From Anaspis maculata (lineage: Eukaryota > Arthropoda > Insecta > Coleoptera > Scraptiidae), in NCBI GenBank assembly GCA_949128115.1, contig OX421963.1:92823602-92887601 (forward strand): a stretch of 64,000 bases of DNA, read 5' to 3'. Under the pieces are notes generated by a model that was not told the origin of the DNA, did no database searches, and worked only from the letters and a program-made list of their open reading frames with translations. A program made the translations under genes and the position numbers. The stretch's first letter is position 1. Each line of letters starts with the position of its first letter. Positions 1 through 64,000 of the stretch are shown one piece after another.

Positions 1-2800
1 TCAATTTTATCAAAACTTGCTGAGTTTTTGCTGCAAGATGCTTCATTTTTGTCGAAAATCGCTGGATTTTTCTGAAAATTACTGAGACTTGCACACATTC
101 ACCGATTTTTGATTGGAAATTGTTGAATTGTTGCTGGAAAAGGCTCAATTTGCCGAAATTTGCTCAAGTTTTGCTGAAATTTGCTGAAGTTTTTCTAAAA
201 CTTGCTACATTTGCGTTAGAAATCGCTCAATATTTGCTCAAATTGCTAAATTGATGAAGTTGGCTAAACTGTGATCAACATAGCTACTTTGTTGCCAATA
301 GCTGGATTGTGCTGAAACTTTGCCAATGTTTGGTTTGAAATTGCTGAATTTTGCTGAAAATTGTTGAATCTTGCGGAAACTTGTCGAAAATTGCTAAATA
401 AATCTGAAAATCTGTTGGAATATGCTGAGGCTTGCTGGATTCTGATTGCAAATGATATATTGTGGTTTGAATTACGTTTTCTTGAAAAATTGCTGAATTG
501 TTGATGAAGCTTTTTGAATGTTGATTCAAGATTGCTAAATGGTTGCACAAAATAACTGATGTTTTGCAACTTGCTCAACTTTGCTGGAACACGCGCTTAA
601 TTGATGTTAGAAATTGCTACTTTGATGCAATTTTGCTGAAATAGTGCTAAAATATTGCAACATTTTTGTTAGAAATTGCTAAATATTTAGGTACTTGAAA
701 TTGCTAAATTAATGAGAAAGCTTGCTAAATTATGATCAACATTGCTACTTTATTGCCAATAGCTGAATTGTGGTGATACCGGCCAAGTTTTAGTTTGCAA
801 TTGCAGAGTTTTGCTGGAAATTGTTGAAATTCGCTGTAGCTTGTGAATTTTGGTTTGGTATTACGTTTCTCTAGAAAATTGCTGAATTGTTATTGAAGCT
901 TCCTAAATGTTTATTATACGTTAGTATGTTGTATATGTTCATGTTTTGCTGAAACTTGCTGAATATTTGCTGAAACATACTGAATTTATATAGAAAATTG
1001 TGAAATTAGCTTTCCTACATCTGTGATAAAAGTTGTCAAATTTTTGTTTGTTGCTGCAGGTGCATTGTTCAAGCGTACTGGAAATTGTTAATTGTCAACT
1101 TGAATTTGCAAAACCGAAAATTGCCACATTTGTGCTGAAAAATTGCTGAGATTTGCTCAGCTTCACTGAACTTTGAAAGTGGTTGATTAAGTATCAGTAT
1201 AAAATTAATTATTTATTATCTGCTGAAAATTGCTTAATTTTGCGGAAACTCGCGGAAATATCGCTGAAAATTGCTACAGTTTTGTGAGAAGTCGCTTAAT
1301 ATTCACTTTAACTTGCTGAATTGGTGATGAAGCTTGATAAATTTTGATTAACATCGCCACTTTGTTGCCAAAAGCTGGATTGTGCTGAAACTTGGACAAG
1401 TTCTGGTTTGAAATTGCTGAATTTTGCTGAACATTGTTAAATCTTGCAAAAACTTGCCAATCACCCATCGAAAATAGCAAAATTTAGCTAAAAATTGTTG
1501 GAATCCGCTTAGGCAAGATGAATTTTGCTTTTAAATCAGAATGATATATTTTAGTTGTGAATTAAGTTTCGCTCAAAAAATTGCTGGATTATTTTTAATG
1601 TAATTTTTTGAGTTTTCATTCAAAATTGCTGAGAACTGATATAAATCTTGCAAGAAGTCCAGTTGAAACATCTGAGTTTTTGTTCAGAATTCCTAGACTT
1701 TGTTGAAAGTTTGCTGGATTATTGCTACAACTTTCTAAATGTCGATCTGAAATTGCTAAATTGTTGCTGAAAATTGCTAATGTTTTGCTAATGAATCTTT
1801 GCTAGAACATGCTAAATGCATGCTGAAAACTGCTACATCGATGCTAAAACTTGCCGAACTTGCGACATTTTTGCTAAAATTCTCTACATGTGTGGTGAAA
1901 ATTGACAAATTTTTGTTTGTCGCTTCAGTATGAAAGCACGCCGTCAATCGGTTACGAAGTTCGTACTTGTTCGATTTTGGTTGGAAATGTCTAACTTGTC
2001 GCTGAAAATTGCTGAAACATCAAAATTATCGGCTGAAATTGTTTGCTAGAAAGTAAAAATTGCAAAATTTTGTTTGAACTTCTTGAATCGTGATAGAAAA
2101 TGGCTGAATTGTGACTGGAAATTGCTGAGTCCGGTCCCTATCGGCACTTTCCATTGTTCAACGTTCGAATAGTTTATTAAAGGACAATATCATGATAACA
2201 AGGGCAGCATTGCTTTATTCATCTCCAGTTCAATTACTACCTACTACGGTAGAAAAGGCAAACAAATAGTCATCTTGTCATATTTCAAGTGGGCGCTATT
2301 TTTGCTGTCGAGTGTACATCTTCCGTCTATTTTCTATTTCAAAGGCCAAAATCAAGTGAAACAGCCACAAAGTTTAGTCAAATTGAAATTGTTGTGTCGC
2401 CTGAAAGGAATCACAAATTTTCATGAGGTTTCCTTTTGACCATGCTGATTTCTTACGGCTCAATATCAAACTGGAGGCGCAAAGCTGGGACGGCGTAAGG
2501 TAGGTACCAAATACAGCGGTTTGTTTGCTTGATCATCACCTCGATCATCACGAATATTGGAATATTTCTAAGACCAACAAGACACGGCTGCAATAGGTAA
2601 ACAAAAAAAAAAGCTTGCCACTGCCGGCTAGCAAATAAATAGGTCTGGTACGAAACGAAAAGCCGGCAGTATACATTGTGTAATGTCAATTACTTTGTAC
2701 CGGCTACGATACGGATGGTCAGCAGTGCCGGTTACCATGCAAATAGCCGGCTCCGGTCACAATACATGAAGCCGGAGCCGGCTACGGAGGCACTTCCAAT
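1..2800 (-). repeat. Left copy of a long interspersed repeat (window-end family)
   Basis: From 1 to about 2140 the sequence is a very degenerate short-period repeat built from variants of 'aaattgctgaa' and 'aacttgctgaa'. From about 2140 to 2800 it is a non-repetitive 'head' containing several 'gccggctccgg'-type palindromes. The block from about 430 to 2800 is collinear with the reverse complement of 61650-64000, with paired positions summing to about 64,430. I place the inner boundary near 2800, where the two copies stop matching after a shared 'acttcc'. Long open frames here (for example 264-578 and 2453-2689 on the minus strand) are low-complexity or repeat-derived and I do not call them genes. 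The outer end is not visible, so the class of the element is unknown. Confidence 0.75.
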
Positions 2801-2963
2801 TAATTAGGTAACATGATTTTTAACAATGTTTTGAAATTACTTATATGATATGTATAATTAACCTATTAAAGTTAAGATCTAAATAACTATACATTTTTAC
2901 ATATCTAAACGCTTCGGCGGTTGGACAATTCTCCCGCTGGAAGTTCTATTTATTTCCTTATCT

Positions 2964-4155
2964 TCATTGTATAGTTTTTCCATTGTCGTCATCCTCAGTT
3001 ACATTTTGAATTTCGTTTCCCGTATCTACGGAATCATTTTGATCTCCAATTTCCGGAACATATAGTTTTCCTATAACAGTGTTATAAGTCTTCTTGCTAT
3101 TGTTATGTGAATTTATTAAATTATCAATGGGATTTAAAGTTGCTAAGTTTTGATCATTTTCAGTTGTATTTAAGTCAGAAAATCTAACATGTTCAGGAGG
3201 GTAATGAATTTTACAATAGTTTTTATTGTATAAACTTGATTTTCTAGGTCTGAGATATTTTCTGTTTCGCACATAATTTCCTTTTCTTTTTACTTTTATC
3301 TTATATCTACGATCACCTAGCCTGCTGATGATTATTCCTGGTTGCGAGTTTGAATTTGGTTTTAACTGTACCCAAACTTTTTGATTATTTGCCAATGGTT
3401 TTAATTGTCTGACTCCGTTTCTTTGATTATGATAATTCGTTGCATAATTTTCTTTCTCCTTCAGATATTTCATGTATTTCTTTGTATTAATCACGTGCGT
3501 CTGAAATTTATTCACGTTAAGAGGTAACAAAGGATCTCTGGTGCGCCTCGACATTAGTACTTCGTATGGAGTTGTGTTTTCAAAAATAGGAGTGTCTCTC
3601 CATTGTAACAGTGCCATATCTAAGTCTTTGTTATCTTCTAGGACTTTCTTGAAAATATTTTTCACGTTTTGTACCTGCCGCTCGGCCATGCCGTTGAACT
3701 GGCTATGATATGGTGAGGTTGAATCAAATTGAATGTTTGAAACCCCATTCGGGGCTGAAATTCTTGAATTTTATGGCGGTATACTGAGGACCACCGTCAC
3801 TCACCAGAATGTATGGGACGCCAAACCTTGCAAAAATGCTTTTCATTATTTTGATAATTTTATTACTTGTTGCGTTTCCGGTAAGTTTCTCCACTTCTAC
3901 GAATTTAGAATAGTAGTCTAATAGGATTAGGTGTTGTTCCCCAAACAGTTCGAGAATGTCGGTACCTACTTTGAACCAAGGGATCGCAGGTACGTCATGG
4001 GTACGCAACGGTTCATTTCTTTGAGATGGGTTGTATTTTTGGCAAATCGGACACAATTCTATCAATTGTCTCAATTCGTTTCGGATGGTGGGCCAGAATA
4101 CACTGCCCTCGCTCATTTCCACACTTTTGTTATAACCGAAGTGGCTGTAATGTAT
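2964..4155 (-). pseudogene. Element 1 integrase remnant
   Basis: Just below the inserted repeat the frame resumes with the zinc-binding histidine region (H..HFG, about 4150-4120) and the CPICQK cysteine motif (about 4055). It is followed by the catalytic core with GTDILE (first Asp), SDGGPQYT (second Asp, about 3810) and, after a frameshift near 3725, the third acidic residue region (MAERQVQ, 3689). The frame then runs to 2964 through a basic C-terminal region and an acidic, Asn-rich tail. The order matches a gypsy-class integrase. One frameshift separates core and C-terminal halves. Confidence 0.82.
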
Positions 4156-4462
4156 TTTACGTGTTTGTTGTGTTGATACATGAGATGTAATGACTTTTAT
4201 ATAAGTTGTATATGGATATTACAGTTTATGTACTTAAGTTGACACTTGTCAAAATAACCTCAAAAATTACAAAAATCTCACAATTTTTTATAGAACAAAC
4301 ACGTAAAATGTTGTGCAACACTCGTGACTTGTTACACAAGATGCTTTCCGACACTCAGCCTCTCACAGAACTCGGGCTGCGCCCTCGTTCTGCAAATTTC
4401 GGCTTCGTGCCTGAAAACCACTTATGTAACAGCCAACTCGTATTGTAAACTACTATTACCCA
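4156..4462 (+). repeat. 307-bp interspersed repeat inserted in element 1 integrase
   Basis: The block from 'tttacgtgtttg' to 'ctattaccca' recurs at 53805-54111 at about 96% identity by eye and with identical length. The sequence starts with 'tttacgtgtttgtt' and contains an inverted 'aacaaacacgtaaa' about 140 bp later, so its first half could form a stem. It splits element 1's pol frame between the linker and the integrase zinc domain, so it arrived after that element. No clear target-site duplication is visible. Both copies contain an open frame of about 78 codons, but nearly all differences between copies change the amino acid, which argues against a selected protein. Confidence 0.8.
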
Positions 4463-5116
4463 GGATTTCTTTTCTCAATGACCTTGGAATGACGCATGCT
4501 TGCCCTTTATAAATAATACCGTTATTTATTGTTAGTTCGCTCTTGTACTTCGTATAAATTCTAATTTTTCCGTTTACTTTATTGTTATTTGGCCAGCCCC
4601 TGGTAACAATTTGAGAAATAATCTTCAATTCTTCATCTTTTTCAGTTTCAATTTTTATTTTTTCGAGATAATGCATCTGTAATATTTGAACCTGAATTAA
4701 TTACGCATATTTGTTAGTTTTCATCCATTGATGTATTTTCTTCGTCATTTGAGTCCGTTTCAGGCAAATAGGCTCGCGACAATGCGTCTGCAATCATCAG
4801 TTCGCTGCCTCTTCTGTAATTTAAAGTGAATTGGTATTTTTGTAATTGTAGCAGCAAACGTTGTAGTCTGGGCGGACATTTATCGATTGGTTTTTTAATA
4901 ATGACCAAAAGTGGTTTATGGTCACTTTCCACTATGACTTGTCTTCCAAAAACATAATCGTGAAATTTTTGCAACCCGTATAAAAATGCAAACTTTTTTT
5001 TCTATCTGGGAATATAATTTCTGTGTTTCTGTGAATGATTTTGATGAATAGCAAACTGGTTTGTTTTCTTGTAGTAGGCATGCACCTACGCCGTTTTGAC
5101 TTGGATCTACTGACAC
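4463..5116 (-). pseudogene. Element 1 RNase H and connector remnant
   Basis: Minus-strand frames 5116-4922 and 4974-4714 hold RNase H blocks: a DPSQNGVGA-type first-strand motif, the SSKSFTETQ block, the ESDHKPL motif and the connector signature ADALSR. The two frames overlap by a shift near 4975. Frame 4676-4463 is the linker leading to the integrase zinc-binding domain; it ends at 4462, where an unrelated 307-bp repeat interrupts it. Confidence 0.8.
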
Positions 5117-5171
5117 CGTGATATTTTTCTTGGATTAAAATACTGTAAAACAGGACTTTGAGTTAATTTTT

Positions 5172-6600
5172 TCAAGAGCTTGTATTTGAGGTTTTTCCCA
5201 ACTGAAGTGTGTATCTTTTTCCAAAAGATCTCTCAGTGCCTGTGTTTCTATTGAATAGTGTAGAATGGAATGAAAAATTTACATAATTTACAACACCGAT
5301 CAAACGCTGAACGTCTTCTTTACACTTTGATGTGGGCATTTCTTTTATAGCTTCAACTCGATTTGTATCAATTTCTATTCCTTTCTCATTTATAATGTGT
5401 CCCATAAATTCAATTTCAATAACCGCAATTTGGCATTTTGCTAGATTGAATTTGACTCCATGCTTTCTGGCTAAATTCAATACTTTTTCAAAAATTTCGT
5501 CATGTCCTTTTTGATCTTTTGCCCAAATAATAATGTCATCTATATACACTCCTACAGTATTGCAATTAAAAATGCTTTTGAACCTTTCATTGAATATTTC
5601 TGGCAAACAAGTGATACCATAGGGTAACCTTTTGTACTTGTACCTTCCAAAAGGTGCACCGAATATGAAACGCTTGATTTGCATCCAATTTACTAAAAAT
5701 TTTAGCTCCGGACATACGACTTGTTATTTCTTCAAAAGTTGATAATCTGATTTGTTCTCTCTTAATTGATTTGTTCAAATGAAACGGATCAAGGCAGATT
5801 CTCAATGAATTTTCGAGCTTTTTGACAAGTACCAATGGATTTATTCAATCACTCGGTCTTTCAGCTTTTTCTATTACTTCACTTTTTTCTAAATTATTTA
5901 GCGCCTTTTCGAGAAGGTCAAGTAAAGCAAGTGGTACTTTTATTATTGGGGTTATCACCGGTTGTGCGTTTGGAATTAAATTAATGTGATAGGGTGGATT
6001 TATTCCTCCTATTCCCGGGAACAAATCTCCATATTTTTCCATGACAGTATCTTTTGTATATCGAATATTATGCACCTGAACTTCATTTTCATTGATACAC
6101 GACGTATCTGTATTTTGGATGAGTTTCAGCTTTATGCACGTTGGTAAACCTAAAAGAGGTTCTAAATTGCTTTCAACTACATAAAATTCAATTAGATTTT
6201 TTTCATTTTCAATTGAAAAAATCATTCACATGTTCCAACTACAGTGATTTGATTTCCTGTGTATGAAGTCAGTTTTAATTTAGGAGTTTGCAATGCATTC
6301 AATGGCAATTCCAAAACGTTTTTGTGCATATTTATAGGCATAAGATTCACTGAAGCTCCACTATCTATTTTGAATTTGATTTGTTTGTTTTCAATTGCTA
6401 ACTTTGTTATCCAGGAACAACCACCCGCATTAACATTTTTAATTTGAGTATGCTCAATTGTCTGACTATTTATACTACCTACATAGAATTCTGTTGTATC
6501 ATTTGAATCATTATGGCCTAAAACTGATTTGATTTTTTCTTGACGACCTACACATTGAGGCGAAATGATTTGCTTTTTTACACTTAAGTTTTTCTCTGAC
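5172..6600 (-). pseudogene. Element 1 protease and reverse transcriptase remnant
   Basis: The minus-strand frame ending near 6230 holds the retropepsin active-site motif IDSGAS followed by VNLMP. After a frameshift, 6225-5845 continues through the protease C-terminus into the RT N-terminus. The frame then meets a TGA at the position of the tryptophan in the usual 'W-x-N/S-P' start of the RT palm, continues at 5835-5587, and shifts again to 5684-5172, which contains RT motif YIDDII and the following 'FMGH' motif. The RT thumb end is degraded near 5250. At least four lesions separate the pieces, so no functional enzyme can be made. Confidence 0.85.
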
Positions 6601-6619
6601 TGTCTACTTTATTTCATAG

Positions 6620-7129
6620 GTGAGAGATCCAGAGACCGGAACAGCTCTGGGACCGAACCAGAAAGGAGAGCACTGCATTAAATCCGACTTCCTCATGCTG
6701 GGCTACCTCAAGACGGACGCGTCGTCCAACTACACCGAAGACGGCTTCCTGCGGACCGGCGACATCGGCTACTACGACGAAGACGCCTGCCTGTACGTCA
6801 TTGACAGGATAAAGGAAATGTTCAAGTACAAAGGCTGGCACATCGTGCCGTCTTCCGTGGAATCCGTGCTGCTGCAGCACGCCGGGATCAAAGAAGCGGT
6901 CGTGTTCGGAACGCCGCACGAAATCGACGGCGACCTGCCGACGGCCTGCGTGGTCCTCCACCAAAACTCCAATGCAAGCGGAGAGGAAATTTTGAAGTTC
7001 GTCAACGACAGAGTGCTGGACAGAGAGAAGCTCAGAGGGGGCATCAGGATCGTCGACAGCCTGCCCAAGACTCCGTCTGGGAAGCTGTCGAGGAACAAAA
7101 TACGCGAATCTGTTATCAAATCTTTGTAG
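6620..7129 (+). CDS. Gene A, last exon: ANL-superfamily acyl-CoA synthetase (4CL/luciferase-like), C-terminal part
   Basis: The exon starts after the acceptor 'tttatttcatag' and ends at TAG 7127-7129, giving 169 codons in phase 0. It encodes the end of the large domain and the whole small C-terminal domain of an acyl-adenylate/thioester-forming enzyme. The hinge-side motif RTGDIG (about residue 47 of the exon), the hinge motif [13 protein letters not shown] and the C-terminal motif KTPSGKLSRNKIRE with the adenylation lysine are all visible. Family members activate a carboxylic acid with ATP and usually pass it to CoA; the substrate cannot be told from this part. The C-terminus (VIKSL) is not a canonical SKL-type peroxisomal signal. 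The preceding exons must lie upstream of the window. Intron position and phase match the last exon of gene B. Confidence 0.93.
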   Translation: MRDPETGTALGPNQKGEHCIKSDFLMLGYLKTDASSNYTEDGFLRTGDIGYYDEDACLYVIDRIKEMFKYKGWHIVPSSVESVLLQHAGIKEAVVFGTPHEIDGDLPTACVVLHQNSNASGEEILKFVNDRVLDREKLRGGIRIVDSLPKTPSGKLSRNKIRESVIKSL

Positions 7130-7403
7130 AAAAGTTGTATCTGTACTTAGTGCTATCAGGCAGTCAGATAAAATGTTTATTTAATAAACTTGATGGTTGT
7201 TAATCCGGGTGTTTGCAAGTCCTTGTTTATGGCTGTACTAATCGCCCAAACCGTTGACTTCGAAGCACGCAATTCAAATAAACATAAAAGTTTTCACTGG
7301 AAAGTTCTTTGCTCTCGATCATATGACATTTTAACTCTGCCATAACAAGATTAAATTAGAAGGCAGGTATCTATAAGCTCACACCTCAGTCCGCTTGTAG
7401 AAA
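7130..7403 (+). promoter_or_regulatory. Gene A 3' UTR, poly(A) signal and short promoter interval of gene B
   Basis: This 274-bp spacer must hold both gene A's 3' end and gene B's promoter. AATAAA at 7183-7188 lies 54 bp after gene A's stop and is a plausible poly(A) signal. A 'tcagtc' near 7386 resembles an arthropod initiator but no TATA box sits at the proper distance. The spacing suggests tightly packed tandem duplicates; a bicistronic or readthrough transcript is possible but not shown. Confidence 0.6.
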
Positions 7404-7514
7404 ATGTCTGGGAAAGTGTTCCAAGGACCAAAATTCGAACGCAAAACTCCCATTAAACCCATCGGCAAGTACTTTTACGATCAAGCCATCAAATGGGGCG
7501 ACAACATTTGTCAG
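7404..7514 (+). CDS. Gene B exon 1
   Basis: ATG 7404 opens 37 codons ending in ICQ at the donor GTACAA (7515). The preceding 'tgtagaaa' gives an acceptable start context. The exon encodes the N-terminal lead-in before the first conserved block. A retrotransposon begins at 7520, five bases into the intron. Confidence 0.85.
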
Positions 7515-10500
7515 GTACAAATTATATCAATTGGGACCGAACAAACGTTTTTAAAAAATATTTTATTCACTAAAGAACGTACATTTGAGCTTCTATGCGG
7601 ATCTAGTAATAATTTTCAAACGTAAAGCATCGTTGGCTTAAATAAAACGATCAAGCATCGCTTGAGCCTGGAACCATTTCAACTTCATTTTTCAACTCGG
7701 AGATGTTTTCCAAGTTGACTAGGTTGATATGCGTCTTCTTTTGTGATGGGTGTTGAAATTCTTGAATTTCCATGTCCTCGAAGGCATCAACGAACAGGGG
7801 TCGACCTAGTTCTTCTTCCGACCTTTCTACCATGCCGTTGGATTGTGGATTTTCAGGAGTGATGAAATTAATTTTTATTTCATGTAATTCAAGTAGTTCT
7901 TTCAAATTTGTGTTTTTGAATTCTGTGCCGTTATCACAAATGATCATCTTTGGAATTCCAAGGTGTGAGAAGAATTTCAGAAGGCTCTGAATTATGTCGA
8001 TTGAGTTGTGACTTTGTATCTTATAGATTTAAGCGTATTTCGAAAATGCATCTATGATCGTGAGAAATATCCACTTATCAATCGTTATCGTATCGATATG
8101 TATCGTCTCGAAAGGTTTAGTTGCTGTGGGTGTTGGGTTGATTCCCAGTTTCAAGGGGTTGCGTTCGTATTTTGTACGTTGACAGATATCGCAGGTATTT
8201 ATGTATGTCTAAATTGAATTTTTCATGTTAGGCCAATAATAAAGACTTTTAATTTTTGCCTCTATCTCATTTATACCACGATGGCTGGTCTTGCTCTCGT
8301 GATATCTTCGTAGTACTTCAGGTATTTGGTTTTCCTTTACATCTATCAATTTTCGTTTTGAACAAATGAATTTATAGTGGGGTCACTTGAATGTTTTCCT
8401 CACTGTCTCGCAAAATGAAAAGTATGCTTCTGGGGGATCAAAGATCATGTAATAAGTTATTTCGGGTACGATGTATTCCCTTATAAAGTCAATGATCTCG
8501 GTGCCGAAATTATTTTTATCGATTTGGGCAAGTAATCTCTGTCTGTTTGAGAACGGCTTTATAATTTTGGTTCGAGCTGGAGAGTGATTGACCAGTTCGA
8601 TTTCGATTTGATTTTGACCTTTATAAATAAGTCGTCAGATATCGAAATTTCAACAAATGGGTTTTCTTGGTCATTAGAATGTTGAGTCATCATCATTTTC
8701 AGGCTCTGGTAATGGGTGATCAGGTTCTGATAATGGGTCATCAGGTTCAGGTACCTGCTGGATGTCGTTTTCGTGATCGCGATCTATAACAACTGGTTCG
8801 GGGGTTTGATCATCGGCTTCGTCTATAGCTATTGTTGGTACGATTTCGGGCTCAGTTTCGTTAAGAATGTAAATGCGTACATTGACGGGAGTGTTCCGAA
8901 AGGGAGTTTCGATCATTTGAGATATTCTTTCCCATTTTAGGCCATCAAGCCAAAAAAAAAATTTGGCATAGCAAGATCTTTAACATTATGTCGTAAACAG
9001 AGATCTTTCAAACAGATGAGCGGTTCTTGCAGATTTTTGTAGGTAGGCTTGTCATGGTAACTAGACTTCGTGATCATATAATAAACGTATCTAGAAAGAA
9101 GTTTCAAGCAGGCGACCTCTCCAACTTCTTTACGTTGTTTTGTTAGAGTCGATATATGATTAAATCTTGTTCGAAACTGAACTGCAATCCCTTTGTTCAT
9201 TATGAAGTCTTGAGAAACACAGTGAGCAAGGCAGAAATGTTCGGGGGCATCAAAAAGGTTTCTATTCAAAATTTTGATTTGATTTGAATTTTCTTTTTGT
9301 GACGTCGGAGGCATATCGATCTCTGATTGTTCATCTTTGTTGGCGACTAGAGAAGCTTTTTATAATTTGTCATTGAATTCTCTGATATAATAATTAATAT
9401 TCTGAGGTATATTGGTTTTATTGATATTGATTTCTATGCGATATAGAGCGTCTGCATTGGCATTTAATTTTCCTTTTTTAAATATGATTTCATAATCATA
9501 TTCATCGAGCTTGAGGCGTCACCTGACCAGTTTGGAGTTAAGCTCTTTGAGGGAAAATAACCATATCAAGGGTTTGTGATCAGTGATAACATTAAACTTG
9601 CGCCCAAAGACATAGGGCCTGAATCACTTCACGGCGTACACGATTGCCAGAAGTTCCTTTTCGATCGTGGAGTAGTTTTGTTCCGTATCATTGAGAGTTC
9701 GTGATGCAAAGGCCAAGGGCAGATCATTACCAATGGACCCTTGAGACAAAACGGCTCCAATGGCTACGTTGCTCGCATCAGTGGTCAGGTTAAACGTTTT
9801 GGAGAAGTCAGGATACTGAAGGATGGGCTCATTCATCAATACCTTTTCACATGGGTCGAAACAAGACAAAAATTCATCATTATGGGTAATTGTGGCATCT
9901 TTTTTCAAACATTGAGTCAATGGCTTGGTGAGTTTCGAGAAGTCTTTGATGAACTTTCTATAGTAGCCCAAGAGCCCTAGGAATCCTTTCAGCTGCTGTG
10001 GCGTTTTTGGAATGGGAAAATTTTGGATAGCCCTAGCCTTTTCCGGATTGAGCTTAATGCCATTGAGTGAACAACATGGTCCAAATAATTTACTTCCTTT
10101 CTTAAGACTACGGACTTGTCCAGATTCGCTTGCTCCAATCGTTGGAAAACTTGTTTTAGGTTGACCAAATGGTCCTGAAGTGACACACTGAAAATGATTA
10201 TATCGTCTAAATAGACCAGACAAAGCTCATTCTGCAACCCGCGTAATATATTCTCTACAACGCGCTGGAAGGTTGCCGGAGCGTTCTTTAACCCAAAGGG
10301 CATGCGTAGGTACTCGTAATGCCCGTAAATGCGGTCTTTTGAATGTCTTCCGGGGCCATTTCAATTTGGTGGAAACCGGAAGCCAGGTCTAACAGGATAA
10401 AGTACTGCCAACGTCCCAGTTCATCAAGAATGTCTGGAATGTTTGGCAATGGATACCTATCGTCGATGGTTTTTTCATTCAGCTTCCTGTAATCGACAAC

Positions 10501-13500
10501 AATACGCCATTCTTGTCTACCACTGGCGTCAGGTTTCTTTGCCACCATTCAGATCGGTGAACTCCATGGCGAACTGCTGGGTATTATGATTTTTTGGTCT
10601 ATCATCTTTTGAATCTGTGTTTTCACTTCGTTTTTATGGACGAAAGGGTATCTGGATGTTTTTGAATATACCGGCATTTCGTCTGATGTTTTGATTTGAT
10701 GTTTGATCGGATTTGTGAAAGTTAAAGGGGTATCTTCATCGTAAAAAATATGAGAAAATTGTTTCACAAGGTTTTCAATGGCGATTTTTTTCCTCAGCAT
10801 TCATGTGTTTAGTTCGAATTTTGGGTTGATTGCATTGTTTGTGTTCAAAATTATGGAAATTAGAACATTCCATTGAGTTTTTCTGAAAATCTTCAGGAGC
10901 AATCAGCTCGGAGTCGAGAGGTTCTGAATAAAGTGGCTCAGAAAAGTCAAGATTGATGGGTTGTTCAGTTTTATTCATAATCGTTACGAAAGCTTTATAG
11001 TTTTTTGCAGTAGTCGAGCACTCTAGGATCTCACAGCCATGTGATGATACATAGGGAATGATGATGTCACCATTGGCGATGGTGGTTCTCACATTGACAA
11101 TTTGTTCGCAACGAGGGATTATTGAACAGGTATTAATTTGTTTTGGGGGAATATTTTGAAAATAAATTTTCGGGTTTCCAAACGGAGTCACCAGTGTTCG
11201 ACTATTGAAATCCAGAGTAGCATTCAAAAACTGCAAGTTGTCCAAGCCAATTGAAGTCCTTTGAAAATATCATGGAATTTGAATAATCGAAATTTCATAA
11301 ATTCACCTGGGCGATTAAATATGTAGGGAACTTCCATCCATCCGCTATATTTATGCGCCGAGGTTGAAAACATGTTTGATAATAATAATATTTATTCAGA
11401 ATGCCATTACAACGTTGAATAATGGATATACAATATAACTACAATATGAATCGAATTGAATGGTGTCTGGGAAAATCTGCTCTGCAATATCCGGATCAAC
11501 AAATGATTGGCTAGCTTCTGTGTCTATCAAAAACTTCAAGTCTTTGAAATTTGGGAAGATAACATACGGTAATTGATTTGTATGCTCTTCGCTATGATTA
11601 ATGGTTACTTGTTCAATTTCGTCCCTGAGGCCGACAATAAAAAATTTCCGTCCGATACATATTGATGATTTGGTCCGTTAGTTGGTCCGTTAATTTCTGG
11701 GATATCTTGAGTTTCGTTATGATGGAACTGAGAGTTGTAATTATTATCAGGTCTGTAATTTTGGGTAAAATTCGGTGATCTCTGTTGGTTTTGCCTGGTA
11801 CTTATACTTATGGGTACCGTAGAGTGGGGCTACTTTGAAACGAGGGGTAACTTTGAACAAAAAATAACTTTGCTATAATCATTAATAGCGGAAATAATAT
11901 CAGGTTTAGATACATGCAGTTTTTTTTATAAGGTTTATTATACTTTCAGGAATTATATGGCAGCACAGGTTGAAGATCACTATTTTAGGTTCGTAATAAT
12001 GACGTTTTGTTGACAGCTGTCAAAAAAGTGAGGTTGATGAGGTGCGCAAACTTTACCGTTTGGAAAAGTTAGTATTTGCATTACAGGCTCCAAAATTCGT
12101 TTATGTTACCTTTGAAATGTTGCGACAAAGATGTAATGACCTGAAGCGTTCCATCAAAACTTTACAGTGAATAACTATGGACTCAATGTATTGTTCAGAG
12201 ATATTGATCTCTTCATTTTATATTCTTACATTTACCTAATCACATTTTTGCTGTAGAATTTTTGGAAAATTATGTGTTATTTTCAACTATGTCATTCATG
12301 GGTTTAATTCAAGGTTTTATTCTTACGATATAGTCTTTTTTCATTGTACCTGCATGTAAAACTGATAAAATACCTGAACATAAATTATAGTCTCTTTAAA
12401 ATATAGAGAATTTTTTTTTTATATCAAACAATTTTTTTTTAGTTTTGTAGCGTTCAAAGAAACCCTATCAAAAAGGTTTCATTGAAATTGTATGTTTCGA
12501 TTACCTTTGTTCAAAGTAACCTCAACCTAGGGGTTACTTTGAACACCCACATTTTAATTTAAAAAAAGGCCTTGTTGGTCATATTGCAATTGGAATTTTT
12601 GATCAACATGTAGCTCAAAGCGATGCCCGTGATTTACTTTTTTTTCAAAATTTTCACACAAACACTTTCGAAGATATCAGCATTTAAACTGGAAATCTGT
12701 TCAAAGTAACCTCGTTCTACGGTACCGGCGGCGTGGATTATCTGTAATTCGGGTTCGGTTTGAAAACATTCCGGTCCCTGTTTTGGTAATTATTTTGGAA
12801 ATTATTCGGTCTGAAATTTTGCGGTTAAGAGTTTCTGAAAGGTTGTGCATTTGTGGAGGATTTAGGTCTCTGTATTTGTCGCGGCTGTACATTGATTGGC
12901 TGAGACGGAAAGTTTTGCTTTAATGTGTTTGAGTTTGAACTTTGTGGGGTCTGACCACCTGAATTTGAAGGTTTCTGGTAATATTTCACATTGTTTTCTT
13001 CATTAATGTATTGAAGGGCGGTTTGCAAATCTGGAGGCCTCATGGCCCGAATTCCGCTTCCAAGGGGTTCTCTCAGACCGGCGAGGAACTCCTTCAGCGC
13101 TAACTTATTATACAATTCCTTTTTAATTACTTGACCTTCCGCAGTTGGTTCATGCATCGTAACATATGAGCAAAGCAAGTTCAACAATCCCACCACTTTA
13201 TCATAAAAATGCAGGCTGGTTTCGCTGGACTGTTTACTGAGAACCAAATCTCTTATTAAGCATATTTCGTCCCGTTGGTCGCTGAAATTCCGCGATAGAG
13301 CATCGCGAAGGTCGTCCCATGTTTCTACGGGTGATATATTTATGGCGATCTTTGCATTTCCCGTCAACTTATTCATCAACGATTTCAAAATGAAAATTTT
13401 TTGAAAACATTGCGGGTTGTTTTGGTCAATGAAGGTATCTATTATGGTTGCCGCTGTAGTCAAGAAATTATTCAATTCGTTGGGGTTGCCGTCATAAAGG

Positions 13501-16500
13501 GGTACGCAGTTTAGGTATTCGGGTTTAAACTGCATAGCACCCCCAACCACTTGCTGCGGAGGCTGTTGCACGACTCCTTGAGGAGGATTTTGCGCTGGAT
13601 TCATTATTACTGAAGTATTATAGTTGGTAAGTTAGTATTATCAGTTAGAATCAATTGATTATTGATTAAACTTGTATTTATATTGAAAATTTAGGGATCA
13701 AGGGGGGTCGATATTTAGTTGTTGGATTCCTTCGATTAATCTTTCGATTTCAGACATGAACTGTATATCAGAAAAATCGCTCACTCTAAAAATCCGGAGA
13801 ACTGGAGTTGCATCGGGGTGTGGTCGGTAGCTCTGGGATGTCTCAAAAGGGCCGGTGGTTATTCGATGTTTGGAATGCCATTAAAGTCCTTTTTCAACTT
13901 CGATTCGCGATGAATCCAGAGAACACAGGTTTTACTGGATTAATTGTTGAAACAAACAATTTTCGCGATGAAAAATGTCCAGTAATCCTAACGACTGCGC
14001 CAATTATATCAATTGGGACCGAACAAACGTTTTTAAAAAATATTTTATCAACTAAAGAACGTATTAGGCTTCTATTCGGATCTAATAATAATGAATGCTA
14101 CTACAATGCGTTTCTATTATAATAATTCTGGAAGTGCTGATTCCGCAGTGCTGACATTGCATTAGTGTGGCAGTAGCATCGATGTCACTTACACAAAAAT
14201 TTAGTTTTCTTCAATCTATTTCAAAATTCTTGTAATTCAAAGTTTGCGAATGACTATAAACCTAGTCTCAAAACTGAATTTTAGATCGAAGCGATCAGCA
14301 ACAAGACTGAAACGTTTGACAGCATGCGAAAACGAACCACGAGGACAGCAATGCACCTCCAAAGCTTCGGCATCACTTCAAAAGACGTAATATTGTTTTG
14401 CACTGAGAATACAATAGACAGCGTGATTCCGTACATAGCTGCGACGTACTTGGGCGCAAAAGTCGGTTCTTTGGACCCTAATTTGTCGACAAGGGACACA
14501 AAACACTTAGTGGAAATTGTAGCACCTAAAATGATCTTCGTTCAAGAAGCTTCAGTACAATTAATCGAAGCCAGCAGTATCCAAACTCCTACTCAAATAG
14601 TAGTTTTTGGAAGATCGCTCACGTATCCGACTTTTGAAGAGTTCAGTAAGGCTTCAGCTACAGAAGAAGCTTCAACAGAAGAAGGCTGCTTCCGGCCAGT
14701 TGAGGGTATCTGCACCGATGACACGGCAGTGGTTTTTTTCAGCAGTGGCACCACTGGGTTACCGAAAGCGATATGCCTCAGTCACTCTGCTGTTCTTCAA
14801 ATGGGCTACGGAATGGCGTTTGTATTTCTATCTGCTGTATTTTTGCACATTGTAAATGATTCATTTCCAGCGAGTTTGAGTTCAATACCAGAGTCTTACT
14901 CCATTTCACCACCTTGTACTGGATGTCGGCAGTTACGATGCTCATTACAAATTTCGAAACCGGAGGCTGCAGGGTGCTAGCCAGCAAGTTCGATGCAGAA
15001 ATTATATTTCGTCTCATTGAAACACACAAGGTTTGTACACTTCAACAACTCGTCTGGTGCTTCTGGTATGACTGTCGATCAAAACGAAAGCTCCGAGTAT
15101 TATAAAGAGCTGTACTCGGAGCTGTACTGGCCTGCGTTATTAGCCCGCATAACTCTTTTGTCGGCCTTGTTTGAAAGTGTGTTGTCGCCAATTTTGAGTC
15201 CCCAATTTGAACTTTGCAGGTAACAAACGTTTTCTCCGCTCCAACCCTCACCTACCTCTTGACCAGCTTCGAAGACGCAGAGCGATACGACACGTCTACC
15301 GTTGACGTATGGGCCATGGGTGGCAGTACTTTATCCCCCAATCAACTGCAGCGAACGAGAGACTTACTGAAACACACCAACGTTCTGTTGGCTTACGGGA
15401 TGACCGAGGCCGGTTTCGTTTCCATGTTCGATCCGAGAACTGACCGGGAACTGATGGAGAAAAAGATGAAATCTTCGGGAAAAATCATGGCCGAATGTAA
15501 TGTGAAGGTAGGTGAATATAGAGTGATCGATGAAAAAAAGTCTCTTCAAAATTCAAAATATCTTCGTTAAAGGAAGAAATTATTACTGAGAAATCCCGGC
15601 TTTCAATTCCAGACAGAAATCTGCTTCACTATGACTGCAATTAACGGTGGTTTCTGTTGCCGTCAAGTAATTTTTCATGCTGCTACGAGCAACGACTCCC
15701 GTACAATCTGGTAAACACGCGAAGTTTCTAGACTCTTTCACAGCCGCAGTGTACGAATTCGCGGAGCTCTGGATAGATCTAGAGCATCTAGAGCAGATCT
15801 GTGATGGCATTGAAATACATGGAGACTCCAACGGCTTTCTGCAACCTTTGCAGCACCTTCTCAAATTCCACCATCTGCTCCCAATATGTCTCTGAAACAA
15901 TGACCATGTCATCCAGGTAAATTAAAATTCCTCGCCATTGAAGGGTTAAGCGTATATAGTTGCGTTACACCTCCCCTTTTGGGAGAATATAAGCCATTTA
16001 TTGGTAAACAATACAAATCGAGTATAAATCAATAGAACATTGTGAAAAGGTAACTAACTGTAAAAATAACAGAAAAACTTTGTAAAAAATGAAATAGGAA
16101 AAAGTTCTGTTTATAGTTGAACAACTTCACTAAGCACTTCACCAAATGAAACCTCACTCCCGTGCAGCCGGCAAATGTCAAGAAAATAAGAAATGTGAGA
16201 CCATCAAAAGGCCCTGCTGAAATAAGGTTGACGAACTTGGATAAATGTAACCGTCCGCCCGAGCGCCCGCCCATTCTGGAAATTGGTCAAAAAATAATAA
16301 TCAACTTAAAATATAGTAAATTTCATCGAAAGACTTTTGAGGGGGTAAAGTTGCCAGCACAGATATAGCATTACCCCTCTGAATTTCAAGACTGATTCTT
16401 TGTTTTAAAAATTCTGTTGATCGAGTTTCTTTCGATTTTTCAAAAAATTTTCGACCAACCTCCGCAATGAAAGACTTGGCTGAAGGACCCCAAGAGCCAA

Positions 16501-19500
16501 ATGTCTCGACACCAAATGGACAAATAATAAAGCGATCTGCCAGCTGAGAGTACTTCACCTTTTTTTTTTCTTCGGCGATAGCTGCAGCACTCCCACCAGC
16601 TTTTGATGAGATCGCAATATTACTCTGACACATGGTGTCACAACAAGTGGCGTCCCAGATCAGCTGACGGCCATTTTTCCATGGGAGAATGATGCATACC
16701 TGAATTTATGTAGGAACGAACGTATCCATTAAATATTCTGTGGTTCCTTTCTACTGTTCCAACCGTCTCATGTCGATATGCTGTTGACACTTTATGCTCA
16801 TACTTTAGCTGAATGGCTAGTTCATCAAATAGCGCATTTTATACTCAGTACCAAGATCTGTTCTAATTACCTTTGGAAAACCATATGTGAGAAAAACCTC
16901 TTGGAATAGAGCTCGCGCTACCGTTTTAGATTCCTTGTCCGGAATAGGAATACTTACGAGATACTTTGACAAATCGCATATTGCTGTAAGAGCATATTTA
17001 TATCCGTCGATGGACACCGGAAGTGGTCCAATTGTATCAATTATCAAAAGCTCAAATGCTTTTTGTGGTGTTGGTGTGATAATTAATTTTTCTAAATCTC
17101 CTTTCATAGGTTTATTTAACTTGCATGACTCGCAATTTCTTATGAAATTCACCAAATCTTTTTTCATGTTTCTCCACTTGAAATACAATTTCAATTTCGA
17201 TAACATTCTCTTGGAGCCCGCATGACCTCCAAGTAGTGGATCATTATGAAATGTTTATAGAAAATGTTCTGTCGTTTTCGTCGGATAGTGTGATAATAGG
17301 GGTACAAATCGCGATTTTTACATGTGTGAGGGTTCGATTTCCAATATTTTCAAATGCATTGATGCTTATAACTCTTAATAGTCCGGATGCTAGTTGAAAG
17401 TACCTTGCATTTTTTGATGAGAAGATGCCATTCGGTGGAAATGTTCTTTGCATCGTACTCTTCCGATCCAGAAAGGTAGCCATCAGCGCCATCCATGCCG
17501 GCGGCGTATACAGGGTGATACAGAAAAAAAAAGTTGGAAAATTATATTTAATTAACCGAAACATGTGGAGACGTGTAACTCACCACATACATTAACTATT
17601 TTATGCTTATGAAGTCACAGCAAACTGTTCTTGATTACCTTGAACCATCTTTAAAATGTAGAGGAAAACCAGAAAAAAAAACAAGAACACTCTTTTTTCC
17701 ATAAATAAGTAATTCTTCGAGATATTGACACAATACTTGGTATTTCTACAAAAAGTATTATTAGAAATGATATGAGCTGGGTAGCCAATTTCTAAGCCAA
17801 CTATTTCCAGAAATACGATTGTCAACTTTTTTTTCCTCTTGAGCACCATCTTGAATCTGCCCTGTGAGGCATCGTTGAAAAAGTGATTGGTTATTATAAT
17901 AATGGTAACATGGAATCATTGCATCGCAAAAACAACCTCCTCATCATAATTTAGTGACCTCTTCGGCGAAAAAGAATTGTCATTCACGTATTTTTTGGCT
18001 CTTCAAAGCTTTAGTGCTCATGATGGCATTTGCAACACCTGGAATGGTAAAATATATTACGCATTATGAACCTTGATGAACTTTGAGGTCTCGTTAGAGG
18101 TAGCCTACCAAGTTTCACCGTCATCAATTGAGAGGTTTGTTCTTAAAAGCTGTTTGAACAAAATTTGTGTCGTTTTTTTTATGAAAAATACAAAATATTG
18201 GGTCTCTCACCCTCACTTGATCCCTCACTGAGGATAGCCTGAAACCGAAAGTTTCCGAATTTTTCATGATAATGGTTCAGTGGGAAGTGCTCTTCAATGT
18301 TTAGTTGTCAAAAATTGCATAGTGGCGTTCAGATTTCAGACAAAGAGCGACAAAGAAGTTCATGCAGTAAAAAAAGACATAAATTACAGTCGAGAAAAAA
18401 CTAGTCCAGAGCTAGACTGAAAGCAGCCTGGAGACCTTGCTTTTCATAACATAAATGTGCAATTTGGTACACTGTTAGAGCCTCAAGTTAGTAATGTTTC
18501 AAGCCTTTCACCCACGCTTGAGAGTCTTACAGAACCTGTGTATTGCGGGAAGCCTATCTAAAAGAGACATTTCAGGGATTTTTCCGTTGCATTGAAAGCT
18601 GTGTCTTTTTCCACTGCATGAACTTCTTTGTCGCTCTCTGTCTAGAATCTGAACGCAACTATGCAGATTTTGACAACTACACATTGAAGAGCAGTTCTCA
18701 GTGAACCATCAGCATGAAAATTTTGGAGACTTTCGGTTTCAGGCTTTCCTCAACGAGGGATCAAATAAGGGTGGAAGATACAATATTTTGAATTTTCCAT
18801 AAAAAAATTAAACAAATTTTGGTCAAACAGCTTTTGAGAACAAACCTTTCAATTGATGATTGCAAAACTTGGTGGGCTACCTCAAAGTACATCACGGTTC
18901 ATAATGCGTAACATATTTCATCATTCCAGATGTTGCAAATGCCATCATAGGCACTAAAGCTTTGAAGAGCCAGAAAATACGTGAATGGCAATTCTTTCCC
19001 GCCGAAGAGGTCACTAAATTATGATGAGGAGGTTGTTTTTGCGATGCATTGATTCCATGCTACCATGATTATAATAGCCGATCACTTTTTCAACGATGCC
19101 TCACAGGGCAGATTCAAGATGGTGCTCAAGAGGAAAAAAAGTTGCCAATCGTATTTCTGGAAATAGTTGGCTTAGGAATTGGCTACCCAACTCATATCAT
19201 TTCTCACATCACTTTTAGTAGAAATACCAAGTATTGTGTCAATATCTCTAAGAATCACTTATTTATGGAAAAAAGAGTGTTTTTGTTTTTTTTTCTGTTT
19301 TTCCCCTATATTTCAAAGATGGTTCAAGGTAATCAAGAACGGTTTACTGTGGCTTCATGAGCATAAAACAGTTGATGTATGTGGTAAATTGGACGTCTCC
19401 ACATGCTTCGGTTATTCAAATATAATTTTTCAACTTTTTTTTTCTGTTTCACCCTGTATACGCTGCCGGCATGGATGGCGCTGATGGCTACCTTTCTGGA

Positions 19501-22500
19501 TCGGAAGAGTATGATGCAAAGAACATTTTCACCGAGTGGCATCTTCTCATCAAAAAATGCAAGGTTCATTCCATTTTATGCAACTAGCATCCGGACTATA
19601 AAATTTCATCCTCGTTCTGAAGCTTCAACATTTTTATTTCATTCTCGCCGGCCATATTATCCAACTTGGTTAGCAGAGGCTCTAAAGCACTGTTAACGCT
19701 AGCGGGTTCCTATTTGTTACTCGAGGGATTATCCTGTACTCTTACATCACCGGGCTTTACCCTGGATAACAAAGCCTTAGCTTTGTTATCACTAGTAACT
19801 TTTCCATCAAAACTCGCAACACACTGTAAATTGTATTCCTGTATTATCATACTTATTCGATTTTCGAAAACTTTGAACTTGAGATGTGGTAAATTGAAGG
19901 TATCTTTATTGTTTGTCACCTCAAAAACTCCAACTTCATTTTCGCATATTCTGATTTCCTTTTCCGATCGGTCAGTTTCTGTGAGAATTTTTTCTTTCCT
20001 GGTTTGGGCTCGCGTCATCATTTTTGCTACATTGATATTTGAAACTTCAAGTTCTTCAATATTTACCCTTGACAAAGCATCAGGTCCTACATTGTCTTTC
20101 CTCTTTATGTAATTGATTTCAAAATCGTATTCCTCTAATTCGAGGCGCATACGTGTTAGCTTGGAAGTAGGACTCTTCATTGAGAATAAATAAACGAGTA
20201 GGCGGTGATCAGATCTCACAATAAATCTCTTTCCATAGACTTATGGTTTGAAATAATCAACAGCCCAGTGAATTGCTGTTGATTCTTTTTCAATGGTACT
20301 TTTGTTAGCTTCTCCCTTTGTAAATTTTTCAGATGCAAATGCGATTGGTGAATCGTTTTCGTTGTGTTCCTGTGACAAAACTGCGCCACATGCAATATTT
20401 GAGGCGTCAGTTGAAAGTATTGAAGTTTTTGAAAAATCTGGATACTGCAATATTGGCGGCATCATCAATGCCTTTTTCAAACTCGAAAATGCACTGTTAC
20501 AATCCGTAGTCCATTCGAATGGGACTCCTTTTTTTGTAAGCTGATTTAGTGGAGAAGTTATTTCAGCAAAGTTTCTTATAAAACGCCGATAATAATCAGC
20601 GAATGCTACGAAACGCTTGGCTTTATCAGCGTTTTTTAGAATAGGAAAAATTTTAATTGCATCGAACTTTGCTGAGTCAAGTAGGACTCCTTTGTCTGAA
20701 ATGGTATGGCCCAAATATGTGACCTGATCTTTGAAGAATTGACATTTATTAGGATTTAACTTTGAAGTGCTACTCCGGCATACTTCAAAAACTTTTCTGA
20801 CATCTTGTAAATGACGTCCTTCTGAACACCCTGTAATTATAACATCATCAACGTACAAAAACGCCACATCGAGTGGTAGACCCGAAAATGCCATTGTCAT
20901 CATACGTTGAAAACTGTTACATGACACATTCAAACCGAAGGGCAATCTTTTGAATCTGTATGAAGCACTTTCGATAGAAAAAGATGTGATATTTTGTGAG
21001 TTCTCTTCTAACGGAATTTGATGAGATCCGGCCATTAGGTCAATAACCGAGAACCATTTGGCCCTACCTAATTCATCTAGGATCGCATCAATTCTTGGTA
21101 ATGGGAATTTATCTTGTACCAGTTTTTTATTAATTTGTCTGAAATCAACGACCAAACGTCATTTTTTCTCATCAGGGTCTTCCGCTTTTTTGGAGACGAG
21201 TATTAATGAAGAACTGAAAGGTGACCTGCTCGCTTCTATCAAGTCTTTTTGTTTCAATAATTCTACCTGCCTTTTCACTTCTTGTTTTTGCGATTGTGGC
21301 AGTCTGTACGGTTTTATGTAGACGAGTGTTTCTCTGTTAACGTAAGTTCCTGTTCGTAAAAGTTGTTATTTGTTAATATATCTTCCTCTGAAGCAAAAAT
21401 ATCTGGAAATTCTTCGCAAAGGGCAAATAATTCATCTTGAACATAAAACAGATGTGTCGGCACCGCTGTTCAGCATTAAAGTGATTACGTTCCTTTCTGT
21501 CATATCCGTGTATAAATTAATAAAACTTCCCATAACCAGGTTGAAACAAAAAAAATTTACTGTTGGTTGTCTTTGTCTTCCAGAGTCTGACCTATCCTCT
21601 GGGGACCTCTCTCGTTTCCCGATTGTGAACACCTGACATTGTGGGTGTTTCCTCGCGTTGTCCTATTCTTACTTTGACCTCTGTAATCGTCACGATTATT
21701 ATTCGAGTAATTGGACCAATTTGCATTTCTCGACGAATTACCTTGAACATTTCCCCGAAAACGAGTGTTTGAGTTATTATTTCGGTAATAATTGCCGCTG
21801 CTACGATAATGTCTGGATCCGCGATTTCCTCGTTGTCGTGCATAATTGTTATTCCGGTAATAATTAACTTGCAAGGGCTCCGTTCTTGTGTTAGCATCTA
21901 TAAAATCCGTCATACGTTCTTGAATCGTTTAGAGGTTCTGAGGCTTTGACAAGCAATTTTGCTGAATGCATCGCATTTTTCAACATTGCTTGTTTCGTTT
22001 CCGTTATAGTATATTTTTCGGCCACATTTTCTGGTTCTCCATCGGTCAAATATGCATTTTTGAGTTTCTTTGCAAGTGGTTCTATTTATTTCGCATGAAC
22101 CTTGGCCGTTTTGTGTCTCTGATCAAGGCTTACCAGCTTGGCTCTTACCAAGTCTATACTTTCTGTTTTAATTACAGCTTTGAGCTTGTCTACTACTCTT
22201 TCTATTGAATTTTCATTCGTGATATTGGCTCTGGCCCTACCTGTCAACCTTGTCTTGACAAACGATAGTGCCAGTGCCTCATGGCCAGTTTGATACGCCT
22301 CAATCAGATCCACCGCGTCGATAGATGTTTGCGGTTCATCTGGTTCCCCATCGTAAGGACTCTTGAAACTATTGGTACATAAGTTCAAAAATTGCGCTGC
22401 GTCTAACACCATATTGACAGTTTGATTTTCTTTTATAGCTTCGAATCTCGAGTTTGTTACGACCGAAAATGGGCCTACAGTAAGGATACCGCTATTTTGC

Positions 22501-25500
22501 TTTGTTTTACACTTTATTTCGTAATTACAGCACTACGTACTATAGGCTGGATTCCGTCCACTGTATGGTTTGAGCATGGTATCGTCTGATATTTTCCTCC
22601 GGGTGCACTGTTCCACTTTTTGGTTGAAATTGGGCACTTCTCTGGTCGGTTCCGTTCCTGAGGGGTGTTCGCTTGTCCTTGTTGTCGTCCTAAGTGTCCT
22701 GTTGTGCAGGATAAACCTGAAATTACTGTTTTAATTAATTGGAAAACTTTGTTGACGAGGGTGATCCTAACCTCATTCGTGATTTCGTGTCAAACTGGGC
22801 CCGGCCGGTGGTTGCCGCGGATGATGGCTGTGTGGATCGGTGTTGATTTCGGCGTTGTCTCCGCTCCTCGAAGATGCAAGCTTCACGGAAGAAATTGGAA
22901 TTGGGAATTGACCGGTTTGTTTTGTTGTTCTGGCAGAATATTCCGTTCTGTCAATGCTGTCATACTTGGTTACCTGTCACTGGGCATTGCTGCCAATCGA
23001 GCATATGAACTGACACTGTTTTTTTTTTGTTGCACTTGCGCGGCAAAAACAGAAACAAGAAGTCTCAGTGGAGATAAACGAAAAAGTGGCGTCGCTATTT
23101 TTCAAAAACGTGTAGCTACCTGTAAAGTGAAACCTCGACGGATGTTGTGCATTTTTCTCGTTGGAATTGAGAATTGGCCGTCGAGATTTCGTCGAACTTG
23201 TTCGGATTAACACAGGTACACGTAAAAGCGAAATTTGTTTGAAAATTCGCACGACTGCGGTCGGATCAAAAATTGGAAAAATTCGTGACTTTGCCCCTTC
23301 ACCTTCAATCTCCGATTTACCATCACCAGGTATGTCACTGATTTTCTTTGACGCGTTTCCCGAGGAAAACATTGTATATTTTTAGGCATTTGGATTTTCT
23401 TTTCGTGGAAGGCGGAAGAAATACTTATCTTCATCGTTGTTGAGGACGGAATCTGGAGCGCTGAAGTCGATCCGTACAACTGAGTTTTGCAGTGTATATC
23501 TGCCTACTTAAAGAGCCGCACACGATCTGAGGTGGGCTTTGGAATTTTGCTTTGGGTGCTTTGGTAATAATTTGTTGTTTTTTTTTTAGGCTCTTTTCCT
23601 CTTTTCTCTTCTTTTTTCTTTTCTTTCCTTTCCTTTTCTTTTCTTTGGTCTTTATTTTCCGTATTCATTTCCTGAGAATCGAAGTCGCAACCTGCTGGAT
23701 CGAAGCGTGCCCTTTTGGAAGTACCTATCGTTCGTGTGTGTCATCAGCAATACACGAGGCCACATCACCGTCATCTAGGTCGCCACCATCAGTTAAGTTG
23801 CATGCTTCGGTTCCTTTTTTTGTTTATTCTTATTTGTGTAGTGTGCTACTACGCTTGTAGTTGTAGTCAATACTATTATTCGGTCGTAGATATACCGCTA
23901 ACCGTAGACACGTAGCACGTAGTTTAAATCAGTTGCAATCAATCAGTAGTGACGTCATACATTTGTTTTTATTGTATTGTATTTTGAAATTGTGATTGAA
24001 TTGATGCATAAGTAGTTGAGTTAGTTCTGGCGCTTGATTAACAGCTTAGTTCTGAATACTATTACGTAGTGCCGCATACTGGCGCTTGCCGCGGGTGGGT
24101 AGTTGCGGAATTGGTCGTGGTAGTAGTCGCTAATTTCGGTCTAGCCCCTAACAAAGACTGCCCCGTGTACACGTAGGTAACATCCTTGTTTAGGTTGCGC
24201 TTGTGTTTTTTTTACAGGACACTACCTACGGCTGAGGCTCAATACTTGCCTGTTTCGGTCGAATGGTGTCGCCGCTACACCCAGTATCATTAACGTGTTG
24301 GTTTATTGTTCACTACTTACGGTATCAGCTCACTTAGGCCCTTCAGGCTCTTGTCAGTCAGGTTATGATACACCTGATATTTTATTTTAAACTGCACTTC
24401 ATATAACTTATAACTGTACTTACCTTCACGTAATTTCTTTTGTTTTCAACATTATCATTTCCTGTCAAGTAATACAGACACACGAATTGGTTCTGGAATA
24501 TATTTGTTTTATTACCTTCGCAATCACAACTACGTATTTTTTTTTATAAGTGCTTACCTTATTGTGGCGGTCATTATTTCGTGGTTCATTTGAGCGCAAT
24601 AAGTGATGAGTATCAAGTGACTTGGCGGCAAATTGGACTTTGTCTGATTTTCCCTTCTGACTATTTTTAGTTGTGTTTTCTTGATCAAACATCTTTCGAC
24701 CTTGTAGAACGGTACTGTGGTGAATCAACTAAACCACGTGGCGCCCAGTTATCTATTTACCCACCCCATTCTCCACTTGTAGTCGGCGGGCCTCTGCAGT
24801 ATCTAACTACCTGGTCACAGGAAGGTAACGAATTGAAACGTGGTTATAAGTTTAATGTATTTGCAATAATATCAATTCCACCTTCAATACGCTTTGCGTA
24901 CTCTTTCACTGTGTTGAACAATTCTTCGCCATGAGATGTCTTATTGAATAATTCCTTAGTTGCTTTGAACTCTTCCTTTATCCTGTCTAGATAACTTGAC
25001 TTGTCTTGAATCACACGCAAATTTGTTCTACGCTCTTGGTTATCTTATTACAAATTTCGCCTAAAAACATTAACTTGTTCAAACTGGTGTCTAAATGAAG
25101 TTGCATCAGACATTCCACGGAAACATTACAAAACGTTTTATTTTATTTTATTTTTGTTCAAATATCGTCTCAGTTTCAAATTGCATTTTCACGTTAATTT
25201 TGCGGCAAGCCATTCGCATAATACTGTGTGATTTTGTACTCACTTTGTTGTGTTTATGCTGTCGGGTCGTTGCATCTTCGGCCTTGATTATGCAGCGTTT
25301 CTGCATGGGTCGAAATGTGCTCCGTTCAGCAGGTGTGGGCATTAGAACAATAGACTCTTCATTCTGGTCTGGTTGTCTAGGACATCAGATGTTGGCTGCT
25401 GCATTTGACAATAGACTCTTCATTTTGGTCTGGTTGTCTCGCCTCTAGGGAATGATGGCTGCTGTTCCTGCTTCCTGCTTGCTGCTTGCTGTTTTCAATA

Positions 25501-26984
25501 GCGGTGCTTTGAAAACGTGGCTTGGTTCTCGTAGCGTTATATTGGTGGCCTTAGGCCTCACTTGTTCCAAAGTATTTTCGGTGCCTAACTTCGGAATTGG
25601 CACTGAACTTTCAGCAGATTACTCTGCACGGTCGCCATGAAAGGGTCAAGTGTATGTAGGCGAAGACGGAATTGGTTTTCACATGTTTATTCATCGGAGT
25701 CGATAATACAAGTCAACTAACACTAAATTGTTATCCGCATATTATACTTCCACCAAACGTTGCTCCATGTCTAGTCCCTATATTCGCTGAGTAGGTAAAA
25801 TACCTACATCGCGATAGTTGCGTTACACGCGGTTTGTGTAATTGATAAGTGGTTAATAATGGGGCACCACACCATTTCATATCTGCGAAAACTTGATCAG
25901 CAAGCGCATGGAAAATGAACGGCGCTATTTTTGAACCAAAGGGCATTACTTGAAACTCGAATATTCCTTCGCCCTCTTGTATAAAGACTGTATACTGCTT
26001 ACTAACTGCTCTCGTCCATCCCGATCTGCCAATATCTGCAGACTAGATCGAGCGCCGAGAAATATCTTGCACCTTTCACATATGTTATAATTTTATCGAT
26101 GTTCGGAATAGGGTAGGTCCTTTTCTTCGTTACACCATTCACCCGGCGCCTCCACAAATTTGTAAGGAAACCGGGATGATCATGGAAACTCACACCTTCA
26201 AGCCACCTTTGCCGTGTTCCCTCTTCTTCTTCTAGCCTCAGACCCGGCACGTCATACATCCGCTTCTTTCGCACGCAATGATTCGTTGAACCGTCGACTC
26301 AGCGAATTTCTGCTCGCGTAGTCGACACCTTCGTCCGCCGGATGTGTGGTGCTGATGCTAGCTTCTGAAATCAGAGAAGTGACTAGAGGAGAAATTCCCT
26401 GAATCACTTCTTGTTAATACCCAAGTATCAAGTAAAGACAGAACTGAATCCTATACTGATAATTGCAGATCATCGATCCGGACACGAACGAGCTGCTGGG
26501 ACCCAACCAAACCGGCGAGATTTGGGTCAGAACCAGAGCTCTGATGAGCGGCTACCTCAAAGCTTCCAGCCGCGAGGTTTTCGACGGGCAAGGTTTCTTG
26601 AAAACGGGAGACATCGGCTACGTGGACGAAGACAACTGCTTGTTTGCCGTGGACAGGATCAAGGAAATGTTCAAGTACAAAGCGTGGCACATCGTCCCCT
26701 CGTCCCTGGAAGCGGTGATATTGGAACACCCCCGGGTCAAAGAGGCGGTGGTTTTCGGGCTTCCTCACGAAGAAGACGGGGATCATCCGGCCGCCGCTGT
26801 GGTTGTGGTCGGAGATTCCGACGGAGCGGCCGAAGAAATCGTCAGGTTTGTCGACGAAAGGGTCTTGGACAGGGAAAAGTTGCGCGGAGGCGTGGTGATT
26901 GTGAAGCTGTTGCACAAAACGCCCACTGGCAAGCTGATGCGGAACAAGATACGAGAATCTGTGCTTAGAGGAATGCTTAGTTGA
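7404..26984 (+). CDS. Gene B: complete five-exon ANL-superfamily acyl-CoA synthetase (4CL/luciferase-like), 535 aa
   Basis: Exons 7404-7514, 14285-14817, 14871-15030, 15220-15507 and 26469-26984 join with compatible phases (0, 2, 0, 0) into 535 codons without a stop, the usual length for insect 4-coumarate-CoA-ligase-like or luciferin-4-monooxygenase-like proteins. Motifs in order: ATP-binding [10 protein letters not shown] (residues 190-199), YGMTEAG (327-333), KTGDIG with the ribose-binding Asp (409-414), hinge [11 protein letters not shown] (425-435) and PTGKL with the adenylation Lys (about K519). The protein should adenylate a carboxylate and form its CoA thioester; the substrate is unknown. 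The C-terminus (GMLS) lacks a peroxisomal SKL. Introns 1 (6770 bp) and 4 (10,961 bp) are almost wholly antisense retrotransposons, while introns 2 (53 bp) and 3 (189 bp) are small. Exon choice rests on splice consensus, frame continuity and family motifs, without transcript data. Confidence 0.9.
7520..7619 (-). repeat. Element 2 3' LTR
   Basis: This segment matches 14002-14101 closely over about 90 bp ('aattatatcaattgggacc' onwards). It starts one base after the TACA target duplication in gene B's intron. Its inner end, near 7619, is less well defined because the copies diverge there. Confidence 0.8.
7651..8430 (-). pseudogene. Element 2 integrase
   Basis: From about 8330 the minus strand gives the zinc-binding histidines ([11 protein letters not shown]) and, after an internal stop, the cysteine pair CDICQ (about 8190). 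The catalytic core follows with HIDTITI (first Asp), a stop near 8030, then [10 protein letters not shown] (second Asp, 7947 onwards) and [14 protein letters not shown] (third acidic residue). After that the frame runs into an unrelated-looking tail ending at 7651. The C-terminal domain seems lost or replaced. Confidence 0.82.
8440..8862 (-). pseudogene. Element 2 acidic linker between macro domain and integrase
   Basis: Directly after the macro domain the frame 8916-8674 continues as a strongly acidic, proline-rich stretch (repeats of PEPD/SEPD/PEPEND). A shifted frame (8741-8559) then leads towards the integrase. No fold is recognised. The repeat-like PEPDxPLxEPD pattern is also visible in DNA as imperfect copies of 'gatcaggttctgataatggg' at about 8705-8750. 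Confidence 0.6.
8863..9278 (-). pseudogene. Macro domain (OARD1/TARG1-like ADP-ribosylhydrolase type) inside element 2 pol
   Basis: Minus frame 9314-8937 reads from a short linker into a macro domain. The first strand ([12 protein letters not shown]) is followed by [10 protein letters not shown] and [10 protein letters not shown] (adenosine and distal-ribose binding region), then [22 protein letters not shown] and LAMPNF. The order and spacing match the OARD1/TARG1 class, not the larger MacroD class. The domain's C-terminal part, starting with a conserved Asp in DGLKW and ending in VRIYIL, continues in the next frame at about 8950-8863; a run of ten A residues (8952-8961) marks the probable slip. 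The glycine-rich loop before DGLKW is destroyed by the lesion. In family members a lysine after the YYLITK-like strand and this Asp are catalytic; equivalents of both are visible. The domain is in frame with the RNase H connector upstream (one stop near 9358). Confidence 0.85.
9490..11580 (-). pseudogene. Element 2 protease, reverse transcriptase and RNase H
   Basis: Near 11530 the minus strand reads LIDTEAS, a retropepsin active site in which the usual DTG reads DTE. Frames 11245-10775 and 10800-10549 carry the protease C-terminus and RT start, joined across a shift. 10548-10288 contains [11 protein letters not shown] and [11 protein letters not shown]. 10303-9989 contains [13 protein letters not shown] and YLDDIIIF. 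From about 10080, LLGYYRKFI and then [15 protein letters not shown] and [15 protein letters not shown] mark RNase H. The connector motif ADALYR lies near 9440. The group closely matches the 17.6/297 RT type. Several stops and frameshifts are present. Confidence 0.88.
11817..12722. mobile_element. 906-bp TIR element with TA duplication inside element 2 gag
   Basis: The ends are inverted: 'CCGTAGAGTGGGGCTACTTT' on the left against the complement of 'AAAGTAACCTCGTTCTACGG' on the right, flanked by TA (11815-11816 and 12723-12724). Subterminal copies of 'ggggtaactttgaac' occur on both sides. There is no transposase frame. These are the properties of a non-autonomous Tc1/mariner-like element. It is younger than element 2. 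Confidence 0.8.
12825..13604 (-). pseudogene. Element 2 gag
   Basis: ATG at 13604 opens 259 codons. The first 30 residues are Pro/Gln-rich. A typical insect gypsy capsid region follows ([12 protein letters not shown], then [12 protein letters not shown], then [14 protein letters not shown]), with a Gln/Ser/Asn-rich tail. The reading continues, shifted, to 12701 and then beyond the inserted DNA element to about 11640 ([15 protein letters not shown] region). A retroviral-type CCHC knuckle is not visible. The gag is split by the 906-bp insertion and at least one frameshift. Confidence 0.82.
13605..13991 (-). mobile_element. Element 2 untranslated leader
   Basis: This 387-bp stretch lies between the primer-binding site and the gag start codon. 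It holds no convincing gene. An open plus-strand frame at 13808-14122 crosses the leader and the LTR and is judged spurious. Confidence 0.6.
14002..14101 (-). repeat. Element 2 5' LTR with adjoining tRNA-Ser-type primer-binding site
   Basis: This is the second LTR copy, followed outside by TACA (14102-14105). Its inner end abuts the primer-binding site TGGCGCAGTCG read on the minus strand (13992-14002), which fixes the polarity of the element. At 100 bp it is a short LTR for this group. Confidence 0.85.
14285..14817 (+). CDS. Gene B exon 2
   Basis: Acceptor 'aattttag' precedes ATC GAA at 14285, in phase 0 with exon 1. The exon holds the N-terminal subdomain and the phosphate-binding motif [10 protein letters not shown] at about 14741-14770. 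It ends at 14817 with donor GTTTGT. An unusual GTTTGT donor is also used by exon 3. Confidence 0.88.
14871..15030 (+). CDS. Gene B exon 3
   Basis: After a 53-bp intron with acceptor 'atttccag', 53 codons plus one completing base encode the middle of the adenylation domain (from about FNTRVLLHF to RLIETHK). Donor GTTTGT follows at 15031. Confidence 0.87.
15220..15507 (+). CDS. Gene B exon 4
   Basis: After a 189-bp intron with acceptor 'actttgcag', 96 codons in phase 0 encode the region with SAPTLTYLL and the conserved YGMTEAG motif (about 15394-15414). Donor GTAGGT follows at 15508. Confidence 0.9.
15600..15934 (-). pseudogene. Element 4 (Ty3/gypsy) reverse transcriptase, YLDD part
   Basis: On the minus strand 15934 to about 15790 reads an RT segment with [10 protein letters not shown] followed by [17 protein letters not shown], the catalytic turn and following helix. 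The segment just downstream (15600-15780) is degenerate but includes ACLPDCTG, which recurs as ACLPECTG near 32735. Its upstream half lies at 25876-26280, 9.9 kb away, because element 3 was inserted in between. Target duplication CCAT at 15935-15938 and 25872-25875 marks the insertion and the reading frame is continuous across it. Confidence 0.8.
15939..16290 (-). mobile_element. Left end of element 3, origin uncertain
   Basis: The first 30 bases ('tgaagggttaag', then 'tagttgcgttacac') resemble two separate parts of the 5' LTR: its end and its U3 motif near 25819. The remainder does not align with the 5' LTR by eye. It may be a shortened or recombined 3' LTR joined to the 3' untranslated region of the non-LTR fragment next to it. 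An open frame at 16029-16274 (minus) is not recognised. Confidence 0.4.
16301..16700 (-). pseudogene. Non-LTR retrotransposon ORF2 C-terminal fragment
   Basis: The minus strand reads [18 protein letters not shown], then [36 protein letters not shown] and DEIYYILS before a stop. This is the characteristic C-terminal tail found downstream of the RT in a widespread group of invertebrate non-LTR elements. Upstream it is fused, around 16700, to the truncated integrase of element 3 in a different frame. It looks like a 5'-truncated insertion. Confidence 0.7.
16700..17260 (-). pseudogene. Element 3 integrase (truncated)
   Basis: From 17250 the minus strand gives the zinc domain ([11 protein letters not shown], then CESCKLNK), then the catalytic core with [11 protein letters not shown] (first Asp), RTDLGTEYK (second Asp, about 16850) and [11 protein letters not shown] (third acidic residue, about 16755). 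There is a frameshift near 17250 and another just after the second Asp (about 16830). The C-terminal domain is missing: homology ends near 16700 where the non-LTR fragment begins. Confidence 0.85.
17379..19598. mobile_element. 2.2-kb palindromic DNA element with TAA duplication (PIF/Harbinger-like, non-autonomous)
   Basis: The ends are perfectly inverted (TAGTCCGGATGCTAGTTG at 17379 and its complement ending at 19598), flanked by TAA at 17376-17378 and 19599-19601. The two arms (about 17379-18390 and 18590-19598) are inverted copies of about 1 kb, with a roughly 200-bp centre. Each arm holds an open frame of about 80-100 codons beginning MVLKRKK or its equivalent, with a Phe-rich stretch, but no transposase motif. 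A 3-bp TWA duplication is known for PIF/Harbinger elements; the assignment otherwise rests on size and structure. The element sits in the connector between RNase H and integrase of element 3, whose frame is compatible on both sides once one TAA copy is discounted. Confidence 0.82.
19660..21430 (-). pseudogene. Element 3 reverse transcriptase, RNase H and connector
   Basis: Minus frame 21155-20241 is a long RT/RNase H block: [45 protein letters not shown] (about 20860), [35 protein letters not shown] and [14 protein letters not shown]. After a shift, 20219-19710 gives the RNase H end with DHRLLVYLF and the connector signature GPDALSR. The [18 protein letters not shown] and FVAF-YYRRFI spacing is typical of the 412/mdg1 clade. 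A stop lies near 21160 ahead of the long frame. This is the best preserved pol segment in the window. Confidence 0.88.
21432..22490 (-). pseudogene. Element 3 gag capsid, RGN-rich tail and protease start
   Basis: The minus frame from about 22490 through 22412-22086 encodes a capsid-like segment ([20 protein letters not shown], then LTGRARANI). 21913-21557 is a basic Arg/Asn/Gly/Tyr-rich tail (repeats like YYRNNN, RGNRGS), presumably the nucleic-acid-binding part replacing CCHC knuckles. 21632-21432 reads [10 protein letters not shown], a protease active site in which the usual DTG/DSG is NSG. Frameshifts separate the three pieces. Confidence 0.75.
22520..24460. other. Unresolved 1.9-kb insert between the two gag halves of element 3
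   Basis: This stretch separates the gag N-terminal remnant (24.46-25.1 kb) from the capsid segment (below 22.49 kb). It is GC-richer in parts (23.9-24.3 kb) and holds a homopyrimidine run at about 23574-23650. Open frames of up to 181 codons exist on both strands but none has a recognisable motif. It could be a solo LTR or another mobile element; I could not find its terminal repeats. Confidence 0.35.
24465..25110 (-). pseudogene. Element 3 gag N-terminal coiled-coil remnant
   Basis: On the minus strand, about 25090-24860 reads [16 protein letters not shown] and, after a TGA/frameshift, [20 protein letters not shown] and [20 protein letters not shown]. It is a charged helical stretch of the kind found at the N-terminus of 412/mdg1-like gag. 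Frame 24728-24465 may be the following linker. The position 0.5 kb downstream of the primer-binding site fits gag of element 3. Confidence 0.55.
25111..25623 (-). mobile_element. Element 3 leader with a 61-bp internal duplication
   Basis: Between the primer-binding site and gag there is a GC-rich leader. The 30-bp stretch 'aatagactcttcattctggt...' occurs twice (about 25349 and 25410) at a 61-bp spacing, a local tandem duplication. No gene is seen. Confidence 0.55.
25638..25871 (-). repeat. Element 3 5' LTR and tRNA-Arg-type primer-binding site
   Basis: On the minus strand the LTR starts TGTGGTGCCCC next to the CCAT duplication and ends CCCTTTCA, followed immediately by TGGCGACCGTGCAG (25624-25637). 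AATAAA (minus; plus-strand 'tttatt' near 25690) lies about 45 bp before the LTR end, as expected for an R-region poly(A) signal. Confidence 0.75.
25876..26280 (-). pseudogene. Element 4 (Ty3/gypsy) reverse transcriptase, N-terminal part
   Basis: Minus frames 26274-26002 and 25946-25876 read [38 protein letters not shown] and [15 protein letters not shown] palm and finger motifs before the catalytic YLDD. A small shift separates the two frames near 25950. The frame stops at the CCAT duplication (25872-25875) where element 3 begins. Together with 15790-15934 this is the visible remainder of an older retroelement in gene B intron 4. Confidence 0.8.
26469..26984 (+). CDS. Gene B exon 5
   Basis: Acceptor 'taattgcag' precedes ATC ATC GAT. 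The exon gives 171 codons and TGA at 26982-26984 and carries the hinge and the whole C-terminal domain. It is clearly paralogous to 6620-7129, with the same start position relative to the D-P-[ED]-T motif. AATAAA at 27042-27047 is the likely poly(A) signal. Confidence 0.92.
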   Translation: MIDPDTNELLGPNQTGEIWVRTRALMSGYLKASSREVFDGQGFLKTGDIGYVDEDNCLFAVDRIKEMFKYKAWHIVPSSLEAVILEHPRVKEAVVFGLPHEEDGDHPAAAVVVVGDSDGAAEEIVRFVDERVLDREKLRGGVVIVKLLHKTPTGKLMRNKIRESVLRGMLS

Positions 26985-27041
26985 GGAGTGCCAACTTAGA
27001 AATTGTTCTTACATCTTATAGGTCTTGTACTTAGTATAGCA

Positions 27042-27047
27042 AATAAA
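27042..27047 (+). terminator. Gene B poly(A) signal
   Basis: AATAAA lies 57 bp after the stop codon of gene B. It is about 100 bp from the stop codon of the convergent TIL gene, so the 3' UTRs of the two genes are close to overlapping. Confidence 0.6.
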
Positions 27048-27148
27048 TCTCATCCGTTCACTTATTTTGGTTATGAATAAACAAATTATTTTGGTTATGA
27101 TAATTTAATGAAAAGTTTTACAGATTGGTTCTCGAAAACTGTTCCAGG

Positions 27149-27330
27149 TCAATCGCAATCGGCAGGTTTAACGCATGCTCCTTGATTATTCTTGAGCGTA
27201 CCGCCTGTGCAGAAACAGCCTGGGACGCATACAGCTATACATGGCCCATGTGATGGAATGCCCCTGTTTGCGCAGGTAGGTGTCCTACAGGCACTCCCGC
27301 AAGATCGGTACACTTGACCTGGAGGGCATT
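27149..27330 (-). CDS. TIL peptide exon 2 (TIL domain)
   Basis: The exon carries all ten cysteines of the TIL domain and the stop codon. It enters in phase 1, with the G from exon 1 plus AA giving Glu. A minus-strand ATTAAA at 27104-27109 is a likely variant poly(A) signal 40 bp after the stop. Confidence 0.9.
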
Positions 27331-27934
27331 CTAAGAGGAAAGAAATGATACTTGTTATTGACAATCCATCTTTCCCATGACAGCTTCACGCATGCCTGTG
27401 AGCGTGGAGCTCGCGGGCTGTAGTGGCTGTTTGTATAAGCGACAGTCTGCGCTCACGGGTATGCGCGTAAGTGATCTCTTTAATGGGAAAGGTGGATTCT
27501 TGACGCATGTATTAGAAAACTAGATGGATGGAACTCAACCTTGACCGTGCGCGTCACTTCGTACGCCTGCGCGCGGCCCAGATTGCATACGATTCATACG
27601 TCGAGTAACTGCCTAAAGGGGTGTTTCCTCTGCAGTTGTCAAGGTGTCAAGTAGATGGCAGCAGGGGCCAACCCGGCTTATTTTCCCGCTACTTTTTGAA
27701 CGGTTCTCACATGGAGGGGGTTTTCCTTTTGGCTTTGGTGTCTGCCTGCCGGGTCGGCTGTCATGTCAAGTCAAGTGCAAATGTCGTCAACAAAGAATAT
27801 GAACATCATAGGATGAACAATAAAAAAAACTGGTGTTTGGTGGACTACTCACCGTCACCTTGACCATCATAAGCCGCCGATAGGGCTAAAGTCACAACAC
27901 AGAGAAGCACGACTGAAAATGCCAAGAACTTCAT
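27149..27934 (-). CDS. Secreted ten-cysteine TIL-domain peptide (trypsin-inhibitor-like), 87 aa
   Basis: There are two exons on the minus strand: 27934-27853 (27 codons plus one base, donor GTGAGT) and 27330-27149 (acceptor 'tttcctcttag', TGA at the end). The first exon is a signal peptide (MKFLAFSVVLLCVV..., predicted cleavage after about residue 21). The second encodes 60 residues with ten cysteines in TIL spacing (CPPGQVYRSC, CRTPTC, CIAVCVPGCFC, CVKPADC). TIL domains in insects are typically canonical serine-protease inhibitors in haemolymph, venom or defence; the target protease cannot be predicted. A TATA box (TATAAAAA, minus, 28009-28016) lies about 75 bp before the ATG. The gene is convergent with gene B. 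The 522-bp intron shows no insertion. Confidence 0.9.
27853..27934 (-). CDS. TIL peptide exon 1 (signal peptide)
   Basis: The exon encodes the initiator Met, Lys, a hydrophobic core LAFSVVLLCVVTLAL and small residues SAA, followed by YDGQGD up to the donor GTGAGT. This is textbook secretory signal architecture. Confidence 0.9.
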
Positions 27935-28008
27935 ATTGACTTGACACTGTGGTAACAAAGTGTACTGTAAACTGACAGTAAACGGTAGCAATGCCTTGGC
28001 TCGTTGGG

Positions 28009-28016
28009 TTTTTATA
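28009..28016 (-). promoter_or_regulatory. TATA box of the TIL peptide gene
   Basis: TATAAAAA on the minus strand. A TCAGTT initiator-like motif lies about 40 bp downstream (27975-27970), slightly further than the usual 30 bp, so the exact start site is uncertain. Confidence 0.55.
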
Positions 28017-28019
28017 CAT

Positions 28020-28800
28020 AAAAAAATAATATGGAAAACAGCATGTTTTATTTTTTAAATTAAAACAAAGCATGCATCATCAGGTGATTCCCAACGTCAT
28101 ATTATTGTTTGCGCTGGTACTAATGCTGATACATACTGATATAACTCATTTTGCACCGAGGTAGGAGGTGTGTATGGTACCTACTTGGGTATGTGACCCT
28201 ACATGTCACGTCTAGCAAATAATTCTTTGATTATCTTAATAGGCATGTTTACTGCTTCACTGGAAGCGGAAAGCATAAGTAAGTAGTTATCGCAAGTCAG
28301 TTTTGTTATAGGTAAACTCTTCTGGGAAGTCGGAAATCACCATAAAAAATACTACTTACCTGGTGATCGTAAAAGCGCAATCTTACTGCAGTTATTTGCA
28401 GTTGAATTGTGGTTTCGTAAAATTGGCGTGAAGGCAAAGATTCGATAAAAGGTTATCCCCTCGGTTATATGAGCCTTTATTCTTTAACATAACTGAGATG
28501 ATCTCAATCATGTCACAAAATAACATCACAATGAACGTTACTTCCACATCTATGTGATGTTCATCCGCGATGTTATACGATGTAATGTCTGCGAGATGTT
28601 TCGAAATGAACTTGAATTGAACATCACACATGAGACATCTATACTGGTCATAAGATTATTGTTACTGCTTTCAACTTGCCAAAGTGTAACATCTCACTGA
28701 CGTCAATGAGACGTAGTCACTGAGAGATTTTTTAAATTTCGCGGGCTGTCATCGTTAAGCTCTGTGTGTCGGAAAATATTTATAATAAATAGTTTTGCTC
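28020..28800. other. Non-coding interval with recurring 'acatct/gatgt' motifs
   Basis: No gene is seen. From about 28480 to 28740 the sequence is dense in 'gatgt' and 'acatct' in both orientations, as it is again at 30543-30790, on the other side of the hAT-like element. The two flanks may be halves of one older repeat. Confidence 0.35.
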
Positions 28801-29235
28801 CCTATTCCATGTGTGTGATGCCAGAACAGCCTTGATGTCTTCATGTTTAGTTTCACGTCCTGCGGGCCTTCTTATGTCTTTATGTGTCGTTTGGAACCAT
28901 TTTTGTGTCTTCTTGTGCTTGTGGCTTTCGGAACTAGTGTGCCCCGTTTCTCTCCTTGTGTTCTTCGAAAGCCTACTGGGCCTTCTTGCATTTTGTCGTG
29001 GCTTTCATACCTTTGGTGAACCCTTGTGTCTGCTCTTGTGTTATTCGGAACCTCAAAATGGGCCCCTTTTTGTTTTATTGTGCTTTCGAATACTTTGATG
29101 ACTGCCGTTCATGTCTAATTGTGACGTCCGGGGCCCCAACGGAGCCCCTTGTGTGTGTCTTGCTGTAACGTTTCGAGCCCCAGCGAGGCTCTTTGGGCTT
29201 GGTGTATCGTTTTGAGTCCTAACGAAATATCCCGA
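28800..29235 (-). repeat. Degenerate ~55-65 bp minisatellite
   Basis: Successive units share 'gggcccctttt/ggggcttcga' and 'cttgtgtcttcttgtg' motifs. On the opposite strand the same unit type appears at 34520-34920 and 35650-36060. Translated shadows show repeating CLLLWLEALAGPF-like strings, a by-product of the tandem DNA unit. Confidence 0.6.
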
Positions 29236-29361
29236 GAAATATCCCTGAACATCAAGCGCACTGTTTGAATATACTGTATTAGACAAATTAGTGGCTTAGA
29301 CGAATCGGCACCGGCAGCAGTGTCTCTATCACCTGTGGGGATGTGAAAAATTGATTTTAAT

Positions 29362-30534
29362 TAGTGTTGCACGAATCTCGTCTCGATTCTCGATCTCGTC
29401 TCGATCTCGCCTCGAGATTCGAGACGAGATCGAGACGAGATCAAGGCGACAAGATTCGAGATCGAGACTAGAATAAGACTGCCGATACGAGAATCTCGCC
29501 GAGAAAAATCTCGATTCTCGACTCTCGACCTCATTTTTTTTTCAAATTACTGAAAAAGCTTTCAACGGATTTATTTCATTTCCCTTCAGTCTTTTGATGA
29601 ACATTATCCTTTTCTAGGGATTTTTTTCAAAAAAAAATCAAGGTCTTGTACTTTGAAGTCTCACAACAAGACCTACCCGTCTCATCATTTTATGTTTACT
29701 AGTAATGTTTCGTAATAACCTTTAATTTTTGCGAAATGAATCATCCTCCGCTCTGAACTTTTTTACAGCAAGCTTATTAGTTATTAATGAACATTTTTCT
29801 AAATTTCACGTTCATTGTTAAAAGTTTACGATCATAACAGAAGTACCTACATGATGTCAGGAATGTAGCCCATTTTTATAGTTCCAGTTTTTGGGCCTTT
29901 CATGTTGGGTGAAAAATAATACTGCCATTCACTAGATACCTATGGTTGTTTTTTCTCCTCTGTTGATTTATTGCAAGTACGGTTATATCGATGGTCGGCA
30001 ACATTTTTATTACAGGGAGGTACGATATGAAGCTCAACACAATACTATAGCTATATTCAAGGGCGGAAGTGACGGAACGACCAGCACGCGGTTGTGGGTA
30101 TCATACTTCAGAATATTGCGAGACGAGCCAAAATTTAATTTCAGAATGAGATGAAACGGAAGAAAGTGTTTCGATGTTATTGTTATTATTAGGTATTATT
30201 GTATAGGAAAGTAGTATAGGTTTGGCGCTCGTGTGCAGCCCGACACATCTAACACTGATAGTTCGATGTTCGAACAGGTAAAATACCTAAAATATGCTAA
30301 ATGATGGGTCACTTGGACTAGGTATAAACAATATAAATAGATAATACAGAGAGTTGTAGGTAGGTATTTGAATTATAGTGAATGTAATTGAAGATGCTAA
30401 AATAACTCGAGAATCTCGAGTCGAGATCGAGATTCTCGAGCCGAGATCGAGACGAGATTGAAGTTTTGAAAATAAATCGAGATCGAGACGAGATCGGGTG
30501 AAATCTCGTCTCGATCTCGTCTCGTGCAACACTA
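29362..30534. mobile_element. hAT-type non-autonomous element with TCTCGA-rich ends
   Basis: The terminal inverted repeats TAGTGTTGCACGA...TCGTGCAACACTA are perfect over 13 bp and flanked by the 8-bp direct duplication ATTTTAAT (29354-29361 and 30535-30542), which is diagnostic for hAT transposition. Subterminal arrays of TCTCGATCTCG/CGAGATCGAGA fill about 160 bp at the left end and 130 bp at the right end. The interior has no transposase frame. Confidence 0.9.
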
Positions 30535-30542
30535 ATTTTAAT

Positions 30543-33500
30543 TTAAAAATACACATCGAAAATGCGACGTGATATGTACGTCAAAAAGTGATATCTACGA
30601 GATGTGGAATAGCGATGTAGATAGTATGTCACATTTAGACATCTTTGAGATATCTCATTAATGTTCTAATTACCCGGACATGAGAGGTGACAAAGATGTC
30701 CACTTAACATCGCATAGACTTTTTTGTTAACATCGCAGTTGTGACTTGAACATCTAAGTGATGCCACAGAAATGTTTACTTGCTGAGTGGGAGTGCACCC
30801 AAAATTCCACAAATAATTTGGGGTGTGTGTAAAAGTGACAGCCAGGAACCAGTAGCTGGTCAGGGGGGTAGACAGAGCATGCAGCGTTGCCATTCAACTG
30901 AATAATGTAAGAAAGTTTTCAAAATTTGGCGCCTTTACGCATGCGCAATGCCCAAACGAAATTGCCTATTGCCACTTCTTTTCTGTCAATTGACATCTTT
31001 CACCGCAACGCGATGGTGCCATCAGTCTGTTTGTTTGGTCTTGCGTGATTGTCAAGTTCTGAAATGATTTGTCCAGAAACGCGACTAGGAGAAGAAAAAT
31101 CTGATTGGAAGTTATGCAACTTAGTATACACTGGCTCATCTTTGGTTGCATGCTTCATTCTTGTAACTCCTTACAACAACTTCTCCCATTTTTTTTTTGT
31201 GAAAGTGAAATAAAATAGTAGTTAACGATTCAAGAGCTCGTTTTCAGGATCGAAGCCGTGTTTGCCATCATGAGGCGCGGCCGAATGCACATTTATATAT
31301 CTAATGAAACGATAACGTGAGCCTCGACGTAAACTTTCAATTTTTGCAACTACAGTCTTTTTTTTTCAAGTCCAATGTGGGCAAATGGCACATTCTTTTG
31401 CATGCATCGTGATAGGGTTACCAGACGTCCTGATTTAGGCGGGACTGTCCCGATTTTCATTATTGTATGTTCCGCGTACCACCAGCTCACTGAATTGTCC
31501 CGATATTTACAGTTCCGCCTATAACGCTCTGATTTTTCATTTTTATTTTTCTGCATTACGCGATTTTGAAACAAAACGTTCAACTATTTAGTTGTGATTG
31601 TATTACAAAGTTTATTCACAGGAGGGGATAGTATTATGTACTTACAAGACATGAGAAAGGCGTTTAATTGCACCCTGCAGACTTGCAAACGCAGAATCGT
31701 ATTTCCCGGTATTACCCTGCAAGTGAGATATCTAGTTACCTGACTTGGATTTTGATTAGTGAACTCGTTAGTGAAGTTGCAATATAAAAACTTCAATTTT
31801 GAACCTATTGAAATTGAACCTGAGTTCCTAACAATTATGTAATTCAACAACGGTGGAAAATGCGGACTCTCTATTCTCTGAATGATGCAATGAGTTTTGA
31901 AGGGCGTAATTACGGACTGATCGAACAAATTTCCTCTCATAGGCTTTGATCAATCACCTCATCGCTTACCATGTTTTGTCGCTAGATTTTCAGGAATCGA
32001 AGGCGACGGGAGGAAAAATCTATTCTATCACTCGTTTGGTTGTGATTTGCTAAATGCTGAACATAAAAAATGGAAAAAATGCTCTTCGAAATTATTGGTT
32101 TTCTGCCATTTTGCCCACTTCGCTCGCACCTTGATAATGTTTTTTCGCTATCATCATCTAGAAATTCTTCTGTCCCGATTTTGCTTTTCAAAAATCTGGC
32201 AGCGTAGTTTTTGCCGAATATCTTGATTTTGGGTCATCTGACAGCAAAAGATGTGGAAAATCATTTTGAAGCCAATGAAATTCCCTACAGGATGGTTTTT
32301 CAATCAACTTTCTGCGACCTATGGCCTCTTAGATAGAGCTTCTGAAAGCGGGAGCATTGTCGTGAAAGCTCCATGGCCACTTGGCTCAAAAAACTGATAT
32401 TTTGATGAGACAAAAAAAATTCAAAATGAGATTTCTTGAGAATCCTTCATGCTATAGTTGCGGTGATGGTCTTAAACTCTTTCTCTTGAACCGTCGATTA
32501 CAAATATTGAAATGTCAAAAACGTCACATTGTACATATACAGGGTGTACTAAGGGAATCAAAGCAGATCAGAGAAATTTGATATATTTCTTTATGCTTTA
32601 TTATTCGATTTAGCCTTTATACGAGAGTCTAAGCACCTATCACGAGTCCAATATCAATATACATTTGCTCTGTAAGCTTCACTCAATACTGTTACGAGCG
32701 GCGATCCCGTGCATTCGGGTAAACACGCGATCTTTCTGCGGTGTAGATAAAAGAGCGGTGCTCTGGTCGTTTCCAGAAGTGTACGCAATGACTTGGCATT
32801 GGCAACCTTCAACGCTCGATCAAGGCACATCTGTCCATTTTGGTGGAGATGCAGACGTTCCGGAGCACACGGGAAACACGCGGAAGGTGTGTGATTATTC
32901 AGGAGTGGTCTAGAATCCATATGCCGGATCACTATGGAAACTGCTGGAGAATGCATGGAACATTCGAGATGAATTGGTCGGACCTATATAAGGCATCAAT
33001 TGTCGTGTCACGAGATATTTTTTGCAGAGCATGGCTATAAAAATCTTCCTGTGCTGTGCTAGACTTCCATACATTATTAATATGTAAATACAATGTTGAA
33101 GCTCTGTTTTGGAAAGATTGTGAGCATTTTTGATTTAAAAAAAATGATAATTTGCTCTTGAAAATTGTGGATTTTTAATTTACGATATTTTCACGTTGAA
33201 TACATCAATGTTCAAAATTTCGAATAGGATGGATAACTGCAACTATTTCACGCATTTACATCAGGCATTCGACATAATTATCATTTCTTGAATACTATAA
33301 AATCGAGTTGGTTTGATGTGAGGTGTGAGCCAGCTTGAAGCTGAAAAATGTGGCTATACCCGCGGGAAAGTTGCTGTTGTTATATTATTATTATCTTAAT
33401 GTGGAGTGTTCTTTTTTCGGAAGCTAGAGAATTGTTTTGGCTACAAGAATAAACCTTGAAAGATGAAATCAAAGCCATATTACAGCTACAATACATTTTT

Positions 33501-34195
33501 TTCAACTGCGCGGAGATATTTTTGAGTGACATTTAGGACTTCGACATTTTTTTCAATAAATTATTTTTCTCACCTTGTAACCACTTACGTCGCGTTTATG
33601 ATATGATAGTCTTATGCAGAAAAGTCCATTTAATTCACCCAATCTTAAATCCAAATGATTAATGCATCAAACGCAAAAATAACCCAAATTGAAAAACCGG
33701 CTTTATTTTGGTCCCAAAATCACGTTTTTCTGCCAAAAATTGCTCAAAAGATTTTTTAAACAGAATTTAAATGTCATAATCGGATTTGCAAGATCAGATT
33801 TAGTGGGAAACGATACCCAACATGCCAGTATTGTCTCAATATTATTGAAAACCAAATTTCTTGCATAGGTCACCAATTGCTCCCCTCCCGAGCTCCCCTC
33901 ACGGGAACCATAGACATCTAGTTTGTCAATAAGTTTCACTTATAACCCACTGTATCCAAATATAATAAATTTGAAGCCAATGACTGGATAACTCTCGTCC
34001 TAGAATTTTTTTAATGAAAATTTTTACCCCCCTCCCTCAAAAATTATGACGCACACGGAGGAAAGTTGGGGACTTTTAGTATCTTGTTTAGTAAGGTTAA
34101 GTGGGTACGATACCGTGAAGATTGCACGTGGATTAATTTGTTTCATGTTAAATGCTAAAAAGCCTGGGCTATAACAAAAATAGGCTAAACATTTT
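30543..34195. other. Non-coding interval
   Basis: No gene is supported. A short block at 32692-32730 matches 15683-15721 (motif 'ggtaaacacgcga'), the tail of gypsy element 4, and a minus frame there reads ACLPECTG, so a retroelement remnant is likely at about 32650-32960. A 'tacagggtgt' motif at 32540 is the type found at the ends of many repeats further right. The rest shows nothing recognisable. Confidence 0.4.
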
Positions 34196-34214
34196 GTCGT
34201 ATTTAATATCACAA

Positions 34215-34408
34215 GAGATAAAATTTTGTCGGCAAAATTTTTCGATTGTTATGAAAATTTGTTGCTTGGCAATTTCGCGAATGACATTTGTAACAAAACC
34301 ACGAGCCGTCAGGCGAGTGGTTTTGATTAAATGTCATGAGCGATATTGCCAAAAAGCAACAAATTTGAATATTACAAGAGGAAAATTTTGCCTTCAAAAT
34401 TTTATCTC
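34215..34408. repeat. Long hairpin in tandem copy 1
   Basis: Two arms of about 90 bp are imperfectly complementary ('agataaaattttgtcggc' against 'gccttcaaaattttatct', and 'aatttgttgcttggcaat' against 'attgccaaaaagcaacaaatt'), with the turn near 34311 at 'gagccgtcaggc'. This is a foldback element or the footprint of a small palindromic transposon. Confidence 0.75.
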
Positions 34409-35340
34409 GAGTGGTATTCGACATGACTATTTTACGAGAGAAAAAGAGGCTTTCTTTGAACAGCTTTTTCATCCAAAACCAAAATACCTATCTATAGTTC
34501 TAAAATAACGTGAAGCCATAAAAGGGCCGTGAGAGTTTCGGGAGTCATGACTAACGGCGTATGGAGGTATAAGAGAGCCCGCTATGATCTCGAGCATCCA
34601 AAGAAAGTATAGAAGAGCACAGAGTCTCGGGAGATAAGGAAAAGGTTTTCTACTAAAACCTTGACTGAAAAACCAAGAAAATACAAGACAACACACCAAA
34701 GTTTCGAAAGCCAGAAGAAGACGCAAGGGGCTCACAGTACGTCATAAGAAGGTGAGCAGGTCTTTGAACGGCACATAGACATCCACATCAAAAGGGCCCG
34801 CAAGGGCTTCGAGCCACAGAAGAAGACACAAGGGGCAACTCATTAGGGATATAAACGATGCATGAAAACACAAGGGGGCCCGCTGGGGCTTCGATTGATA
34901 CAACAAGATGCAATGAAGCTTACTAGTTTGCTTGAATACTTTTTGTGACGACCGCCGATTCAAATTGATGCAAAAGTGTCAGTCTGACAAATATTATTAT
35001 AGGTAACTCAATTTGAGCTTGCTTTGTTTTCCTGTGCTCATCTTCAGCTAAGTTCCGGTCATTTACAAAAGGAATTTTATAACAAAGCGGACGGCTGGAC
35101 GGATTGGGACGGACAGGCGAATACAAAGTATAAAAATAGCGTATTCGATAGGAAAATGCGCTACATCTACTAAAGCAGTTTGAATGTAATGAAACGATTG
35201 AAACGTCAAAAAATTGCCGCTGCAAAACCATCATGTTGGTTTTGCCCAGGTAGGTATAGGTACGTGTTTTGTCATCTGAATACTAGATTTTATTGTCGGT
35301 GTAATACACTCTAGTGAAATAGTCGTATTTAATATCACAA

Positions 35341-35534
35341 GAGATAAAATTTTGTCGGCAAAATTTTTCGATTGTTATGAAAATTTGTTGCTTGGCAATT
35401 TCGCGAATGACATTTGTAACAAAACCACGAGCCGTCAGGCGAGTGGTTTTGATTAAATGTCATGAGCGAAATTGCCAAAAAGCAACAAATTTGAATATTA
35501 CAAGAGAAAAATTTTGCCTTCAAAATTTTATCTC
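35341..35534. repeat. Long hairpin in tandem copy 2
   Basis: This is the same palindrome as 34215-34408 carried by the duplication, with only a few substitutions and the pairing preserved. Confidence 0.75.
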
Positions 35535-36465
35535 GAGTGGTATTCGACATGACTATTTTACGAGAGAAAAGGAGGCTTTCTTTGAACAGCTTTTTCATCC
35601 AAAACCAAGATACTTATCTAGTTCTAAAATAACGTGAAGCCATAAAAACGCCGAGAGAGTTTCGGAAGTCATGACTAACGGCGTATGGAGGTATAAGAGA
35701 GCCCGCTAGGATCTTGAGCATCCAAAGAAAGTATAGAAGAGCACAGAGTCTCGGGAGATAAAGAAAAGAGTTTCTACTAAAACCCTGACTGAAAAACCAA
35801 GAAAATACAAGACAACACACCAAAGTTTCGAAAGCCAGAAGAAGACTCAATGGGGCTTACAGTACGTCATAAGAAAGTGAGCTAGGTCTTTGAACGGCAC
35901 ATAGACATCCACATCAAAGGGGCCCGCAAGGGCTTCGAGCCACAGAAGAAGACACAAGGGGCAACAGACACCAAGGGGCAACTCATTAGGGATATAAACG
36001 ATGCATGAAAACACAAGGGGGCCCGCTGGGGCTTCGATTGATACAACAAGATGCAATGAAGCTTACTAGTTTGCTTGAATACTGTTTGTGACGACCGCCG
36101 ATTCAAATTGATGCAAAAGTGTCAGTCTGACAAATATTATAGGTAACTCAATTTGAGCTTGCTTTGTTTTCCTGTGCTCATCTTTAGCTAAGTTCCGGTC
36201 ATTTACAAAAGGAATTTTATAACAAGGCGGACGGCTGGACGGATTGGGACGGACAGGCGAATACAAAGTATAAAAATAGCGTATTCGATAGGAAAATGCG
36301 CTACATCTACTAAAGCAGTTTGAATGTAATGGAACGATTGAAACGTCAAAAAATTGCCGCTGCAAAACCATCATGTTGGTTTTGCCCAGGTAGGTATAGG
36401 TACGTGTTTTGTCATCTGAATACTAGATTTTATTGTCGGTGTAATACACTCTAGTGAAATAGTCG

Positions 36466-37605
36466 AAAAAACATTTGCCCTTCATCCCCTTTTTCATACA
36501 TGGCTATTTTACTGACCGGAAATAAAACCTCACTGACCGGAAATGAAACCTCACTGACCGGAAACTTACGAAAGTCCCATGAATTTGGAATTTTGTGTAT
36601 AGACTAACAGAAATAGGCTTTACATTTTGTCAAATGAGAATTCGGCCTTCATCCCCTTTTTCATACATGGCTATTTTACTGACCGGAATTTCAAGTTCCT
36701 GAGATTTCCGTAGATGTCCGGTCAGTGAAGTTTTATTTCCGGTCAGTAAAATAGCCAAATATGAAAAATGGGATGAAGGCCGAATGTTTCTTCGACAAAA
36801 TGTCAAGCCTATTTTTGTTAGTCTATCCACGAAATTTCAAGTTCCTGAGACTTCCGTAAGTGTCCGGTCAGTGAGGTTTTATTTCCGGTCAGTGAAATAG
36901 CCAAATATGAAAAAGAGGATGAAGGCTGATTTTTTATTTGACAAAATGCAAAGCCTATTTTTGTTAGTCTATACACAAAATTCCAAGTTTCTGAGACTTT
37001 CGTAAGTGTCCGGTCAGGAAGGTTTCATTTCGTTCCGATCAGTAAAATAGCCATGTATGGAAAAGAGGATGGAGGGCGAATATTTCGTCGACAAAATGTT
37101 AAGCCTATTTTTGTTAGTCTATTTACGAAATTTCAAGTTCCTGAGACTTCCGTAAGTGCCCGGTCAGTGAGGTTTTATTTCCGGTCAGTGAAATAGCCAA
37201 TAATGAAAAAGAGGATGAAGGCCGATTTTTCATTTGACAAAATGTGAAGCCTATTTTTGTTAGTCTATACACAAAATTCCAAGTTTCTGAGACTTTCGTA
37301 AGTGTCCGGTCAGTAAGGTTTCATTTCGTTCCGGTCAGTAAAATAGACATGTATGAAAAAGGGGATAAGGGGCAAATGTTTCTTCGACAAAATGTCCAGT
37401 CTATTTTTGTTAGCCTATTCACAAAATTTCAAGTTCCTGAGACTTCCGTAAGTGTCCGGTCAGTGAGGTTTTATTTCCGGTCAGTAAAATAGCCATGTAT
37501 GATTGTATGAAAAAGGAGACGAAGGGCAAATGTTTCTTCGACAAAATGTTTAGCCTATTTTTGTTAGTCTATTCACAAAATTTCAAGTTCCTGAGACTTT
37601 ATTAT
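36466..37605. repeat. ~150-bp satellite-like array with an orientation switch
   Basis: Units contain 'gacaaaatgt..agcctatttttgttagtctat', 'tttcaagttcctgagact', 'ttccggtcagt' and 'atgaaaaagaggatgaagg'. From about 36690 to 37605 six or so units run in the + orientation at 145-165 bp spacing. From 36466 to about 36690 the units are reverse complemented. The 'ccggtcagtgaggttttatttccggtcagt' block is itself a short internal duplication. Confidence 0.8.
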
Positions 37606-37608
37606 TAA

Positions 37609-37788
37609 GTGTCCATTCACACTGAGAGATTTTCATGACATTTTTAACTTATGTGATACTTTGAGCCAAAATCTCACATTTTCTGAATGGCTTTTTTACT
37701 CTTAGGCCATTCAGAAATGCGAAATTTTGACCAGAAAGTATCAAGTAAGATAAAAATGTCATGAAAAATTCTCATCGTGAACGGACAC
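37609..37788. mobile_element. Hairpin MITE-like element
   Basis: This 180-bp palindrome starts 'gtgtccattcac' and ends 'gtgaacggacac'. The arms are about 80 bp ('attttcatgacatttttaac' against its near complement) around the centre 'ttttttactcttagg'. No gene is present. It interrupts or abuts the last satellite unit. Confidence 0.7.
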
Positions 37789-37859
37789 CTGGATAATGAG
37801 AGAATTGAATTTACCCAACTTGGGAATGGTCTTCTTCTTCTTCTGGTGGAAAACTCCAA

Positions 37860-38420
37860 CTGCAGATTTTATTAGATTATTTTGGTTTGTTGCTTTGCTT
37901 TATGCCGGATTTGATGCCAGTCCATCGGATGGATTTTGAAGAAATGAATGTCAAAGTTTGGAACTTGGATATTTTTCATCAATTCACAAATGACAGTTAG
38001 AGGAGTACTTCAAACTGCTCTGGATACTGTTTTTTAGGGCTTTCAAATAACATATTGCAAGTCAAGTTATGTGAAATAAAACTTCTGCCATTTTTTGATA
38101 ATGGCACTTCCACTTGACAGATGACAGCCAAAAACTGATCAGCTCATTTGACAGCAAGACCCTGTCTGTATACCAAATCAGGCATTTCCACATGACGTCA
38201 CGAGCTCGTCAGTGTTGCCAACCTAGTTGAATTTATGACCTCAAAAAAGTGTTCGGGAACAACCCGCGTTGTTATGATTGGAAAAAAAGTACTTTTTTGA
38301 GATTTTGGATAACTTAGGAAGCAAGTTTGTGCGTGATAATTATTCACAAAACTTCGGAGTTTCGATCAGTACCGACAGTTGGAAGTGTATTGACCTAGAT
38401 AGCTCAATAAACAAGAAAGT
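37860..38420. other. Non-coding interval
   Basis: No gene or clear repeat is recognised. Short 'tgacagatgacag' and 'tgacagcaag' motifs recur around 38110-38160. Confidence 0.3.
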
Positions 38421-38444
38421 TTGGTGAAGTGCTTAAATCTTTTT

Positions 38445-38815
38445 TGTCGAAAAGAAAAGAAATCCGTGGCTTTTTCGGAAAACTGGACTCTTGGAAGGAA
38501 AGAGCATCTCAGGAAGTATTTCAAAGTGCCAAGAAATGCGACTCAAAAACATCTGGGAAGGAGAAAATATGCCAGTTTATTATCTTGCCGATAAGGTAAA
38601 AAGCTGACTAAATTGTTGGAATACAGAATAAATGTGAGATGATTTTACAAATTATCCATCACTAAGCGCCCTTCTGATTTCAGAAAGTATGGCTGTAGCA
38701 AAAACTGTGACCTGTGGCGACCAAGCGACCAAGGAATTTCTAAGTTTGACCACAATTTTACCTCAAATCCTGCTTATAAGAAGAAATTTCAGGATTTATC
38801 AAACAATGTGTCTTG
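38445..38815 (+). pseudogene. Exon pair copy 1 with C-x3-C motif (unknown peptide)
   Basis: An exon-like segment up to 38598 ends at a possible donor 'gataag|gtaaaaagc', and a second exon begins at 38684 after the acceptor 'cttctgatttcag'. In the frame starting AAG TAT GGC TGT the second exon reads KYGCSKNCDLW and ends NNVS with TGA at about 38814. The same arrangement recurs at 39083-39427 with clear DNA similarity. I do not recognise the family. It may be a decayed cysteine-rich secreted peptide; the first exon has no signal peptide. Confidence 0.35.
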
Positions 38816-39082
38816 ACGCGACGAAGCCATCAACTGAAAATTCAAGATTGTCAAGTAAGGTGTACGGTGTACGATTTGGTCATCGGAAGATACCCGGAGC
38901 CGAGCTCGGAGCCGATCCCATCTGGTTCAAATGTGCTTATATCACAGCGAATATTACAACTGCAGTGAAGTAGAAAATGGAAATTATTGTTAATTCAAAC
39001 ATCCAGGCTTGTGAAAGCAATGAAGAAAACATGGCTAGAGATGTAGAGATGCAATTGACGTAAAAGTTGGGTTGGAGTAGTT

Positions 39083-39447
39083 TTATCTTTTTTTTTTGAG
39101 AAAAAAATGAGAAATTTATGATTTTCTCGAAACTTTGGGCTCGTGGAAGTACGAAGTATCACAGAAAGTATCCCATAGCGCGAAGAAATGGAGAAGAAGA
39201 AGGAAGGAATAAACTTGAAAAAATATATGGAGGTTGTACGGATAACGATAAGGATGGGTAACTGAATTGCTGTAATACAGTTATGATGTTTGCACAAAAT
39301 TATCTGTTGCTAAGCCTCTCTAGTTTCAGGAAGTACCTGTGTCAAAAATTGCGGCCTTCGGCAATCTAAAAATGGCAAAATCTACGGACTGAGGAATTGC
39401 TACGTCGACCACAATTTGGAACCTTGAATCCTCAATAGAACAATAAA
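39083..39447 (+). pseudogene. Exon pair copy 2 with C-x3-C motif (unknown peptide)
   Basis: This is similar to 38445-38815, with the acceptor 'ctctctagtttcag' and an exon at 39330-39427. The latter reads STCVKNCGLRQSKNGKIYG and then NCYVDHNLEP with TGA. AATAAA follows only 15 bp later (39442-39447). The C-x3-C motif and the DHN block align with copy 1 although small indels shift the frames. The upstream exon-like part has stops in some frames. A recently duplicated, decaying small gene is the best reading. Confidence 0.35.
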
Positions 39448-39926
39448 TATTTGTATTTTCAAGAAATGTATCTTGACACAATCAAGTTGTAATTGAAAAT
39501 TAAACATCGTTGAATCAAGTGTAAAATTTCTGTCAAGGAGGGCTCCGGTGACCGAAGACATCTTCGGTGGCCGAACAGCTGTTCGAGTTAAGCTTCCATG
39601 TTTTGCCTCTGTCCATATTCTACAACCGAAGTGAAGACATTCCTGCACTTTTAAAATATAAAATATCAACTAAAACTATTGTTTGTTTTTTTAATCCAGC
39701 AGTAAAAGCTGGGCCTCAAGTATTTGGGTGATTGGGAAGCAAGAACCGAAGAGGTACATACCTAGTCCCTCACAAGTCATATCGCTTCTATTTTCTATTT
39801 TTTTTTTTGCTTTTTATATTTTTCCTCCGCGGCCGTCCTGGAACATTTTGAAATTTTTGTTTGTTTTTCGTCCGGTAGGTAAGTTAACTTTCGTTTATTT
39901 GTTCATTATAATATTGTTACTGACTA

Positions 39927-40939
39927 ACGTAAACGTACCAATGCCTGACACTGTGCCTTAACCTGACACCTTGATTTATTTCATAGCAAATAGGCAAAAT
40001 TATTGGCTTTAGACCTATTCATATTCAAATGTTAGGGTTCGCAAACATTTTACTCAAGATTTTTCATACAGTAGATTAGCAATACTAATTTTTAAATGTC
40101 TGCGGCCGTTTGAAGGGAAGCGCAACAGTTGATACCAGAAACACTTATATTTCTGCTAAGACTTTGTAAAATTGAAATTGTTTGTGAAAACGTGAGTTTG
40201 GTTAATTTTCTTGAAATATTCATATAGCATTGCTGCATATTGATGGAGAAAGATGCTGTTACATCAATTCCAGGTGATTTCAGAGTTTTATGGTTATAAT
40301 AGGGGGCGTCAGCTATTGGCACTGGGTAATATTGACAAGTCCAATGCCTAACAATGAGTGTGTCAGCTCCTGGATAATGGAAAATGAACGCGGTAATAGA
40401 GTCTATAACAAAGATTCAATGAGCTTATGCTGGTGTAAAAGTTCAATATTGATATCTTTAGTGGTTCCAATACCTGAGGCCCTAGGTCAGCCACTAGCTT
40501 TATTAGTGTCAGCTACTAGCAATGATAGATTTGCAGATTCCATACTTCCAGCCTCGCTTCCAGCTATATAACTAACTGGTATTTAACTTGTTATCAGTTC
40601 AATAAAAGTTTCTTTTTCGCAATTTATCCACTGCTGTTCCTCTGAATATCACATCTGAGCTGTTTACATGTGGGTCAGGCATTGGTTCTTTTGAAGTCAG
40701 GCTTGAGGCCAAGTCAAGAGAAGCTATGTCAGGTACTGGACAAAAAAAATCAAATTTCAAAAATTTTCTAAACAAAAACATAAGGCACGTTTCACCAAAA
40801 TCATCAATGCTATATCATGGATGTTACCTGCTCTAATTATTCCACATACGAAATTTACTTTAAGTACTTCTGAATCATTTCTAGACAAGAAAATATACAA
40901 AGATAGCCCTTAAGGTGTCAGGCATTGGTACGTTTACGT
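39927..40939. mobile_element. 1.0-kb TIR element with TA duplication and internal 'gtcaggcattgg' repeats
   Basis: The ends are inverted over about 25 bp (ACGTAAACGTACCAATGCCT on the left and its complement on the right), flanked by TA (39925-39926 and 40940-40941). The interior holds about eight degenerate copies of 'ctgacacc'/'gtcagctattgg' in both orientations. There is no transposase. It fits a non-autonomous Tc1/mariner-type element. Confidence 0.75.
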
Positions 40940-40941
40940 TA

Positions 40942-42060
40942 CCTACTTGAAAAAATTTGTTTCAAAATGCGAAAATTGCAATTCCAGTCGCCGCGCCGTT
41001 TCTGTTATTTTCATAAAATAACATTTAAATTTGAGAAGCTGTATACAAAATTTAACATTTAAAAAAAAGAAGAAAGGGGCGGCCTAACAGTTTTTGCACG
41101 AGGGCGGCCAAATGTCTAGAGACGGTCCTGCCACAAGAAGTATGATGCGGCCAGAAATGACATGCTCTTGAAGGTCGTTAGCTCATGGTCCACTGTTCTG
41201 TGTTTTTCTGGAAAAAATTTGACTAGAAACTGAAGAAAAATTTGGAGAAGGGATGGGTCTGAGGGGTGGGGGTCGAATTATTCACGCTTGAATAATGACA
41301 TTATTTACGTGGCGCAATTATTTCGCTGTTTACTGGTATCATTTTCGCCCTTTGAATTTGTGCTCTTGCGGCAAATGCAACCCCTGGCAGTAATCACACT
41401 CCATTGCTACAATCAGCACTAACAAAATTCAAAAACAGATGAAAATTGCAGCTTTGCTCTTCAGCACCTCCACCACAATAAGTAAGGTCTCGATATTCTG
41501 GCGGAGGCGCGACGATCGAATAAATCGCAGGATTGGCAGGTCATTCACGCTAACGCTAATTTTGCCGTCTCCGCTGTTGTTGTTCAAGCCTGGGTACTTA
41601 CATACGGTACACATAGAAGTGAAATACAGCCTATATTCTATTACTCTATTGTTGTACTTCGTCTCACTGTCTCAGTACCTAAGTACCTAGTAATACTTCG
41701 CCAGACAGACTCGTGAAGTCGTAAAACTCGAGTATAATAACCTCACACCACCAAACTTGCTATTTCGAACATGCAAAAATCGACTCCTGGAATCCTGCCC
41801 TGCCTTCACAATGCAAACATCACCGCAGGATAATAATAGCTTCGTGCGTTTTCGTATACAGCCCGCCTGACACGGCACTTGGATACGAAACGCAGTTTTC
41901 TTATTCATTATTCCCGCACTACGCACTAACACTGATAGGTATCCCACTTTCCAGCAGGAAAAAAATCCAGGCAGTTAGTAATAGTAGATACAGAGCCACC
42001 AGCCGCTCTGCCGTCTGTAGTATAATATACAATAATACTAACACCGTTTCATTCGGTCGA
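40942..42060. other. Upstream region of the GDAP1-like gene
   Basis: No coding sequence is supported here. The last 300 bases rise in GC towards exon 1 and probably include the promoter and transcription start. No TATA box at a useful distance was found. Confidence 0.35.
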
Positions 42061-42281
42061 ACTTGACGAAACGAAAAATCCTTGTTACGTCACAGCACCG
42101 GCGCTCCACCATGTGTTATCGACTGTACAACAGGCGGCGGCAGATCCTGCTGCTCTCTGCTGCTGCGTTGCGTAAAACCCACCACATCGCCTTTCTGGTG
42201 CTCGCAGGACGGGCGTTCGTCTTGGCAGGAGCGTGTGAAAGTGATCGTGTGGCGTGGACCGACGGAAAGCCGCCCCCAGCC

Positions 42282-42389
42282 ATGGCCAGCGTTGCCCCCG
42301 CCGGCGCCTCCACCAAAATCGACATGGCCGCCGCCGCCAACCAGGGTCTGGTCCTCTACCACGATCATTTCTCCTTCTACTCGCAAAAG
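42282..42389 (+). CDS. Gdap1: GDAP1-like exon 1
   Basis: This exon has 36 codons from ATG 42282 to SQK at the donor GTACGT (42390), phase 0. It is GC-rich (gccgccgccgcc) unlike its surroundings. Upstream in-frame ATGs exist at 42063 and 42111. The choice of 42282 rests on its Kozak-like context and its distance to the GST domain. Confidence 0.85.
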
Positions 42390-45300
42390 GTACGTTCATC
42401 TATGCCTCGAAGACTTTTGCTTTGTTCATCCTCGAGTCCTTTCACTCCTTTCTGCACTATCCCAGAGTCCTGGACTGTCCTCCAGCCTGCCAGAATTTCA
42501 TTTTTTTTCCATTACGTGCGAAGACCTTGACGAGCAGTACACAAACACGGTGCATGGTAAAAAGCCGTGATGATAATGGTTCTGTGTGGACTATCATTGC
42601 TAAGATTAAAACTTGCGTTGGGACTTCGAATTATTATTATTATTATATCATGGAATATCATTAATCGAGTAATGGCACTGCAAAGAGCGAAGATGTTTAC
42701 GATCTATAAAATATGGGAATAGATGCAACGAAACACATGGCCTTGGCACATTGTGGCATTGACACAGCAGCGGCGCAAAATGACCTTTTTGGTTCATTGA
42801 TCTGGTGACAATATCCAAGTTGTAAATGGTATGTGGTTTTTTTTTTGTTGTTGTGGGACGCGACATAGACACTAGACGGGCTTTGTTTACTTTACGTTTT
42901 TTGCTAGATGCGGTGCCTATTTTTAGGACATTGTAATGTCATTATATTGTATGAAAAAGCGAGCACATGACAAGTACTTACCGGCCTATAGCTTCAAGTA
43001 ATGGGTGGATACGTAAATACAAGTACTAAAGGTAATAATGAGTCTCCAAGGTGGACGTTTTTTTTTTTTAATAAATTATAATAATGAAGAGTTACGCACT
43101 ATGATGATCCATTTCAATAAAAAGGTAGGTTAGTCATTTTGATTACCTTATTTACCTACATCAATCGAGATCAATTGGTGCTTTTATTCCATGAAGAAGA
43201 TCGAGAAATTAATATAATCGGTAATTCATGATAAACTGCTCAACAATGAAAGTGTTAGAAAGCAAAAATTCACCCAATTTTGAACCGCTGTAACTTTTGA
43301 TTGGCACGAACGATTCTGATCCCGTTTCAAGAACTGAATTGCTCAATATTTTGGCCATCTTTCTTGTCAATATGAAATCAATAGAGCCCCCCATACAATT
43401 TTTACAGGGTGATGAACAGAGCAGTGCAAAATTGATGGAGGTTCAACACACCGCCGTTTCCGTTGAAATTTTTTTTTGGCAGTATCAACACCAAATTTAT
43501 GAATAATGAAGAATGATGTCTTCCCTCGAAATGGTTTTTGAACTTTCGGGATTCCAGTCGAAACAGCCAAAATGTGATTTTTTGATTGTGAATACTGTAT
43601 GTTATTCTTGTAGCAACGCAAAAACATTAGAACTTTTCATATCATGATGACGCCACTTGGAAGGCTTGTTCACTATACAATTCTGAGCAGTTTGACTTGC
43701 AACACGTCCTTTTTGTCCAGTGTATGGGTGAAGAAAAGCCCAATTGGCAGGCGTACTTTTTGGTACTACTTCTAAAATTCGGGTTTTTAGCATTGAAGAA
43801 TGGTTTTCTTTCACTCTGTTTAGGGCTACGTCATTTAGAATTGGCTTGACCACATTTCTGCCATTATGGAATTTTTTTCCTTCACCTTAAAATTTGAAAC
43901 ATGGCATGTTTGGTATCATTTCTTGAAATGTTGGTTCCCTTAATGGGATTCTGTCAATAAGATCTGTTTATCTGTTTGTCTATCTGTCTATCCCTTCCCC
44001 AAAAAATATTTACAAAATTTTTAACCCCACTTCCTTTCTTCCTGGAATTCTCCGAGTGTCGAATTTAATATTGGTGACCTCTCAATTATTTTCAATGCAG
44101 TTAACGTCATCCTGCATAGCATCGGAAGAGATAATTTTTTTGTGAAAAAAATGCCACCCAAATTTAACCCTTTCGCTCTCCCCACCTCATCTCAAAAATC
44201 TAAAATGGCAATACCTACTTTGTGGTACATCAAATTGAAGGACATTGAATTCTCTTCATGAACAAATTTTTTTTTCAATTTTTAAAACCCCCAATTTTTC
44301 TCACAGAATACTCCAAATGTCTAATTTATTTGAAGAGGGGTTGAAGATTTCAAAACAATTGTTTTCGGAAGGATAATTCAATTCCCTTTGATTTGATGTG
44401 TCACAAAGTAGGGAGTGTATTGTTAAATTTTGAAATTGAGGTGGGGGAGAGCAAAGGGGTCAATTTGAGTAGCACTTTTTCCACCAAAAATTCTTTTCCT
44501 CGATGTTTTCTATGATGACACTGACTGAATTGGGAAAAATTGAGGGGTCCAGAATTAAAAATAGGACAGTTAAAGAATTTTTAGGAAGAAGAAAGGTGGG
44601 GTTGAAAATTTTGAAAATATTTTTTTTTAGAAAGAAAATTCAATTCTCTTCAGTTTGAATATCGCAAGGTAGGTTATGTCATTTGAAATTTCGAAGTTGG
44701 GGTGAGTGAGGGCGAGGGAGCTGAAGATAGAAATTTGCCAATTTATGTTTTAGATGTCCCCTTTGATATAAAAATCGACCTGATTTTGTTTGAAGAAATA
44801 TTCACTAGGAATCGAAAGTTATTGCAGGTATATAATTTTCAAATGATCACCCGGTACAGTATTCACAGTAAAAAATCACATTTTGACTGTTTCGACTGGA
44901 ATTCCAAAAATTCAAAAACCGTTCTGAGGAAACACATCACTCTTCATGAATTTGGTGTTAATGGTCCTGAAATTTTTTTATACGAAAACGGGGATATGTT
45001 GAACTTTTATCAATTTTGCACTGCTCCGTTCATCACCCTGTAGAAATTTTATAAAAGGCTCTATACATTTCATATTGACAAAAAAAATGGCCAAAAGATT
45101 GTGCTATTCAGTACTTTTAACAAAATTAGAATCGTCTGTGTCAGTCTAAAGTTGCAGCGGTTCGAAATTGGGTGAATTTTTGCTTTGTAACCACTTTCAA
45201 TTGTTGAGCAGTTTATTTTGTTGGTTTTCTTGAAAGCGAACTGCTAGTTTTTTGAAGTGATACACCCATAAAATTGATCCACTTTGGTAATTATGTGTCC

Positions 45301-48300
45301 GGTAATGTATCTTCTAAACGGTGAACTAAATATACACGGTGATTTTTTGAAAAGGACCCACCTCAGGTTTCTCGTTGCCAATTTTTTTTTTCCAGGAAAA
45401 CGCTGGAACATCGGGTTGATTTTTATTTTGAAGGAGACATCTAGGACACACATTATCAAATTTTCATCTTCAACCCCTTCGCCCCCACCCTACCCTACTT
45501 TAGAATTTCAACCAGCACTACCTATGTTGTGATACATCAAATTAAAGGCAATGAAATTCTCTTTCTAACCCGGTCGGTAGCACGGTGGACTCGGCGCTGC
45601 TTTCAAAGGCAGAGGACCCGGGTTCAAATCCGCACTGGGCCAGATGGACTTTTTCACGCGTTTCTTAGTACCGGGGCATCTACTACCGTGCGGTGATGCC
45701 CCGGGAAGAGGGATGAAACGAAAAAAAAAAAAGCCATCGAAAACAAACCCCACTGATTTACCCCTACTGAACCAAAATTAAAATTGTTAATGTACATACG
45801 TCGCACCTAAATGTTATCTCGTTACTGAAAAACCCTACTGAAAAAACCTGCTAATAACCAAGTAGTTGATGCAGGGAAAAAAAAAAAAAAAAAAAAAAAA
45901 TTCTCTTTCTGTCAAACATACTTTGCATTCTTCTGAACCGCCCCCAAACCCTTTCTCAAAAATTTTGCAATTTCAAATAAAAGGCAGTTTTCCCCCTATC
46001 AACTGCCGATCCTTGAGAAATAGATTTTTCCAGCAAAAAACAGGTAGATTTTGATTTCGAAGACACGAATTGCCAAATTTTTATCTTGGGTTTATTATCT
46101 TCAGTCTGATGCATCACAAGGTAGATGTTGCCATTTGAAATTTTGAAGTAGGGTAGGCGAAGGGATTCAGGATAAAGCTCAAAATAAAAATCGACCTGTT
46201 TCGACGTTTCCCTGAATAAAATTTTGGCGGCCAGAAATCTGGGGTGGGTCCGTTTCAAAAAATCACCCTGTATCTTGAAGTCTCATTAGGAGAAGCGTTC
46301 TTTCGGCAACGGGGAATGGGAATGAGCATAATAATTATACTTGATTGAATTTATTATTCATTCATGGATCGTTGGATTGGTTATACAGGCTGACCCAAAA
46401 CTTCCTGACAGATTTGAAATCGGTATAACTTTTTTCCTTGAATGATATTTCAAATTATTTTCTCTATAAATCAAAGCTGAAACTTGAGAGTTTTATTTGG
46501 AATTGTTGTAATAAATCATATTATCGAAATAGTTGACGTACTTAGATCCAAAAGATGGACTCTTTTTATAAAGTTTTCCGGGGTTTTTCTCTGAAATTTG
46601 AGTATATTGTCATTCCATGGTACATGAACATGAAACGGCTTCCAATTTTTTCTTTTGTGTTATCTAAAGGGTAAAGTTTACGCCTACGAGAAGCTGGCAA
46701 GCGCTCCCGAAAGAGCCCGACGTTCAATTGCCAAAAAAAGCAGTTATTTAAAAAACGTTGTTTCCCATTCTTAATATAAATAAATCCCCCGTTCAGAATC
46801 TACTCGATAAAATAATTTATTCACAAAAAGAATTACAGATAAAAAAGTTTGGCTACTTTCTACATGCGATTTGTGAAGACATAAAATTCTTTCAAGCCTC
46901 GCCATACGGAGCAGCGGAGGCTATTTTTTGTGGTAACTTTTTTTTCCGTAATGTTTCTGCACTCATTTTAATTTTTTCCGTCAACCCTTTTCTCGGTTAC
47001 AAAATCTTTCGAATCATCCTATAACGGTTTGACATATTGAATTTCTTTTTTCGCTTATTGAATATTATATGTCAGCTCGACGCGCCTTTTTCATTTGAGG
47101 ACGATCGGTTAGCTGTAAACAATTTTGACAACAAATATGTACCTACACGGTGATCCAACAAAAGTGTTCCCTCTGCTGGGAATTTCCCCTCCAAGATAAT
47201 TTGAAAACGAAAAAACTTACCTTGAACGGTTTTTCTCGTAGATTTCAAAATTGAAAAGTAAAACTCTACCACCTAGAAAACATACAGGGTGCCGCGAAAA
47301 AATTTAAACACCCTCTATATTTTTTAATCAAACTGATGTAGCCTTCCATCTCTTACACAAACATGAGCATGTTATTTTTTTTTCAAAAAGCACTAAAAAT
47401 TTCAAAAAGTTTGCTTTCTATTTGACCTAAACTCAATATTGAAATATACTTTATGGCTGTAAATAAGTCAAGTTCGAAGATTTTTTTTTTAAACCAAATT
47501 CGAAACATACAGGGAGACAGATGAATCAAAAAGTTACTGATGGAATGTGAAAAATCCAATCCAGAGAAAATCTTATGTGTCCCACAAATTTTAGTCAAAG
47601 ATTATAGAGAACTTATTTCAGTTGAGAAATCATAAGTTTTTTGTATTTTAATTCTCGAGCACTTGGAAGTGGTGCTCCCGTGATAATTTCCGAAATTTCA
47701 AACTCAAATATCTCGAAAACGAAGCTTCTAATCAAAATTTTACAGGAGTAACTTTTCTTTCTATATTGAACATTTAACTTAAAATATGAATAATTTTCAG
47801 AAATTTTCAAGGGGGTGAAAAATTAGGGGGCAAAAAGGGGGATGCTCCCTATTATCTACTTTCCTGGAGAAACTTGAAACGCATCATTATCGTTCGATAG
47901 ACTCGCGAAAGTAAACTTTGGTTCTAATAATCGGTTGAACGGTTCATGAGTTATGCAAAAAAAACTAGAGTACTCGACAAAATTAGCATCACTCTGCAAA
48001 ATATGGCCTAATTTTGAACCTAGACAACTTTGAAATGCTATACAAGCGATTCAATCAATGTTTAGACCGTTCGCTAGCCCAGTCCTTCAGCTATTAGTCC
48101 GTATTTTTCAAATACATGAAATATTCCACATAATATTTCTACAGGGTGTTCAGTAGACTGGTGCAAAATTACTGAAAGTTTGACATAAAATTATCTACTC
48201 CCTCTTGAGCAAAAATTTTGTTTCTTGGATTTCAATATCATTAACAAGAAGGTAGAACTCATACCTCGGGACGGCTCTTGAATTTCCAGTTTATCTCTTC

Positions 48301-51300
48301 ACTTTACGAATTGACCTCAAAAAGTCAACTTTTTGGTGTTAGGTACAGTTGCAACTTTCCTAGTCGCTGACCGATTTCCGAGATTCCAGGCTCATTTTGA
48401 AGCTCAAGCTTCAGGTAGGATCATAAAAGCAAAATTAATAGCTCAAGGCAAACATTGAAAATACAGGGTTGCATAAAAAGTGATCAAAAACTGAACTGCT
48501 CTTGGAATAAGAATTGGGAGGAGAATCGGATGAAAATCAACTTACCTTCGAAAGAATCATCCATTCTGAACACTTCAAGGTATCCTCTTCTTGCATGAGA
48601 CCTGCTGAGTTGTTAGTGAAAGGAACCAAATTACAACCGCATGTTTTTGGAGGAGAATCGGGGCCTTGCTCACATGAATCTGCTCGTAACCAACATTACA
48701 AAAATCGGAATCACTCACTCATCATTAGGCTCTTGTTACTTTGGTTACGAACATTTTCAGGTGTACAAGGTCGATATTTCTCATTCAAAAGCAAACAGTT
48801 CAAATTTGGCCTGTTAGCCAGCAATTCTAGTCCAATATAAGAAACAAGCGAATATGCCTCATGGGCATGAGGCTCAGTAGCGCACTTCCTTCCTGAAGGA
48901 TTAGTGGACGCAAGATGTTAATTAGGGTTCCACCGTTATTTGGGCACAAATTCCAAAATAGCGTCAGAATCATGAAATTTGGCTTAAAAATCAAAATGAT
49001 CGTACTAATGATGGGTAATAAGAGATTTAGTGACGGTCAAGTGACAAAAATCATTAGTCAAATTTATATAGTGGACACCTACGCATTTGATTGGCATTGA
49101 CACCACATCAATATCTCTTTTCGTTGAGGCATAATTCTCCTAATTCTAACACTTTGAAACATGTTCAATATGGAGAAAACAAGATGGCGGCAGAGCATCA
49201 ATTGTCAAAAATTGGATGCATCCTGATGAAGTTCACATAGCCTGCAAATTTCACTCAAATCGGACCACTTTACGAAAAATTCAAAATGGCGGATCAACGA
49301 TGGCGGCCAAATGAGAAAAATTATTGGTCAACTTTATATAGTGGTCACGTACGCATTCGATTGGCGTTTGCACCACATCGATATCTTTTTTCGTTGAGGC
49401 ATGATTCTCCTAGTTCTATCACTTTGAAACATGTTCAATATGGAGAATACAAGATGGCGGCGAGGCATCAATTGTCGAAAATCGGATGTATCTAATTGAA
49501 GTTCACATCGCCTGCAAATTTCACTCAAATCGGACCACTTTCAGAGAAATTCAAAATGGCGGATTAAAGATGGCGGCCAAGTGACAAAAATTATTGGTCA
49601 ACTTCATATGTTAGTCACGTACGCATTTGATTGGCGTTGGCACTACATTCATATCTCTTTTCGTTGAGGCATAATTCTCCTAGTTCTATTACTTCCAAAC
49701 ATGTTCAATAGTGAGGATACAAGATGGCGGTGGGGCATCAATTGTCGAAAATTGGATAGATCTTGATGTGGTTCACATTGCCTGCAAATTTCATTTCAAT
49801 CGGATCACTTTTAGAGAAATTCAAAATGGCGGATCAAAGATGGCGGCAGAATAACAAAAAACCAAAAGTCAACTTGACATCCTGGACATATGTACTATTG
49901 ATCAGCGTTTACACCACATCGATATCTTTCTTCCCTGAGGAGTTATCTCGGGTACAGACGGACAGACGGACGGACGGACGGACGGACAAAGTGAAGCTAA
50001 AAGCGCCTTTTTCCCATTTTTTGGAAAAGTGCGCTAAAAAGCACCTTGAAGTGTTCAGAATGAATGGTGTGTACTCCAGATGGTAAGTTGATTTTCATTC
50101 GATTCTCCTCTCAGCCTAGATTCCGAGAGAAGTTCAGGTTTGGGTCACTTTTCATGCAACCCTGTATCTTGAATGTCTGTTTTGAGTTGATTGTGATCCT
50201 TTGGTATTCCTACCTAAAGCTTTAGTTTCAAAATGAGCCAAAAATTTTGGAAATCGAGTAACGAGGAAAATAATCATTAGCATAGAGTTTATTAGTGTAT
50301 TACAAGAAAGTTAACTTTTTGAGGTCGCCCTGTAAATAAAAGAGATACACCGAAAATTCAAAAACCACGTCGAGGTATGAGGTCTACCTTTCTCCCTATG
50401 GTGTTTAAATACAGTGAAAAAAAAGTGGTTCAAGAGCGAGCACGTCAAAGTTTCAGAAATTTGGCACCAGTCAGTCTATTGAACACCCTGTAAAAATATT
50501 ATGTTGGATACTTCATGTATTCAAAAAATGCCGACTAATAGCTTGAGGATTGGGCTAGCGCACCGTCTACAAATTGATAGAATTGCTTGTAGCATTTCAA
50601 AGTTGTCTAGTTCCAAAGTTGAGTCAAATTTTGTAGGGTGACACTTATTTCGTTGAGTACTTTATTTTTGATTTACAACTTTGAAGGGCTATATCTCCAT
50701 CATTATGCTTTTCTGAAATATTTGTCTCCAGAAAATCCCCTTTTATTTTTAATTCTCTATCATCTCTCAAAATTAATGCGTATCAAAAACTGGACCACCC
50801 TTATGATATGACAATACTAAAAAATGAGCGAATATGCCTCATGAGCATGAGGCTCAGTAGCGCACTTCCTTTTTGAAGAATTAGTGAACGCAAGATGTTG
50901 ATTAGGGTTCTACCGTTATTTGGGCAGAAATCTCAATATGGCGGCCAAAATATCGTCAGACTCATGAAATTTGGCTTAAAAATCAAAATGATCGTACTAT
51001 AGATAAGGGTGAGTCTCAAGTTTCATGAAAATCGTTCCACTAATAAGAGATTTCAATATGGCGGCCAAGATGGCGGCAGAATGTTGGAATTTGGCTGGAG
51101 AATGAGAATGATCATACGAAACAAAGGTGAGTCTCAAGCTCTATGAAAATTGTTGAGTGATAAGAAATTTCAATATGGCGGCCAAGATGGCAGCAGAGCA
51201 TCATTTGTTCAAAATCGGATGTATTTTGATGAAGTTGACATCGCCTGTGAATTTCACTCAAATCGGACCACTTTCAGAGAAATTCAAAACGGCGGATCAA

Positions 51301-54300
51301 AGATGGCGGCCAAGTGACAAAAGTCATTGGTCAATTTTATATGATGGTCACGTACGCATTCGATTGGCGTTTGCACCACATCGATATCTCTTTTCGTTGA
51401 GGCATAATTCTCCTAGTTCTATCACTTCGAAACATGTTCAATATGGAGAATGCAAGATGGCGGCGGGACATCAATTGTCGAAAATTGGATAGATCTTGAT
51501 GTGGTTTACATTGCCTGCAAATTTCGTTTCAATCGGATCATTTTTAGAGAAATTCAAAATAGCGAATCAAAGATGGCGGCAGAATAACAAAAAACTAAAA
51601 GTCAACTTGACATCCTGGACATATGTACTATTGATCAGCGTTTACACCACATCGATATCTTTCCTCTCCGAGGAGTTATTCCGGGTACGGACGGACGGAC
51701 GGACGGACAAAGTGAAGCTAAAAGCGCCTTTTTCCCATTTTTTGGGAAAGTGCGCTAAAAAACACCTTCATATCAGTATTATCAAGTTGTTGTAGTATTG
51801 AGGATAAAAATAGTTACAGGTAACAGAAACCTGTTACAAAGATTGAGTAAAGTAAAATTAGAGGGAAAAAATAGTATATTACGTAACAAGAGTAGTAAGT
51901 AGCATATTACGCACGCAGGGAAAAGTTGCACACGAGCGAGCGTAGCGAGCGAGTGTAGTATTTCCCTGAGTGCGTAATTGCTTTACTACTCGTGTTCCGT
52001 ACTATACTTTATCTTCGACCCCCCCCCCCTCCCCCTGGCTACCATTCCAAGCAAAAAGTCCCATAGCTCCGTTATTTGTTGTCCAATTTTGATAATTGAT
52101 GCGTCAAATTGAATGGTTTGATGCTCACTATATTTTGGCGTAGGTTACTTCAATATCCAGATAATGAAGCTTCTGAGCAACAATAGTTCAATTTGAAAAA
52201 AATATAGGGTGATCAGAGTTTATGTGCAAAAACTTTGGCAATCAATAGAGAATCGGAAAATAAGTAGTCTGCATTTACAAAACATTTTCAGGAATGCATA
52301 ATGACGGAGATACAGCCCTCCAAAGTTGGAATGGAAAAATCGTTCTTTCGTCATAACTAGGGTCATAACTTTGAAACCGTGCCACCAATTTCGCTCAAAT
52401 TTTAAATAGATGTTACTTAACTAATCTACTACAAAATACTCATAATAAATTAGAGAGGAGTGCAGCGGTGCAGGAATTTACTGATCTTAAAAACTTCTGA
52501 ATTATAAAATACCTTTATATTTATTTTATATTTAAAATACCTAAATCGAACCCATCACTATCTAAAAATAAATGGATGTTGAGATGTTGTATTGAATAAA
52601 ACTGGAGGATATCGATTTTTGTAACACTTTATTCGAACATCCAACTAGGTACTACACTTGAAACTTTATGGAACCTCAGACGATACAATTTATGCTAATG
52701 TCAAAACTATTCATAAGGCATCGAATAATAATAGTTGAAGCACAATAAATTATTGATGTCCATGTTGTTCTGATGGCTGGGATGACTTTGGCGGCTCCGG
52801 TAGCTTTCTCGAAACTTCTTGCCGTGCAATCGGCTGGACGTTTTCTTCCTCCGGTTTAGTTGATGTTAAGTTTGTTCTTTGAGAATCTAAAAATAAGAAT
52901 GACCCATTGCTCACAAATGTTTAGGTGGGTATCGACAGTGTATACCTAGGTGCATACCTGGCAAAAATCTGAAATTCACAGGCTTCCATGGCTTAGCTGG
53001 ACACTGGGCGATAGATCACAAGCCGAAGCGCTGGGACAGGTGGTCGATTTTACATTATCAAGGTTCTTCATTGTGGCTGCGGTTGTTGCCCACCCTAAAC
53101 AGTAAATTAGTAATGTAGAAAGTAAGTGAATGGGTAGCACTCACGGATGTAGCACTTCACAAACCTGATGAAAATTGTAACCAACAAAAGTCGAAGGGGG
53201 CACTTTTGTAGTTGACAGTTGATGACCCGACGACCCGTCAAAATGACACGTCATGCTGCTTGCCTACCCACTTGATATCAGCACATATCGGGGTGCAGCT
53301 GATGAATTCGAACAGGATTCAATTTGTAAATTGCTGGCGTCATTCACATTAGTAAAATAAGGGAATAATGAAGCTCTGTAAGTGCAAATCATAAAATAAC
53401 TCATAAGTTTACAATAACCGTCTTCAAACGAAAGTTATACAAGATTTTGTCGTTCTTACATCTCACCTCCATGGAGTTGTGGCCCGTAAAGATATAAGAG
53501 AGTTGCCTCACAAATGTTGTTGGTGCGTAGGACATGACTGCGGTCGGCCCTGCAAGTGCGACTTTTCGCAATATGAAGGTTTTTAAGTGTAGGGAGAAGT
53601 AGGCGTTTTTCATATAGGCATTCGAAAATTTGCTTTGCCGTTAACGTCACATTGACAGTTTTGAAACCAAATTTTAACCATAAATTCCCTAACCGTGCGA
53701 TCGCCTCACTTTACACACGGCTATCCGTGTGTAAAGATCAACTTACTAGAATTGTTAGTCATGTGCTATTGGCAACTTACGATAGTGGTCGTAGATAAAT
53801 TTAGTTTACGTGTTTGTTGTGTTAATACATGAGATGTAATGACTTTTATATAAGTTGTAAATGGATATTACAGTTTATGTATTTAAGTTGACACTTGTCA
53901 AAATAACCTCAAAAATTACAAAAATTTCACAATTTCCAATAGAACAAACACGTAAAATGTTGTACAACATTCGTGGCTTGTTACACAAGATGCTTTCCGA
54001 CACTCAGCCACTCACAGAACTCGGGCTGCGCCCTCGTTCTGCAAATTTCGGCTTCGTGTCTGAAAACCACTTATGTAACAGCCAACTCGTATTGTAAACT
54101 ACTATTACCCAATCCTGTTGAATAATGCACGCATTATCACGCGCATACATGCTTGCATTTTTCAATAAGACTGGATAAAGCATAGTATTCTATGCTTCTA
54201 TGCGGATAATGGCTATTACTCATTCGGATGCTTTACGACACTCGCCCGATGATTACCCGCTTGTTGAATAATATACTATTTCTTTCCATCTTTGGGTTGG

Positions 54301-57300
54301 TACTACGTGTTTTTCTTTGTCAAAATTGTGTTCAGCACACTAGATTTGGTCAGAAACGATAATGCCACAATGTGCATGTTCAAAATTTAAAACTCGAAAT
54401 CTATGGTACCTGCCCTTCAGCACGTCAAAAATTGGGGAGTACCTAGTTAGAAAAACAGGGAATGGAGCAGTTTCACTATTCAAATTCCACCGCTTAAGAG
54501 CCTTTTCATCACTGAGTACCTATTTAGGTACCAAGTTCCGCGCTCGGGTGACGTTTTGGACTGAAATGTACAACTTTGATTCTCATTTTGAGCACAAAAA
54601 AGTACCATTTTGAATTTTCTAAATACATACAAGGTAATGCCTCAAGCGAGGCCTCAAGTCTCTGTTTTTAGCGCACTTTCCCAAAAAATGGGAAAAAGGA
54701 GCTTTTAGCTTCACTTTGTCCGTCCGTCCGTCCGTCTGTCCGTCTGTACCCGGGATAACTCCTCGGGGAAGAAAGATATCGATGCGGTGTAAGCGCTGAT
54801 CAATAGTAAATATGTCCAGAATGTCAAGTTGACTTTTAGTTTTTTGTTATTCTGCCGCCATCTTTGATCCGCCATTTTGAATTTTTCTAAAAGTGATCCG
54901 ATTGAAATGAAATTTGCAGGCAATGTAAACCACATCGAGATCTATCCAATTTTGGACAATTGATGTCCCGCCGCCATCTTGTATCCTCCATATTGAACAT
55001 GTTTCGAAGTAATAGAACTAGGAGAATTATGCCTCAACGAAAAGAGATATCGATGTGGTGCAAACGTCAATCGAATGCGTAGTGACCACCATATAAAGTT
55101 GACCAATGACTTTTGTCACTTGGCCGCCATCTTTGATCCGCCATTTTGAATTTCTCTGAAAGTGGTCCGATTCGAGTGAAATTCGCAGGCGATGTGAACT
55201 TCAATTAGATACATCCAATTTTTGACAATTGATCGATGCCCCGCCGCCATCTTGTATTCTCCATATTGAACATGTTTCAAAGTGATAGAACTAGGAGAAT
55301 TATGCCTCAACGAAAAGAGATATCAATGTGGTGCAAACGCCAATCGAATGCGTACGTGACCACCATATAAAGTTGACCAAAGATTTTTGTCATTTGGCCG
55401 CCATCTTTGATCCGCGATTCTAAATTTCTCTGAAAGTGGTCCGATTTGAATGAAATTCACAGGCGATGTGAACTTCATCAAAATACATCCGATTTTGGAC
55501 AAATGATGCTTTGCCGCCATCTTGACCGCCATATTGAAATTTCTTATCACTCAACGATTTTCATGGAGCTTGGGACTCACCTTTGTTTCGTATAGTCATT
55601 CTTATTCTCCAGCCAAATTCCAACCGTCAGCCGCCATCTTGGCCGCCATATTAAAATTTCTTATTAGTGGAACGATTTTCATGAAACTTGGAACTCACCC
55701 TTGTCTATAGTACGATCATTTTGATTTTTAAGCCAAATTTCATGAATCTGACGTTATTTTGGCCGCCATATTGAAATTTCTGCCCAAATAACGGTAGAAC
55801 CTTAATTAACATCTTGCGTTCACTATTCCTTCAAAAAGGAAGTGCGCTACTGAGCCTCATGCCCGTGAGGCATATTCGCTTGTTACTAAATCGGCCAAGT
55901 AGATTACGGTTACGATTTTGATGTTGGAAAAGACGAAAGTAGGTTGCAGAGCAACTTGTCGAACGAGAAAAATATTTTTCTTGTAGGTACCTACATAATT
56001 TGATATTCAGTACTTACCTAATTGGCTTTGTTTGATCAATTGCGTGTATCTATTTTGGTACCTATTTTATAAATAATATAAAATGATTCATGATACAAGT
56101 AGACCTATCTATGTAAGTGATGGCACTTAGGTACCTACATCTTGGGTATATGAGCATCAATTGCGAGATCCTGTGGTCGTAGCCAAAACTTGTTGAGTTT
56201 TTCCAAAAAAATCTTCACAAAATAATGTGATTTATTGTAAGTACCTACCCATCTATCGCTCGGTGCTCCGTTATCACTTGAGTGGAGTGCTCTTGAGAAT
56301 CTCCTTTGATATTATAATTAAATGTAAATAACACGTTACAAATATTTATATATAGGTAATAAGTACCTAATACGTAGGTATACCGATACACCAATATTAT
56401 CATAGCCGTATAAATATTGATTTATTTGACGCTCAAATTAATTACACATGCACAGATCAATTCAGTTGTCTTGTGGTTGTAATTCATTTCAATAATATTC
56501 AATTAATCATGTACCCAATTGAAGAATATACAGGTGTTTCATATTTCGCAGCGGACAAAGAAACAAGTAGGTCTTGACCGAGGTCTCGACAAAGTAAAGA
56601 AAAATTCATGTAGGTACCTACCATTTTTGGCTAATTTGGACAATCTAACCTATTCTGAACTTGAGCTGATTTTGTCGAATCGTTTCTGACTCAGTCTTTG
56701 AGTTGAAAATTTTTAAAAATAAAAAAAAGTGTAGTTTTGAAGCGTAGGTGCCGTTTTTGCTAGATTCGGTCTAGTTAATGACGAAAATACAGCCCTTCAA
56801 AGTTGACTTTTTTTTGGTTTAGTTTGACCAAGTAATTAACTTCGACTAGTTTTTTGTCCGCCACAAATTATGAAACACCCTGTATAACGAAATAGCAACA
56901 GCGGAGATGTGAAAAATACATAATTACAAGCATAATTATGTCGCCCATGAATTCTTTGACTGTTGGTAATAGTTTACCTACACTGGTTTCACAAACGTAA
57001 GCTCTCTACACAAGATGCTGACCAATAAGAAGAGTTTATTTTGCGCTTTACCCGTGTCTGTGTGGTCAGTATTTTACGTTGCTTGCGTTCTGCCCATCTC
57101 AATGATATTGCTCATTTTGATGCCCTCGAACTTCAAATAATTTCTTCGTTTAAAAATTCAATTGAAGTCTACTTTATTACAATGATGTTATAAATCCACT
57201 TATAAATTCCCATTTTATACTAACTTGATACACCTACAATTGTGAGCGACTTGATAAAGTGCGTCGATAAGAATTGCATGAAAATATCTGTCGAGTGTTG

Positions 57301-60300
57301 ATAAAATAAACAGGAACAAAGTTTCATTCACGCATAACGTATGGTCCGAAAGTTTTGGGAAATTGTTCAAAGCTAATAACTTTTTCTAAATAGTCTTTAT
57401 TTTTTAACTTGATATTGCAAAAACTAACATCATATATAACAATAACAAATTCATATTCAACATATTGATAATGGACCATTATCTTCGATGGGTCTCAATT
57501 TTCTGCTGCCATGCTCCATAATTTTCTGTATCAATTTGTCAAATGTGAAATTCTCTTAAGTTATTGAAAAATGCGACGCCGTAATTGGTCTTCATTTGTA
57601 GCTTCCCATCCCTTGTCGTATACTATCCTGCTCAATACTTACCAAAAATATTATATTGGTCGAGCTTGCGGTACATTGGGAGGCAGGAGCTCAGAGAAAA
57701 TAATCCTGCTGTTGTCCAGAGAATAATCGAACATGGCGGAAGAAAACTGAGAGCCATCAAAGATAATGGCCCATCCTCAATATGTTAAATATGAATTTGG
57801 TGTTGTTGAAGATGATGCTAGTTTTTGCAATATCAAGCTACAAAATTAAAACTATCCAAAAAAAGTTACTAGCTTTTAAAAAAATTCCCAAAACTTTCGG
57901 ACCATACGTTAAGAATGGCAAAAAAAAAATAGATGAACAAAACGCTGCTTTGCCTGTAGCTGTACTTGAAATTTTTGTGGAATTAGGAATCCATAGAGTG
58001 TCGCCAGTACCACCCCTTCAAACCCATAGTCACGAAACGATATCAAGCGGCCCTTGTAGTAAGGAAGTTCAAGTATTTTTAATTTTGTAGTTATATTCGC
58101 TTGTGCTCTTTTCATTCTCATATTTTTGTTCCAAGTTTTATAATACTTAGCTCGTACTTAGCTTTCTGATATTGTTGTCTCAATTTAATTTTTGCAAAGC
58201 AGACCTAGAAGTGGCCGTAGAAGAGTTTTTTTGTTGCTGTTCTCTTTGCCATTATTGGGTACAAAGAGCATCAATACCTACCTAGTAATAATATAATTAT
58301 GCACCTGCCCACTTATTTTTTTTCTCAATTCGTTCCCCACATTTCCTTTATCTTAGCCACTTACGTGGAATTAGTAAATTATAAGTACCAACCTGGAAAG
58401 GAATTTATATACAAATCACTGCAATCAATTTTTTTTACTGATGACGCATCAGGTACATTATGAGCTTCGATTTTATCATCAGAGGCATAAGTAAATAAAT
58501 AATGTGATATATTTCGATTGATGTAGGGGAAGGTTACTTAAAATGGGATACTTAAGGTTTGAACCCTTAGAAATAAGAGCTGGATAAAGCAAACCTCATC
58601 TAATTATGTCTAATTATTCCTTGCTCTGTTTTATATCATAACCCCAAAGAGTTTTTGGAACGAAAATGTATTTTCCGAAATATAACTACTTTTCCAAGAA
58701 ATGTGCAAGTATCCCATTTTAGGGAACCCATACGGTAAAACGGGATACCTCATATCCTTAAAATGGGATAGTAATTGAAATTGATAGATTTGACTAGTCT
58801 ATTAGGAATATGATAACCAGACATCCAAATTCCAAGTTTTTATTATGGAAACTACTAGGTAGGTATAACAGACATATAAAATATGAACATCAACTACCAT
58901 TCTTAGGTAACAAGACAAAAGCAAAATAAACATTCTTAAATCATGCATAAGACAAGAAAAAAGAAAAAAAGAAAAAAATCAGACTTCGAGGCAGAAGTCA
59001 CAAAGAAAATCTTCTCCTTCTTCATCTGCCCTGGCGCAGGCATCATGAACCCACCTTCTGCACCCCACGCATCTGGGATATCCCGTTTTACGGGATGACA
59101 AAAATCCCGTTTTACCCGAACACTCATATTTGACATTCGAATTTTTTTTTACGTAACCCCAAAATAAATCAAAAAAACTTGTTGGTCAAATCAATACTTT
59201 ATATCTTGGCTTGAGGTAAATAAATAATGAACATGTTCTCCCTTTCACTTCGCACGCAATTCTTACTAATATGAACCCTTGATATTAGATCAGAAAATCT
59301 GAAAACCATAAAATCTACCTGGTACGGCTCGCGCTTCAGCTGTCAACTTGAAAGTACGTTTGACCGTTGCATTAGACTAGAGCTTGAGTTCGGTGAATAT
59401 TGGGTTAGATGGCGATACTTGGTTTTGTCAGAACCTTTGGTATCCCGTTTTAGCTGAGTATCCCATTTTAAGTAACCTTCCCCTATTAGATTTTTGGTTA
59501 CTCAGGTATCTATCAATCGGCCAAAAAAAAATATATATTGGGCGAAGGCGAAACAGATCCATCATTGTCAATTTTCTGAGATTTGGACTTCTGCTTGGAC
59601 CCTTTTGGTGTTGAGTGCTTTCGCATACATTACAGATTGGCACGCGAAGATATGGTGCAGTTTTATTATAAATATATTTATCTCGTTGTTGATTCATTTT
59701 GTTACATGCTTAAAAAAATCGTCAATCTGCACTTCAATAATTTATTATAACCTTCTTACAAAATTGGTAAACTGGTAAGAATAAGGTTGTGCTAGAAAGT
59801 CGCAAGTTTGGGTGGTTCAACAGTGCGTTTCAGACAATAAACTTTTGAAAAACAAATCAAATTTGATTATCACATTTTTATTTGCACATTTTCATATTAT
59901 CATGCTATATTGTCGCAGACTTTAATTATACGTTACCCTTGGACTTCGCCACTGTACTTCTAATAAATCCGGATTTCAACACTCAACTCAAAAGACACTG
60001 TTTACATTTTTTCGAACGCTTTCCAGCTGGAATTATTTGATTCAAAACCGACAGAATCAGATTTTGTAATCAGACAAAAAAAAAAACAGCCTCATTGATT
60101 GTTTTCGAGGGACAAAAAAAATCAAAATCAATTATTTATAAAAGACGCCGACTTTCACCAATCAATGTTACACATAGTCAGACATAACGATGTTCCGAGA
60201 ACACATGTATATATTTACAAAGAATTATTCTGAACATCAATAGTACCGACTAGGTACCTACGGTATTCATCGACTGATAAGACAAGAACTTGTGCTAAGA

Positions 60301-61313
60301 ATAAAATATATATTTTAGTACCCCACATACCTACTTATTACTGCTGTCTCATCCTTTCTAAATATTTAAAATATTTCACCTACCATCCCTGCTCTAATTT
60401 GTGTCAAGGAATAGGTGTCTCAAATTTAAATCGCGTCCTTTCAGGAAATTGAGAAACTTCAAAAGAAGTAGACTCAAAAGATATATACACACCCAAATGG
60501 TCTAGGGATCACCCCCAAATTTGGTCTCCATTGAAATGACAATTTCTCGAGAAAACATTGACCGATTTTGGATTGCTCTATCGAACACCACAAAAAATTT
60601 CAGAATCGGCCAATTTTTTCTCGATATCCCTATTTCTACCAAGGCAAAATTTCGGGGTAGGCCACTTCAATTTTGGCCCAGTTTAGTTGGTTTCTTTATG
60701 TTGATACGCTGATACAACTCACGAAACAGGTACCAAATCATAGCTGTCAGCAAAACTGATACCTACAGTTCGTTTCTTAGTACAAACATGCCGAGACAAT
60801 CCATAGATAGGTACCATTAGGGCATCCCAGACCCCAACTTGGCTGACAATTTTTCGAAATTGCAGGTGGTGATGGTCCTCCACGAAAAAAAGATTCCGTT
60901 CATCAACCATCCAGTCAACCTGTTCAAGGCCGAAAACTACGAACCCTGGTTCCTGACCCGGCTCAACCCGTTGGGCGAAGTGCCCGTCCTGGACGACAAC
61001 AGCAAAATCATTCCCGGATCAGCTCTCATCATCGACTACCTCGAAGACAACTTCAGCAATGGTGAGTTCTGCGTTTTTCGCGCGCGCGCCGTTCTGGGCC
61101 GCCAAATATTGAACGTTAGCCCTGATCTAGGCAACACCGTCCGGCTGATACCGATGGATCAAGGCCCGGAGGTCAGGCAGAACGTCAACTATTTCCGCCA
61201 CATGTTCCAGCAAGTGCCGGCCGGGAAGCTCACCACGGGGGCGGTGCTTCACCCGGACCTCTTGCAGAAGCCCAAGGTGCCGTTCGTCGGACCTGTACGG
61301 ACCGCACTGGCCA
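42282..61313 (+). CDS. Gdap1: GDAP1-like glutathione-S-transferase family protein, 5' part (exons 1-3)
   Basis: Exon 1 (42282-42389, 36 codons), exon 2 (60866-61061) and exon 3 (61131-61313) join in frame into about 162 residues. Residues 22-36 (QGLVLYHDHFSFYSQ) start the thioredoxin-like GST N domain. Exon 2 continues it with PWFLTRLNPLGEVPVL and the conserved IIDYLEDNF helix. Exon 3 starts the GDAP1-specific region, with TGAVLHPDL. In animals GDAP1 is a tail-anchored protein of the outer mitochondrial membrane involved in fission and redox balance; the C-terminal GST and membrane parts must lie in later exons outside the window. The ATG at 42282 has a strong context (agccATGG), but the frame is open upstream to 42063, so a longer N-terminus is possible. 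Intron 1 is 18,476 bp. Confidence 0.9.
42390..43235. other. Start of GDAP1-like intron 1
   Basis: No gene is supported. Overlapping open frames at 42062-42664 on both strands are shadows of the GC-rich exon 1 region. The stretch also contains 'tattattattattat' and a T-run near 43060. Confidence 0.4.
43240..45210. repeat. Large inverted-repeat structure
   Basis: The arm 43240-43610 is inverted relative to 44840-45210 (for example 'gcaaaaattcacccaatttt' against 'aattgggtgaatttttgc', and 'acagggtgatgaacagagcag' against its near complement), with paired positions summing to about 88,446. Identity is roughly 75-80%. The central part (44180-44830) contains further inverted blocks built on 'caaagtagg...aaattttgaaattgaggtggggg'. 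No transposase is present. Confidence 0.65.
45340..46275. repeat. Second inverted-repeat element interrupted by a SINE
   Basis: Arm 45340-45553 ('ggtgattttttgaaaaggacccacc' onwards) is inverted relative to about 46080-46275 ('gggtgggtccgtttcaaaaaatcaccctg'). It belongs to the same 'acagggtg' family as its left neighbour. The SINE at 45567-45897 was inserted next to the left arm. Confidence 0.65.
45567..45897 (+). mobile_element. tRNA-derived SINE with poly(A) tail
   Basis: The head is tRNA-like, with box A TAGCACGGTGG (45578-45588) and box B GGTTCAAATCC (45621-45631), the internal RNA polymerase III promoter. The body is about 240 bp and ends in a run of A residues (45877-45900). The element is flanked by a perfect 13-bp direct duplication AAATTCTCTTTCT (45554-45566 and 45898-45910), evidence of target-primed retrotransposition. 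It has no coding capacity and would be mobilised by a LINE. Confidence 0.9.
46276..47940. other. Non-coding interval with repeat fragments
   Basis: No gene is supported. Short 'ctgacccaaaacttcctgac' and 'catacagggtgccgcgaaa' motifs (46388 and 47282) resemble termini of the repeats on either side. The sequence is AT-rich with many homopolymer runs. Confidence 0.35.
47950..50690. repeat. Inverted-repeat element surrounding composite repeat copy A
   Basis: Arms 47950 to about 48600 and about 50040-50690 are inverted (for example 'acagggtgttc' at 48141-48151 against 'gaacaccctgt' at 50481-50491, positions summing to 98,632). Composite copy A occupies the middle. The arms have diverged by roughly a fifth, so the structure is not recent. 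Confidence 0.65.
48847..50040 (+). repeat. Composite 'atggcggc' repeat, copy A
   Basis: It begins with the small palindrome 'agcgaatatgcctcatgggcatgaggctcagtagcgcac'-type start. Three direct units of 270 bp follow (the phase marker 'aagatggcgg' lies at 49181, 49451 and 49721). It ends with a (GGAC)n tract and 'aagtgcgctaaaaa'. The same start and end occur in copies B and C. Open frames through it are by-products of the repeats. Confidence 0.85.
50827..51761 (+). repeat. Composite 'atggcggc' repeat, copy B
   Basis: This copy has the same start palindrome and the same (GGAC)n-'gtgcgctaaaa' end as copy A. It has additional short units in the first 350 bp ('agtctcaagtttcatgaaaatcgttc' repeated at about 51014 and 51128) and fewer 270-bp units. 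Confidence 0.85.
51873..52008. mobile_element. Palindromic MITE-like element
   Basis: 'agtatattacgtaacaag' on the left pairs with 'cgtgttccgtactatact' on the right. Inside, 'cgagcgagcgtagcgagcgag' forms the centre. The arms are about 60 bp. Confidence 0.6.
52009..52600. other. Non-coding interval
   Basis: A C-run at 52019-52029 and an 'atatagggtgatcagagttt' motif of the 'agggtg' repeat type are present. No gene is seen. Confidence 0.3.
52628..52633 (-). terminator. Poly(A) signal of the tentative nested gene
   Basis: AATAAA on the minus strand, followed by 'gtgttacaaaaatcg', about 115 bp beyond the proposed stop codon. Confidence 0.45.
52750..53650 (-). CDS. Tentative three-exon gene of unknown function, 131 aa
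   Basis: On the minus strand, exon 1 (53650-53467, donor GTGAGA), exon 2 (53094-53020, acceptor 'ttactgtttag', donor GTGATC) and exon 3 (52886-52750, acceptor 'attcttatttttag', TAA) join in compatible phases (1, 1). The last exon encodes a Glu/Pro/Gln-rich tail (TSTKPEENVQPIARQEV, ending EQHGHQ). AATAAA on the minus strand at 52628-52633 lies about 115 bp after the stop. The first exon is rich in Leu, Arg and His; an overlapping second frame (MKNAYFSLHLKTFILRK) is also open to the same donor. No domain is recognised. The case rests on splice signals, phase and poly(A) signal only. It would be a nested gene inside the GDAP1-like intron, on the opposite strand. Confidence 0.4.
53805..54111 (+). 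repeat. Second copy of the 307-bp interspersed repeat
   Basis: It is the same length and about 96% identical to 4156-4462, with the same start ('tttacgtgtttg') and end ('ctattaccca'). It is the intergenic counterpart of the copy that splits element 1's integrase, and confirms the ends of the repeat. Confidence 0.85.
54112..54660. other. Non-coding interval
   Basis: 'gttgaataat' occurs at both 54118 and 54273, with an inner 'gcatagtattctatgc' palindrome near 54180. It may be a small decayed element. No gene is seen. Confidence 0.3.
54664..55880 (-). repeat. Composite 'atggcggc' repeat, copy C (inverted)
   Basis: This is the reverse complement of copies A and B. It starts (plus strand) with 'tttttagcgcactttccc' and the (GTCC)n tract and ends with 'gaggcatattcgct'. 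Two full 270-bp units plus shorter units are visible. Confidence 0.85.
55890..57330. other. AT-rich non-coding interval with many 'gtaggtacctac' motifs
   Basis: Short palindromic 'gtaggtacctac' and 'taggtacc' words are frequent from 55985 to 56640. No gene or long repeat is recognised. Confidence 0.4.
57337..57909. mobile_element. 573-bp inverted-repeat element with TA duplication
   Basis: Arms of about 215 bp start ACGTATGGTCCGAAAGTTTT and end with its complement, flanked by TA (57335-57336 and 57910-57911). The loop around 57560-57710 is not recognised. It fits a Tc1/mariner-type non-autonomous element. Confidence 0.8.
57912..58520. other. Non-coding interval
   Basis: No gene or repeat with definable ends was found. 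Confidence 0.3.
58526..59483. mobile_element. 958-bp TIR element with TA duplication
   Basis: The termini GGGGAAGGTTACTTAAAATG and the complementary right end are perfect over about 26 bp and flanked by TA (58524-58525 and 59484-59485). 'aaacgggata' and 'cccgttttac' motifs related to the termini recur inside. A 66-codon minus frame (58936-59136) has no recognised domain. The layout (terminal 'ggttactt' words repeated inside) resembles the element in element 2's gag. Confidence 0.85.
59486..60865. other. End of GDAP1-like intron 1, non-coding
   Basis: No gene or clear element is seen. The acceptor of exon 2 lies at its right end. Confidence 0.4.
60866..61061 (+). CDS. Gdap1: GDAP1-like exon 2
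   Basis: Acceptor 'cgaaattgcag' is followed by GTG GTG ATG, in phase 0 with exon 1. The exon encodes 65 residues plus one base, the main body of the GST N-terminal thioredoxin-like domain, including the cis-proline region GEVPVL. Donor GTGAGT follows at 61062. Confidence 0.92.
61062..61130 (+). other. Gdap1: 69-bp in-frame intron of the GDAP1-like gene
   Basis: GTGAGT...CTGATCTAG bounds a 69-base intron. Its length is a multiple of three and it contains no stop in the reading frame, so retention would add 23 residues (including FCVFRARAVLG) between the GST N domain and the next block. The exon junctions and the family comparison favour splicing. Confidence 0.7.
61131..61313 (+). CDS. Gdap1: GDAP1-like exon 3
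   Basis: After a 69-bp intron (61062-61130) the acceptor 'ctgatctag' precedes GC AAC ACC, restoring Gly-Asn-Thr. The exon reads VRLIPMDQGPEVRQNVNYF and then LTTGAVLHPDLLQKP, as in GDAP1 proteins. Donor GTGAGT at 61314 leaves phase 1. The next exon is beyond the window. Confidence 0.88.
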
Positions 61314-61650
61314 GTGAGTATCTCTCAGCTTCCGACGAATTTCGAACTTCTTGCGTTTCGGTCCAGCCCCCTAGCGAATGTATAAAGTCATATCTTATGT
61401 AGTTTCAGAATATGGCAACGACTTTTGTGAAAAAAATTACACAGGGTGATTTTTCCCACAAAAATTTAAGGGACACAATGTTTCAATCCGACCCTGGAGT
61501 TTTTGGATTTGTCAATGATGCAATGTATCAAGGGTCGTTGCTAGAACACACTTGAAAAATCTCATCCGATTCCACTAATCCGTTCCAAAGATACGGTTCA
61601 TTAAAGTTTCGACCAAAATACATAAATCAGCTTGTAACCTCAAAGGAAGT
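61314..61650. other. Start of GDAP1-like intron 3
   Basis: The interval holds a 'tacacagggtgatttttccc' repeat-terminus motif at 61438. Nothing else is recognised before the window-end repeat. Confidence 0.4.
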
Positions 61651-64000
61651 GGCTCCTTGTGACCGGAGCCGGCTATTTGCATGGTAACCGGCACTGTTGG
61701 CCATCCCTATCGTAGCCGGTACAAAGTGGTTGACATTGCACAATGTATACTGCCGGCTTTTCGTTTCGTACCAGACCTATTTCTTTGCTAGCCGGCAGTG
61801 GCAAGTTTTGTTTGTTTACCTATTGCAGCCGTGTCTTGTCGGTCTTGAAAATATTCCAATATTCATGGTGATCAAGCAAACAAACCGCTGTATTTGGTAC
61901 CTTACGCCGTCCCAGCTTTACGCCTCCAGTTTGATATTGAGCCGTAGGAAATCAGCATGGTCAAAAGGAAAACTCATGAAAATTTGTGATTCCTTTCAGA
62001 AGACACAACAAGTTCAATTTGACTAAACTTTGTGGCTGTTTCACTTGATTTCGGCCTTTGAAATACAAAATAGACGCAAGATGTACACTCGACAGTAAAA
62101 ATAGCGCCCACTTAAAATATGACAAGATGACTATTTGTCTTGCCTTCTCTACCGTAGTAGGTAGTAATTGAACTGGAGATGAATAAAGCAAAGGTGCCCT
62201 TGTTATCATTATATTGCCCTTCAATGAACCATTCGAACGTTGAACAATGGAAAGTGCCGACAGGGACCGTACTCAGCAATTTCCAGTCACAATTTAGCCA
62301 TTTTCTATCACGATTCAGGAAGTTCTACCAAAATTTTGCAATTTTTACTTTCTAGCAAACAATTTCAGCTGATATGTTCAATGTTTCAGCAATTTTCGGC
62401 GACAAGTTAGATATTTCCAACCAAAATCGAACAAGTACGAAAGTGGCGTGCTCGCAAAATTCGGATACGAACACGAACTTCGTAACCGATTGACGACGTG
62501 CTTCCATTACTGAAGCGACAAACAAAAATTTGTCAATTTTCACCACACATGTAGAGAATTTTAGCAAAAATGTCGCAAGTTCAGCAAGTTTTAGCATCGA
62601 TGTAGCAATTTTCAGCATGCATTTAGCATGTTCTAGCAAAGATTCAGCAGGCTTTAGCAAAATATTAGCAATTTTCGGCAACAATTTAGCAATTTCAGAT
62701 CGACATTTAGAAAGTTGTAGCAACAATCCAGCAAATTTTCAACAAACTCTAGGAATTCTGAACAAAAACTCAGATATTTCAACTGGACTTTTTGCAAGAT
62801 TTATATCAGTTCTAAGCAATTTTGAATGAAAACTCAAAAAGTTACATAAAAAAAGCAATTTTTTGAGCGAAACGTAATTCTCAACTAAATATATCATTCT
62901 GATTTAAAACCAAAATTCATCTTGCCTAAGCGAATTCCAACAATTTTTAGCTAAATTTTGCTATTTTCGATAGGTGATTGGCAAGTTTTTGCAAGATTCA
63001 ACAATGTTCAGCAAAATTCAGCAATTTCAAACCAGAACTTGTCCAAGTTTCAGCACAATCCAGCTTTTGGCAACAAAGTGGCGATGTTAATAAAAAATTA
63101 AGCTTCATCACCAACTTAGCAAGTTAAAGTAAATATTAAGCGACTTTTACAAAACTGTAGCAATTTTCAGCGATATTTCCGCAAGTTTCAGCAAAATTGA
63201 GTAGTTTTCAGCAAATAATAATTAAATAATTTCTAAAGAAAAATGTAAAATGTCAACAAAATAATATACTGATACTTAATTAACCACTTTCAAAGTTCAA
63301 TGAAGCTGAGCAAATCTCAGCAAATTTTTCAGCACAAATGTGGCAATTTGCGGTTTTGCAAATTCAAGTTAATAATTTGCAAACAAAAATTTTACAACTT
63401 TTATCACAGATGTAGGAAAGCTAATTTAACAATTTTCTATATAAATTCAGTATGTTTCAGCAAAGATTCAGCAAGTTTTAGCAAAACATAAACATATACA
63501 ACATACTAACGTATAATAAACATTTAGGAAGCTTCAATAACAATTCAGCAATTTTCTAGAGAAACGTAATACCAAACCAAAATTCAACAAGCTCCAGCGA
63601 ATTTCAACAATTTCCAGCAAAACTCAGCAATTGCAAACTGAAACTTGGCCGGTATCACCACAATTCAGCTATTGGCAATGAAGTAGCAATGTTGATCAAA
63701 ATTTAGCAAGCTTTTTCATCAATTTAGCAATTTCAAGTACCTAAATATTTAGCAATTTCTAACAAAAATGTTGCAATATTTTAGCACTATTTCAGCAAAA
63801 TTGCATCAAAGTAGCAATATTCAACATTAATTTAGCGCGTGTTCCAGCAAAGTTGAGCAAGTTGCAAAACATCAGTAATTTTGTGCAACCAATTAGCAAT
63901 CTTAAATCAACATTCAAAAAGTTTCATCAAAGATTCAGCAATTTTTCAAGAAAACGTAATTCCAAACACAATATATCATTTGCAACCAGAATCCAGCAAG
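61650..64000 (+). repeat. Right copy of the long window-end repeat
   Basis: This copy is inverted relative to the left copy (about 430-2800). The head (61650-62270) is followed by a >1.7-kb tail of degenerate 'agcaattttcagcaaa' units running off the window. By eye the copies are roughly 90% identical over long stretches with small indels. The copy lies in an intron of the GDAP1-like gene. Confidence 0.75.

What the first reader, a model, noticed from the sequence alone, without database searches (positions are those of the whole stretch)
8863..9278. A macro domain (OARD1/TARG1-like) captured inside a gypsy retrotransposon pol
Seen: between the RNase H connector (ADALYR) and the integrase zinc domain, in the same polarity and frame as upstream pol, the minus strand encodes a domain with CLAHCVSQDF, GIAVQF, GEVACLK, YVYYMITK, KPTYKNL, LAMP and, one frame over, DGLKW...VRIYIL. 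Known: these blocks, in this order, define the OARD1/TARG1 class of macro domains, which remove ADP-ribose from proteins or nucleic acids. Macro domains are not a normal part of 17.6/297-type pol. Inferred: the retroelement acquired a host ADP-ribosylhydrolase, possibly to reverse ADP-ribosylation of its proteins or DNA intermediates by host PARPs.
Basis: partly seen in the sequence, partly recalled or inferred. Interest (0 to 1): 0.87.

Follow-up and report, generated by a model that had tools for sequence, protein, structure and literature searches.

The report
Macro-domain enzyme inside gypsy retrotransposons
Many retrotransposons in this insect genome carry, fused into their replication polyprotein, a relative of the human enzyme TARG1 that removes ADP-ribose tags, which suggests that these genome parasites undo a host ADP-ribose mark.

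Summary
Window 8863-9278 (-) is a TARG1/OARD1-type macro domain (E 3.2e-27) between RNase H and integrase of a decayed Ty3/gypsy element. It is no oddity of one copy: four searches of the same genome list 270 macro rows of ten families (capped lists), many in open frames of 1300-1650 codons. Eight families are gypsy-type, with the domain after RNase H (A, B, D), before the protease (E, F) or before RT (G, H, I). J looks like a LINE ORF1 by eye; K, its relative, was not read. Fourteen database pol-type proteins or fragments carry it too, six of them after integrase.

Catalytic Lys84 and Asp125 of TARG1 are in register in 66 of 72 copies read; pN/pS between families is 0.35-0.41 with silent sites saturated. 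A model of one such domain fits TARG1 at 0.7 A.

Best reading: Pol brings its own mono-ADP-ribosylhydrolase, most likely against host marks on cDNA ends or Gag/Pol. Activity and substrate are inferred; the number of captures is open (AU p 0.29). The host is probably a beetle.

The parts
8863..9278 (-). TARG1/OARD1-type macro domain (decayed copy; frame broken near 8940-8960; catalytic Lys in YYMITK at 9066-9083, catalytic-Asp motif WLDGLKW at 8932-8952)
   Evidence: phmmer vs 2lgr E 3.2e-27; C-terminal part; 75-88% identity to the other 64 family-A rows
9992..10548 (-). reverse transcriptase, in two overlapping frames
   Evidence: PF00078 E 9.8e-11 and 1.2e-17
9438..9866 (-). RNase H, ending at ADALYR
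   Evidence: PF17919 E 3.7e-27, PF17917 E 1.3e-20 on 9627-10226; 3' end read by eye
9279..9437 (-). linker between RNase H and macro domain, one in-frame stop at 9360-9362
   Evidence: the same linker in family-A copies
8383..8862 (-). acidic Pro/Glu/Asp-rich linker and a region conserved with family B, before integrase
   Evidence: A/B alignment; best PDB match E 0.053
8179..8304 (-). integrase H2C2 zinc domain (decayed, one stop)
   Evidence: read by eye; Pfam PF17921 in unbroken family-A copies
7846..8120 (-). integrase core, 3' part
   Evidence: PF00665 E 4.6e-07 on 7654-8028, just below cut-off; 5' limit by eye
12825..13631 (-). gag-like ORF of the same element
   Evidence: PF03732 E 0.019, below cut-off; position
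11396..11677 (-). protease-like ORF
   Evidence: position and motif by eye only
7520..7613 (-). probable remnant of the 3' LTR
   Evidence: 90% identical over 94 columns to 14002-14092
14002..14092 (-). probable remnant of the 5' LTR

Best explanation
The domain is a TARG1-type macro domain that is a fixed part of the Pol polyprotein of several Ty3/gypsy families. Shown: its identity, its place in long open frames, retained catalytic Lys/Asp, protein-level constraint between families, and near-identical copies that carry it. Inferred: it is translated as part of Gag-Pol, enters the particle or pre-integration complex with RT and integrase, and acts as a mono-ADP-ribosylhydrolase. The most likely task is to strip ADP-ribose that host PARPs place on the ends of the linear cDNA (which integrase must process) or on Gag/Pol proteins, i.e. 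counter-defence. The cDNA-end version is my preferred one; a protein target is nearly as likely.
For: Order RT-RNase H-Macro-H2C2-rve in one open frame in the copies scanned of A (L004, L007), B (L033, L036) and D (L059; there the Macro score, 19.4 bits, is below Pfam's 22). 270 rows of ten families. Lys84+Asp125 in register in 66 of 72 loci; T83, K84, D125 invariant in 45 aligned database relatives, mostly not pol-type. pN/pS 0.35 (A-B), 0.35 (E-F), 0.39 (G-H), 0.41 (A-D) with pS 0.78-0.85. E copies up to 100%, F up to 99.97%, A up to 99.8% identical over up to 3.4 kb. AlphaFold model of P0024 (macro followed by an H2C2-like stretch) on TARG1 with ADP-ribose, 4j5s: TMt 0.97, rmsd 0.7. TARG1-type domains also occur with DNA-ligase Pfam domains (P0043, P0047, P0049, P0114, accession names recalled) and with an XPG-type nuclease (P0079), which points to DNA ends. 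PARP1-3 ADP-ribosylate DNA-end phosphates in vitro, TARG1 is among the hydrolases that reverse it in vitro, and TARG1 K84A could not rescue bacteria from DarT (passages of PMC8501950). In Drosophila parp-1 mutants more mobile elements rise than fall, many of them gypsy-type, though most single changes were not significant (passages of PMC7712786).
Against: No activity, expression or packaging data. The pN/pS values have saturated silent sites and no RT or integrase control was computed. The strict published TARG1 search pattern is missed by A, D, F, G and H, mostly at one glycine (0 of 30 A loci). The Drosophila effect may be transcriptional or indirect, as its authors allow. No call here shows that insect PARPs modify retroelement cDNA or proteins. 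The 72 loci were taken from the best macro matches, which favours intact domains.
Confidence: 0.62

Rival explanations
1. The macro domain is a reader, not an eraser: it binds ADP-ribose and steers the integration complex to PARP-marked chromatin or broken DNA, as chromodomains steer chromoviruses.
For: It stands before integrase in A, B, D and after integrase in P0007, P0055, P0084, P0102; P0007 also lists PF00385, a chromodomain by recall. Some macro domains bind without catalysis (passage of PMC6397177).
Against: Both catalytic residues are kept in every family read, more than binding needs; E, F, G, H, I place it upstream of RT or RNase H, far from integrase.
Confidence: 0.17
2. It counters a DNA-base ADP-ribosyltransferase (pierisin- or DarT-like) rather than PARPs, protecting single-stranded cDNA bases.
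For: TARG1 and DarG remove thymidine-linked ADP-ribose from single-stranded DNA (abstract and passages of PMC8501950); after TARG1 the closest solved structures are DarG.
Against: No such transferase was sought in this genome, so there is no evidence for one.
Confidence: 0.1
3. The domain is a passenger: a captured host cDNA tolerated at permissive linkers of pol, with no function for the element.
For: It sits in linkers at several positions, and the host genes have an intron that the element copies lack.
Against: Saturated silent sites with pN/pS 0.35-0.41; catalytic residues kept across families that are 34-58% identical; a listed macro match beside each A-like RNase H row whose frame exceeds 444 aa.
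Confidence: 0.08
4. It is an isolated retrocopy or an assembly artefact at this locus.
For: The window copy is broken.
Against: Copies on contigs C1-C7 and C9 in the same arrangement and database proteins with the same order.
Confidence: 0.01

Closest known systems
TARG1/OARD1 (C6orf130), human terminal ADP-ribose glycohydrolase
   Same: Homology over nearly the whole domain (E 1.5e-41 for a family-A copy, 6.7e-40 for a B copy), fold (model of P0024), catalytic Lys/Asp at the same spacing
   Different: Free-standing cellular enzyme; here a domain of a retroelement polyprotein; activity untested
DarG macro domain (bacterial antitoxin)
   Same: Next-closest solved structures; equivalent catalytic Lys per passages of PMC9967889
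   Different: Prokaryotic toxin-antitoxin protein, 23-25% identity to the modelled domain
Retroviral dUTPases
   Same: An accessory enzyme taken into pro-pol: within pol in non-primate lentiviruses, N-terminal of Pro in betaretroviruses, C-terminal of integrase in MuERV-L; three acquisitions (abstract and passages of PMC1224870). The macro domain shows comparable places. That the lentiviral place is between RNase H and integrase is recalled.
   Different: Different enzyme; different elements (Ty3/gypsy)
Macro-domain ORFs in fish epsilon-like endogenous retroviruses (Basta et al. 2009, not seen; cited in a passage of PMC4977317)
   Same: A retroelement that encodes a macro domain
   Different: Vertebrate retroviruses; described as additional ORFs; macro class not given in the passage and relation not tested here
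Viral macro domains (alphavirus nsP3, coronavirus)
   Same: Same fold; viral counter-ADP-ribosylation (recalled)
   Different: Other macro class, 10-18% identity in the fold search

Membership tests
TARG1-type macro domains | Homology over nearly the whole domain and macro fold | tested here: met
   sequence; model of P0024, TMt 0.97 to 4j5s
TARG1-type macro domains | Catalytic Lys84 and Asp125 in register | tested here: met
   66 of 72 loci; residues identified from a passage of PMC6397177. The window copy keeps the Lys; its Asp lies past the frame break
TARG1-type macro domains | Strict search pattern TKx(30,35)Px[IL]GxGxD | tested here: inconclusive
   Met in B (21 of 23), E (4 of 4), I (3 of 3), J; missed in A (0 of 30), D (0 of 4), F (0 of 6), G, H, mostly at one Gly. 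A search aid, not shown to be a catalytic requirement
TARG1-type macro domains | ADP-ribosylhydrolase activity | not testable with these tools
   Needs an enzyme assay
Ty3/gypsy LTR retrotransposons (Metaviridae) | RT - RNase H - integrase order in one pol frame | tested here: met
   on unbroken A, B, D copies; on the window pieces. For E-I only parts of pol were read
Ty3/gypsy LTR retrotransposons (Metaviridae) | Flanking LTRs | tested here: inconclusive
   Only a 94-column repeat pair in the window; LTRs of other copies not fetched
Ty3/gypsy LTR retrotransposons (Metaviridae) | gag | tested here: inconclusive
   PF03732 E 0.019 below cut-off
Macro-bearing fish epsilon-like ERVs | Common origin of the macro domain | not tested
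   No such sequence was at hand
LINE ORF1 fusion (families J, K) | Non-LTR retrotransposon with RT-bearing ORF2 | not tested
   J: macro PF01661 met; CCHC-like knuckles by eye only, no Pfam match in the rest of the piece; ORF2 not read; K not read at all

The most novel reading that the evidence does not exclude
TARG1-type ADP-ribosylhydrolases are a recurrent accessory enzyme of invertebrate retroelements, taken up by or moved to at least four places in gypsy pol (before protease, between protease and RT, between RNase H and integrase, after integrase) and to a LINE-like ORF1. That would mean that ADP-ribosylation of retroelement cDNA or proteins is a widespread host restriction which retroelements reverse, an arms race outside the known RNA-virus macro domains.
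Probability: 0.5. Interest if true: 0.88.

Novelty: new variant of a known kind. Interest (0 to 1): 0.8.

Why it matters
If the domain is an active hydrolase, retroelements directly oppose ADP-ribosylation, and host PARPs (or other transferases) must modify something that retrotransposition needs. That makes a question testable in insects: is retroelement cDNA, Gag or integrase ADP-ribosylated in cells? It also gives a natural experiment on how pol polyproteins gain enzymes, since related families (A and I, RNase H 73% identical) carry the same kind of domain at different places of pol.

Tried and rejected
Isolated retrocopy or artefact: rejected by the genome-wide copies. Pfam Macro on the window ORF: no hit, because the copy is broken. 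Protein search with the window ORF: 2 candidates, none significant. My recall of the catalytic lysine (the K of AVLK) was wrong and made me note for a while that D, E, F and I had lost it (note); PMC6397177 places it in LITK and the count was redone. A single origin of the element domains is neither shown nor rejected (AU p 0.29 for gypsy+LINE, 0.28 for gypsy alone, 0.10 for the RNase H-integrase group). In one search the element/cell labels needed 4 changes; P0093, first labelled cellular, sits with P0118 (100/99) and is probably an element fragment; relabelled, 3 changes. For that tree I chose by hand 32 of the 121 database proteins held, plus 12 rows of my own. The genome search with Pfam PF01661 did not complete. 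Papers: ten searches, of which seven asked for macro domains or OARD1 in retroelements, one for the fish ERV work (40), two for TARG1 residues and dUTPase. I saw listings only, except passages of eight papers; the zebrafish ERV survey PMC8672886 and the review PMC9087173 gave nothing that I used. The library lacks most subscription journals.
Full report
What the window holds. On the minus strand between about 7.5 and 14.1 kb lies a decayed Ty3/gypsy element: probable LTR remnants 7520-7613 and 14002-14092 (90% over 94 columns), a gag-like ORF (PF03732 E 0.019, below cut-off), RT, RNase H and integrase pieces (the rve match, E 4.6e-07, is just below Pfam's cut-off). Between the end of RNase H (ADALYR, about 9438) and the integrase zinc domain, at 8863-9278, is a domain that matches human C6orf130/OARD1/TARG1 with E 3.2e-27 over residues 23-138 of its ORF. 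Its last block continues in the neighbouring frame. This copy is broken: a stop between RNase H and the macro domain, a frame break near 8940-8960, further stops in the integrase. Pfam's Macro model misses the broken ORF.

It is not one copy. A protein search of the genome that holds the window (G000, 757.8 Mb, 50 contigs) scored 150 of 451 candidates and all 150 are matches. 65 rows, the window copy included, have 75% identity or more (family A) and 85 rows have 47-55%; of the latter I read 23 loci and all 23 are family B (L031-L050, L072, L073, L082). Seven A rows lie in open frames of 1482 aa and 15 of the other rows in frames of 1437 aa. Pfam on separate pieces of unbroken frames gives RVT_1, RT_RNaseH, Macro (above the gathering score), Integrase_H2C2, rve in that order for A (L004, L007) and B (L033, L036). 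Of 67 A-like RNase H rows (83% identity or more), 58 have a listed macro match within 1.8 kb downstream; the 9 without lie in frames of 116-444 aa (the macro positions used were those).

More families and more positions. Searches with human OARD1, a family-F domain, a family-J domain and a family-I domain brought further families. D (4 rows): RNase H-macro-integrase in a gypsy of another type (macro 19.4 bits, below Pfam's cut-off of 22). E (16 rows) and F (10 rows): macro before the aspartic protease, then RT (macro in E below, in F above the cut-off; the RT match in F is partial). G and H (1 row each): macro before RT (in G the RT match is partial and 0.4 bits below cut-off); in G the protease lies upstream, in H it was not seen; both have a second, degenerate macro-like stretch upstream, by eye. 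I (69 rows at 90% or more): in the copy scanned (L079) a protease match below cut-off lies upstream of the macro domain and H2C2 and rve downstream; in the three I copies read, RT and most of RNase H are missing or were not seen (only L079 was scanned). In six other I copies the macro row and an RNase H row share one open-frame length (1365-1653 aa) on one contig, with room for an RT between them (for example C2:96196046 and C2:96197852, both 1467); RT itself was not read there. Just after RNase H of that copy the 280 bases read contain no macro domain (L096). So a family whose RNase H is 73% identical to that of A carries the domain upstream of RNase H and, in the copy read, not after it. J (7 near-full rows) and K (12 rows at 53-57%) have longest frames of 661 and 805 aa. 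J starts with the macro domain (PF01661 23.4 bits; OARD1 E 5.1e-26) and continues into a protein with CCHC-like knuckles that looks like a LINE ORF1 by eye only (no Pfam match there); K was not read. A 65, B 85, I 69, E 16, F 10, D 4, G 1, H 1, J 7 and K 12 make 270 rows. Each search scored only 150 candidates, so families may be undercounted; a few rows are two pieces of one copy, and most B rows were assigned by identity alone.

Other sources. One family-A domain, padded with X to pol length, found P0001 (1406 aa, 63% identity) and P0002 (1194 aa, 45%) as the only matches among 104 candidates. An alignment of seven domains found 541 proteins at E <= 0.001, 120 listed. Among those listed and P0002, 14 are pol-type proteins or fragments. 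Located by BLAST, the macro domain lies between RNase H and integrase in P0001, P0002, P0027, P0082, P0106 and just before an integrase match in the fragment P0024; before RT in P0077 and P0118; after integrase in P0007, P0055, P0084, P0102, and in the fragments P0004 and P0095 together with an integrase C-terminal Pfam domain (precomputed; upstream in P0004 by eye; order in P0095 not read). So across all material there are four positions: before protease, between protease and RT, between RNase H and integrase, after integrase. The source does not name the organisms behind these 14; that none is this species is not shown.

Is it a working enzyme? PMC6397177 (passage) gives TARG1's catalytic Lys84 (in T-K) and Asp125 and a spacing pattern. 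Of 72 loci read from families A-I, 66 keep both in register (A 28 of 30, B 21 of 23, D 3 of 4, E 4 of 4, F 5 of 6, G 1, H 1, I 3 of 3). These loci were taken from the best macro matches, which favours intact domains. The six misses are the window copy (frame break), one copy with the Lys changed, one with the neighbouring Thr changed, two with the Pro changed, one with a stop. J, P0001, P0002, human and both host genes also keep them. The strict published pattern fails in A, D, F, G and H, mostly at a single glycine. In an alignment of 45 database proteins, mostly not pol-type, T83, K84 and D125 are among 11 invariant columns. Between families pN/pS is 0.35-0.41 while pS is 0.78-0.85, i.e. saturated, so the true dN/dS should be lower still; RT and integrase were not measured for comparison. 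A model of P0024, a natural fragment with macro followed by the start of an integrase (mean pLDDT 86.3), matches TARG1 with ADP-ribose (4j5s) at TMt 0.97, rmsd 0.7, 41% identity, and next DarG. Activity itself is not tested.

Age. Among loci compared, pairwise identity over long aligned stretches (over 1.5 kb) reaches 100% in E, 99.97% in F, 99.8% in A, 99.4% in B, 99.1% in D, 98.6% in I. Copies with the domain have therefore multiplied recently, at least in E, F and A; LTR dating of other copies was not done.

Origin. The host has two OARD1 genes, each matched in two pieces with a splice-donor-like end at the same place of the first (C5:69433495-69435235; C1:31305270-31309310); the element domains have no intron. 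In a 14-row tree the 10 gypsy domains form one side of a branch (92/93) and J goes with the host genes (95/88). In a 44-row tree with hand-chosen database proteins 14 gypsy domains group weakly (75/92); four after-integrase ones (100/96), P0077+P0118, P0007, P0106 and J fall among cellular proteins with low support. The AU test does not reject one origin for all (p 0.29) nor for the gypsy ones (p 0.28). RT of E/F is far from that of A, B, D, G, H. My inference is that uptake or relocation happened more than once; how often is open. One host OARD1 is nearest to a protein of Asbolus verrucosus, a tenebrionid beetle (74%); both group with it and the weevil Anthonomus at 98/89, so the genome is probably a beetle's (one gene family as evidence).

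Mechanism. TARG1 removes ADP-ribose from Glu/Asp of proteins through a lysyl intermediate (passages of PMC9967889), from thymidine in single-stranded DNA, and, like other hydrolases, from DNA-end phosphates that PARP1-3 modify in vitro (abstract and passages of PMC8501950). TARG1-type domains occur together with DNA-ligase Pfam domains and, in three of four such proteins named here, PF00645 (PARP-type zinc finger, by recall), for example P0114 of Tigriopus, and with an XPG-type nuclease (P0079), which ties the family to DNA ends. A Pol-borne hydrolase would be delivered with RT and integrase at the time cDNA ends are made and must stay free for integration. In Drosophila parp-1 mutants five of eight mobile elements among the differentially expressed genes rose and three fell; ten more, nine of them gypsy-type, rose without passing the authors' significance limits, and they allow indirect causes (passages of PMC7712786). 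Hence the preferred reading: an eraser of host ADP-ribosylation on cDNA ends or Pol/Gag. A reader role, action against a DNA-base transferase, and a passenger are the rivals.

Compared with what is known. dUTPase was taken up three times by retroviruses, within pol, before protease and after integrase (abstract and passages of PMC1224870); the macro domain here shows comparable places. Fish epsilon-like ERVs were reported with macro-domain ORFs (Basta 2009, not seen, as cited in one passage of PMC4977317). Ten full-text searches of a partial library listed no paper that, by its title, abstract start or the passages I opened, reports a macro domain in Ty3/gypsy pol or LINE ORF1. So: a new variant of a known kind (retroelement with a captured accessory enzyme), with an unexpected enzyme and an unexpected breadth.

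Noticed in passing
window 6620-7129 (+): Exon-like ORF that looks like an insect AMP-dependent ligase (4CL/luciferase type), by eye only.
   Followed up: no
window 3724-6608 (-): A second decayed gypsy-type pol (RT match, other pieces by eye); no macro match there.
   Followed up: partly
window 20259-20960 (-): Third gypsy remnant, 48% to the window element over 152 aa of its RT-RNase H ORF; no macro domain seen after RNase H.
   Followed up: partly
window 252-1928: Several local direct-repeat families of 45-132 nt.
   Followed up: no
L091, L092 and L094, L095: Two cellular OARD1 genes with a splice-donor-like end at the same place; closest protein found is from a tenebrionid beetle, so the genome is probably a beetle's.
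   Followed up: partly
L076, L077 upstream of the macro domain: A second, degenerate macro-like stretch lies before the intact one (by eye): a possible tandem duplication.
   Followed up: partly
L079 (also L078, L080): The family-I copy scanned keeps a protease-like match, macro and integrase in one open frame but lacks RT and most of RNase H: perhaps a non-autonomous subfamily.
   Followed up: partly
G000:C7:62947330, C7:62953552, C9:13117 (L086): Three of the seven copies of the LINE-like macro family J lie within about 21 kb of contig ends; possibly a subtelomeric element.
   Followed up: no
G000:C8: I saw no listed row on contig C8 in these capped lists, although C1-C7 and C9 have many; C8's length was not seen.
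   Followed up: no
P0043, P0047, P0049, P0114: Proteins with DNA-ligase Pfam domains (three of the four with PF00645, PARP-type zinc finger by recall) and a TARG1-type macro domain, one from the copepod Tigriopus.
   Followed up: partly
P0079, P0014, P0066: XPG-type nuclease plus macro, dsRNA-binding domain plus macro, and an OARD1-like protein of Scale drop disease virus.
   Followed up: partly
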